Assembly: GCF_009905725.1 (NCBI RefSeq)
Contig: NZ_JAAAKV010000021.1
Span: 1-35,668, forward strand
From: Emticicia sp. CRIBPO
GTDB lineage: Bacteria; Bacteroidota; Bacteroidia; Cytophagales; Spirosomataceae
Length of the DNA: 35,668 nucleotides
Reading direction: 5' to 3'
The notes beneath the pieces are model-generated. The model saw nothing but the letters and a program-made list of their open reading frames with translations. It had not been told where the DNA came from and searched no databases. Position numbers and translations under genes: made by a program. Below are positions 1-35,668 of the stretch, in pieces; the stretch's first letter is position 1; every line of letters begins with the position of its first letter.

Positions 1-933
1 ATCTAAATAGTATTTTTCTTCAATTTTGATATAATTTATGCCATTAAGTAAATTATATTCTTTCGTTTTTTTGTCATTAATAATGAAATCATCACCAGCC
101 TTTTCTTTAATTATTTTTTTTATTGATTTCAGATACTCCTTATAGTATTCATTATTTTTACTTCGAGGTATAAAGACTGCAATTATATCGTCAACATAAC
201 GTGCATAAAAAACTAAATCTCTTAATTCTTTTATCTGATTATCTATTCTTCTCATGAATAACTCAGAAAGGTATGCACTTACTCCAATACCTCTTGGAAC
301 TCCTTTAGGCGATTCATCATTTGACTGATTGGTTAATACATTGTAGCTATCAAATATCTGATTAATGAAATCTTTTGATTTTACACTTAGTAAATGATCA
401 TCATTAATTTTGTTTAGAAGTTTCTTTTGCGGTATAGATTCGTAGAAATCCTTGATATCTGTTCGTATAACATATTTTGGAAATTTATCTTCTAAAATAT
501 TAACAAGGTTACTTAAAATAGCGTAACGGGAGGATTGCTTTACATCATAAGTCTTATTAATATTGTCTTGAATCTTTTTTGAAATGAAGAAATTTTCAAC
601 TTTCTCTTCAAAAATAAAGCATTGCTTACCATGAATACTACCAGAATTTAATAGAACTTTATGACTGTTTATTCGTTCTGTTTTAGCATCTAGTATTTCA
701 AATACTTTTAGCTCCCTTAATTTTTTTAGTTCCCCTTTTCTCTTATAAAGAGCTTTCTTTTCATCCGAATCCGTAGTACGTAGAATGTCTTTCCTAGTGA
801 TCTTCAAATCGTTAATGACTCGAATTGATTCTAAAAAATCGCCGTTAAATTTTTTTTCCAGATTTTTCCCTTTTCGATTTTCACCATCGAATATTTCTTT
901 AAAATTTTTTGTAGAAAAAGATTGATCGAGCAT
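1..933 (-). CDS. Reverse transcriptase, probable antiphage (DRT/UG-type), C-terminus cut by window edge
   Basis: The reading frame starts at the ATG at 933-931 and stays open to base 1, giving 311 residues with no stop, so the C-terminus lies outside the window. The polymerase motifs are in order: motif A RTDIKDFYESI (157-167, catalytic D159), a motif B-like PRGIGVSAYLSEL (213-225), motif C YARYVDDI (243-250, D248 and D249), and a motif D-like LND/IND-KKT segment near 286-290. There is no group II intron maturase or integrase sequence in the visible part. The PRGxGxSAYLSE form of motif B and the short N-terminus (MLDQSFSTKNF) suggest the bacterial unknown-group (UG)/DRT defence enzymes. I recall similar N-termini in Drt3a-like proteins, but this subgroup is a guess from memory. 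The codons are AT-rich like the surrounding accessory DNA. RT identity is near certain; the defence role is inferred. Confidence 0.88.
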   Translation of the reverse strand, partial: MLDQSFSTKNFKEIFDGENRKGKNLEKKFNGDFLESIRVINDLKITRKDILRTTDSDEKKALYKRKGELKKLRELKVFEILDAKTERINSHKVLLNSGSIHGKQCFIFEEKVENFFISKKIQDNINKTYDVKQSSRYAILSNLVNILEDKFPKYVIRTDIKDFYESIPQKKLLNKINDDHLLSVKSKDFINQIFDSYNVLTNQSNDESPKGVPRGIGVSAYLSELFMRRIDNQIKELRDLVFYARYVDDIIAVFIPRSKNNEYYKEYLKSIKKIIKEKAGDDFIINDKKTKEYNLLNGINYIKIEEKYYLD

Positions 934-1285
934 AAAATTCTATTATTTTTTTGTCACCAATCCGTATAAGACATGAAACTTTATCTCATTGTGAACTCCT
1001 GCACAAGACTATTTATAATTTGTGATGAACAACTAGTAAATCAGGGCTACAGACTATAATACAATACTAATAAAAAAATATAACTTATCAGATACAAATT
1101 TAATTTTTAAATAAGTACGTCAGACAACTTGGCTTGTAATAAATAAAAAGGCTAGTTTTTTATTTATTACAAGTTTCACTTTGTAGGCTAAGCAACATGA
1201 GCTATAACTCGTTAATAAATAAGCCAAATATATAATAGGTTTCGAAGGAATATTCAATTAGTTCTCAATGCTTTAATATTGCCCC
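934..1285. other. AT-rich non-coding stretch upstream of the reverse transcriptase
   Basis: No reading frame of credible length or composition is present. On the minus strand there are two TAnnTTTG-like -7 elements (TATATTTG at 1232-1225 and TAAATTTG at 1102-1095). Each has a 3-of-4 match to TTTG 22 bases further upstream, so both promoters are weak candidates. If the more distal one is used, the reverse transcriptase mRNA would have a leader of about 285 bases containing the long hairpin at 1133-1173. Several characterised DRT systems (DRT2 and DRT9, for example) use a non-coding RNA beside the RT gene, so this stretch is the place to look for one here. Confidence 0.5.
1133..1173. other. Perfect 17-bp inverted repeat (hairpin) upstream of the reverse transcriptase
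   Basis: The arm CTTGTAATAAATAAAAA (1133-1149) is exactly complementary to 1157-1173, with a 7-base spacer GGCTAGT. The stem is AT-rich, and no clear T-tract follows it outside the stem on either strand, so it is not a textbook intrinsic terminator. It lies about 200 bases upstream of the reverse transcriptase start. It could be a structured leader or non-coding RNA, a bidirectional terminator, or a remnant of a mobile element. Confidence 0.8.
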
Positions 1286-1672
1286 ACAAATTCCCATCTA
1301 CCGTCCCCCAGAAACATCCGCCCCCACAAATCCATGCTTTTCCTTCAAAACTAGTTCAAAACAAGCTTAATAAAAGTCTCCTTCCTCGTGACACGGTGGG
1401 CTTGCCAGTACAAAGCCTTATATTCCTTAGCTAAATCAGAAGGATGTTTAGAAGATACTCCGATCATCAAAGGTTCATCTATCCCGATTTCTTTTGTGGA
1501 GCCATCTTTCTATTTTTTAACGCGTTGATCTTTCATGAAGACGGTGGCCACATGGTGGCAGTCTTTCAAATGGGTCGCTTTGACGTCTTTTTATGAAGGG
1601 GTATATAATCACCCGTAATCCCGCAGCGAAAGCATAATCGTATAGCTCTTACCATAATCTATATACATTGCA
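1286..1672 (-). pseudogene. Decayed duplicate of the 3' end of the ABC permease/M1 peptidase gene
   Basis: This stretch aligns along its length with the 3' end of the intact gene at 3082-6696, in the same orientation. It shares blocks such as AAGCTTAATAAA, GAAACATCC/AAAACATCC followed by CCCCCACAAA, and TACCATAATCTATATAC. Similarity by eye is roughly three quarters. The match covers about 3097-3420 and then jumps to about 3600-3636, so an internal segment has been lost. Frameshifts and stops interrupt every frame, and nothing here is translatable. It is best read as the tail of a former tandem paralogue of the permease/peptidase gene. The 226-aa gene and the small reading frame now lie between the two copies. 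Confidence 0.8.
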
Positions 1673-1723
1673 GAAGAGCTTCTAGGAGCAAACTAATTAA
1701 AACGCTGTTGTCTTATAAACCTA

Positions 1724-2404
1724 CTATTTTTTTTGTATTTTTCTAATCTCTTCGACAGTTCCATCAATTAATCTTGGAACACTACCGTTTTCGATCTCCG
1801 CAAAATCCACCCGGTGTCCAATAAAGAGGTCGACCGCAATGCAGTAGTTGGGGTTGATATGGAAATTCTCTGAGTAATTTTTTGACAGATATCGATAAAG
1901 CATTTCTGTAAACATTCCCAGTTCATTTTTTTTTAGCCCACCTTTTTTGGCTATAAACCACACCCCACCTATTTCTTCAATATCCCCTTCTGAGAAGGAA
2001 AAAATATGGGATGGTTTTGCTTCTATCTGGAAATTCTTTATTCTAAGTATCTCTTGAGACTTTGGTCTTTTTAAAAACTTCAATTCGGCATTTGGTTTAA
2101 GATTTTCAATGTCGAAATCTTTATATTTTGTTATTATTTCGATGTTTTGTTGAAATTGATCTTTGATCCTTTTGATTTCCGAGATTTCGATCTTCTCTCG
2201 CAAAGCGTCAATTTTATTATCCAAAAGGGCAGAATTGCCAGATTTGAAACTATTATTAATTGAACTTAAACTGGTAATCCAATAATCACCTCCAGAGCTA
2301 TCCTCTGACTTTTCCTTGTCTGTCAACAAGTTTCGAACGAAAGTAATTTTCGACGGATCACTTTTTCTGCGAAATTCAACTAGTTTTTTTATAGTTATTT
2401 TCAT
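1724..2404 (-). CDS. Conserved-looking hypothetical protein, 226 aa
   Basis: I do not recognise the family. The protein is predicted to be soluble, with no signal peptide or membrane segment. Residues 60-105 are strongly helical and charged (KIDALREKIEISEIKRIKDQ), and residues 110-226 are mixed alpha/beta with several aromatic and glycine positions (EEIGGVWFIAKKGGLKKNEL, then a YCIAVDLFIGHRVDF strand). The sequence is of normal complexity and the frame is intact for 681 bases, so it is probably a real gene despite the AT-rich codons. It is followed by the pseudogene remnant and is about 790 bases from the reverse transcriptase, so it is unlikely to share a transcript with it. Its position in the accessory segment makes a defence or mobile-element role conceivable, but nothing in the sequence shows it. 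Confidence 0.75.
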   Translation of the reverse strand: MKITIKKLVEFRRKSDPSKITFVRNLLTDKEKSEDSSGGDYWITSLSSINNSFKSGNSALLDNKIDALREKIEISEIKRIKDQFQQNIEIITKYKDFDIENLKPNAELKFLKRPKSQEILRIKNFQIEAKPSHIFSFSEGDIEEIGGVWFIAKKGGLKKNELGMFTEMLYRYLSKNYSENFHINPNYCIAVDLFIGHRVDFAEIENGSVPRLIDGTVEEIRKIQKK

Positions 2405-2565
2405 CTTATTAGATAGGAATTCTGATTTAGCCAGTCGTTAAATTACTGATTTTTCTAGTTCAGCCGCCGGTATGACCATAACACTAGCATTCTATAGCTC
2501 TTGGAAGAACTAAGTTCGAATTGGTCCTAAGGACCTAGATAAACTGTATTCGTTAACTATTAAGT

Positions 2566-2712
2566 TTATTTAGAGTCCCCAGGTGCGTGTTTATGCGGTC
2601 TTAAGTTCGGATGTTTTGGCTGTGTTTCTGGAGTAACTCGTCTTCGTTCGTCAGGAGTTCCGTCTTGCTTATTGGGTTTTGGGCCTGGTTTAATCGCTTG
2701 TATAGTATTCAT
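2566..2712 (-). CDS. Possible small basic, proline-rich protein, 48 aa
   Basis: The open frame extends upstream to 2793, but the likely start is the ATG at 2712-2710, because the upstream part reads as random AT-rich translation. The resulting 48-residue protein (MNTIQAIKPGPKPNKQDG...) is rich in Pro, Lys, Arg and His, has no hydrophobic core and would be disordered. The bases within it are noticeably more GC-rich than the flanks, which argues for coding. No Shine-Dalgarno sequence is seen, as is usual in this phylum. The function is unknown. It could be a nucleic-acid-binding small protein or a chance frame. Confidence 0.4.
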   Translation of the reverse strand: MNTIQAIKPGPKPNKQDGTPDERRRVTPETQPKHPNLRPHKHAPGDSK

Positions 2713-3081
2713 TTTGTAAGAAATATTAATGTGATAAATTTGAGTTTTGCTAAAGCTGTAATGATTGCATAGCAATATTAGGGAGAAATACACATATAAA
2801 CTAAAAACTCATAAAAATAATCTGATAAAAATATAACTTACCTCGCATTCAACCTTATTAAATAATATAAATACTATAACTATCTGTTTTCTAGGAAGTA
2901 TTGTTCTGTATTCTGAATATCGAAAAATGAATAGAAAATAGAATCTTATTTCGTATTTCTAACGGTTCAAAATCCAAATAGGTTAGCAAAAGTCCGTAAA
3001 ACCAAACCCCCAAACCCAAAAAATCTCTGGATTCAGGGGCTTTGACATTTGTAGATAAAAACAGCTTTCTATGGAATCGGC
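2713..3081. other. AT-rich intergenic stretch downstream of the permease/peptidase gene
   Basis: No gene is supported here. The first two thirds are AT-rich like the left segment. The composition shifts toward that of the main chromosome near 2990. A G-rich patch on the minus strand (about 3004-3025) follows the stop of the permease/peptidase gene and may take part in transcription termination, but no convincing stem with a T-tract is visible. Confidence 0.5.
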
Positions 3082-6000
3082 CTACTTCAACGCTGCCACG
3101 TTGTCATTTAAATCTGCATCCACTCGTGTTCCAAAAACATCCACCCCCACAAAACCAGGCTTCTCCTTCAAAATAAGCTTAATAAAGGTCTCCTTCTGCG
3201 TGACACGATGGGCCTGCAAATACATAGTCTTGTCGCCCTTGTGTAAGTTGGAAGTATGTTTAGGAAATACCCCAATCATCAAATCCTCATCAATGCCAAT
3301 CTCTTTCACGGATCCATCCTTCTGTGTTTCAAGGCGTTGGGCTTTGAGGGTGAAGCTGACTTCGTAGCGGCCGTCTTTGAGTCGGGTGACTTTGGGGTCT
3401 TTGACGGAGAGGTCGTAAATGATCACTTTCTTAAACCAGTCGTTGATCAGGGCGTGTTGGGCGGGTGGGGTGACTTTGTACACTTCGTCGAGGAACTCCA
3501 GGGAAGTCAGGGTTTGACGGTACTGACCTCGGTGTCTGTCGGTGATGGTTTTGATGACGTTGTTCAGCTTTTCTTCGCCCATCAAATCACGGAGGGCCAT
3601 CAGCGACATATATCCCTTACCATAATCTATATACCCCTGTCCGTCGACCAGGTAAACGGGTGGTTCCTGGCCTGCGGATTCTGAGCGGCCGGAGAAGTAA
3701 GTCCGGTTGGCAGTATTGGCGAGTTGCCACAGGCTGGCGGGGCCGTGGTGTTTCTCCATCACTACCGCTTCAGTATATTTGGCAAAGCCTTCGATCATCA
3801 GACTTGCCCCGGCGATGTTGCGGGGTTGTAGCGTATGTCCCCACCACTGATGGGCTACCTCATGGATGGTCCGCTTGGCCACCAGGTCAAAAGCCTCCGG
3901 ATTCCGCTGGTCGGTGAGGTACAGTCGGTTCTCCACCATCGCGATGGTACCCGCATGGGCAAACCCACCGAAATTCCAGTGGGCAGGCACTTCGACGATC
4001 CTCAGGTGTCTGAAAGGGTACGCCCCAAACTGTGCTATGCAATAATCGAGGGTCTGCCGGGTGCTGGCCGCGATGTTTTCCACGTTAAAGTCATGCCCCG
4101 GATGATAATACTGCTCGATGCTGATGCCTTTGTACATTTCTTTTCTGACCGTATACTTTCCTGAGAAATAAGCGATGACCGGTAAGATCTTCTGAGAGGA
4201 GCGGTAGTTGAAATATGCTCTGTCGCCTTTGGTCCTGGTTTTGATGAGGTCGCCCGGGGCGATGGCCGTCTGACCGGCGGTGGTTGATACCACGGTCTCG
4301 AAATCTATGGTACCGCCTGTCGCTGTTTCGTCGGCCAGGTGTTCGTCTGTCGTTATCTCCTCTGGACTCACGGGCAGTTTTCTTTTTTCTCTTTCAAAAC
4401 GGTCGCTGATCTCCAATCCGCTGCGATAGCCCAGGACTGGTTCAAAGACCCGATGACTCAGGTAGCTGCCGTTGCCGACCACCGATTCGCTGGTTTCGAA
4501 GCCCTTCATGGTTTTGTGAAGTGTGTAGCTGAATTTCACCTGCTGACCGGGCTGAACGGCTTGTTTGAATCTGAACAGGTAAACCCCGAGTTCAGGATCA
4601 TGGCTGATCAGTTCGGAATTTCCGAGCTGCAGTTGGTCCAGGGTTTCTCTTTCGGTGATCAGCATTTCGGCTACAGGTAAGGTGCTGTTGTTGATCAGTA
4701 CCAGGTCTGCCCGGATATCGAAGGCGTTTTTTTCTGGAAACAGGTCCACTTTGGTTTTCATCTGAAGCGGATACAGACGCTCCAACGAGTCATATTTTTT
4801 GTATTGCCGCTCATACTGCTCCAGCTGATTGAGCTGCTGAGCCGTGGTCATGTAAGTGCCTTCGATGTTGGTCCGGTAGTAAATCAGGGCGGCAGATGAA
4901 ATAAAACCAAGAGTCAATAAAACCATGGCGGCCATTTGCCATTGAGGCAGACGGGTAAAGGCTCTTTTGAGTCTGAAAATGAAGCTGTGTACGGTGCCTC
5001 TCTCCCAAAGTCTGAAACTGAGCAACACAAAAAGCAGTCCCAGCGACATCCAGTAGGAGGCATAATGATGGAAGGCCCTGGTTTCGCCACTGTAACCCGC
5101 CATGTCAGAATAAGAAGGCTCAGGTAAACGACCGAGGCGTAGCATAGGATGTTCAATGCCCAACCTTGGAGTCAGGAAAGAACCGAACAAAAGGATTAGG
5201 AGCAGGGTAATGCCCATGCCCAGGTATTTGTTGGCCGCCAGGGTCTGTACAAACATCGCCAGAAGAATATAAAATAGGATGGATATGCCATGATAATAGA
5301 ACACAGAGAGATAAAGACCCGGCTCAAAACGGAAGTAGCCGCCTGCCAGCTGAAAACCCAGGACACAGACAAGGCCTGATAAGATCAGGAAAAACGGCAG
5401 GAAAGCCAGGGCTGTGAATTTGGACGAAAACAAGACCAGGTTAGAAGCCGGGGTGGCGTCGCCGATGCCGTTGAAGCGGATGGTTCTTTCCCGGAACACG
5501 ATCTCGCCACTGTAAAAAATGATCAGCATCAGGCTGAAAGGCCACAAAGAGGAAGTAAATTCCCTGATGAGGATATAGTTGGCGGGGTAAAGGCTGTCGT
5601 GGTAGTCTCCACCCTCATAGATTTTAGAATAGATTTCAGAAATGGTAATGACGAGCCAGAACAGCATGATTCCGATAAAGGGTAAGCCCTTGAAAACGCT
5701 GTTCAACTCTATTTTTAAAAGCGAAAAAAACGATTGCCATTGGGTATTTACTCCTGATTGAACAGGAACCGGACGATAGGATCGCAGCGAAATGGTATCC
5801 TGGTCGTTTTCATGGCCGTCGTTGAAACGTTTACGTCTCCAGAAGAAAAAAGGCGATTTTGACGGCGATTTAATCTTCTCATTCAGCTTCCGGAAAGAAA
5901 ACAGGCCATAAGTAATCGCCAGCAGTCCGAAACCCAGTCCGATCCAGACCACGCGGTTCCAGAGGAAATAGCCCGATAAGGTCAGGGAATCTGAGTTTTT

Positions 6001-6696
6001 CTGAAAAGGGGTCCAATATTGTGTTTTTTCAAAAAAGGCGGACAGTCCGAAAGGGTCAGCGAGGGCGGCATAAACCAGGTTTTCGGGAGACACAGGTACG
6101 GCGTTGGCCAGCAGGGGGGAGTTCAGGAAAATGGCACAAACCCAGTACAAAACATAGATCAGAACAGCCCCGAGATAGGTGAGGGTCTGGTTTTTGCTCA
6201 GCATGCTCACCGCAAAAATAACACAAGTACAAATAAAGACATTGGGCAGCACCAGAAAGGCCCAGGCGATGAAATAAGGAGCCATGGTCAAAGGGGCCAG
6301 CCGCTCAGGATCCAGCGGGGCGAGGGTATGGGCCAGGGCAATCCCCAGTACAACAGGACTGAAAGCCAGCAGACTGAAGAGGAATACGCCCAGGAAACGG
6401 CTGATGAAGAACTGACTTTTGGAGATGGCGGTGCTGTAAATCAGGGCCTCGCTGCGGTACTGGCTGTCACGCAGCACCCCGCTGACGGTAAAAAACATGA
6501 TCACAAAAACACAGCCGAGGGTAAATAGCCCGGCATTGTAAGCGACCTGGAAGGGCGAATTGAGGAGGATGCCTTCCCGGGCAAAGCCCTGTGCCCCGAT
6601 CATGTACCCGAACGAGAGGAATAGCAAAGAAAAAAGGACAAAAGAACGCTGTCTGAGCTGGTAACTCACTTCAAATTTTAATAAGGATATCAACAT
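3082..6696 (-). CDS. ABC transporter permease fused to an M1-type metallopeptidase
   Basis: The 1204-residue protein begins with an ABC-2-type permease region with many hydrophobic helices. There are two blocks, roughly 18-270 and 330-590, joined by a charged linker with a KSPSKSPFFFWRRKRF patch. A single helix near 592-612 leads to a periplasmic half. The C-terminal part is an M1/gluzincin peptidase with GTIAMVEN (916-923, the GAMEN-like exopeptidase motif), HEVAHQWWGH (945-954, zinc ligands H945 and H949, catalytic E946) and the third ligand E969 in IEGFAKY. All catalytic residues are present, so the peptidase should be active. Fusions of this type are known in Bacteroidota and are usually annotated ABC transporter permease/M1 family aminopeptidase. 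The gene lies 3 bases downstream of its ATPase, so the two form one operon. Substrate unknown; a peptide that is exported or trimmed at the membrane is plausible. Confidence 0.92.
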   Translation of the reverse strand: MLISLLKFEVSYQLRQRSFVLFSLLFLSFGYMIGAQGFAREGILLNSPFQVAYNAGLFTLGCVFVIMFFTVSGVLRDSQYRSEALIYSTAISKSQFFISRFLGVFLFSLLAFSPVVLGIALAHTLAPLDPERLAPLTMAPYFIAWAFLVLPNVFICTCVIFAVSMLSKNQTLTYLGAVLIYVLYWVCAIFLNSPLLANAVPVSPENLVYAALADPFGLSAFFEKTQYWTPFQKNSDSLTLSGYFLWNRVVWIGLGFGLLAITYGLFSFRKLNEKIKSPSKSPFFFWRRKRFNDGHENDQDTISLRSYRPVPVQSGVNTQWQSFFSLLKIELNSVFKGLPFIGIMLFWLVITISEIYSKIYEGGDYHDSLYPANYILIREFTSSLWPFSLMLIIFYSGEIVFRERTIRFNGIGDATPASNLVLFSSKFTALAFLPFFLILSGLVCVLGFQLAGGYFRFEPGLYLSVFYYHGISILFYILLAMFVQTLAANKYLGMGITLLLILLFGSFLTPRLGIEHPMLRLGRLPEPSYSDMAGYSGETRAFHHYASYWMSLGLLFVLLSFRLWERGTVHSFIFRLKRAFTRLPQWQMAAMVLLTLGFISSAALIYYRTNIEGTYMTTAQQLNQLEQYERQYKKYDSLERLYPLQMKTKVDLFPEKNAFDIRADLVLINNSTLPVAEMLITERETLDQLQLGNSELISHDPELGVYLFRFKQAVQPGQQVKFSYTLHKTMKGFETSESVVGNGSYLSHRVFEPVLGYRSGLEISDRFEREKRKLPVSPEEITTDEHLADETATGGTIDFETVVSTTAGQTAIAPGDLIKTRTKGDRAYFNYRSSQKILPVIAYFSGKYTVRKEMYKGISIEQYYHPGHDFNVENIAASTRQTLDYCIAQFGAYPFRHLRIVEVPAHWNFGGFAHAGTIAMVENRLYLTDQRNPEAFDLVAKRTIHEVAHQWWGHTLQPRNIAGASLMIEGFAKYTEAVVMEKHHGPASLWQLANTANRTYFSGRSESAGQEPPVYLVDGQGYIDYGKGYMSLMALRDLMGEEKLNNVIKTITDRHRGQYRQTLTSLEFLDEVYKVTPPAQHALINDWFKKVIIYDLSVKDPKVTRLKDGRYEVSFTLKAQRLETQKDGSVKEIGIDEDLMIGVFPKHTSNLHKGDKTMYLQAHRVTQKETFIKLILKEKPGFVGVDVFGTRVDADLNDNVAALK

Positions 6697-6699
6697 GGC

Positions 6700-7590
6700 T
6701 CAGAGGGTTTTGGCGTGGGCACGGGTGGAAAAATAGACGTCTTCGAGGTCAGGCTGCACCAGCTCAAACCCGGTTTCAGGTCGTTCGTCAGACAGCACAT
6801 GGATCTGGGTTTTGCCGGACACGAGTTTGGTGGAAATGACGCGGAAACGCTGGCGGTACTCAGGTAAAGCTTCTTTCGGGATGGCTTTGTTCCAGATCCT
6901 GTTTTCGAGCGAGCGGACCAGTTCCAGGGGATTGCCCCGGGCAATGAGTTGTCCTTCGGCCAGGATGCCCATGTCAGGACATAAATCATAGACGTCTTCG
7001 ACAATGTGGGTGGAAAGGATGACGATGATGTTCTCGCCGATTTCGCTGAGGAGGTTCAGGAAGCGGTTGCGTTCTTCGGGATCAAGACCCGCAGTAGGTT
7101 CATCGACAATAATCAGCTGCGGGTTGCCGAGCAGGGCCTGGGCGATGCCGAACCGCTGCCGCATGCCACCCGAGAACGTATAAACCGCTTTTTTACGGTG
7201 TTCGTACAGGTTGGTCTGGCGGAGCAGGGAGGCCACATGTTCTTCTCTTTCTTTTTTATGGGAAATGCCCTTCAGGACCGCGATGTGGTCGAGTAGGCTT
7301 TGGGCGGATATTTTAGGATAAACACCGAACTCCTGGGGCAAATAACCCAACTGTCTGCGGATTACTTCAGGGGCGGCGATAATGTCTGTGCCGTTAAAAT
7401 GGATGCTGCCTGAGGTAGGTTCCTGTAAAGTGGCGATGGTCCGCATCAGGGACGACTTGCCCGCCCCGTTGGAGCCCAGGAGGCCGAACATGCCGTTTTT
7501 GAGCGTAAGTGATACATTATGGAGGGCTTTTACCCCGTTGGGATAAGTTTTAGATAAGTTTTCGATTTTCAGAATGTTCATGCTTGTCAA
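6700..7590 (-). CDS. ABC transporter ATP-binding protein
   Basis: This is a complete ABC ATPase with Walker A GSNGAGKSS (39-47), Q-loop region GYLPQEFGVYP (82-92), signature SGGMRQR (140-146), Walker B LIIVDEP (159-165), D-loop AGLD and switch histidine H195 (STHIVEDV). The extra 80 residues at the C-terminus are typical of ATPases that serve ABC-2 exporters. Either the first ATG or the one three codons later (MNILKIEN) could be used; the second fits the family start better. It is the first gene of the leftward operon with the permease/peptidase fusion and is read divergently from the histidine kinase at 7954. LytS/LytTR pairs often control adjacent ABC exporters, which suggests, without proving, that this operon is their target. 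Confidence 0.96.
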   Translation of the reverse strand: MTSMNILKIENLSKTYPNGVKALHNVSLTLKNGMFGLLGSNGAGKSSLMRTIATLQEPTSGSIHFNGTDIIAAPEVIRRQLGYLPQEFGVYPKISAQSLLDHIAVLKGISHKKEREEHVASLLRQTNLYEHRKKAVYTFSGGMRQRFGIAQALLGNPQLIIVDEPTAGLDPEERNRFLNLLSEIGENIIVILSTHIVEDVYDLCPDMGILAEGQLIARGNPLELVRSLENRIWNKAIPKEALPEYRQRFRVISTKLVSGKTQIHVLSDERPETGFELVQPDLEDVYFSTRAHAKTL

Positions 7591-7668
7591 ATTTTAGGCT
7601 AACTTAGCAGGAGGCTTCGGGTCTGTATAATAAGAATGACAAGCCGGTTGGTTTTGAACATAAAAACC

Positions 7669-7702
7669 ATGAAAACGGACATGAAACGTATTGGATATGA
7701 AA
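7669..7702. promoter_or_regulatory. Candidate direct-repeat binding site for the LytTR regulator
   Basis: Three ATGAAA words begin at 7669, 7681 and 7697. The last two extend to GAyATGAAA (GACATGAAA and GATATGAAA). LytTR proteins bind pairs of short direct repeats, often upstream of a neighbouring ABC operon, and this cluster lies 79-112 bases upstream of the ATPase start. This is inference from position and repetition only. Confidence 0.25.
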
Positions 7703-7852
7703 AATGATGGGTTGGTGCGGGTTTTTGGGGTGTTGGTCATTCTTAGTTGTATGGGGGTGTGGGGGGAGTAATTTTGGAGATTGAAGGGAGAAAGGAAAAG
7801 GGAGGACGGAGCTTTAAGCTATTAGCGGTTAGTCGTTCCGGAGAAGTGTTTT

Positions 7853-7871
7853 AAGCAGCAAGCTGCTTTTT
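7853..7871 (+). terminator. Small hairpin with T-run upstream of the histidine kinase
   Basis: AAGCAG, loop CAAG, CTGCTT is followed immediately by more T, giving a 6-bp stem and a run of five T. It lies in the intergenic region and not after a gene, so it may be an attenuator in the leader of the kinase mRNA or a remnant terminator. The stem is short and the assignment weak. Confidence 0.35.
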
Positions 7872-7953
7872 GAGAGAGATATAAATCGAAGTAAAAGAAT
7901 TGTGTCTTCGTGCCTTCGTGGCCCAGGACCGAAAATGATTTGATAAAACAACA

Positions 7954-9072
7954 ATGATTAAGTTATTACAAAAATATAAGGCATTTTTGATCGGATTGGT
8001 GATTTTGCTGATCCTGAGAGAAATATTGGTTTACTATAAAATAATCCTCATTGACCCGAGCGAATACCTGGAGAATGTGCTGGGTTTTATCGTTTGGTGG
8101 GGGATTATTTCATTGCCCATTCACTATTTTGGGTATTTGAAAGAGCATAAGGTGTTCATTCTCCGGCTGGCTGGGCTGATGGCTTTCATGGTACTGGTGC
8201 TGGCCCTTGATTCTCAGATGAAGATTCCTGACAATCCCGTTTCGGTGTTTTCTTTGCTGGTGTTCTGGCTCGGGATTTTCTATCTCCTGATGAGGGAGTT
8301 TTTTATGAAATACCGCCGCTTTATCTTCGGGTTTTATGCAGCTACCTTCTGTTATTTCCTGTTGACGAGGATCTTCTACGGACAAGGTGACGTATATGAA
8401 AAACACAAGGAAATCTTCTTTGTCCTGTTCTTTGTGCCGATCCCAGTTCTGATACTGTTATGGATTTACGAACAATGGAAATGGCTGAAAAACCTGAAAG
8501 AAGAAAAAGCCAAAGCGGAGCTTTCGATGCTGAAGTCGCAGGTGAACCCTCATTTCTTTTTCAATACGCTGAACAATCTGTACTCGCTGACCGTCAGGCA
8601 CTCTGACAAAGCCCCGGAGGTGATCCTGAAGCTGTCGGATATGATGCGGTACACCATTTATGAAGGCCAGAAAGACCGCGTGCTGCTCAGTGAAGAGATC
8701 GCTTACCTGGAAAATTACATATCCCTGCATAAAATCAGGCACCATAAAACCGTCGACATCGAATTTACACACGACACCGGCAGCGGGGTGATGGTGGCAC
8801 CGTTGTTATTTATTATCTTGCTGGAGAATGCCTTCAAGCATGGCGTGGAAAAGCTGACGGAGAAGGCCTGGATAAAGATCAGCCTGACGGGGACTGAAAA
8901 GGAGATCAGTTTCACGATAGAAAATAATTTTGACCCCGCCGACCCCCCCGAACAATCTGGCATAGGCCTCGAAAACCTGAAACGCCGCCTGTCGCTCATC
9001 TACCCGGCCCGGCATGAGCTGAAGACGGAGGAGAGGGATGGGGTTTACAGGGTGGGTTTGAGGGTATTTTAA
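7954..9072 (+). CDS. LytS/YehU-family sensor histidine kinase
   Basis: The 372-residue protein has about six membrane helices (roughly 10-27, 42-60, 68-86, 97-116, 122-140 and 153-172) with no large periplasmic sensor domain. A short coiled coil (EQWKWLKNLKEEKAKAELSM) leads to the His_kinase domain with QVNPHFFFNTLNNL, where H200 is the phosphoacceptor. The ATPase part follows with the N box LLENAFKHG and the G box GIGLENLKRRL. It should phosphorylate the LytTR regulator encoded 89 bases downstream. The divergent neighbour is an ABC exporter with a peptidase fusion, a pairing that suggests sensing of a peptide or of envelope stress. The signal cannot be read from the sequence. Confidence 0.95.
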   Translation: MIKLLQKYKAFLIGLVILLILREILVYYKIILIDPSEYLENVLGFIVWWGIISLPIHYFGYLKEHKVFILRLAGLMAFMVLVLALDSQMKIPDNPVSVFSLLVFWLGIFYLLMREFFMKYRRFIFGFYAATFCYFLLTRIFYGQGDVYEKHKEIFFVLFFVPIPVLILLWIYEQWKWLKNLKEEKAKAELSMLKSQVNPHFFFNTLNNLYSLTVRHSDKAPEVILKLSDMMRYTIYEGQKDRVLLSEEIAYLENYISLHKIRHHKTVDIEFTHDTGSGVMVAPLLFIILLENAFKHGVEKLTEKAWIKISLTGTEKEISFTIENNFDPADPPEQSGIGLENLKRRLSLIYPARHELKTEERDGVYRVGLRVF

Positions 9073-9110
9073 AAGGAATTTTGACTTAATGGTAAACCGA
9101 GACGAAAATC

Positions 9111-9136
9111 ACCATTAGGGAGTTAAGGCCATTAAG
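9111..9136 (+). repeat. ACCAT-type 26-base dispersed intergenic repeat (copy 1)
   Basis: This copy reads ACCATTAGGG...CATTAAG and matches the copies at 19742-19767, 25547-25572, 25614-25640 (inverted) and 30492-30517. A short inverted piece CTTAATGGT at 9085-9093 can pair with its left end, so the RNA between the kinase and regulator genes could form a hairpin. Confidence 0.6.
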
Positions 9137-9161
9137 ATGGAGACGACCTAGACACTATATT

Positions 9162-9857
9162 ATGATCACCTACATCATCATAGACGACGAGCCGCTGGCT
9201 CATGAGCTCATAGAGGAGTTTTGCAGCATGCTGCCGCATCTGCAGCTGAAAAAAAACTGCTATAACGCCCTGGAGGCCATGCAGTTTCTGAATCAGCAGA
9301 CGGTAGACCTCATGTTCCTGGACCTCAACATGCCCAAGCTGAAAGGCTTCGATTTTCTGAGAACCCTGAGTCACCCGCCGAAGGTGATTGTGACGACGGC
9401 TTATAAGGAATTTGCCCTGGAAGGTTATGAACTCAACGTGGCGGATTATCTCCTGAAGCCTTTCAGCTTTGAAAGACTGGTGAAGGCCATCAACAAGGCC
9501 ATCGGCACGCAGAAACCGGGTCAGCAAAGCGAGGTGAGGAAGGAGGAAAACCTGCGTTTCTTTGTGAAAGGGGACAAGAAATATCACCAGGTGGCCTCTG
9601 AGGATATCCTTTTTATAGAGGCTTACGGCAATTACACGAAGTTGTTCCTGGAGCAGGAGATGATCCTGAGTCATGAGAAGATATCCTATTACGAAGAACT
9701 GCTTCCGCCTGCTGCCTTTCTGAGGGTGCATAAATCGTTCATCGTGGCCCTCGGTAAAATTAAGTTGATAGAAGGCAACCAGATCATCATCAACCAGCAC
9801 AAGATACCTGTCGGGCAGACTTACAAGAGCCTGGTGAGTAAATTGTATGGGGTTTAG
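9162..9857 (+). CDS. LytTR-family response regulator
   Basis: This is a 231-residue regulator with an N-terminal receiver domain (acidic pocket D8, D9, E10; phosphoacceptor D54 in LMFLDLNMP; K99 in DYLLKPF) and a C-terminal LytTR DNA-binding domain (about 125-228). The LytTR domain shows the ILFIEAYGNYTKLFL and FLRVHKSFIVAL segments typical of the family. It is encoded 89 bases after the LytS-type kinase and is its evident partner. LytTR proteins bind paired direct repeats; a candidate site is the ATGAAA cluster between the kinase gene and the ABC operon. Confidence 0.96.
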   Translation: MITYIIIDDEPLAHELIEEFCSMLPHLQLKKNCYNALEAMQFLNQQTVDLMFLDLNMPKLKGFDFLRTLSHPPKVIVTTAYKEFALEGYELNVADYLLKPFSFERLVKAINKAIGTQKPGQQSEVRKEENLRFFVKGDKKYHQVASEDILFIEAYGNYTKLFLEQEMILSHEKISYYEELLPPAAFLRVHKSFIVALGKIKLIEGNQIIINQHKIPVGQTYKSLVSKLYGV

Positions 9858-9869
9858 AAGGAGAACGAA

Positions 9870-9897
9870 AAAGCCCGCCCGGCGTGACCGTCAGGTC
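9870..9897 (+). repeat. 28-base dispersed repeat beginning AAAGCCCGCC (copy 1)
   Basis: The 28 bases match the minus strand of 22122-22149 without gaps at 23 of 28 positions. Both copies begin AAAGCCCGCC and end in CAGGTC. This copy lies 13 bases after the stop of the LytTR gene. It is probably a small interspersed palindromic repeat, possibly one that helps end transcription. Confidence 0.45.
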
Positions 9898-9945
9898 CTT
9901 TAGATTTGTGAAGAAAAGAATGCAGAACGAAGAACGGAGTTTTTT

Positions 9946-10431
9946 TTAGATTTTCTGGTCGTACAGGGTTTTTCCTTTTTTGAGCTGGTCGAGCATTTTG
10001 AGGATGCGTTCGGCTTTGGTTTCTTCTTTTTTGGCGGAGTAAATCCAGTCGACAAAAGCTTTTCGTTCTGAATCGGTACATCTTTCAAAGTTTTTCAGGG
10101 CTTCCGGCTCTTCTTCGAGGCAGAACAGGAGTTCTTCCGGGACTTCGGTAGGGAGGTTGTCCCGGTACAAAATCACATGCACATGGTCACCCTCCTCTTT
10201 TTTGATTTTCTTCCTTATTTCGGCTTTTACAGGTAAAAACAACCTGCCGTCGCCGATCGGCATAAGGTGGTAAGCCTTGATTTCGAAGCCGTCAATGGTG
10301 CCTCTGACCCTCCGCCATCCGAAAGGAGCGGTTTTGTCTGCATTGATTTCATCAATGACCGCATAAGTCCAGCCACCTTTGCCTGGGAATTTTTTGAGTT
10401 GATATGTTTGATCGACGAGAGCCTTTTCCAT
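9946..10431 (-). CDS. DUF1905 / YdeI-OmpD-associated family protein
   Basis: The 161-residue protein has an N-terminal DUF1905 domain (about 8-90), seen in GWTYAVID, GWRRVRGTIDGFEI, the LFLPVKAEIRKKI segment and DHVHVILYRD. The C-terminal YdeI/OmpD-associated segment (about 98-155) contains ALKNFERCTDSERKAFVDWI and KKEETKAERILKMLD. Both domains are complete and the combination is common in Bacteroidota. The biochemical function of the family is not established. It is transcribed alone and convergently with the LytTR gene. The start ATG is followed by a family-like N-terminus, so the start is probably correct. Confidence 0.88.
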   Translation of the reverse strand: MEKALVDQTYQLKKFPGKGGWTYAVIDEINADKTAPFGWRRVRGTIDGFEIKAYHLMPIGDGRLFLPVKAEIRKKIKKEEGDHVHVILYRDNLPTEVPEELLFCLEEEPEALKNFERCTDSERKAFVDWIYSAKKEETKAERILKMLDQLKKGKTLYDQKI

Positions 10432-10686
10432 GGTTCAAAAATAGGGAATTCTGATGAAAAGGAGAATGGCAGGAAGAAGGTTTATATGATGAGGTATTTT
10501 AAACATTTCATCTTTCCTTTATCCGGAGCCATAAGAACCTGCCCGGCCTTCGAACCGGAGATAAGGAAATATCCGCAGATTTATTTGTGTTTTTTTTACA
10601 AATAGACCAATATTGCAAGATTAAAACAGGATTTGGATACCTTTGAAAGCTTTTTATAACTTTTTCCTGAAAAAGTGTAAAAATAA
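10432..10686. other. Intergenic stretch upstream of the GntR regulator
   Basis: Nothing coding is supported. The region lies between two divergent genes, becomes AT-rich toward the right and leads into the gntR promoter at 10687. No repeat or RNA gene is recognisable. Confidence 0.5.
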
Positions 10687-10719
10687 TTTGTCCGATATAA
10701 ATATTTTTATTTACATTTG
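10687..10719 (+). promoter_or_regulatory. Bacteroidota-type promoter of the GntR regulator gene
   Basis: TTTG (10687-10690) and TACATTTG (10712-10719, an exact TAnnTTTG) are separated by 21 bases, which matches the Bacteroidota sigma-ABfr consensus. Transcription should start near 10726, inside the palindrome at 10722-10739. This makes the upstream TTG (10717) and ATG (10729) poor start codons and supports the ATG at 10753. Confidence 0.7.
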
Positions 10720-10721
10720 AA

Positions 10722-10739
10722 TGTTCATATGTATAAACA
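10722..10739. promoter_or_regulatory. Putative GntR operator, copy 1 (autoregulatory)
   Basis: TGTTCATA and TATAAACA form an inverted repeat with one mismatch and a 2-base spacer. It overlaps the predicted transcription start of the regulator gene. Related sites precede susC (11553-11570) and the GH92 gene (16505-16522), the two other transcription units of the locus. Confidence 0.6.
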
Positions 10740-10752
10740 TACAGAAGAATTG

Positions 10753-11487
10753 ATGGAGATATTCAGCGTTAATCACGAGAGCCCGCTGCCTTTGCATGTG
10801 CAGGTTGAAAATATTCTAAGGCACCTGATCAGCGAAAGTGAATATCAGAATGGTAAGCTTTTTCCCAACGAAGTGGACATTGCCAAAAGACTGGGGATAT
10901 CAAGAAATACCGTCAGACAGGCCATCAACAAACTGGTATATGAACAGCTTTTAATCAGAAAGAAAGGTGTAGGAACGAAGGTGGCGAAAAACAACATCAC
11001 CACCAAGTTGAATAAATGGTCGAGCTTTACCCTCGAAATGCATGAAAAAGGTGTGGCTTTTAAGAATTACACCATCAAAGCCGAGTGGGTACTGTCCGAT
11101 CCGGAAGTTTCAGAACTTTTTGGTATCAGCCTGCATAGTAAAGTACTGAAACTCGAACGTTTGAGAGGCCTGGATGTCGGGCCGATTGTGCATTTTGTGT
11201 CTTATTTTCACCCGCGGGTGGGACTGACCGGTGAAGAGGATTTTTCGAAACCTCTTTACGAGATGTTGGAAAGAGACTACCATACGGTGGTGGCCATTTC
11301 GAAAGAAGAGATTTGTGCAACCATCGCCGATGAGGGACTGGCCGGAATCTTACACACCAAAGTCGGAGATCCGATTTTGCTTAGAAAGCGTAAAGTTTGC
11401 GATCCTGGTGACCGCCTGATAGAGTACAACTTAGGTTATTACAGAGCGGATCGTTTTACCTATGCTATTGACATAGCTAGGGGTTAA
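10753..11487 (+). CDS. GntR/HutC-family transcriptional regulator of the mannoside locus
   Basis: The frame is open from a TTG at 10717, but the ATG at 10753 (MEIFSVNHESPLPLHVQVE) is chosen because the promoter and operator overlap the earlier candidates. The protein then has 244 residues. The N-terminal winged helix of GntR type includes LHVQVENILRHLI, FPNEVDIAKRLGISRNTVRQ and the wing LLIRKKGVGTKV. The C-terminal half is a UTRA effector-binding domain (KVLKLERLRG...LIEYNLGYYRADRFTYAID), which in HutC-type regulators usually binds a small sugar phosphate or other metabolite. It is encoded just upstream of susC and shares an operator-like sequence with susC and the GH92 gene, so it probably represses the whole locus and itself until the inducer appears. 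Repression and the nature of the inducer are inferred. Confidence 0.92.
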   Translation: MEIFSVNHESPLPLHVQVENILRHLISESEYQNGKLFPNEVDIAKRLGISRNTVRQAINKLVYEQLLIRKKGVGTKVAKNNITTKLNKWSSFTLEMHEKGVAFKNYTIKAEWVLSDPEVSELFGISLHSKVLKLERLRGLDVGPIVHFVSYFHPRVGLTGEEDFSKPLYEMLERDYHTVVAISKEEICATIADEGLAGILHTKVGDPILLRKRKVCDPGDRLIEYNLGYYRADRFTYAIDIARG

Positions 11488-11552
11488 TCATGTGATTTTT
11501 TTTAGTTGCTGGTAAGATTTAGTGAATTGAATCTGAAAAAAATAGTTGCATG

Positions 11553-11570
11553 AATTAGTATGTATGAACA
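11553..11570. promoter_or_regulatory. Putative GntR operator, copy 2, in the susC promoter
   Basis: The right half-site TATGAACA (11563-11570) is perfect. The left half (AATTAGTA) matches TGTTCATA at only 4 of 8 positions, with the same 2-base spacer TG as copy 1. It overlaps an AACATTTG element (11567-11574) resembling a -7 box, with GTTG 18 bases upstream. The susC start lies 115 bases downstream. Confidence 0.5.
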
Positions 11571-11684
11571 TTTGGACATATATTTATTTTTTTAACCAAA
11601 CCTGAATTTTGAATGAGACCAACCAAAACACCCTCAAACTGTATGAAATCATCTGATTATCAATTTCTAACCCATTTATGATGT

Positions 11685-14600
11685 ATGAAACAAAATGTAC
11701 AAAAACCTGTTAACAGGTTCGGCGGCGGCATCAAAATGTTGTTGCTGAATTTACTATTGACCAGCAGCCTCTTTAGTTTTGCCGCGGCCGACAGGACCGT
11801 CAGGGGTAAAATTACAGATGCAGACAATGGCTCGGCCCTGCCGGGTGTCAACGTCCTTGTGAAGGGAACTACGCAAGGTACCAGTACCAATGCCGACGGA
11901 AATTTTGATATTTCGGTCAAAAACGATGCGGCGGTATTGGTCATCAGTTTTGTAGGCTATGAGACCCAGGAAATCACGGTGGGGAATCAGACCGACATTA
12001 AAATATCGCTTAAAGTGGACAGCCGCAGCATGGAAGAAGTTGTCGTGATCGGTTACGGTACTGTCCGTAAAAGTGACCTGACGGGTTCAGTAGGGGCCAT
12101 CAAAGGAGATAAACTCCTTGACAGACAGGCTTCTAACGTGGCCCAGTCGCTTCAGGGAAGGATTCCGGGCGTAGACGTGATGATCAATTCATCAGCTCCG
12201 GGTTATCAGCCGAGGGTCAGGATCAGAGGGGTAGGTTCTATCAACTCAAGCCTTGAACCTTTGTATGTGGTTGACGGGATCGTCGGTGTCAGCAATCCCA
12301 ATTTGCTGAATCCGAATGATATCGAGTCACTGGAAGTGTTGAAGGATGCTTCAGCGACAGCCATCTACGGGGCCAGGGGAGCCAACGGTGTCATCATCAT
12401 CACCACCAAAAGAGGGAAATCAGGCAAAGCCCAGATTACCTACGATGCCTGGGGATCGTACATCACTCCGGCCAAGCGTCTGGGTCTTCTGACAGCAGAT
12501 GAATTCATGAAAGTGTATAACCTGGCGTATGCCAATGCAGAAAAATATGATCCGCAGGGATGGGCCAGCGGAAAGTACATCAAAAACAACCCGGCCAACT
12601 TCCCTAACCTTTTTGATGCCAGTGGAAAACCCTTGTACAGCACCGACTGGGAAAGGGAGATCTACCGTCCGACTTCTGCTCAGAACCACGAACTGGGCAT
12701 CAGGGGCGGAACAGACAAGAGCGTGTATAGTCTTTCGTTAGGGTATACCAACCAGGGTGGTCTGATGCGTAACTCTTCGTTTCAGCGTTATTCGGTTAAG
12801 CTGACCCTTGACAATGACGTCAGTAAATGGCTGAAAGTGGGTGGCAGCATGTTCATCAATAAATCCAATACCAACGAGATTGACGGAGGTTCAGGAGGAT
12901 TGAACGTGCCACGCATGGTTATGGAAGCTATTCCTATTCTTCCGATCAAATATCCGGACGGAAGCTGGGGCCGTAACAAAGACTGGCCGGGCATGGAAGG
13001 GGGCGAAAACCCTGTCAGAATTACAGAAGAGCGTATGCAGACAAACCCTAAGACACAGATACTGGGGCAGTTGTACTCCAACATCAAGTTTACGCCGGAG
13101 TTGTCGTTGCGTACCAATTACAGCTACGAGATGAAATTTGAAAAGTACAATTTCTACTCAGGCCGTGACCTGAACGCTCTGTCGGCTGATCAGAAAGGGG
13201 TGGCAAGTATTTCTTCCAATACAGAGTTCTACTGGCAGTTTGAAAACTACCTGAATTATAACAAAACTTTCGGTGATCATACGGTATCGGCACTGGCCGG
13301 TCTGTCTTGGCAGGAAAGGTCTTGGGAGCAGTTCGGAGCGTCGGCACAGAACTTTATCGATGACTTCTGGGGATGGCACAACCTGGGTGTGGGAACCAGC
13401 TTGCAGAAGCCGTCATCCAGTGATCAGCAGTGGTCTCTCAACTCTTACTTTGGCCGCGTAAACTACAATTTCAAGGATAAATACCTGGTGACTTTCACCG
13501 GAAGATATGACGGTGCTTCGAAGTTCGGGGTAAACAACAAATATGCGTTTTTCCCTTCTGCAGCCGTGGCCTGGAACCTTGGTGAAGAAGAATTTATCAA
13601 GAATATTGCCGCGATCAACAACCTGAAACTGCGTCTGAGCTATGGTAAAACAGGTAACCAGGAGATCGGTCAGTATACTTCGCAGCAGTTCCTGGGTACA
13701 GGCGACGTGCTGCTGGGCGGTGCCCGTCAGACAGGTATCTGGAGGAATTCATTCGGTAATCCTGACTTGAGATGGGAATATACCAACCAGCTGGACTTAG
13801 GTCTTGACGTCGGATTCCTGAGAAACAGGATCGATCTTTCGGTTGATTTCTACCACAAAGTTACCAAAGATTTGTTGCTGAACGCACCGATTCCGTGGTC
13901 TACAGGTTTGAGTTCGATCACGCAGAACATTGGTTCTGTAGAGAACAAAGGGATTGAAATCAGCCTGAATACCAGGAACATAACCGGTAAAGTATTCAAC
14001 TGGTCGACCAACTTCGCTTTCTCAGCCAACAAAAACAAAATATTGCAGCTGGGGATCAACAACGACGACATTTTCCCTGGCCCGAACTTCCTGGGACAGA
14101 CCAACATCCTGCGTGTGGGACAAGCCATCGGTACGCTGTGGGGTTACAAACGTCTGGGTACTTTCGGTACGGATGAAGAAGAACTCGCCGCCAAATATAA
14201 CCGATTGCCTGGTGACCTGAAATGGGCTGACCTTAACAATGACGGTAAGATTGACGGACAGGATGAAACGATCATCGGCCGTTCTTATCCGAAATGGAAC
14301 CTGAACGTGGGCAACACTTTCCAGTACAAAAACTTCGATCTGACGTTTGACATCAGGCTGGTGATGGGTGTAAACACCGTGAATGCCACCAAGCACTCGG
14401 TAGAAGACCGCCAGGCGATTGCCAGCAGCTCAAGGACCGTATTGGGGGCCTGGACGCCAACGAATCAGAACAGTTTTATTGCGGAGATCCGTCACTACAA
14501 CGCAGGACAGGATACGCACATGGATGACTGGTGGGTGGAAGACGGCTCGTTTGTCAGAGGCCAGAACGTGATGCTGGGTTACACTTTACCATCGAAGATC

Positions 14601-14783
14601 GCGAAGCTTAACTACCAGAGAGTGAGGCTGTATGCCAGTGCACAGAACTTCTTCCTGATCTCGAAATATTCAGGATATGATCCTGAGGCCCTGACTTACG
14701 GACAACAACTGGCGGCTAACATGGAATTCTTCCAGTATCCGCGTCCGCGTACCTTTAACCTTGGTCTTAATGTAACTTTTTAA
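11685..14783 (+). CDS. susC: SusC/RagA-family TonB-dependent outer membrane transporter
   Basis: The 1032-residue protein has a signal peptide (about 1-35, cleavage after SFAAA). A CarboxypepD_reg-like beta-sandwich follows (about 39-112, TVRGKITDADNGSALPGVNV). Next come a TonB-box-like MEEVVVIGYG (116-125), a plug domain with the SusC hallmarks LYVVDG (193-198) and IYGARGANGVIIITTKRGK (227-245), and a 22-strand-type barrel ending in the aromatic LGLNVTF. It imports oligosaccharides in complex with the SusD-like lipoprotein encoded 13 bases downstream. Length and motif order are normal and no frameshift is seen. A putative GntR operator lies in its promoter region. The substrate, probably a mannose-containing oligosaccharide, is inferred from the downstream enzymes. 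Confidence 0.97.
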   Translation: MKQNVQKPVNRFGGGIKMLLLNLLLTSSLFSFAAADRTVRGKITDADNGSALPGVNVLVKGTTQGTSTNADGNFDISVKNDAAVLVISFVGYETQEITVGNQTDIKISLKVDSRSMEEVVVIGYGTVRKSDLTGSVGAIKGDKLLDRQASNVAQSLQGRIPGVDVMINSSAPGYQPRVRIRGVGSINSSLEPLYVVDGIVGVSNPNLLNPNDIESLEVLKDASATAIYGARGANGVIIITTKRGKSGKAQITYDAWGSYITPAKRLGLLTADEFMKVYNLAYANAEKYDPQGWASGKYIKNNPANFPNLFDASGKPLYSTDWEREIYRPTSAQNHELGIRGGTDKSVYSLSLGYTNQGGLMRNSSFQRYSVKLTLDNDVSKWLKVGGSMFINKSNTNEIDGGSGGLNVPRMVMEAIPILPIKYPDGSWGRNKDWPGMEGGENPVRITEERMQTNPKTQILGQLYSNIKFTPELSLRTNYSYEMKFEKYNFYSGRDLNALSADQKGVASISSNTEFYWQFENYLNYNKTFGDHTVSALAGLSWQERSWEQFGASAQNFIDDFWGWHNLGVGTSLQKPSSSDQQWSLNSYFGRVNYNFKDKYLVTFTGRYDGASKFGVNNKYAFFPSAAVAWNLGEEEFIKNIAAINNLKLRLSYGKTGNQEIGQYTSQQFLGTGDVLLGGARQTGIWRNSFGNPDLRWEYTNQLDLGLDVGFLRNRIDLSVDFYHKVTKDLLLNAPIPWSTGLSSITQNIGSVENKGIEISLNTRNITGKVFNWSTNFAFSANKNKILQLGINNDDIFPGPNFLGQTNILRVGQAIGTLWGYKRLGTFGTDEEELAAKYNRLPGDLKWADLNNDGKIDGQDETIIGRSYPKWNLNVGNTFQYKNFDLTFDIRLVMGVNTVNATKHSVEDRQAIASSSRTVLGAWTPTNQNSFIAEIRHYNAGQDTHMDDWWVEDGSFVRGQNVMLGYTLPSKIAKLNYQRVRLYASAQNFFLISKYSGYDPEALTYGQQLAANMEFFQYPRPRTFNLGLNVTF

Positions 14784-14796
14784 GCATTCAAACATC

Positions 14797-16320
14797 ATGA
14801 AGAAGAACATCATTTTTTATACTTTTTTGACAGCTGCTGTCGGACTGACTTCCTGCGAGGACTTTCTCGCAGAGAAACCGACCGGTTCACTGACGACCTC
14901 TTCGACGGTGTCGAGCCCTGAAATAGCCAGGTCGTTTGTGGACGGGGTTTATTCTACCATCACTACCTGGAACAACGGTGGCGGAGGCTGGGGCGGAAAC
15001 AACGCCTCGCTGGTAGAATACATGACCGGAAAAGCGGACGGTAACGCCCAGAGCGAAGCCTACAAGTTCTACGACCAGGAGTACGATTCAAGAGCGTTTT
15101 ACATTGATAACTGGTGGTCAGGCTTATACACAGGTATTGCAAGGGCCAACCTGGCCATTCAGAAAGTAGGGGAGATATCCTCGCTGCCTGAAGCTACACG
15201 TGCCAATATGGTGGCGGAGGCCAAGACCCTGAGAGCCCTTTATTATTTCCAGCTGGTGAGAATGTTCGGGGATATCCCGAAACTGACTACCCTGGTAACC
15301 TCTCTTGACCAGGTGCAGACGCCGCGTTCTCCTGCCAAGGAAATTTATGACGAGATCATTATCCCGGACCTGCTGGAAGCTGAGAAGTCGACACTGGCCT
15401 GGAGAGATGTGGCCGGAAGGGTGTCTAAAGGTCTGATTAAATCTTTGCTGGCTGACGTGTATCTTACTTATGCCGGTTTTCCGATTCAGGCCGGCAACCA
15501 GTTTTATGCAGAATCTGCCAAAAGATCGAAAGAAGTGATTGATAACGGTAGCTACTCTTTGTTTCCTGAGTACACCGATATGATCTTACCGGCCAACCGC
15601 AATCAGAAAGAATTCATCTTCCAGGTGCAGCACGAAAAGGACATCAGGCACAATGCCCTGACCCCCGTAACCCTGCCTACATTGAGGGGAGTAGCTTCAT
15701 ACTCAGATGAATATGGTGGATTGGTGCCGAGAAAAGAGTTTATCGAGAGCTATGAAAAAGGCGACAAACGTACGCAGGAAAAACAGTTTTTCTATACGTT
15801 TTATAAAGGTCACCCGTCTGATTATCCTGCCGGAGACCCGCGTCGCGACAGCCTGAACCTGGGAGGATATTATCTCTACAAATGGTTTGATAAGGCGGCG
15901 ATTGATTCAGATGCCAAAGCGAACATTAACTATACGATCTACAGGTATGCTGAGGTACTGTTGCTTTATGCCGAAGCTTCGAATAAAGCAGAAAACGGAC
16001 CTAATGCACAGGCACTTAAGGCCCTCAACGACATCAGAAGCAGGGCTAAGTTACCGGCTGTAACGGCTACCACGTCTGCGGCTTTTGAGCAGGCTGTCTG
16101 GGCTGAGCGTTACTTTGAGTTGTGTTTTGAAGGCAAGATGTTTTTTGATATGCTGCGTACCCGCAAAGTCAGAAACGACGTGACGAAGCAGTGGGATAAT
16201 TTCGTGGGGCACAAAACAGTCTACGGAAAGACGTTCAGCGAGAAAAACCTGCTTTTCCCGATACCGAAACGTGAGATCGACAACAATAGAAATCTTAAGC
16301 AAAATCTTGGGTTTAATTGA
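14797..16320 (+). CDS. susD: SusD/RagB-family substrate-binding lipoprotein
   Basis: The 507-residue protein begins with a lipoprotein signal ending in LTSC, so Cys20 is the predicted acylation site. The SusD fold is seen in the N-terminal region with NWWSGLYTGIARANLAIQK, the TPR-like helices (EAKTLRALYYFQLVRMFGDI) and the C-terminal RagB part (YRYAEVLLLYAEASNKAENG, WAERYFELCFEGKMFFDMLR, LLFPIPKREIDNN). It captures glycans at the cell surface and acts as the lid of the SusC barrel. It follows susC by 13 bases and is followed by a strong terminator, so susCD form their own transcription unit. Confidence 0.97.
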   Translation: MKKNIIFYTFLTAAVGLTSCEDFLAEKPTGSLTTSSTVSSPEIARSFVDGVYSTITTWNNGGGGWGGNNASLVEYMTGKADGNAQSEAYKFYDQEYDSRAFYIDNWWSGLYTGIARANLAIQKVGEISSLPEATRANMVAEAKTLRALYYFQLVRMFGDIPKLTTLVTSLDQVQTPRSPAKEIYDEIIIPDLLEAEKSTLAWRDVAGRVSKGLIKSLLADVYLTYAGFPIQAGNQFYAESAKRSKEVIDNGSYSLFPEYTDMILPANRNQKEFIFQVQHEKDIRHNALTPVTLPTLRGVASYSDEYGGLVPRKEFIESYEKGDKRTQEKQFFYTFYKGHPSDYPAGDPRRDSLNLGGYYLYKWFDKAAIDSDAKANINYTIYRYAEVLLLYAEASNKAENGPNAQALKALNDIRSRAKLPAVTATTSAAFEQAVWAERYFELCFEGKMFFDMLRTRKVRNDVTKQWDNFVGHKTVYGKTFSEKNLLFPIPKREIDNNRNLKQNLGFN

Positions 16321-16337
16321 GAGTAGAATCGTGAGTC

Positions 16338-16370
16338 AAACCGGCCGCCCCTCAAAAGGCGGTCCGGTTT
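16338..16370 (+). terminator. Rho-independent terminator after susD
   Basis: AAACCGG-CCGCC pairs with GGCGG-(T)-CCGGTTT to give a 12-bp stem with one bulged T and the 8-base loop CCTCAAAA, 17 bases after the susD stop. The T-run that follows (CTCATTTCTTT) is moderate. The stem separates susCD from the GH92 transcription unit. Confidence 0.75.
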
Positions 16371-16504
16371 CTCATTTCTTTATCAAGCCCATCATATCAG
16401 GGTAAGATCTGACGCCTCCGGTAAGGACTTAACGTCAACAAACATTATTTTCAAGTACTCCCGATATTAAAGCCACACGATAATATTTTTTTCATTATTT
16501 TATA

Positions 16505-16522
16505 TGTTCATACATTTAAACA
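16505..16522. promoter_or_regulatory. Putative GntR operator, copy 3, upstream of the GH92 gene
   Basis: TGTTCATA, spacer CA, then TTTAAACA repeats the palindrome found in front of gntR, with two mismatches between half-sites. It overlaps TACATTTA (16511-16518), a one-mismatch -7 element, so binding would block the promoter. The GH92 start lies 78 bases downstream. The flanking 16371-16599 stretch otherwise holds nothing recognisable. Confidence 0.55.
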
Positions 16523-16599
16523 TATTATCTTGCCATTGCTTTTATGCTTAACTTTTGAGCATAATCCAAATCCCGAAACCTTAAATTAAAACGGCTGAA

Positions 16600-19500
16600 A
16601 TGAGATTTTGTATTTTATATTTTTTGACGATCATTTGCCTGGACGGATTCTCCCAACAAACCATCTGGGAAATAGGGAAAAACGACCAGTCTGCCCGGGG
16701 AACGGCCCTGGCACCTAATGATTATAAGCGTTTTGTAGAACATGATTTTGGATTTGAAGACCGCTATTTCCTGATCGGACACTCCGATGCACAGAAAGAA
16801 TGGCCTTATATACTGCCCGGCCCTGTCAACGGCTGGGGAGGTACCGGGAATACGGCCGGCATCAGGTCGCATTTCCTGAATATATTTTTTGACCTGGCTG
16901 TCAAACCGGCGTTGGGCAAGTGGACTTTTGTGACAGATATCCTCGAAACAGATTCTGCGGCTGCCCCATTGCTGAAAATCACCATCAACGGACAGTCCTG
17001 GAAGTTCAGACTGGAAAAAGGCCGCAGTGGTAAGAATCCGGAAGGGGCAATGTCAAACGCTAAAGAACAACTGTTAAAAATAGATATTCCCTCGGGACTG
17101 ATCAGAGCAGGTCATAACGAAGTGAACCTGACGACGCTTGAAGGTGGGTGGCTGGTTTTTGATCAGCTCAAACTCGAAGGCCCGGCACAGGTGAAACTGG
17201 CCAATGCTGGTGATGTCCACATCAAAGACATCTATCCGGCGGATTATCAGACCTCGATTAACGGGAAAAATTATCAGCCGTTGCTGATTGACGTCGTCCA
17301 CCTGAAAGGCACCCCGGTGCTGGAAATAAAACTGGACGGACAAAGCATCCTGAAACAGGACGTCGAGCAGGATGAATATGTGCTGGAAGCCCCGATGCCT
17401 GCGGTAAATCAGTTGAAAAGCAGTCAGTACCAGGTGCTGGTGAACGGGATTATAGTGAAACAGGGAAAGGTGAACAGGACGAAAAAAGCCCTGATTACGC
17501 CCTCCGGATATGTGAATACGATGACAGGGGCGGGCCATTCCAGGTGGATGATCGCTCCGGGACCCTGGATGCCGTTCGGGATGGTGAAACTGAGTCCTGA
17601 CAACCAGAACAGCGGCTGGCAGGCAGGTTATGACCCGACTTTTGAATCGATCGGCACATTCAGCCACATTCATGAGTGGACAATGACCGGGCTGGGTACA
17701 TTCCCGGTAACGGGGCCGCTGAAGAAAACTTCGGTGGGTGACCAGCGTGACCCGGAAAGCGGCTATCGCTCACGGTTCAATAAAGCTACAGAAGAAGCCC
17801 CGCTCGGGTATTACAAAGTGGACCTGACGGATTATAAAGTGACGGCAGAGCTGACTTCGACCACCAGGGCGTCGTTTCAGAAATATACTTACCGGGCCTC
17901 AGATGTTGGCCGGATCATGGTAGATCTGAAGGTGCCGACGGAATACCGCTATAAAATCAGATCCACACAAATTAAAAAAGTAAGTGACTACCGCATTGAG
18001 GGTTATAGCGACCAGTTGTCTGAAAATGTCTGGTCGAAAGATGCCAACCAGGAATACAAGGTGCATTTTGTGATGGAGTTTGACCAGCCGATCAAAAACT
18101 TCGGGGTCTGGCTTAACGACAAAGTCACCCCAAATGAAAACCTGACTGCCGAAAACGCTGAAAAAGCAGGTATGTATGTAGAGTTTGACACCAAAGTCAA
18201 AAAGGCTGTGCAGGTGCGGACGGGTATTTCTTATGTCAGCATTGAAAACGCAGCCCTTAACCTCAAAACAGAAATCAGTGATCCTTTCGGCTGGAGTTTT
18301 GAGAGGGTCAGGAACAACCAGAAAGCTGTCTGGGATGAATTGCTGGGACGTGTCAGCATCACAAGCCAGGACAAAAGAGAGAAAGAACGATTTTACAGCA
18401 ATATGTACCGCTCACTCGCCAGTCGCAACATCTTCAGTGATGTGGACGGAAGCTGGGTCGACGCCGGTGAAACGGTCAGGAAATTCAGCAATCCTAATGA
18501 TGTGGCCTTGGGCTGTGATGCTTTCTGGAACACCTTCTGGAACCTCAACCAGTTCTGGAACCTGATCACGCCCGAATGGTCATCCAAATGGGTGAAATCA
18601 CAACTCGCCATGTATGACACAGGCGGCTGGCTGGCCAAAGGCCCGGCGGGGATGGAGTACATCCCGGTGATGGTGGCCGAGCATGAAATTCCACTGGTGG
18701 TGGCCGCTTACCAGATGGGTATCCGTGATTATGATGTCAATAAAGCCTTTGAGGCTGTACATAAAATGCAGACCACGCCTCCCGCCAGCGTGGGGGGAGG
18801 ACTGGCCGGTAATCGTGACCTGGTAACTTACCTGAAGCACAAATATGTGCCGTATGATGAAGGGAGATTCTCCAACTCACTGGAATACAGTTATGATGAC
18901 TGGACGGTTTCTCAGTTCGCCAAGTCATTAGGCAAGACCAAAGTCTATGAAGAGTTTAAAGACCGCGGCACCTGGTGGAAAAACGCCATTGATACGCAAA
19001 CAGGCTACGCCAGGATGAAAGATGCCAAAGGCAACTGGCTGGCCGATTTCGATCCTTTCAAATCAGGAGCTAATCACCATTATGTAGAAGGAAATGCCTG
19101 GCAGCTGACCTATTTTGTGCCGCAGGACGTAACAGGCCTGGCTCAGCAAATCGGAGAAAAGACGTTTACAGACCGTTTGGAATGGGGTTTTGAAGAAAGC
19201 AATAAATGGCGTTTCAACGGCCCGAACGACCAGTACTGGGACTACCCGGTGGTGCAGGGCAACCAGCAGTCGATGCACTTTGCGGCCTTGTTTAACTGGG
19301 TGAAAAAGCCCTGGCTGACCCAGAAATGGAGCCGGGCGATTGTGAACCGCTACTATGGTCACGGGGTGTCTAATGCCTACCTGGGTGATGAGGACCAGGG
19401 GCAGATGAGTGCCTGGTTTGTGATGAATGCTTTGGGCTTGTTCCAGACAGACGGAGGATGCCGTGTGAACCCGGTATATGAAATTGCCAGTCCGATATTC

Positions 19501-19737
19501 GAAAAAGCGGTCATTAACCTCGGCGAAAAATACGGAAGAGGAAATACCTTTACGATAGAGGCAAAGAACACTTCAAGGAAGAATGTGTACGTACAAAAAG
19601 CTACCTTGAACGGAAAACCATTGCAGAATTTCTGGTTTGAAGCCTCAGATTTGCTGAAAGGCGGCAGTCTTGTCCTGGAAATGGGCCCTGAACCGAATAA
19701 GAACTGGGGAGTTGGTGTGATGCCTGTAGTCGATTAA
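16600..19737 (+). CDS. GH92-family exo-alpha-mannosidase with an extra N-terminal beta-sandwich region
   Basis: The 1045-residue protein has a signal peptide (about 1-18). Residues 20-200 (WEIGKNDQSARG, GWGGTGNTAG, WLVFDQLKLEG) resemble the carbohydrate-binding-like domain of polysaccharide lyase family 4. The GH92 part runs from about 298 to the end. It includes the N-terminal GH92 beta domain (GAGHSRWMIAPGPWMPFGMV, FSHIHEWTMTGLG) and the (alpha/alpha)6 domain, with NSLEYSYDDW (E762, expected general acid) and GDEDQGQMSAW (D930/D932, expected base region). Known GH92 enzymes are calcium-dependent inverting exo-alpha-mannosidases. The stretch CDAFWNTFWNLNQFW and the MVAEHEIPLVVAAY segment differ from common GH92 forms (WDTFR, GYHAVPV), so it belongs to a divergent subgroup and its exact linkage is uncertain. 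It starts a second transcription unit after the susD terminator. Confidence 0.88.
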   Translation: MRFCILYFLTIICLDGFSQQTIWEIGKNDQSARGTALAPNDYKRFVEHDFGFEDRYFLIGHSDAQKEWPYILPGPVNGWGGTGNTAGIRSHFLNIFFDLAVKPALGKWTFVTDILETDSAAAPLLKITINGQSWKFRLEKGRSGKNPEGAMSNAKEQLLKIDIPSGLIRAGHNEVNLTTLEGGWLVFDQLKLEGPAQVKLANAGDVHIKDIYPADYQTSINGKNYQPLLIDVVHLKGTPVLEIKLDGQSILKQDVEQDEYVLEAPMPAVNQLKSSQYQVLVNGIIVKQGKVNRTKKALITPSGYVNTMTGAGHSRWMIAPGPWMPFGMVKLSPDNQNSGWQAGYDPTFESIGTFSHIHEWTMTGLGTFPVTGPLKKTSVGDQRDPESGYRSRFNKATEEAPLGYYKVDLTDYKVTAELTSTTRASFQKYTYRASDVGRIMVDLKVPTEYRYKIRSTQIKKVSDYRIEGYSDQLSENVWSKDANQEYKVHFVMEFDQPIKNFGVWLNDKVTPNENLTAENAEKAGMYVEFDTKVKKAVQVRTGISYVSIENAALNLKTEISDPFGWSFERVRNNQKAVWDELLGRVSITSQDKREKERFYSNMYRSLASRNIFSDVDGSWVDAGETVRKFSNPNDVALGCDAFWNTFWNLNQFWNLITPEWSSKWVKSQLAMYDTGGWLAKGPAGMEYIPVMVAEHEIPLVVAAYQMGIRDYDVNKAFEAVHKMQTTPPASVGGGLAGNRDLVTYLKHKYVPYDEGRFSNSLEYSYDDWTVSQFAKSLGKTKVYEEFKDRGTWWKNAIDTQTGYARMKDAKGNWLADFDPFKSGANHHYVEGNAWQLTYFVPQDVTGLAQQIGEKTFTDRLEWGFEESNKWRFNGPNDQYWDYPVVQGNQQSMHFAALFNWVKKPWLTQKWSRAIVNRYYGHGVSNAYLGDEDQGQMSAWFVMNALGLFQTDGGCRVNPVYEIASPIFEKAVINLGEKYGRGNTFTIEAKNTSRKNVYVQKATLNGKPLQNFWFEASDLLKGGSLVLEMGPEPNKNWGVGVMPVVD

Positions 19738-19741
19738 TAAT

Positions 19742-19767
19742 ACCATGAAGGAGTTAAGATCATTAAG
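19742..19767 (+). repeat. ACCAT-type 26-base dispersed intergenic repeat (copy 2)
   Basis: The copy reads ACCATGAAGGAGTTAAG followed by ATCATTAAG. It lies just after the GH92 stop and before the next secreted enzyme, probably inside a polycistronic transcript. It matches the other copies at about 20 or more of 26 positions. Confidence 0.6.
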
Positions 19768-19799
19768 TCTTAGTCCCTCCAAGATGAAAAACAAAAAAC

Positions 19800-21077
19800 A
19801 TGAAAAAACTAATCCTGATATTGATTTTAGCGAGTGTGCATGGGTTTGCACAGAAAAATACAGACTTGTATCAAAAGATAAAAAGTGACCAAACCTTAAA
19901 ATCCGTCAAAGAAAAAGCATTGGAAGTCGTTAAAACCGGCTTCAATGCCGGTGACGGTTATGGAGAGGTGTGGATCAGGGACTATAACACTTTCCTGACG
20001 CTGTCGGCGGCGGTGCATCCTCACGAAACCCTGAAAGAGAACCTGAGGGTGTTTTTCAGACTACAGGGAAAGGACGGTAACATTGTAGACGGTTTTATCC
20101 CGATCGAAAAGGCACGGGCTTCCAAAGTGGGGTATGAGTACATTTTTACCGACCTGGAAAAACAATACGCCGGGCACAAAAACACCGTAGAAACTGACCA
20201 GGAGTCTTCGCTGCTGCAGGCAGTGTACCGCTATGTCAAAGTAACAGGTGACAAGGCTTTTCTGAAAGAAAAAATCGGTGGAATAAGCGTGGAAGACCGG
20301 ATGGCTAAAGCCGTGGATTTCCTGCTGAAACACCGCTGGAATGAACAATACGGTCTGATCTGGGGGGCTACTACAGCTGACTGGGGTGATGTGCAACCTG
20401 AGCATGACTGGGGCGTTTACCTGACGAAAGATACCCACCTGGCCATCGATATTTATGACAACGCCATGCTGATCATTGCCCTGGACAACCTCATGAACCT
20501 GGTGCCTCAGCAGAAAGCGAAATGGCAGCCCGTCAGAAAGAGACTGGCGGTGAATACCATGAAACATCTGTGGGATACCCGAAACAACAAGTTTATCCCG
20601 CACCTTTATCTGAACGGTTCGCCTTTCCCGGCAAGCCTGGATGAAAACAAGATATACTATCATGGCGGAACGGCGGTGGCGATTGAAGCGGGGCTGTTGA
20701 ATAAACAACAGATCAAAGTTTCACTGGATAAGATGATTGATAACGTCAGACAATCCGGAGCGGCTACCATTGGTCTCACTTTGTACCCGACTTATCCGGC
20801 CGGGAGTTTTAAAAACAAAGGCATGTATCCTTATGGCTACCAGAACGGCGGCGACTGGACCTGGTTTGGCGGACGGATGATTCAGCAGCTGATCCGGTAT
20901 GATTTTGACCGGGAAGCTTACGAACAACTTCAGCCCATGCTGAAAAGAGTGATTGATAACAAGGGTTTCTTTGAATGGTATACTGTTGACAATAAGCCCA
21001 AAGGCTCGGGCACGTTCAGGGGTGAAGCCGGGGTATTGTATGAGGTCATCCTGGCCCTGGATAAGAAAACAAAATGA
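19800..21077 (+). CDS. Secreted six-hairpin glycosidase-like protein, family unassigned
   Basis: The 425-residue protein has a signal peptide (MKKLILILILASVHGFA, cut before QKN). The rest looks like an (alpha/alpha)6 barrel with repeated aromatic and acidic loop motifs: EVWIRDYNTFL (56-66), ETDQESSLLQAVYRY (131-145), WGATTADWGDVQPEHDWG (188-205), YYHGGTAVAIEAG (286-298) and YGYQNGGDWTWFGGRMIQQL (345-364). The RDY and late acidic motifs recall the general layout of GH125, GH63 and GH15-like enzymes, but I cannot place it in a named family. It lies between GH92 and the sugar kinase and its stop overlaps the kinase start by four bases, so it serves the same pathway. Cleavage of a linkage left by GH92, for example a glucosidic or alpha-1,6-mannosidic bond, is possible but unproven. 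Confidence 0.8.
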   Translation: MKKLILILILASVHGFAQKNTDLYQKIKSDQTLKSVKEKALEVVKTGFNAGDGYGEVWIRDYNTFLTLSAAVHPHETLKENLRVFFRLQGKDGNIVDGFIPIEKARASKVGYEYIFTDLEKQYAGHKNTVETDQESSLLQAVYRYVKVTGDKAFLKEKIGGISVEDRMAKAVDFLLKHRWNEQYGLIWGATTADWGDVQPEHDWGVYLTKDTHLAIDIYDNAMLIIALDNLMNLVPQQKAKWQPVRKRLAVNTMKHLWDTRNNKFIPHLYLNGSPFPASLDENKIYYHGGTAVAIEAGLLNKQQIKVSLDKMIDNVRQSGAATIGLTLYPTYPAGSFKNKGMYPYGYQNGGDWTWFGGRMIQQLIRYDFDREAYEQLQPMLKRVIDNKGFFEWYTVDNKPKGSGTFRGEAGVLYEVILALDKKTK

Positions 21078-22009
21078 AAAAAGACATCGTCATAGCCATG
21101 GACCTGGGGGGAACCCGGATCAAACTCGGGTTGGTCAGCGGACCTGAGGTTCTGGCAAGTCTGGAAACGGATGCCTGTTCAGAGCAGGGCCTGGCTCAGC
21201 GGCTACCCGGAATTGCGGAGGCGATCAGGGGGCTTCTGGCACAGAAATCTATAGGTAACGAAGCCTTAAAAGGCGTAGGGATAGCTATTCCGGGCATCGT
21301 GGATTCTGTTCACAAAAAGGTGCTGACGATCAACGATAAATACGGAGATGTCATTTCCCTCGACCTTGAGAAATGGGCTGCTGAGCACTTCGGCGTGCCT
21401 CTGGAGATAGAGAACGACACAAGGGCCGCTTTACTGGGTGAATGGAAGTTCGGCAACGGCCGGGGTTACAACGACGTCGTATTAATGACTTTAGGAACGG
21501 GCATTGGAACATCTGCCGTCATAGAAGGAAAAATACTGAGAGGGAAGCATTTCCAGGCAGGTATCCTCGGCGGGCATTTTATCGTCAATCCCAAAGGAAG
21601 GCTTTGTAACTGCGGCAATGTGGGCTGTGCAGAGGCAGAGGCTTCGACCTGGAACCTGGCAGAAATAGTGTCGGCTCATAACAGTGTTGCTGATAGTGAG
21701 GAGGTTGATGCCGGAAAACTGGATTTTAAGCTTATTTTTGAACTGGCAGCCGATGGGAATCAATGGGCCAAAACGATCAGAGGCGAATGCCTCGAAGTCT
21801 GGGCTGCCTGTGCCTTTAACCTTGTGCAGGCCTACGACCCTGAGGTGCTGATTCTGGGTGGCGGCATCATGGCCAGCCGCGATCATATCTTACCGCACAT
21901 ACAAAGCAAACTAAAAGGAAATTCCTGGTGCAGCTGGGGTGAAGTGAAGGTATTGGAAGCCTCACTTAAAAACACTGCGGCCCTCCTTGGAGTAGGGAGT
22001 CTTTTTTGA
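21074..22009 (+). CDS. ROK-family sugar kinase, probable mannokinase
   Basis: The 311-residue protein has the ATP-binding DLGGTRIKLG (10-19), the ROK substrate loop with catalytic Asp in IENDTRAALLGEW, and the zinc motif CNCGNVGCAEA after GGHFIV. The usual GExGH signature appears here as GILGGH, so the glutamate that normally contacts the sugar is missing or shifted. Fold and catalytic Asp are intact. Its start overlaps the preceding glycosidase stop as ATGA, indicating translational coupling. Between a mannosidase and a mannose-6-phosphate isomerase, the expected reaction is ATP-dependent phosphorylation of mannose to mannose-6-phosphate in the cytoplasm. Glucose or another hexose cannot be excluded. 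Confidence 0.9.
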   Translation: MKKDIVIAMDLGGTRIKLGLVSGPEVLASLETDACSEQGLAQRLPGIAEAIRGLLAQKSIGNEALKGVGIAIPGIVDSVHKKVLTINDKYGDVISLDLEKWAAEHFGVPLEIENDTRAALLGEWKFGNGRGYNDVVLMTLGTGIGTSAVIEGKILRGKHFQAGILGGHFIVNPKGRLCNCGNVGCAEAEASTWNLAEIVSAHNSVADSEEVDAGKLDFKLIFELAADGNQWAKTIRGECLEVWAACAFNLVQAYDPEVLILGGGIMASRDHILPHIQSKLKGNSWCSWGEVKVLEASLKNTAALLGVGSLF

Positions 22010-22121
22010 CGGAGAAAGGAGGGAAGGAGAACTGAAAAAGGAGTATGTTTTGCTCTGCTTGGAAGATGATTAAATTCGTCCTCCAACAAAATCCTTTCTC
22101 CATTGTCCTTTCTCCCCGTCC

Positions 22122-22149
22122 GACCTGGTCGTCAGGCGGGGCGGGCTTT
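22122..22149 (-). repeat. 28-base dispersed repeat beginning AAAGCCCGCC (copy 2)
   Basis: On the minus strand this segment matches 9870-9897 at 23 of 28 positions without gaps. It lies in the 175-base gap between the ROK kinase and the isomerase gene, which also contains short GGAGAAAGGA-like inverted words. Confidence 0.45.
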
Positions 22150-22184
22150 CTCCATAATACAATAACATTTAATCATTAAAAGCC

Positions 22185-23954
22185 TTGAAGAACTCAAATT
22201 TTTGCAAATTTCCGAAAATAAAAGTAGAAGGGCATCACTGTGCCGTGGGGTGGGAGGAAATATCAAAAACACTCGGAAACCGCCTCAACAGTATTAATAA
22301 ACCCAAAAAAGTGGTGGCCCTGGAAACCTATCACGGGGTGTTTGAGGAGGAAATCATCAGCGGCTTACAGCTGGCCGATGTGTCGGTAGTCAGAACGCAG
22401 GCTTGTTTCAAAACGGAAGAAGAAATCAGTTGCATGGTGCAGGAGTTTGTGACGGATGATCCGGTTTTCGGGTTTGTGAGTCCGCTGGAGCTCGATGCCT
22501 TCATTGATCAAAATAAATTATCCCGTTTAACTGACGATATCCTGGCGGCGGATGTTGCCGTAGTGTTGGTTGTGGGTCCCGGAGCGAGTTTAGTTTATCC
22601 GGGTTATGACCTGCTGGTTTATGCTGATATGCCCCGCTGGGAAATCCAGTTGCGGTTCAGAAAGAACCAGATTGCTAACCTGGGAGCTGCAAATCATCAC
22701 GATATCTTCTCATATCAGTATAAAAGGGCCTTCTATGTAGACTGGAAAGTACTGGACCGCCACAAGAAAACGCTGATGGACCGGTGGGATGAGGTGCTCG
22801 ACACCACTATTCCGGGTAGTCCGCGGATGATTTCAGGAGCAGCCATGAAGGTGGCTTTAGAGGCGACCATCAACCGGCCGTTCCGTGTTATACCGTTTTT
22901 TGATCCGGGACCCTGGGGTGGGCAGTGGCTGAAGGAGGTCTGCGACCTCGACCGCTCTGCCGTCAACTACGCCTGGGGCTTTGACTGTGTGCCGGAAGAA
23001 AACAGCCTGATGTTTGATTTCAACGGAAATACGGTGGAGATTCCTTCCGTCAATCTGGTCTACGCTCACCCGCGATCTTTGCTGGGTAACAAGGTTTTTG
23101 ATGCTTTCGGAGCAGAATTTCCGATCCGGTTTGATTTCCTGGATACCATGGAGGGCGGCAACCTGAGTTTGCAGGTGCATCCTTTGCATGAGTACATGAA
23201 GGAGAATTTCGGCATGCCTTATACCCAGAACGAAAGCTATTATTTCCTGGATGCGGGCGATGAGGCCTTCGTTTACCTGGGTCTGAAAGAAGGGACTGAT
23301 ACCTCGAAAATGTGGGAAGAACTGGAAGTGGCCAATGAATTCGGAGAGCCTTTTGATGCTGAAAAATACGTAGAAAAATGGCCGGTTAGAAAGCACGACC
23401 ATGCCCTGATCCCTGCCGGAACGATACATTGTTCGGGAGCAGACAGTGTGGTGCTGGAGATCAGTGCCACACCGTTTAACTTCACTTTCAAACTCTGGGA
23501 CTGGGGTAGAACCGGCCTTGACGGTCACCCGAGACCGATCTCCCTGGAACATGGCAAAAACAATGTGGTGGAAGAAAGAAAGACCCATTGGACCAGCCAT
23601 CACCTGCTCAACCAGGTTGAGATAGTTGGCTTTGGCGACGGCTGGCGTGAAGAACGGACCGGTCTGGATGAACATTCATTTATAGAAACCCGCAGGCATT
23701 GGTTTACCCAGCCTGTGACACACCATACCAACGGAATAGTCAATGTCCTGAACCTGATTGAAGGCCGGGAGGCGATCGTAGAAAGTCCGGACAATGCCTT
23801 TGAGCCCTTTGTGATCCATTATGCAGAAACTTTTATTGTACCGGCTGCCGTGGGAACTTATATTGTTCGTCCATTCGGCGAAAGTGAGGGGAAGCAGATC
23901 GGGACGATCAAAGCATCTGTAAGGACAGAGAACCTGGGAGATTTTATGGGCTGA
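22185..23954 (+). CDS. Class I mannose-6-phosphate isomerase with an extra N-terminal domain
   Basis: The 589-residue protein has two parts. Residues 231-589 are a class I phosphomannose isomerase with RPFRVIPFFDPGPWGGQWL (231-249), zinc-site residues in NLSLQVHP (Q330, H332), E350 in QNESYYFLDAG, H415 in PAGTIHCSG, and LWDWGRTGLDGHPRP (437-451). They interconvert mannose-6-phosphate and fructose-6-phosphate. Residues 1-225 form an additional alpha/beta domain (KKVVALETYHGVFEEEIISG, GPGASLVYPGYDLLVYADMP) that looks like a nucleoside-kinase-type fold with no clear P-loop; its function is unknown to me. The only plausible start is TTG at 22185: an in-frame TAA lies at 22170 and the first ATG would remove the conserved N-terminus. 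The gene follows the ROK kinase by 175 bases and completes the mannose route. Confidence 0.88.
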   Translation: MKNSNFCKFPKIKVEGHHCAVGWEEISKTLGNRLNSINKPKKVVALETYHGVFEEEIISGLQLADVSVVRTQACFKTEEEISCMVQEFVTDDPVFGFVSPLELDAFIDQNKLSRLTDDILAADVAVVLVVGPGASLVYPGYDLLVYADMPRWEIQLRFRKNQIANLGAANHHDIFSYQYKRAFYVDWKVLDRHKKTLMDRWDEVLDTTIPGSPRMISGAAMKVALEATINRPFRVIPFFDPGPWGGQWLKEVCDLDRSAVNYAWGFDCVPEENSLMFDFNGNTVEIPSVNLVYAHPRSLLGNKVFDAFGAEFPIRFDFLDTMEGGNLSLQVHPLHEYMKENFGMPYTQNESYYFLDAGDEAFVYLGLKEGTDTSKMWEELEVANEFGEPFDAEKYVEKWPVRKHDHALIPAGTIHCSGADSVVLEISATPFNFTFKLWDWGRTGLDGHPRPISLEHGKNNVVEERKTHWTSHHLLNQVEIVGFGDGWREERTGLDEHSFIETRRHWFTQPVTHHTNGIVNVLNLIEGREAIVESPDNAFEPFVIHYAETFIVPAAVGTYIVRPFGESEGKQIGTIKASVRTENLGDFMG

Positions 23955-24113
23955 AACGTTTGCCGTTTTTATCGCTAAGATGCAAAAAAGCAGCATGTTA
24001 ATACCCCCTGTAGCTATTTCATTACAAAGTCACACTTAATTTGTTTATAGATTAATCATAAAGTCCTGTTTATCTTGCCTGCAAGGTACCTATCAAGACA
24101 AACCAACCTTAAA

Positions 24114-25466
24114 ATGAGCAGTACACAAAACCGGAAATACGTTTATAAAGCCACATTGGTAGCCGCAGTGGGTGGCCTTTTGTTTGGTTATGACACCGCC
24201 GTCATAGCCGGGGCCATCGGTTTTTTACAGATCAAATTCAATCTTTCTGCCGTTATGACGGGCTGGGTGGCTTCCTGTGCCCTGCTAGGTTGCATTGCGG
24301 GGGCGATGTTCGCCGGGGCATTGAGCGACCGTTTCGGACGGAAGAAAATACTGATCCTGTCGGCCGTTCTGTTTGCTGTTTCCTCTGCAGGGATAGTGGT
24401 GCCTGCGGGGCTTAATTCTTTTGTATTTTTCAGGATCATCGGAGGCCTGGGCATAGGTGTGGCCTCGATGCTCGCTCCTATGTACATCACCGAAATAGCC
24501 CCGGCAGAGCAGCGGGGAAGGCTGGTTTCCATTAATCAGCTCGGTATTGTGAGCGGCATTCTGCTGATTTATTTTGTCAACGCCTGGATAGCCGGATGGC
24601 ACGACGAAGCCTGGAATGTGGAAACCGGGTGGAGGTACATGTTCGGTTCAGGGGTGATTCCTTCGGCGGTATTTTTTGTGCTGTTGTTTTCAGTACCCGA
24701 AAGCCCGAGGTGGCTGGCTCAGCAGGGGCAACATGACAACGCCCTGGCTATTCTCATCAGGATCAACGGCAAGGAAAAAGCTTCTAAAGAGCTTATCGGT
24801 ATACAGCACGAACTGGATACACAGCAACCCGGCTCACTGGCTGAAATCCTCAAGCCCGGTCTTCGTAAAGCCCTTTTTATCGGTATTGTGCTGGCTATGT
24901 TTTCACAGGTGACAGGCATTAACGCCATCATGTATTATGCCCCCGAGATCTTTAAATCGACGGGAGACGGCTCTTCTTCAGCTCTGCTGCAGACGGTGCT
25001 GGTAGGAGTGGTGAATTTCCTTTTTACGCTCGTGGCGATTAAGTATGTAGACCAGTCGGGGAGGAAGAAGCTCCTGCTGGCCGGTTCAGGTGGTATGGCC
25101 GTTTGTCTGGCTGTCATCGGGTCTGCCTTCCATTTTGAGATGGCACAGGGTTACCTGGTATTGATATCGATCCTGGCTTATATTGCTTTCTTTGCTCTTT
25201 CGCTGGGGCCGCTTACTTTTGTGGTAGTGGCTGAGATTTTCCCGAACAGGGTCCGCGGTCTGGCGATGTCCATCTGTATTTTTGTGTTGTGGATGTGTGT
25301 GTTTATGGTTTCCCAGTTTTTCCCGGTCTTGCTGGAATCCATCGGCAGTGCCCGGACGTTCTGGATATTTATGATCTTATCGATTCTGGCCTTCATTTTT
25401 GTCTGGCTGGCCGTCCCCGAAACCAAGGGCAAGTCGCTGGAAGACATGGAAAAAATATGGAGCTAG
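24114..25466 (+). CDS. MFS sugar porter (sugar/H+ symporter family)
   Basis: The frame is open from a TTG at 24075, but the ATG at 24114 (MSSTQNRKYVYKATLVA) gives the normal family start and a 450-residue protein. It shows twelve membrane helices and the sugar porter signatures GGLLFGYDTAVIAGAIGF, DRFGRKKIL between helices 2 and 3, PESPRWLAQQG in the central loop, QVTGINAIMYYAPEIF in helix 7, DQSGRKKLLL and PETKGKSLEDME near the end. Proteins of this type import monosaccharides such as xylose, glucose, arabinose or galactose with protons. Here it probably brings mannose released in the periplasm into the cytoplasm. It is the last gene of the locus and is followed directly by a two-hairpin repeat. 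Confidence 0.93.
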   Translation: MSSTQNRKYVYKATLVAAVGGLLFGYDTAVIAGAIGFLQIKFNLSAVMTGWVASCALLGCIAGAMFAGALSDRFGRKKILILSAVLFAVSSAGIVVPAGLNSFVFFRIIGGLGIGVASMLAPMYITEIAPAEQRGRLVSINQLGIVSGILLIYFVNAWIAGWHDEAWNVETGWRYMFGSGVIPSAVFFVLLFSVPESPRWLAQQGQHDNALAILIRINGKEKASKELIGIQHELDTQQPGSLAEILKPGLRKALFIGIVLAMFSQVTGINAIMYYAPEIFKSTGDGSSSALLQTVLVGVVNFLFTLVAIKYVDQSGRKKLLLAGSGGMAVCLAVIGSAFHFEMAQGYLVLISILAYIAFFALSLGPLTFVVVAEIFPNRVRGLAMSICIFVLWMCVFMVSQFFPVLLESIGSARTFWIFMILSILAFIFVWLAVPETKGKSLEDMEKIWS

Positions 25467-25517
25467 CTGTCCCGCGTCTTCAGACGCACCGGACGGCGGA
25501 ATACGGTCTCTGACCGT
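25466..25517 (-). repeat. Two-hairpin dispersed repeat of about 51 bases (copy 3, reverse orientation)
   Basis: On the minus strand it reads ACGGTCAGAGACCGT, a spacer, then GCGTCTGAAGACGC and ends GACAGC. It matches the copies at 26433-26483 and 27820-27870 with a one-base insertion. Both stems are kept by compensating changes (CCGGT/ACCGG becomes ACGGT/ACCGT; ACGTC/GACGT becomes GCGTC/GACGC). It begins at the last base of the MFS stop codon and may end transcription or protect the mRNA end. Confidence 0.7.
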
Positions 25518-25546
25518 TGTTTCGGGGGATACGGATGTACTTTACC

Positions 25547-25640
25547 ACCATGAAGGCATTAAGTCCATTAAGAATACATGAAGAAGATTTCGTAGAATGA
25601 CTTAATGAAATCCCTTAATGACTCTTAATTTCTTCATGGT
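25547..25640. repeat. Inverted pair of ACCAT-type repeats forming a long palindrome
   Basis: ACCATGAAGGCATTAAG...CATTAAG (25547-25572) is faced by its near-complement at 25614-25640 (CTTAATG...CTTCATGGT), with about 41 bases between. The pair could fold into a stem of some 25 imperfect base pairs. It lies between the end of the mannoside locus and the toxin-antitoxin genes and looks like a small non-autonomous mobile repeat. The single copies at 9111, 19742 and 30492 would be half elements. Confidence 0.7.
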
Positions 25641-25685
25641 TTTGAATGTAGTTTGCGGGATGGCGAAACGCTGCTCGGATTCCCG

Positions 25686-25715
25686 CTTTCCTTACGTCTG
25701 CACAGCTTTGAGAGC
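25686..25715 (+). repeat. Degenerate half copy of the two-hairpin repeat
   Basis: CTTTCCTTACGTCTGCACAG and the following GAGAGC match the right half of the element at 26433-26483 (CATCCTTACGTCTGCAGACG...GAGAGC), but the second stem is no longer complementary. It lies eight bases beyond the stop of the antitoxin gene. Confidence 0.45.
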
Positions 25716-25722
25716 GGTATTT

Positions 25723-26022
25723 TCAAAGATATGTCAACCCGATTTTTTTGTTTAAACCTATTTCAAAAATCCTGATTAAAGTAGAAAGTTGAATGTTTCC
25801 TCTGCCGTTTTCAATTTTTGAAATGTAGCTTTTCTTGGTACCCGCTTTTTCAGCTAACTGCTCTTGTGTAAGATTTGCATTTCTCCGGGCTTCTTTAAGC
25901 ATTTCACTGATAATGAACATCTGAGAGTGCTCTTCATATCTGTTCCGGCTCTCTGTTCCTATTTTTCCGTGTTCAAGGTCGATTAACTCATCGAATGATT
26001 TGATGTTTTCGTATTTTTTCAT
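25723..26022 (-). CDS. higA: HigA-type antitoxin with XRE helix-turn-helix
   Basis: The 99-residue protein has an HTH_3 domain at about 34-88 (MLKEARRNANLTQEQLAEKA, then GTKKSYISKIENGRGNIQLS), preceded by a 30-residue charged N-terminal segment. It follows the toxin gene with a 2-base gap, and toxin before antitoxin is the usual order of HigBA modules. The protein should neutralise HigB and repress the operon by binding the inverted repeat in front of it. Confidence 0.9.
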   Translation of the reverse strand: MKKYENIKSFDELIDLEHGKIGTESRNRYEEHSQMFIISEMLKEARRNANLTQEQLAEKAGTKKSYISKIENGRGNIQLSTLIRIFEIGLNKKIGLTYL

Positions 26023-26024
26023 GG

Positions 26025-26360
26025 TTATTTCTTTTGCTGAAAATATTTATTCATTAACTCTATTCCTCTCTCTATTTCATTTTTCGGGGTCTTTTGAGTC
26101 TTCTTTTGAAAACCGTTGAAAAGTATCACCAGTTTACCTTCGTCAAAACAACAGAATATCCTGTAAATATTAGATTGATACTCTATCCTTATTTCATATA
26201 GACCTTCTGTTCCAGTCAGGTGTTTCAAAAACTTTTCCGGAATCCTGTCAACCTGTTTTATTAACTCAAGAACATACTGAATTTTATCTTTTACTTTTTG
26301 ATCTTGCTCCCGATAGAACCGGATAAAATGCTCTTCATAAAATAGGATTGTTCTTGTCAT
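26025..26360 (-). CDS. higB: HigB-type mRNA interferase toxin (RelE/Gp49-like)
   Basis: The 111-residue protein fits the phage-derived Gp49-like/HigB family (RelE superfamily). It has a basic N-terminal strand-helix, the core KFLKHLTGTEGLYEIRI, and the beta hairpin NIYRIFCCFDEGKLVILFNG, followed by a lysine-rich FQKKTQKTP segment and a C-terminal helix. Such toxins cleave mRNA on the ribosome. It is the first gene of the higBA operon. The start codon lies only 5 bases from the promoter's -7 element, so its mRNA may be nearly leaderless. No internal ATG offers a better start. Confidence 0.9.
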   Translation of the reverse strand: MTRTILFYEEHFIRFYREQDQKVKDKIQYVLELIKQVDRIPEKFLKHLTGTEGLYEIRIEYQSNIYRIFCCFDEGKLVILFNGFQKKTQKTPKNEIERGIELMNKYFQQKK

Positions 26361-26365
26361 AAGAA

Positions 26366-26396
26366 CAAAGTTATCTTAAAAGATAACTTTTTCAAA
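26366..26396 (-). promoter_or_regulatory. higBA promoter with embedded perfect palindromic operator
   Basis: On the minus strand TTTG (26396-26393), 19 bases and TAACTTTG (26373-26366) form a consensus Bacteroidota promoter. AAAGTTATCTT, AA, AAGATAACTTT (26367-26390) is a perfect 11-bp inverted repeat that fills the space between the two elements. This is the expected place for a HigA operator. The predicted transcription start falls at about the first base of the higB start codon. Confidence 0.75.
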
Positions 26397-26432
26397 ATAT
26401 ATTTTGAAATTAGTAACGTATTATACTGCTCT

Positions 26433-26483
26433 CCGGTCAGAGACCGGATGACACCATCCTTACGTCTGCAGACGTTGGAGAGC
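26433..26483 (+). repeat. Two-hairpin dispersed repeat of 51 bases (copy 1)
   Basis: It reads CCGGTCAGAGACCGG, a spacer CCATCCTT, then the palindrome ACGTCTGCAGACGT and ends GAGAGC. It is identical to 27820-27870 at 45 of 51 positions. Both stems (CCGGT/ACCGG and ACGTC/GACGT) are intact. It lies 5 bases after the stop of the exonuclease gene, in the gap before the higBA promoter. Confidence 0.75.
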
Positions 26484-26488
26484 CAGAG

Positions 26489-27109
26489 CTATTTCCAGAC
26501 GTAACTTTTTCGCTCTTTCGCCTTCCGGATACTGGAGACCGGTTTGTAACCTCCTTCAAAAAGCTGACCGGGTTTTACCATCAGTTTTTCGGGGAAGTCG
26601 TCAATTGAGGTCACCCCGGCTTTCGTGAACGCTTTAATGACCAGCTCTGCCGTGGCCCGGCTGTCGGGGCCTGCCCGGTGGTGTATGAGGTCGATGTTAT
26701 TGAACTGGCACAAAGTTTTCAGGTCGTAACGGGGAAGGCCCAGCCACACTTTTTTAGAGAATATATAACTGCATGAGTAATGAAGTTCGGGAAACGGCAG
26801 GTGATAGGTTTCGAGCGTTTTCCGCAAAACACTTAAATCGAAAGCGGCATTGTGGGCAATCAGCAACTGGTTTTCAAGCAGGGGCCTTAACTCTTCCCAA
26901 AGCGTATCGAACTCAGGTTGATCAGCCACGTCCTCAGGCGTAATGCCGTGAATCAGGATATTGAAATAATCGAATGCATTGTACTTCGGTCTGATCAGCC
27001 AGGACTTTGTCTCAGTAATCTGCCAGTCTTTCACAAACGTCAGCCCGATTTCGCAGGGGCTGTTCCGCTGTGCATTAGCTGTTTCAAAGTCTATTGTGAT
27101 GAAGTTCAT
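26489..27109 (-). CDS. DnaQ-like 3'-5' exonuclease (DEDDh)
   Basis: The 206-residue protein carries the four acidic residues and the histidine of the DEDDh class: D7 and E9 in IDFETA, D91 in AHNAAFD, and H144 with D149 in HRAGPDSRAT. It therefore should be an active exonuclease on DNA or RNA. The closest relatives are the stand-alone DNA polymerase III epsilon-like proteins; no polymerase or BRCT domain is attached. The C-terminus ends in a basic tail (RKAKERKSYVWK). It is transcribed alone, with repeats on its downstream side. Confidence 0.93.
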   Translation of the reverse strand: MNFITIDFETANAQRNSPCEIGLTFVKDWQITETKSWLIRPKYNAFDYFNILIHGITPEDVADQPEFDTLWEELRPLLENQLLIAHNAAFDLSVLRKTLETYHLPFPELHYSCSYIFSKKVWLGLPRYDLKTLCQFNNIDLIHHRAGPDSRATAELVIKAFTKAGVTSIDDFPEKLMVKPGQLFEGGYKPVSSIRKAKERKSYVWK

Positions 27110-27188
27110 TTGGCAAAGATAGGGGATTATTGATTTATATGAGGCTTTCTCATTTTCATTTGCAAATGGAACAGTAGAAATGGGCTTT

Positions 27189-27653
27189 TCATCTTAAACC
27201 CTCCATCTCCGCATATCTCTCCATCTCCGGAAAAACCTCTTCCTCAAACGTCATCAGGAAGTCGAGAATGGTCTGGTATTTTTCTTCAGTGAGCTCAATG
27301 CTCATGTAGGGCTGGTCTTGGCGGTCGGAGGGGCCGTGAATGACCGGGCTATTGAGGCTGTACCTGGCGTGGGTAAAGAAGTCCACGAGGTGTTGGAGGA
27401 CCTCAAGTCTGGTCTCGTATTTCCCGGCGATTTCAGGGAATAACTCTGCAAATTTCTTCCTGACTTCGATAAAGGATTTTTGCTTCCAGGGGTTTTGCTG
27501 TTGCTCAAAAGAGCTGCTGCTTTGTTTATAGCTTTCCATCAGGCCGGGGTCCGACTGCAGGATGACCAGGTCAGTCATCACATTCCGGATCCACAGGGTT
27601 AGGGCGAGCAGATGCCCGGCCATTTTCATGTGATCCTGTGTGTGTTCTTTCAT
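27189..27653 (-). CDS. Hypothetical helical protein, 154 aa
   Basis: I do not recognise the family. The protein is almost entirely helical and acidic, with no signal peptide or clear membrane span. The N-terminal HMKMAGHLLALTLWIRNVMTD helix is amphipathic, the middle is rich in Ser and Gln (SSSSFEQQQNPWK), and the C-terminal half alternates acidic and aromatic residues. The frame is intact, the base use resembles the flanking chromosomal genes, and the start lies 8 bases from a GGTGGCG segment, so it is likely real. A four-helix bundle fold is a reasonable guess. Confidence 0.7.
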   Translation of the reverse strand: MKEHTQDHMKMAGHLLALTLWIRNVMTDLVILQSDPGLMESYKQSSSSFEQQQNPWKQKSFIEVRKKFAELFPEIAGKYETRLEVLQHLVDFFTHARYSLNSPVIHGPSDRQDQPYMSIELTEEKYQTILDFLMTFEEEVFPEMERYAEMEGLR

Positions 27654-27768
27654 CGGTGGCGTAAGGTTGATTGAATTTTTATTACACCAGTCAAAATAAA
27701 CACAAGTCCCTGTAATTATTTTTCAGCAGGTGATTATTTAAGTAATTTTCGCTATTTTATAGTAGTTC

Positions 27769-27790
27769 AAAGCCTCTCATGAAAGGCTTT
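27769..27790. terminator. Possible bidirectional terminator hairpin
   Basis: AAAGCCT, the loop CTCATGAA and AGGCTTT form a perfect 7-bp stem in the gap between the GNAT gene and the 154-aa gene. T-rich bases on the plus side (GGCTTTTAG) are modest. It could end the leftward GNAT transcript together with the neighbouring repeat. Confidence 0.45.
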
Positions 27791-27819
27791 TAGAGTTTCT
27801 TCCATAAGAGCTTTGTTTA

Positions 27820-27870
27820 CCGGTCAGAGACCGGGTGTCGCCATCCTTACGTCCGAAGACGTTGGATAGC
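27820..27870 (+). repeat. Two-hairpin dispersed repeat of 51 bases (copy 2)
   Basis: It reads CCGGTCAGAGACCGG, a spacer, then ACGTC-CGAA-GACGT and ends GATAGC. Compared with copy 1 the first stem is unchanged and the second keeps its five base pairs while the four loop bases differ. It lies 8 bases past the GNAT stop. Confidence 0.75.
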
Positions 27871-27878
27871 TGCAACTG

Positions 27879-28289
27879 TCAATGCTCATCCCCACCATAA
27901 ATCCACATCGGTACCGTATTTCCGGCACGGGTAAAGCCTGCTTTCTGGTAGAAATCGACTGTCTGACTGTCGGAGGTCAGCATCTGCATGTGAAAATGGC
28001 CGTATTTTTCCTGCATCTTCTTCATAATCATCTGCCCGATTCCTTGTCCCTGGTAGTCAGGATGGATCAGCAGATGAGGGTAATAGACCACCAAATGCCC
28101 GTCAGAAATGGCATTGCCGATACCTGCCAGCCGCTCTCCGTCCCAGGCTGAGAGTAGGGTGTGGGAGTTGGTCAAAGCGTTGTACAGCTCGGTTGGTTTG
28201 TCCGCCGAACTCCATTTGTTGGCCCGGTACAAGGCAATGATGTCTTCTTTATCGATGTCCCTTCTTTCTGAGATCGTAATATTGCTCAT
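27879..28289 (-). CDS. GNAT-family N-acetyltransferase
   Basis: The 136-residue protein has the GNAT fold. The acetyl-CoA motif is seen in LLIHPDYQGQGIGQMIMKKM (73-92, with Q80-x-x-G-x-G form), followed by the beta5-alpha4 region MLTSDSQTVDFYQKAGFTRA. The substrate is unknown. Its start codon (28289-28287) overlaps the stop of the original ABM frame as ATGA, so the two genes were made as a translationally coupled pair. The ABM gene now carries an internal stop that may weaken this coupling. Confidence 0.92.
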   Translation of the reverse strand: MSNITISERRDIDKEDIIALYRANKWSSADKPTELYNALTNSHTLLSAWDGERLAGIGNAISDGHLVVYYPHLLIHPDYQGQGIGQMIMKKMQEKYGHFHMQMLTSDSQTVDFYQKAGFTRAGNTVPMWIYGGDEH

Positions 28290-28588
28290 TTGCTTACTTC
28301 GATAAGGGTTTCATAGTGTTCGACTGTCGGGAACGGTTCATAATAAGCGTGCAACAGGTTTCGTCAGTGCTGATAAGGTTCCGATTGCCTGAAGCCTACG
28401 GTGTGGTCTTCGAGCGTTTCCCAGTCTACCAGCAGGATGTATTTGCCGGGCTGTTCCAGGCACCGTCTTAATGAATGACGAATATAACCCTTCACGGAAC
28501 TGATGTATTGTCCGGCGATTTCAAAATCTGTTTCAAATGCCTTTTCCTTTCCGGGCAATACCTGAAGAATGGCGAGTTCCAGTATCAT
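28286..28588 (-). pseudogene. Antibiotic biosynthesis monooxygenase (ABM) domain gene interrupted by one in-frame TGA
   Basis: The frame begins MILELAILQVLPGKEKAFE and runs 74 residues to a TGA at 28366-28364. It then continues in the same frame for 25 further sense codons (RNLLHAYYEPFPTVEHYE...) and ends at a TGA that overlaps the GNAT start. ABM proteins of about 100 residues normally continue with a Trp after the YQ-H/E segment, so the TGA most simply reflects a TGG to TGA change. No frameshift is present and the downstream part still matches the family, so the change is recent. The truncated 74-residue product lacks the last helix and strand of the ABM dimer fold. A sequencing error or rare read-through cannot be excluded. 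Confidence 0.8.
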
Positions 28589-28720
28589 GTTTCTGAATGG
28601 TTTGATCCAGGTACAATAGTAAGGATAATACAGGTGGATTTCAAGTGATATGCCCTTCTTTACGGGGTTTTACGGGGAAGATTTGCTAAGGCCTTAATGA
28701 TGAGTTTGTGAATGAAAGTA

Positions 28721-29986
28721 TTACAGTAGCTTATTGAAATCTCTTTTAATACTCTCAATGATTTTGCCGGGAATATGAAGCTCATGGGCATGTTGCTCCC
28801 ATATATCTGTGGCATTCAGCGTTTTTTCGATGATGCCTCTGGCGTTTTTGATGGTATATTTATCGGCGATGCTTAGTACGTCATTCAACAGAATATCAGC
28901 TCTTTTGTAATTAACCGACAGGGCCCTGGAAGTCCTTTTGTAATTCAGTAAAGGGTTCAGCGAATAAGTCAGGTCATAAGCCGGGGATAAATTCCATTTG
29001 TCGCTGGTTTCGTCATAAATAAAAGAGTGATTTTTGAGGTGGTCGTCGGTATTGCAGAACACAATATTGAAGATCATCCGTCGGAAAAGCTCATCCGTTT
29101 CCCTATGCGGCAGTTTAAGGTAAACAGCCAGCTCGAAAAGGTTTTCGTACCGGGAGAATTCAGGGTCTTTAAAATCCCAGCCCGTCATGCCGGTAGCTGT
29201 CAGAATATGTTTTCTTTTACCATTCTGCCTGTCAAATCGCAGTGTAGCAAAGTGTTTCTGATCAATTAACCTGGAAGGCATCATCGAAATACCCAGGGTA
29301 ATGGCTGTCAGGTAATAACTGTATTCGATGATTTCCCTGTTGTAGCCGAGGTCATCATCAAGAGATAATTTCACCAGGTAGTGATTAAATTTCTCAGAGT
29401 ATTCCAGGTCGCCCGGAATGATTTCTGCCGTTTCTTTATTTTCAGAGATGAGTATCTTGGGTCTGGCACCCCCTGCTGAAGTTCCGATTTTGAAGATGTT
29501 GAGCAATGACTGGCTGTTCAATTGGTCAGCTGAAACAGACCGCTTGTTGTCCAGTACTTTTTTCAGAACATCTGTGATTTCGTCCAGGTTAATGGTAGCG
29601 TTTTCGGGAATGTGTTTCGCGGGTTGGTAACTCAGGGCCCCCATGCCACGGTTAGCTACATAGGCGAGTTGCTCGATGACCGATATTTTATCAGAGTTTT
29701 TTTGATTGGACTCCAGCCATGTTTTAAAAATGATATGCCCGAACATGTCGGGAAGAGAGTCGGCGATCATCGGAGGCAAACCCCTGAATGTTTCGTTTTC
29801 AAACTGACTGAAAACCTGTGTCTGTGCTGTCCTTTTAAAGATGAGCGGGAAAATATTCTGATACAAGCCTTCTTTAAGGAAGGCCGGGTGATATTGAAAA
29901 AAGGATTTCTTCTGGTCTTCGTCATACCCGATTTTTCCGATTTCCCGTTCAAAGCAGTACAGGTCTATGATTTTATTTCCGGCCAT
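28721..29986 (-). CDS. hipA: HipA-family serine/threonine kinase toxin
   Basis: The 421-residue protein has the HipA N-terminal subdomain (about 5-125, with the FENETFRGLPPMIADSLPD segment). The HipA kinase core includes GTSAGGARPK (168-177, the Ser-containing P-loop that is autophosphorylated in HipA) and HFATLRFDR (245-253). The catalytic FCNTDDHLKNHSF (310-322, D314 in TDxHxKN) and SPAYDL (334-339, metal-binding D338) complete the active site. All active-site residues are present. The gene starts 2 bases after hipB, as expected for a hipBA operon. E. coli HipA phosphorylates glutamyl-tRNA synthetase; the target here is unknown. Confidence 0.93.
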   Translation of the reverse strand: MAGNKIIDLYCFEREIGKIGYDEDQKKSFFQYHPAFLKEGLYQNIFPLIFKRTAQTQVFSQFENETFRGLPPMIADSLPDMFGHIIFKTWLESNQKNSDKISVIEQLAYVANRGMGALSYQPAKHIPENATINLDEITDVLKKVLDNKRSVSADQLNSQSLLNIFKIGTSAGGARPKILISENKETAEIIPGDLEYSEKFNHYLVKLSLDDDLGYNREIIEYSYYLTAITLGISMMPSRLIDQKHFATLRFDRQNGKRKHILTATGMTGWDFKDPEFSRYENLFELAVYLKLPHRETDELFRRMIFNIVFCNTDDHLKNHSFIYDETSDKWNLSPAYDLTYSLNPLLNYKRTSRALSVNYKRADILLNDVLSIADKYTIKNARGIIEKTLNATDIWEQHAHELHIPGKIIESIKRDFNKLL

Positions 29987-29988
29987 AA

Positions 29989-30255
29989 TCAGTAAAGTGA
30001 GCTATAGTTGCGGTTTTTGATTTCGTCGTCTACGAAATGATCGAATTTCTCCAATATATCGAAGTGCTGAAAAACCTTTAGGAGGGTATCTAAAGTGATG
30101 TTTTTACCCGATTCCAGGTTTTGTATGGTGATTCTCGACAAGTCCAGCGTCACAGCCAGTTGATCCTGTGATAAATTTTCTTTTTTTCTCAGAAGCTTCA
30201 CCAGGTTGCCGGTTTTGATTTTGATATCTTTTATAGTTAAAGTTTCAAAAAGCAT
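29989..30255 (-). CDS. hipB: HipB-type antitoxin, XRE helix-turn-helix
   Basis: The 88-residue protein contains an HTH at about 16-72 (GNLVKLLRKKENLSQDQLAV, then LSRITIQNLESGKNITLDTL). It is the first gene of the operon, followed by hipA after a 2-base gap. It should bind and restrain HipA and repress the operon. The upstream DNA is very AT-rich with inverted repeats that could serve as operators. Confidence 0.88.
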   Translation of the reverse strand: MLFETLTIKDIKIKTGNLVKLLRKKENLSQDQLAVTLDLSRITIQNLESGKNITLDTLLKVFQHFDILEKFDHFVDDEIKNRNYSSLY

Positions 30256-30357
30256 ATTTTGTATATTATATTATGTAAATATGGTAAAATTTATTGAATA
30301 TGTATATTATAATATTCATTTATTGAAACTTATGTAATTTATTCACATGATTATTAT

Positions 30358-30396
30358 AATATGCAAAAATATAGAAAAATATATATAATGCATATT
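30358..30396 (-). promoter_or_regulatory. Candidate hipBA promoter/operator in the AT-rich 30256-30595 gap
   Basis: On the minus strand TATTTTTG (30371-30364, TAnnTTTG) is preceded after 19 bases by TATG (30394-30391, 3 of 4 to TTTG). AATATGCA (30358-30365) and TGCATATT (30389-30396) are a perfect 8-bp inverted repeat whose arms touch both elements. A second inverted repeat TGAATAT/ATATTCA lies at 30295-30318. The leader would be about 100 bases. The rest of the gap holds one ACCAT-type repeat (30492-30517) and the terminator of the giant gene, and no gene. Confidence 0.45.
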
Positions 30397-30491
30397 TTAT
30401 TATGTATTATGCTCTGTGGTAAACCCTGTTTCACTATTTGTGCAATAAATCCTGCTGTTTCATGAATTGTGAAACAATAATCAGGTCTATT

Positions 30492-30517
30492 ACCATAAAG
30501 AAACGAAGCTCATTAAG
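30492..30517 (+). repeat. ACCAT-type 26-base dispersed intergenic repeat (copy 5, degenerate)
   Basis: ACCATAAAGAAACGAAGCTC followed by ATTAAG keeps both ends of the element (ACCATnAAG and CATTAAG) but has changes in the middle. Confidence 0.4.
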
Positions 30518-30546
30518 AGAGACATTGAGATTAACCCAAAAGAAAA

Positions 30547-30566
30547 CCCTCACCAAATGATGAGGG
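30547..30566 (-). terminator. Rho-independent terminator of the giant repeat-protein gene
   Basis: On the minus strand CCCTCA, the loop TCATTTGG and TGAGGG form a 6-bp GC-rich stem followed by TTTTCTTTT. It lies 30 bases beyond the stop codon at 30596, which fits a normal intrinsic terminator. Confidence 0.75.
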
Positions 30567-30595
30567 CTTCTGAAAATATAATTTATAAGGAGGTT

Positions 30596-33500
30596 CTAGT
30601 CAATTTTCACGATCCTGACGGTTTTGTTTTCCTGAGGTGTTCTTAAGTTAAGCAAATAGGTGCCTGAAGCGAATTTACCCAGTGATAGCTGCTTCCGGAT
30701 GGTTTTTCCTGAGCCTTGTATCTGTTCCGAGAATAAGTTTCTACCGTTAAGATCGGTGACGTGCAACTGTGCTGAAGTTTCCTTAGGAAGCCTGATCAGC
30801 AGGTCCAGAAGGTCGTTTGTCGGGTTGGGTCCTGCAGAAAGCTCCAGGCTGACGATTTCTTCTGTGATCAGCTGTTTTTCAGGTTCGGTGATTTCTTTCT
30901 TCTCGCCTGACTTACGGGCTTTTCTGGCAAGGACTGCCTGATCCTGTTCTTTGTTGTCATCACAACCAGTTCCGGTTCCGTTCCATTGCACATGCCTTCC
31001 TGACTTGATTTTGTCGGCTACAAAGAGTCCGTACATCTGGGTAGGAGTGTCTTCAGACGATCTTCTGAGGGTCATGTTACGATCTGAATGAATGGAAGCA
31101 TGCACCTGTGCACCTTTGGAGATGACGGTGTTTTTGCCGGTGAATATTTTGGCATCCTGGGCTGCTTCGTTGATGATCACCTCTTTGCCGATGCTCATTT
31201 TCTTACTGATCACCAGGAAGGTCTGTTGTCCGAAGACAATTTTAGCCCCTTTTTTGAGAGAAAGTTTTTTGATGAATACATCGCTTTTTGAGCTGAAAGT
31301 CAGGGTGGCATCCCTGCCTACTTTAACATTGCCGTAATGGTCTTCATTAGCCGAAACAGACTGGCCTTTTTTAACTTTGAGTTTTTTCTTGTCGTTAAAG
31401 GTGTTTTCGCGGAAAGGATCAGGGGTTGGGGCCAGACCTTTCATGTAAGAAGAGGCACTGCTTTCAGAATCAAAATCCTTACCGTCGGCTTTAACGAATG
31501 TCCCGGTGGCATTGACGAGGGTCTTGATAAGTTTTACTTTTTTGCCCGAATTGATGATCCCCACCCCACCGGTATTGACTTTGTTGCGATTAAGGGTAAC
31601 CTTATCAAAAGCAATGACGGCATATGAACAAGGACAAACACCCAGCGGATCGGTGACGATGACTTCCTGCAGAGCAGAAGAAGTATTGCCACTGGCATCT
31701 TTGACCGTCAGCCTGACTTTGTTGACGCCAAGACTTGAGCAGGAGAAAGCGGTTTTGGAGATGGTCGTTTCAACAATACCGCAATTGTCGGATGAACCGC
31801 CGTTGAGCTGAGCAGCAGTCAGCGAAGCAGTTTTCTCGGCACTCAACTCTAAAGTAACGGCTTTGGTGACCACTACCGGGGCGATGGTGTCGAGTACCGT
31901 CACACTAAAGTTGACGGAAGTTTTATTGTCACTTTTATCTGTAACCGTTAAAGAAACGGTTTTTACCCTCAGATCACTGCAGATGAAAGAGGTATTGGAC
32001 ACAATGAGAGATTTAATGCCGCAGTTATCAGAAGAACCGTTATCGGCCATCTGGGCAGTGATGTTCGCCAGTCCTGTTTTATCCAGGTAAACGGTCAGGT
32101 TTTTCGCCAGGGCAACAGGGGCTATGTCATCAATGATGGTAACGACAGCTACAGCAGAAGCGGTATTGCCACCGGCATCTTTAACGGTCAGCGTCACATT
32201 ATTGGGGCCGGCTGAGGTACAATCAAAATCAGTTCTGGACAGAGAAAGCTCGGTGATCGAACAGTTATCAGATGAACCGTCATTGATGTCGGCCGCTTTG
32301 ATGGAAACTTTACCTGAAGCATCCAGTTTTACAGAGATGTTTTTAACTTTAGCTACCGGGGCAGTTTTGTCAGATACCGTCACCAGGGCATAGCCTTCTG
32401 AAGTATGGCCGTGGATATCAGTGATATACAGGGCGACTTGTTTGGTGCCCAGGTCGTTACACCCAAAAACATTCTGGGATATTTTCATGGAACCGATGCC
32501 GCAATTGTCAAAAGAGCCGTTGTTGATATCACCCGGGCTGATGGTGGCTTGCCCTGCCGCGTTGAGCGTTACACTGATGTTTTTGGTTCTGACGGTCGGA
32601 AGTGTCTCATCCACCACATGGAAAGTAGTAGTACAGGATGAACTGGCTCCGAACGGATCCTTGACGGTCATCGTCACCTGGTGGGTGCCTGCCGAAAACG
32701 GACCTGCAGGAGAGAGTGAATAAGTCAGGGGATCGCCGTCGACATCATAAGATTCGGATCCTACTCTGAACGGTGTCACGGAGGCAGTACAGTTAGGCCC
32801 GGCCGGAACTGTAAAGGAGTTACAAACAGCAACGGGAGCGGTATTACATTTTGTCGCACTGACCGTGATGCTGGCAGTCGACGAACAACCACCTGCATAA
32901 AATACAGTAACAATGTAAGTGCCTGTGACAGAGGCATTATAGACCCTGGTTGTTTCACCGGTATTCCAGAGATAAGAATCTCCCGCGGACGCGATAAGGT
33001 TAACAGACGAACCCTTGCAGAAATTTGCCGGGCCATCGGCATAGACAGAGGCCACCGGGGCTGAAGGATTGCTCAGCGTAACAGGAGTGCTGACAGAACC
33101 TACGCAGCCGCCGTTGTTGATCGAAAAACCGCTGTAAGTACCACCCGGAAGACCTGAAAGGGTAAAGCTGTTGCCCGAAACAGTTACATTTTGAGGAGAT
33201 CCTGAACCTGTATAAGACAGGCTGTAAGTTCCGTTGGAAAGTCCTGAAGTCAGGAAGGTAATGCTGCCGTTGCTACTGCCGCAAGTATTCGGAGAACTGA
33301 ATGAATTAACGGCCAGAGTATGGGCAGCCGGATCGGTCAGGGTAACCGGACCGGCAGGCGAATTGGTATAAGTATTAAAAGTAATGGTAAAATTACTGTA
33401 GGAACCTGCAGAAAGCCCTGACAAAGTAAAAGCTCCGGATGTAATACTAACAGAAGCAGAGGCAGGTGATCCGCCTTTGAGATAATCAAGGGTGTATGAG

Positions 33501-35668
33501 CCGTCGGGCAGGTTGACAGAAGTGAAACTGATGCTTCCGTTGACTGCAGAGCAGACAGACGGGTTGACAGATGAACCGGCAGCCAAAGTATGAGTAGCGG
33601 GGCTGGCAACCACCACCGGGCCTGCTGCTGTGGCATTACAACCACTGACGGTAATTGAAAAGGCGGTGTATGATCCTGCGGCTAAGCCTGTCAGGGTAAA
33701 TGCCCCGGAGGCAACGGTAACGGAAGCCGAGGCCGGTGATCCGCCAAAGGAGTAATTGAGGGTATGGGACCCGTTCGAAACAGTGGTCGTAAAGGCAATG
33801 CTTCCGTCAGAGCCGCCATAAAGTGTTACAGGAGTGGCTACTCCCGGTGTAAGCGTCGGAGCAGAAGGGTCTGTCAGTGTTTTTGACCCTGATGCCGAAC
33901 TTGTACAACTGCTAACAGTTATTGAGAATGAGGAATATGATCCAGCTATAAGGCCAGATAGCGTAAATGCCCCTGAAGCAACCGTAACAGAAGCCGTTTT
34001 GGCCGCTCCATCATTATAGTTCAAAGTATAAGTTCCATCGGCTAAAGTGGTGGTGAAGGCAATGCTTCCGTTTGTTCCGCCACAGGTAGTCGGATTCACA
34101 GCTGAACCCAAGGTTAATGTTGCGGTGCTCGGATCAGTCAGGTTTCTTGATCCCGAAGCTGAGCTTGTGCAACTGCTCACGGTTATTGAGAATGATGAGT
34201 ATGATCCCGCTGGAAGGCCTGATAACGTAAAGGCTCCCGAAGCTACTGTAACGGAAGCCGTTTTGGCTGCCCCATCTGAGTAATTCAGAGTGTAAGTGCC
34301 ATCCGCTAAAGTAGTGGTGAAAGCGATGCTTCCGTTTGTTCCGCCGCAGGTGCTTGGATTAACAGAAGAGCCTAAGGTCAATGTTGCCGTACTTGGATCT
34401 GTCAGGTTTCTTGATCCCGAAGCCGAGCTTGTACAGCTGTTCACCGTTATCGAGAATCCTGAGTATGATCCTGCTACAAGTCCTGATAACGTAAAGGCCC
34501 CTGAAGCTACAGTAACAGACGCTGTTTTAGCTGCTCCGTCAGAGTAATTCAACGTGTAAGTGCCATCCGCTAAAGTGGTCGTGAAGGCAATGCTTCCGTT
34601 TGTGCCGCCGCAGGTGGTTGGATTAACAGCTGAGCCTAAAGTCAATGTCGCCGTAGTCGGATCAGTGAGCGTCCTTGATCCTGATGCTGAACTAATACAT
34701 CCAGTAACAGTTATGGAGAATGAATTATAAGTTCCAGCCGTAAGTCCCGATAGGGTAAATGCCCCTGAAGCCACCGTAACTGAAGCCGTTTTGGCCGCTC
34801 CATCATTATAGTTCAAAGTGTAAGTTCCATCTGCTAAAGTAGTGGTGAAAGGAATACTTCCGTTTGTCCCACCGCAAGTGCTTGGGTTTACAGCTGAACC
34901 CAAAGTCAATGTCGCCGTAGTCGGATCAGTCAGGTTTCTTGATCCTGAGGCTGAGCTTGTACAACTGCTCACGGTTATTGAGAATGAAGAATATGATCCT
35001 GCCGGAAGTCCTGATAGCGTAAATGCCCCGGAAGCTACTGTAACAGAAGCGGTTTTAGCTGCTCCGTCAGAGTAATTCAAAGTGTAACTTCCATCCGCTA
35101 AAGTAGTCGTGAAAGCGATGCTTCCGTTTGTGCCGCCACAGGTGGTTGGGTTTACAGGAAAACCTAAAGTCAATGTGGCCGTGCTAGGATCGCTCAGAGT
35201 GGTTGATCCTGAGGCTGAGCTTGTACAACTGCTCACGGTTATCGAGAATGAAGAATATGATCCAGCCGGAAGTCCTGATAAAGTGAACGCACCTGAAGCT
35301 ACCATAACAGAAGCGTTTTTAGCTGCCCCGTCAGAGTAATTTAAAGTGTAAGTCCCATCCGCCAAAGTGGTGGTGAAGGCGATGCTTCCGTTTGTTCCGC
35401 CACATGTGGTTGGATTAACAGCTGAGCCCAAGGTCAATGTCGCTGTACTAGGATCGCTCAGAGTGGTTGATCCTGAGGCTGAACTTGTGCAGCCTGTGAC
35501 AGTTATTGAGAATGAGGAATATGATCCAGCTATAAGGCCAGATAGCGTAAATGCCCCTGAAGCAACCGTAACAGAAGCCGTTTTCGCTGCACCATCATTA
35601 TAGTTCAAAGTATAAGTTCCATCGGCTAAAGTGGTGGTGAAGGCAATGCTTCCGTTTGTTCCGCCACA
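30596..35668 (-). CDS. Giant secreted repeat protein (SprB-like repeats, HYR-like domains, T9SS tail), N-terminus beyond the window
   Basis: The frame is open through the right edge, so the true start lies outside; an ATG at 35608 is only an internal Met within a repeat. Reading from the N-terminal side, the visible part has at least nine 88-90-residue repeats (CGGTNGSIAFTTTLADGTYT, then FTLSGLPAGSYSSFSITV), which resemble SprB-type adhesin repeats. An Ig-like segment follows (SYLWNTGETT...TYIVTVFYAGGCSSTASITV), then four HYR-like domains of about 80 residues each ending near SxDNCGI. Next comes a lysine-rich beta-repeat stretch (about 31,000-31,330) I cannot assign. The protein ends in a type IX secretion C-terminal domain (GPNPTNDLLDLLIRLP, LNGRNLFSEQI, FASGTYLLNLRT, VRIVKID). 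The protein is therefore exported by T9SS and surface-attached or released. Adhesion or gliding is likely but not shown. Confidence 0.92.
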   Translation of the reverse strand, partial: CGGTNGSIAFTTTLADGTYTLNYNDGAAKTASVTVASGAFTLSGLIAGSYSSFSITVTGCTSSASGSTTLSDPSTATLTLGSAVNPTTCGGTNGSIAFTTTLADGTYTLNYSDGAAKNASVMVASGAFTLSGLPAGSYSSFSITVSSCTSSASGSTTLSDPSTATLTLGFPVNPTTCGGTNGSIAFTTTLADGSYTLNYSDGAAKTASVTVASGAFTLSGLPAGSYSSFSITVSSCTSSASGSRNLTDPTTATLTLGSAVNPSTCGGTNGSIPFTTTLADGTYTLNYNDGAAKTASVTVASGAFTLSGLTAGTYNSFSITVTGCISSASGSRTLTDPTTATLTLGSAVNPTTCGGTNGSIAFTTTLADGTYTLNYSDGAAKTASVTVASGAFTLSGLVAGSYSGFSITVNSCTSSASGSRNLTDPSTATLTLGSSVNPSTCGGTNGSIAFTTTLADGTYTLNYSDGAAKTASVTVASGAFTLSGLPAGSYSSFSITVSSCTSSASGSRNLTDPSTATLTLGSAVNPTTCGGTNGSIAFTTTLADGTYTLNYNDGAAKTASVTVASGAFTLSGLIAGSYSSFSITVSSCTSSASGSKTLTDPSAPTLTPGVATPVTLYGGSDGSIAFTTTVSNGSHTLNYSFGGSPASASVTVASGAFTLTGLAAGSYTAFSITVSGCNATAAGPVVVASPATHTLAAGSSVNPSVCSAVNGSISFTSVNLPDGSYTLDYLKGGSPASASVSITSGAFTLSGLSAGSYSNFTITFNTYTNSPAGPVTLTDPAAHTLAVNSFSSPNTCGSSNGSITFLTSGLSNGTYSLSYTGSGSPQNVTVSGNSFTLSGLPGGTYSGFSINNGGCVGSVSTPVTLSNPSAPVASVYADGPANFCKGSSVNLIASAGDSYLWNTGETTRVYNASVTGTYIVTVFYAGGCSSTASITVSATKCNTAPVAVCNSFTVPAGPNCTASVTPFRVGSESYDVDGDPLTYSLSPAGPFSAGTHQVTMTVKDPFGASSSCTTTFHVVDETLPTVRTKNISVTLNAAGQATISPGDINNGSFDNCGIGSMKISQNVFGCNDLGTKQVALYITDIHGHTSEGYALVTVSDKTAPVAKVKNISVKLDASGKVSIKAADINDGSSDNCSITELSLSRTDFDCTSAGPNNVTLTVKDAGGNTASAVAVVTIIDDIAPVALAKNLTVYLDKTGLANITAQMADNGSSDNCGIKSLIVSNTSFICSDLRVKTVSLTVTDKSDNKTSVNFSVTVLDTIAPVVVTKAVTLELSAEKTASLTAAQLNGGSSDNCGIVETTISKTAFSCSSLGVNKVRLTVKDASGNTSSALQEVIVTDPLGVCPCSYAVIAFDKVTLNRNKVNTGGVGIINSGKKVKLIKTLVNATGTFVKADGKDFDSESSASSYMKGLAPTPDPFRENTFNDKKKLKVKKGQSVSANEDHYGNVKVGRDATLTFSSKSDVFIKKLSLKKGAKIVFGQQTFLVISKKMSIGKEVIINEAAQDAKIFTGKNTVISKGAQVHASIHSDRNMTLRRSSEDTPTQMYGLFVADKIKSGRHVQWNGTGTGCDDNKEQDQAVLARKARKSGEKKEITEPEKQLITEEIVSLELSAGPNPTNDLLDLLIRLPKETSAQLHVTDLNGRNLFSEQIQGSGKTIRKQLSLGKFASGTYLLNLRTPQENKTVRIVKID
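33263..35668 (-). repeat. Tandem 264-bp coding repeats inside the giant gene
   Basis: A marker word (GCTTCCGTT or close variants) recurs at 35648, 35384, 35120, 34856, 34592, 34328, 34064 and 33800, exactly 264 bases apart. It then recurs at 33533 and 33263 with spacings of 267 and 270, so the seven right-hand units are homogeneous and the left ones older. Segments 33916-34083 and 35500-35667, six units (1584 bases) apart, differ at only 3 of 168 positions, far less than neighbouring units do. This indicates recent duplication or gene conversion of a six-unit block. Confidence 0.9.

Follow-up and report, generated by a model that had tools for sequence, protein, structure and literature searches.

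A probable DRT3 anti-phage locus with two partner reverse transcriptases, divided between two contigs, in Emticicia sp. CRIBPO

Introduction

DRT3 is a known anti-phage system built around two partner reverse transcriptases (RTs), Drt3a and Drt3b. For the Escherichia coli system, the consulted portions of the published account (PMC13174585) describe that Drt3a, together with a non-coding RNA (ncRNA), makes poly(dTdG), and that Drt3b makes poly(dCdA) from its own tyrosine with no nucleic-acid template, using residues E22 and R241 as gates; both strands then anneal. According to the same portions, the DRT3 product is held down by RecBCD, and the RecBCD inhibitor Gam of phage lambda triggers growth arrest (PMC13174585). 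Solved chains named Drt3a and Drt3b are available in entries 9z6y and 9z6z. Entry 26cz, a SUMO-tagged RT, was taken as E. coli Drt3b because its numbering fits the consulted portions of PMC13174585.

Here, a stretch of 35,668 nucleotides from Emticicia sp. CRIBPO (the window) was analyzed, at the left edge of which an incomplete RT gene is located. Judged by its sequence, this gene is the start of Drt3a, and together with the end of a second contig of the same genome it is highly probable that a complete DRT3 anti-phage system is present, interrupted by an assembly gap. New are the taxon in which it occurs, the greater length of both proteins and the nuclease of the host; otherwise, the system is ordinary for DRT3. 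A query of one literature collection with the words DRT3, Bacteroidota and reverse transcriptase returned no publication joining the three.

The drt3a fragment in the window

The fragment and its motifs are located as follows:
Window 1-933, minus strand: 5' part of drt3a (311 codons), encoding a class 2 UG reverse transcriptase (open reading frame, PADLOC and NCBIfam)
Window 187-198, minus strand: RT catalytic motif YVDD, residues 246-249 (translated frame)
Window 262-297, minus strand: RT motif B region, PRGIGVSAYLSE, residues 213-224 (translated frame)
Window 433-459, minus strand: RT motif A, DIKDFYESI, residues 159-167 (translated frame)

The frame starts with ATG at position 933, continues for 311 residues with no internal stop and exits the window at base 1. 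Since this base is also base 1 of contig C14 (the genome of 6.06 Mb is distributed over 39 contigs), the truncation of drt3a coincides with the contig end. A preliminary description of this DNA had reported an intact 311-residue RT frame in AT-rich accessory DNA, and both statements were borne out: motif A, motif B and YVDD are found as described there, and GC content amounts to 32% in 1-2404 compared to 51% in 3082-7590 and 47% elsewhere in the window. The same description had suggested a Drt3a-like enzyme and proposed a search of the protein against UG/DRT profiles. When PADLOC was run, 47 families matched, the top three being Drt3a models (E 1.3e-67, 4.7e-48 and 9e-46), which assigns the protein to Drt3a, a UG3-type RT; RT_UG17 was the best family other than Drt3a (E 3.9e-23). 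Likewise, the NCBIfam Drt3a equivalog NF041747 gave 257.4 bits from the window fragment alone (cut-off 200), with profile positions 1-244 of 412 covered.

As the fragment also matches the general RT domain (Pfam RVT_1, 51.9 bits at a cut-off of 29.6) and, weakly, models of both other kinds, an RT of a group II intron or a retron has to be considered. This origin is extremely improbable, because in PADLOC the E-value of Drt3a is over 40 orders of magnitude better than that of any other type and the C-terminal piece of drt3a, described below, matches only Drt3a models. As far as the sequence goes, a group II intron maturase was ruled out at 53.6 bits against a cut-off of 300, and a retron at 48.8 bits against a cut-off of 235 (St85, the sole retron model matching), each with no Rfam match. 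The earlier statement that intron-maturase sequence is absent holds, with both scores far under the cut-offs. Neither in the window nor in L008, a stretch from the right-hand end of contig C13 of the same genome, does any Rfam family attain its gathering score.

The second half of drt3a and the presumed contig junction

In L008, the remaining parts of the locus are found on one strand:
C13 40044-40652 (L008 10045-10653), minus strand: drt3a, last 202 codons (Drt3a profile)
L008 10054 to 7781, minus strand: drt3b, 757 residues (NCBIfam Drt3b)
L008 7647-7778, minus strand: putative structured ncRNA with ACACAC (covariance model and predicted fold)

The 202-residue frame on C13 is open at the contig end and matches positions 246-412 of 412 in the Drt3a profile. 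Searching the whole genome with the Drt3a model gave four matches, namely in the window, at C13:40050-40622, at a second place on C13 and on C10. The two best of these are the two drt3a pieces, while the others correspond to Drt3b itself and a DRT2-type RT. The latter (L006:1249-2904 on C10; PADLOC E 1.4e-133) is another defence RT of this genome. Among 14 control genomes, the Drt3a model matches in three at E <= 0.001; it is hence not specific alone, and weak matches to it mean little by themselves.

The ends of C14 and C13 share three bases and lack an overlap of ten or more. This would be compatible with a real rearrangement that separates C13 from C14, leaving the cell with a broken drt3a. 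Yet the two pieces meet within one profile position (244/246), in frame and on the same strand; each runs to the last base of its contig, neither contains an internal stop, and the genome holds no other Drt3a piece, so that a rearrangement appears very improbable. In an alignment to four relatives, both pieces break within one variable loop, and the gap between the contigs is therefore probably small or nil. Joined, they appear to exceed the relatives by about 11 residues at the junction (counted by eye in a variable loop), hence a few codons may be missing or extra. From these features, we infer that the ends of C13 and C14 abut. Nothing on this adjacency was learned from genus relatives, for which the window peptidase and a C13 gene were compared. 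Relatives of the peptidase in genus genomes are only 29-30% identical (8 of 10 genomes match, its own included), and the stretches beside the relatives found for the C13 gene (81-82% identical), one of these stretches ending after 3 kb, contain no window or C13 genes except two distant (23-24%) peptidase pieces.

Drt3b

If the gene was indeed drt3a, a second RT, Drt3b, had been expected just beyond base 1 of the window. It is present at the end of C13, and a sharp prediction from raw sequence was thus confirmed. Drt3b, a UG8-type RT, scores 697.3 bits against NCBIfam NF041748 over positions 1-647 of 647 (cut-off 350); under the strict limits applied in the genome searches, the Drt3b model gave no match in any of 14 control genomes. 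Its gene adjoins the C-terminal piece of drt3a on the 3' side and on the same strand, with an overlap of ten bases if the listed TTG is the start. The locus order on one strand is therefore drt3a (window 933 to 1, then L008 10653 to 10045), drt3b and ncRNA.

Alignment to 26cz places E27, R114, D224, R285 and Y319-D322 of Drt3b at E22, R71, D182, R241 and Y276-D279 of the E. coli enzyme. The offset of 108 applied to the 26cz numbering is the difference between its chain length (775) and the published length (667); as a check, all ten printed positions bear the expected letter, nine of them named in PMC13174585 and the tenth being the second D of YVDD. The catalytic aspartates D224 and D321/D322 are present, and the protein ends in ...HSVY with tyrosine Y757 as last residue. 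In a 24-row Drt3b alignment, whose loci are not all independent (L015/L018, L030/L031 and L021/L022), the R241 equivalent is kept in 24/24 rows and that of E22 in 23/24, the remaining row being gapped.

As far as the consulted portions of PMC13174585 allow, the locus resembles E. coli DRT3 in the order of the two RT genes, a downstream ncRNA with ACACAC, gate and catalytic residues and a C-terminal tyrosine. In contrast, both proteins are longer: Drt3a comprises about 512 amino acids versus a solved chain of 426 residues, and Drt3b 757 versus 667 (PMC13174585) or 650 (9z6y chain). Moreover, the tyrosine is the last residue here, whereas it is Y666 of 667 in the E. coli protein as given in the same portions. 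In stop-to-stop numbering, Drt3b has extra stretches around residues 81-95, 451-499 and 547-564, which are common to the four near relatives.

The predicted non-coding RNA downstream of drt3b

On the 3' side of drt3b, L008 carries AATACACACAAGCCC followed by a terminator-like hairpin, and the same layout is found in the four close relatives (Ochrovirga, Flagellimonas, Psychroflexus and a Zunongwangia MAG). While the template of these relatives reads CACACACA, that of the window genome reads TACACACA. A covariance model was built from the relatives' DRT3 loci, two of which (L015 and L018) are nearly alike, leaving out the sequence of the window genome. This model scores 51.4 bits in L008, its sole match in the whole genome (E 4.1e-9), and gives no match upstream of drt3a in the window. 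Applied to 21 sources, it matches four at E <= 1, namely L008, L009 (0.005), L019 (0.06) and L010 (0.19), with a weak match also on the opposite strand of L008 (0.31); hence, this RNA family is demonstrated among near relatives, but only weakly outside them.

Only one of 200 shuffled versions folds as well as or better than the RNA of the window genome. In their predicted folds, this RNA and those of three relatives share GGGC/GCCC as closing stem and a pair of 3' hairpins, and ACACAC remains single-stranded in the centroid folds; the minimum-energy fold of the window genome's RNA, as opposed to its centroid, pairs the first bases at the template edge. In a MAFFT alignment that includes the window genome, several pairs of the 5' hairpin and the GGTAAC hairpin are broken or gapped in its row. 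As the third hairpin is out of register by about two bases in this row, pair counts there understate the agreement, and the conclusion on the RNA rests on the covariance model rather than on such counts. Of 24 Drt3b loci, that of the window genome among them, 20 have ACACAC in the 250 nt that follow drt3b, whereas shuffles predict 1.4; with 450 nt considered, the number is 21. L008:7647-7778 is presumably transcribed into the ncRNA.

Relatives and distribution

The four closest relatives found (L015-L018) share the gene order and have a Drt3b 66-69% identical to that of the window genome. Their Drt3a is 60-62% and 64-65% identical to the two pieces, they carry a matching ncRNA, and their Drt3b forms one clade with that of the window genome (support 1.000); unlike here, however, their whole locus is intact on one contig. 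From their names, we take these organisms to be Flavobacteriia. Since the closest sequences found thus belong to Flavobacteriia and not to the sampled genomes of the window genome's own order, horizontal transfer is suggested. The close-relative search returned 8 loci, and nearer relatives may therefore have been missed. Drt3b was found in 6/395 genomes of the phylum (E <= 1e-60) and in 4/390 of the order (E <= 1e-50), each time including the window genome, as well as in 1/244 genomes of another class, this one being the centre of that search. Three other sampled members of the genus gave no Drt3b at E <= 1e-50.

A plasmid of Bacteroides finegoldii (NZ_OY725958.1) has annotated drt3a and drt3b in this order and ACACAC 3' of drt3b, but its DRT3 is plasmid-borne and distant in sequence (Drt3b 36% identical). 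It should be mentioned that 14 plasmid matches were listed, six of which entered the locus set (H38 as H1, H44 as H2, H40, H43, H47 and H48), those left out being from E. coli, Vibrio, Enterobacter, a second L. plantarum and four Pediococcus. The viral contigs searched yielded one distant relative and, apart from this, just the phage SE-1 locus in a further copy.

Additionally, the Drt3b proteins of L014 (G031), L027 (Erysipelothrix phage SE-1) and L028 (Lactiplantibacillus plasmid) cluster together with a support of 0.993. They keep the E22 and R241 equivalents, yet the 450 nt 3' of drt3b are free of ACACAC; in L028, drt3a and drt3b are divergently oriented. Possibly, these three form a DRT3 branch with the RNA elsewhere. 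L027 and L028 each contain one intergenic GTGTGT (ACACAC on the other strand), which may be a chance 6-mer.

Genomic neighbourhood

Upstream of drt3a, two further features were recorded:
Window 934-1723, minus strand: AT-rich region upstream of drt3a, presumably containing the promoter
Window 1724-2404, same strand as drt3a: 226-residue protein upstream of it

The 226-residue protein has no PADLOC, NCBIfam or significant Pfam match and no second copy in the genome. Within the AT-rich region, an inverted repeat at window 1133-1173 is 90% self-complementary, AT-rich and terminator-like. Window 1308-1590 is a degraded partial copy of the 3' end (final ~110 codons) of the M1 peptidase gene, which lies at 3082-6696; identity is 71.7% over 283 bases. 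It may have been left behind by a local duplication or an insertion separating the operon and drt3a. This peptidase/ABC operon is located 2.1 kb upstream of drt3a; SusD-type, TonB receptor and Por-sorting genes are also present in the window.

The preliminary description had considered that the adjacent operon might make an undescribed variant of the system. No link to DRT3 was found. Among 10 DRT3 genomes, a peptidase homologue (25-29% identical) occurs in six and is adjacent to DRT3 in none; the homologues have another contig number (taken from record names for L016 and L018) or lie hundreds of kb off on the same contig. Upstream flanks of drt3a in six loci (17-20 kb) contain no peptidase homologue, and a distant ABC ATPase (25-28%) is found in 2/6 of them, about 12-14 kb away. 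Furthermore, homologues of eight neighbouring proteins are present in none of 25 DRT3 stretches, which extend 1.5-4 kb from the drt3b match and in most cases end shortly past drt3a; two of these stretches are wider cuts of listed loci.

On the other side of the locus, about 1.5 kb past the ncRNA and with one DUF6438 gene between, L008:5351-6109 encodes an SpbK-like TIR-domain protein (PADLOC E 2.5e-41), likely a second nearby defence gene.

Proposed mechanism and host nuclease

Because all parts are present in the sequence, the same synthesis as in E. coli DRT3 is the best reading. By analogy, Drt3a would use ACACAC of the ncRNA as template for repeated poly(dTdG) synthesis, while Drt3b would begin poly(dCdA) on its C-terminal tyrosine, with dA and dC picked alternately by E27 and R285. 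Annealing of both strands would then give double-stranded repeat DNA, which host nucleases may restrain until a phage disables them, whereupon the cell would stop growing. Activity, products and trigger of the DRT3 in the window genome are thus all predicted from the E. coli system.

Regarding the nuclease, no RecC (PF04257) was found in the genome above cut-off; the best match reaches 21.2 bits (cut-off 25) and contains two internal stops. Hence, the published RecBCD regulation may not carry over. Two frames of the genome contain a PDDEXK_1 domain, the second scoring 23.4 in one scan and 21.3 in another at a cut-off of 22, and one of the two also contains UvrD helicase C-terminal domains; read by these domains, they would be AddB and AddA-like proteins. 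It is a tentative and rather unlikely idea that DRT3, which here has longer RTs and an ncRNA variant of its own, guards a different nuclease in this host, sensing phage attack on AddAB instead of RecBCD.

With this locus, a system that has only recently been explained, and in which the DNA sequence is selected by a protein, is seen with its RNA part in place in bacteria distant from E. coli. At the same time, it offers a host in which the proposed RecBCD link is testable, RecBCD being apparently replaced by an AddAB-like enzyme. If the idea on AddAB were true, DRT3 would be a general alarm for the loss of whichever end-processing nuclease a host has.
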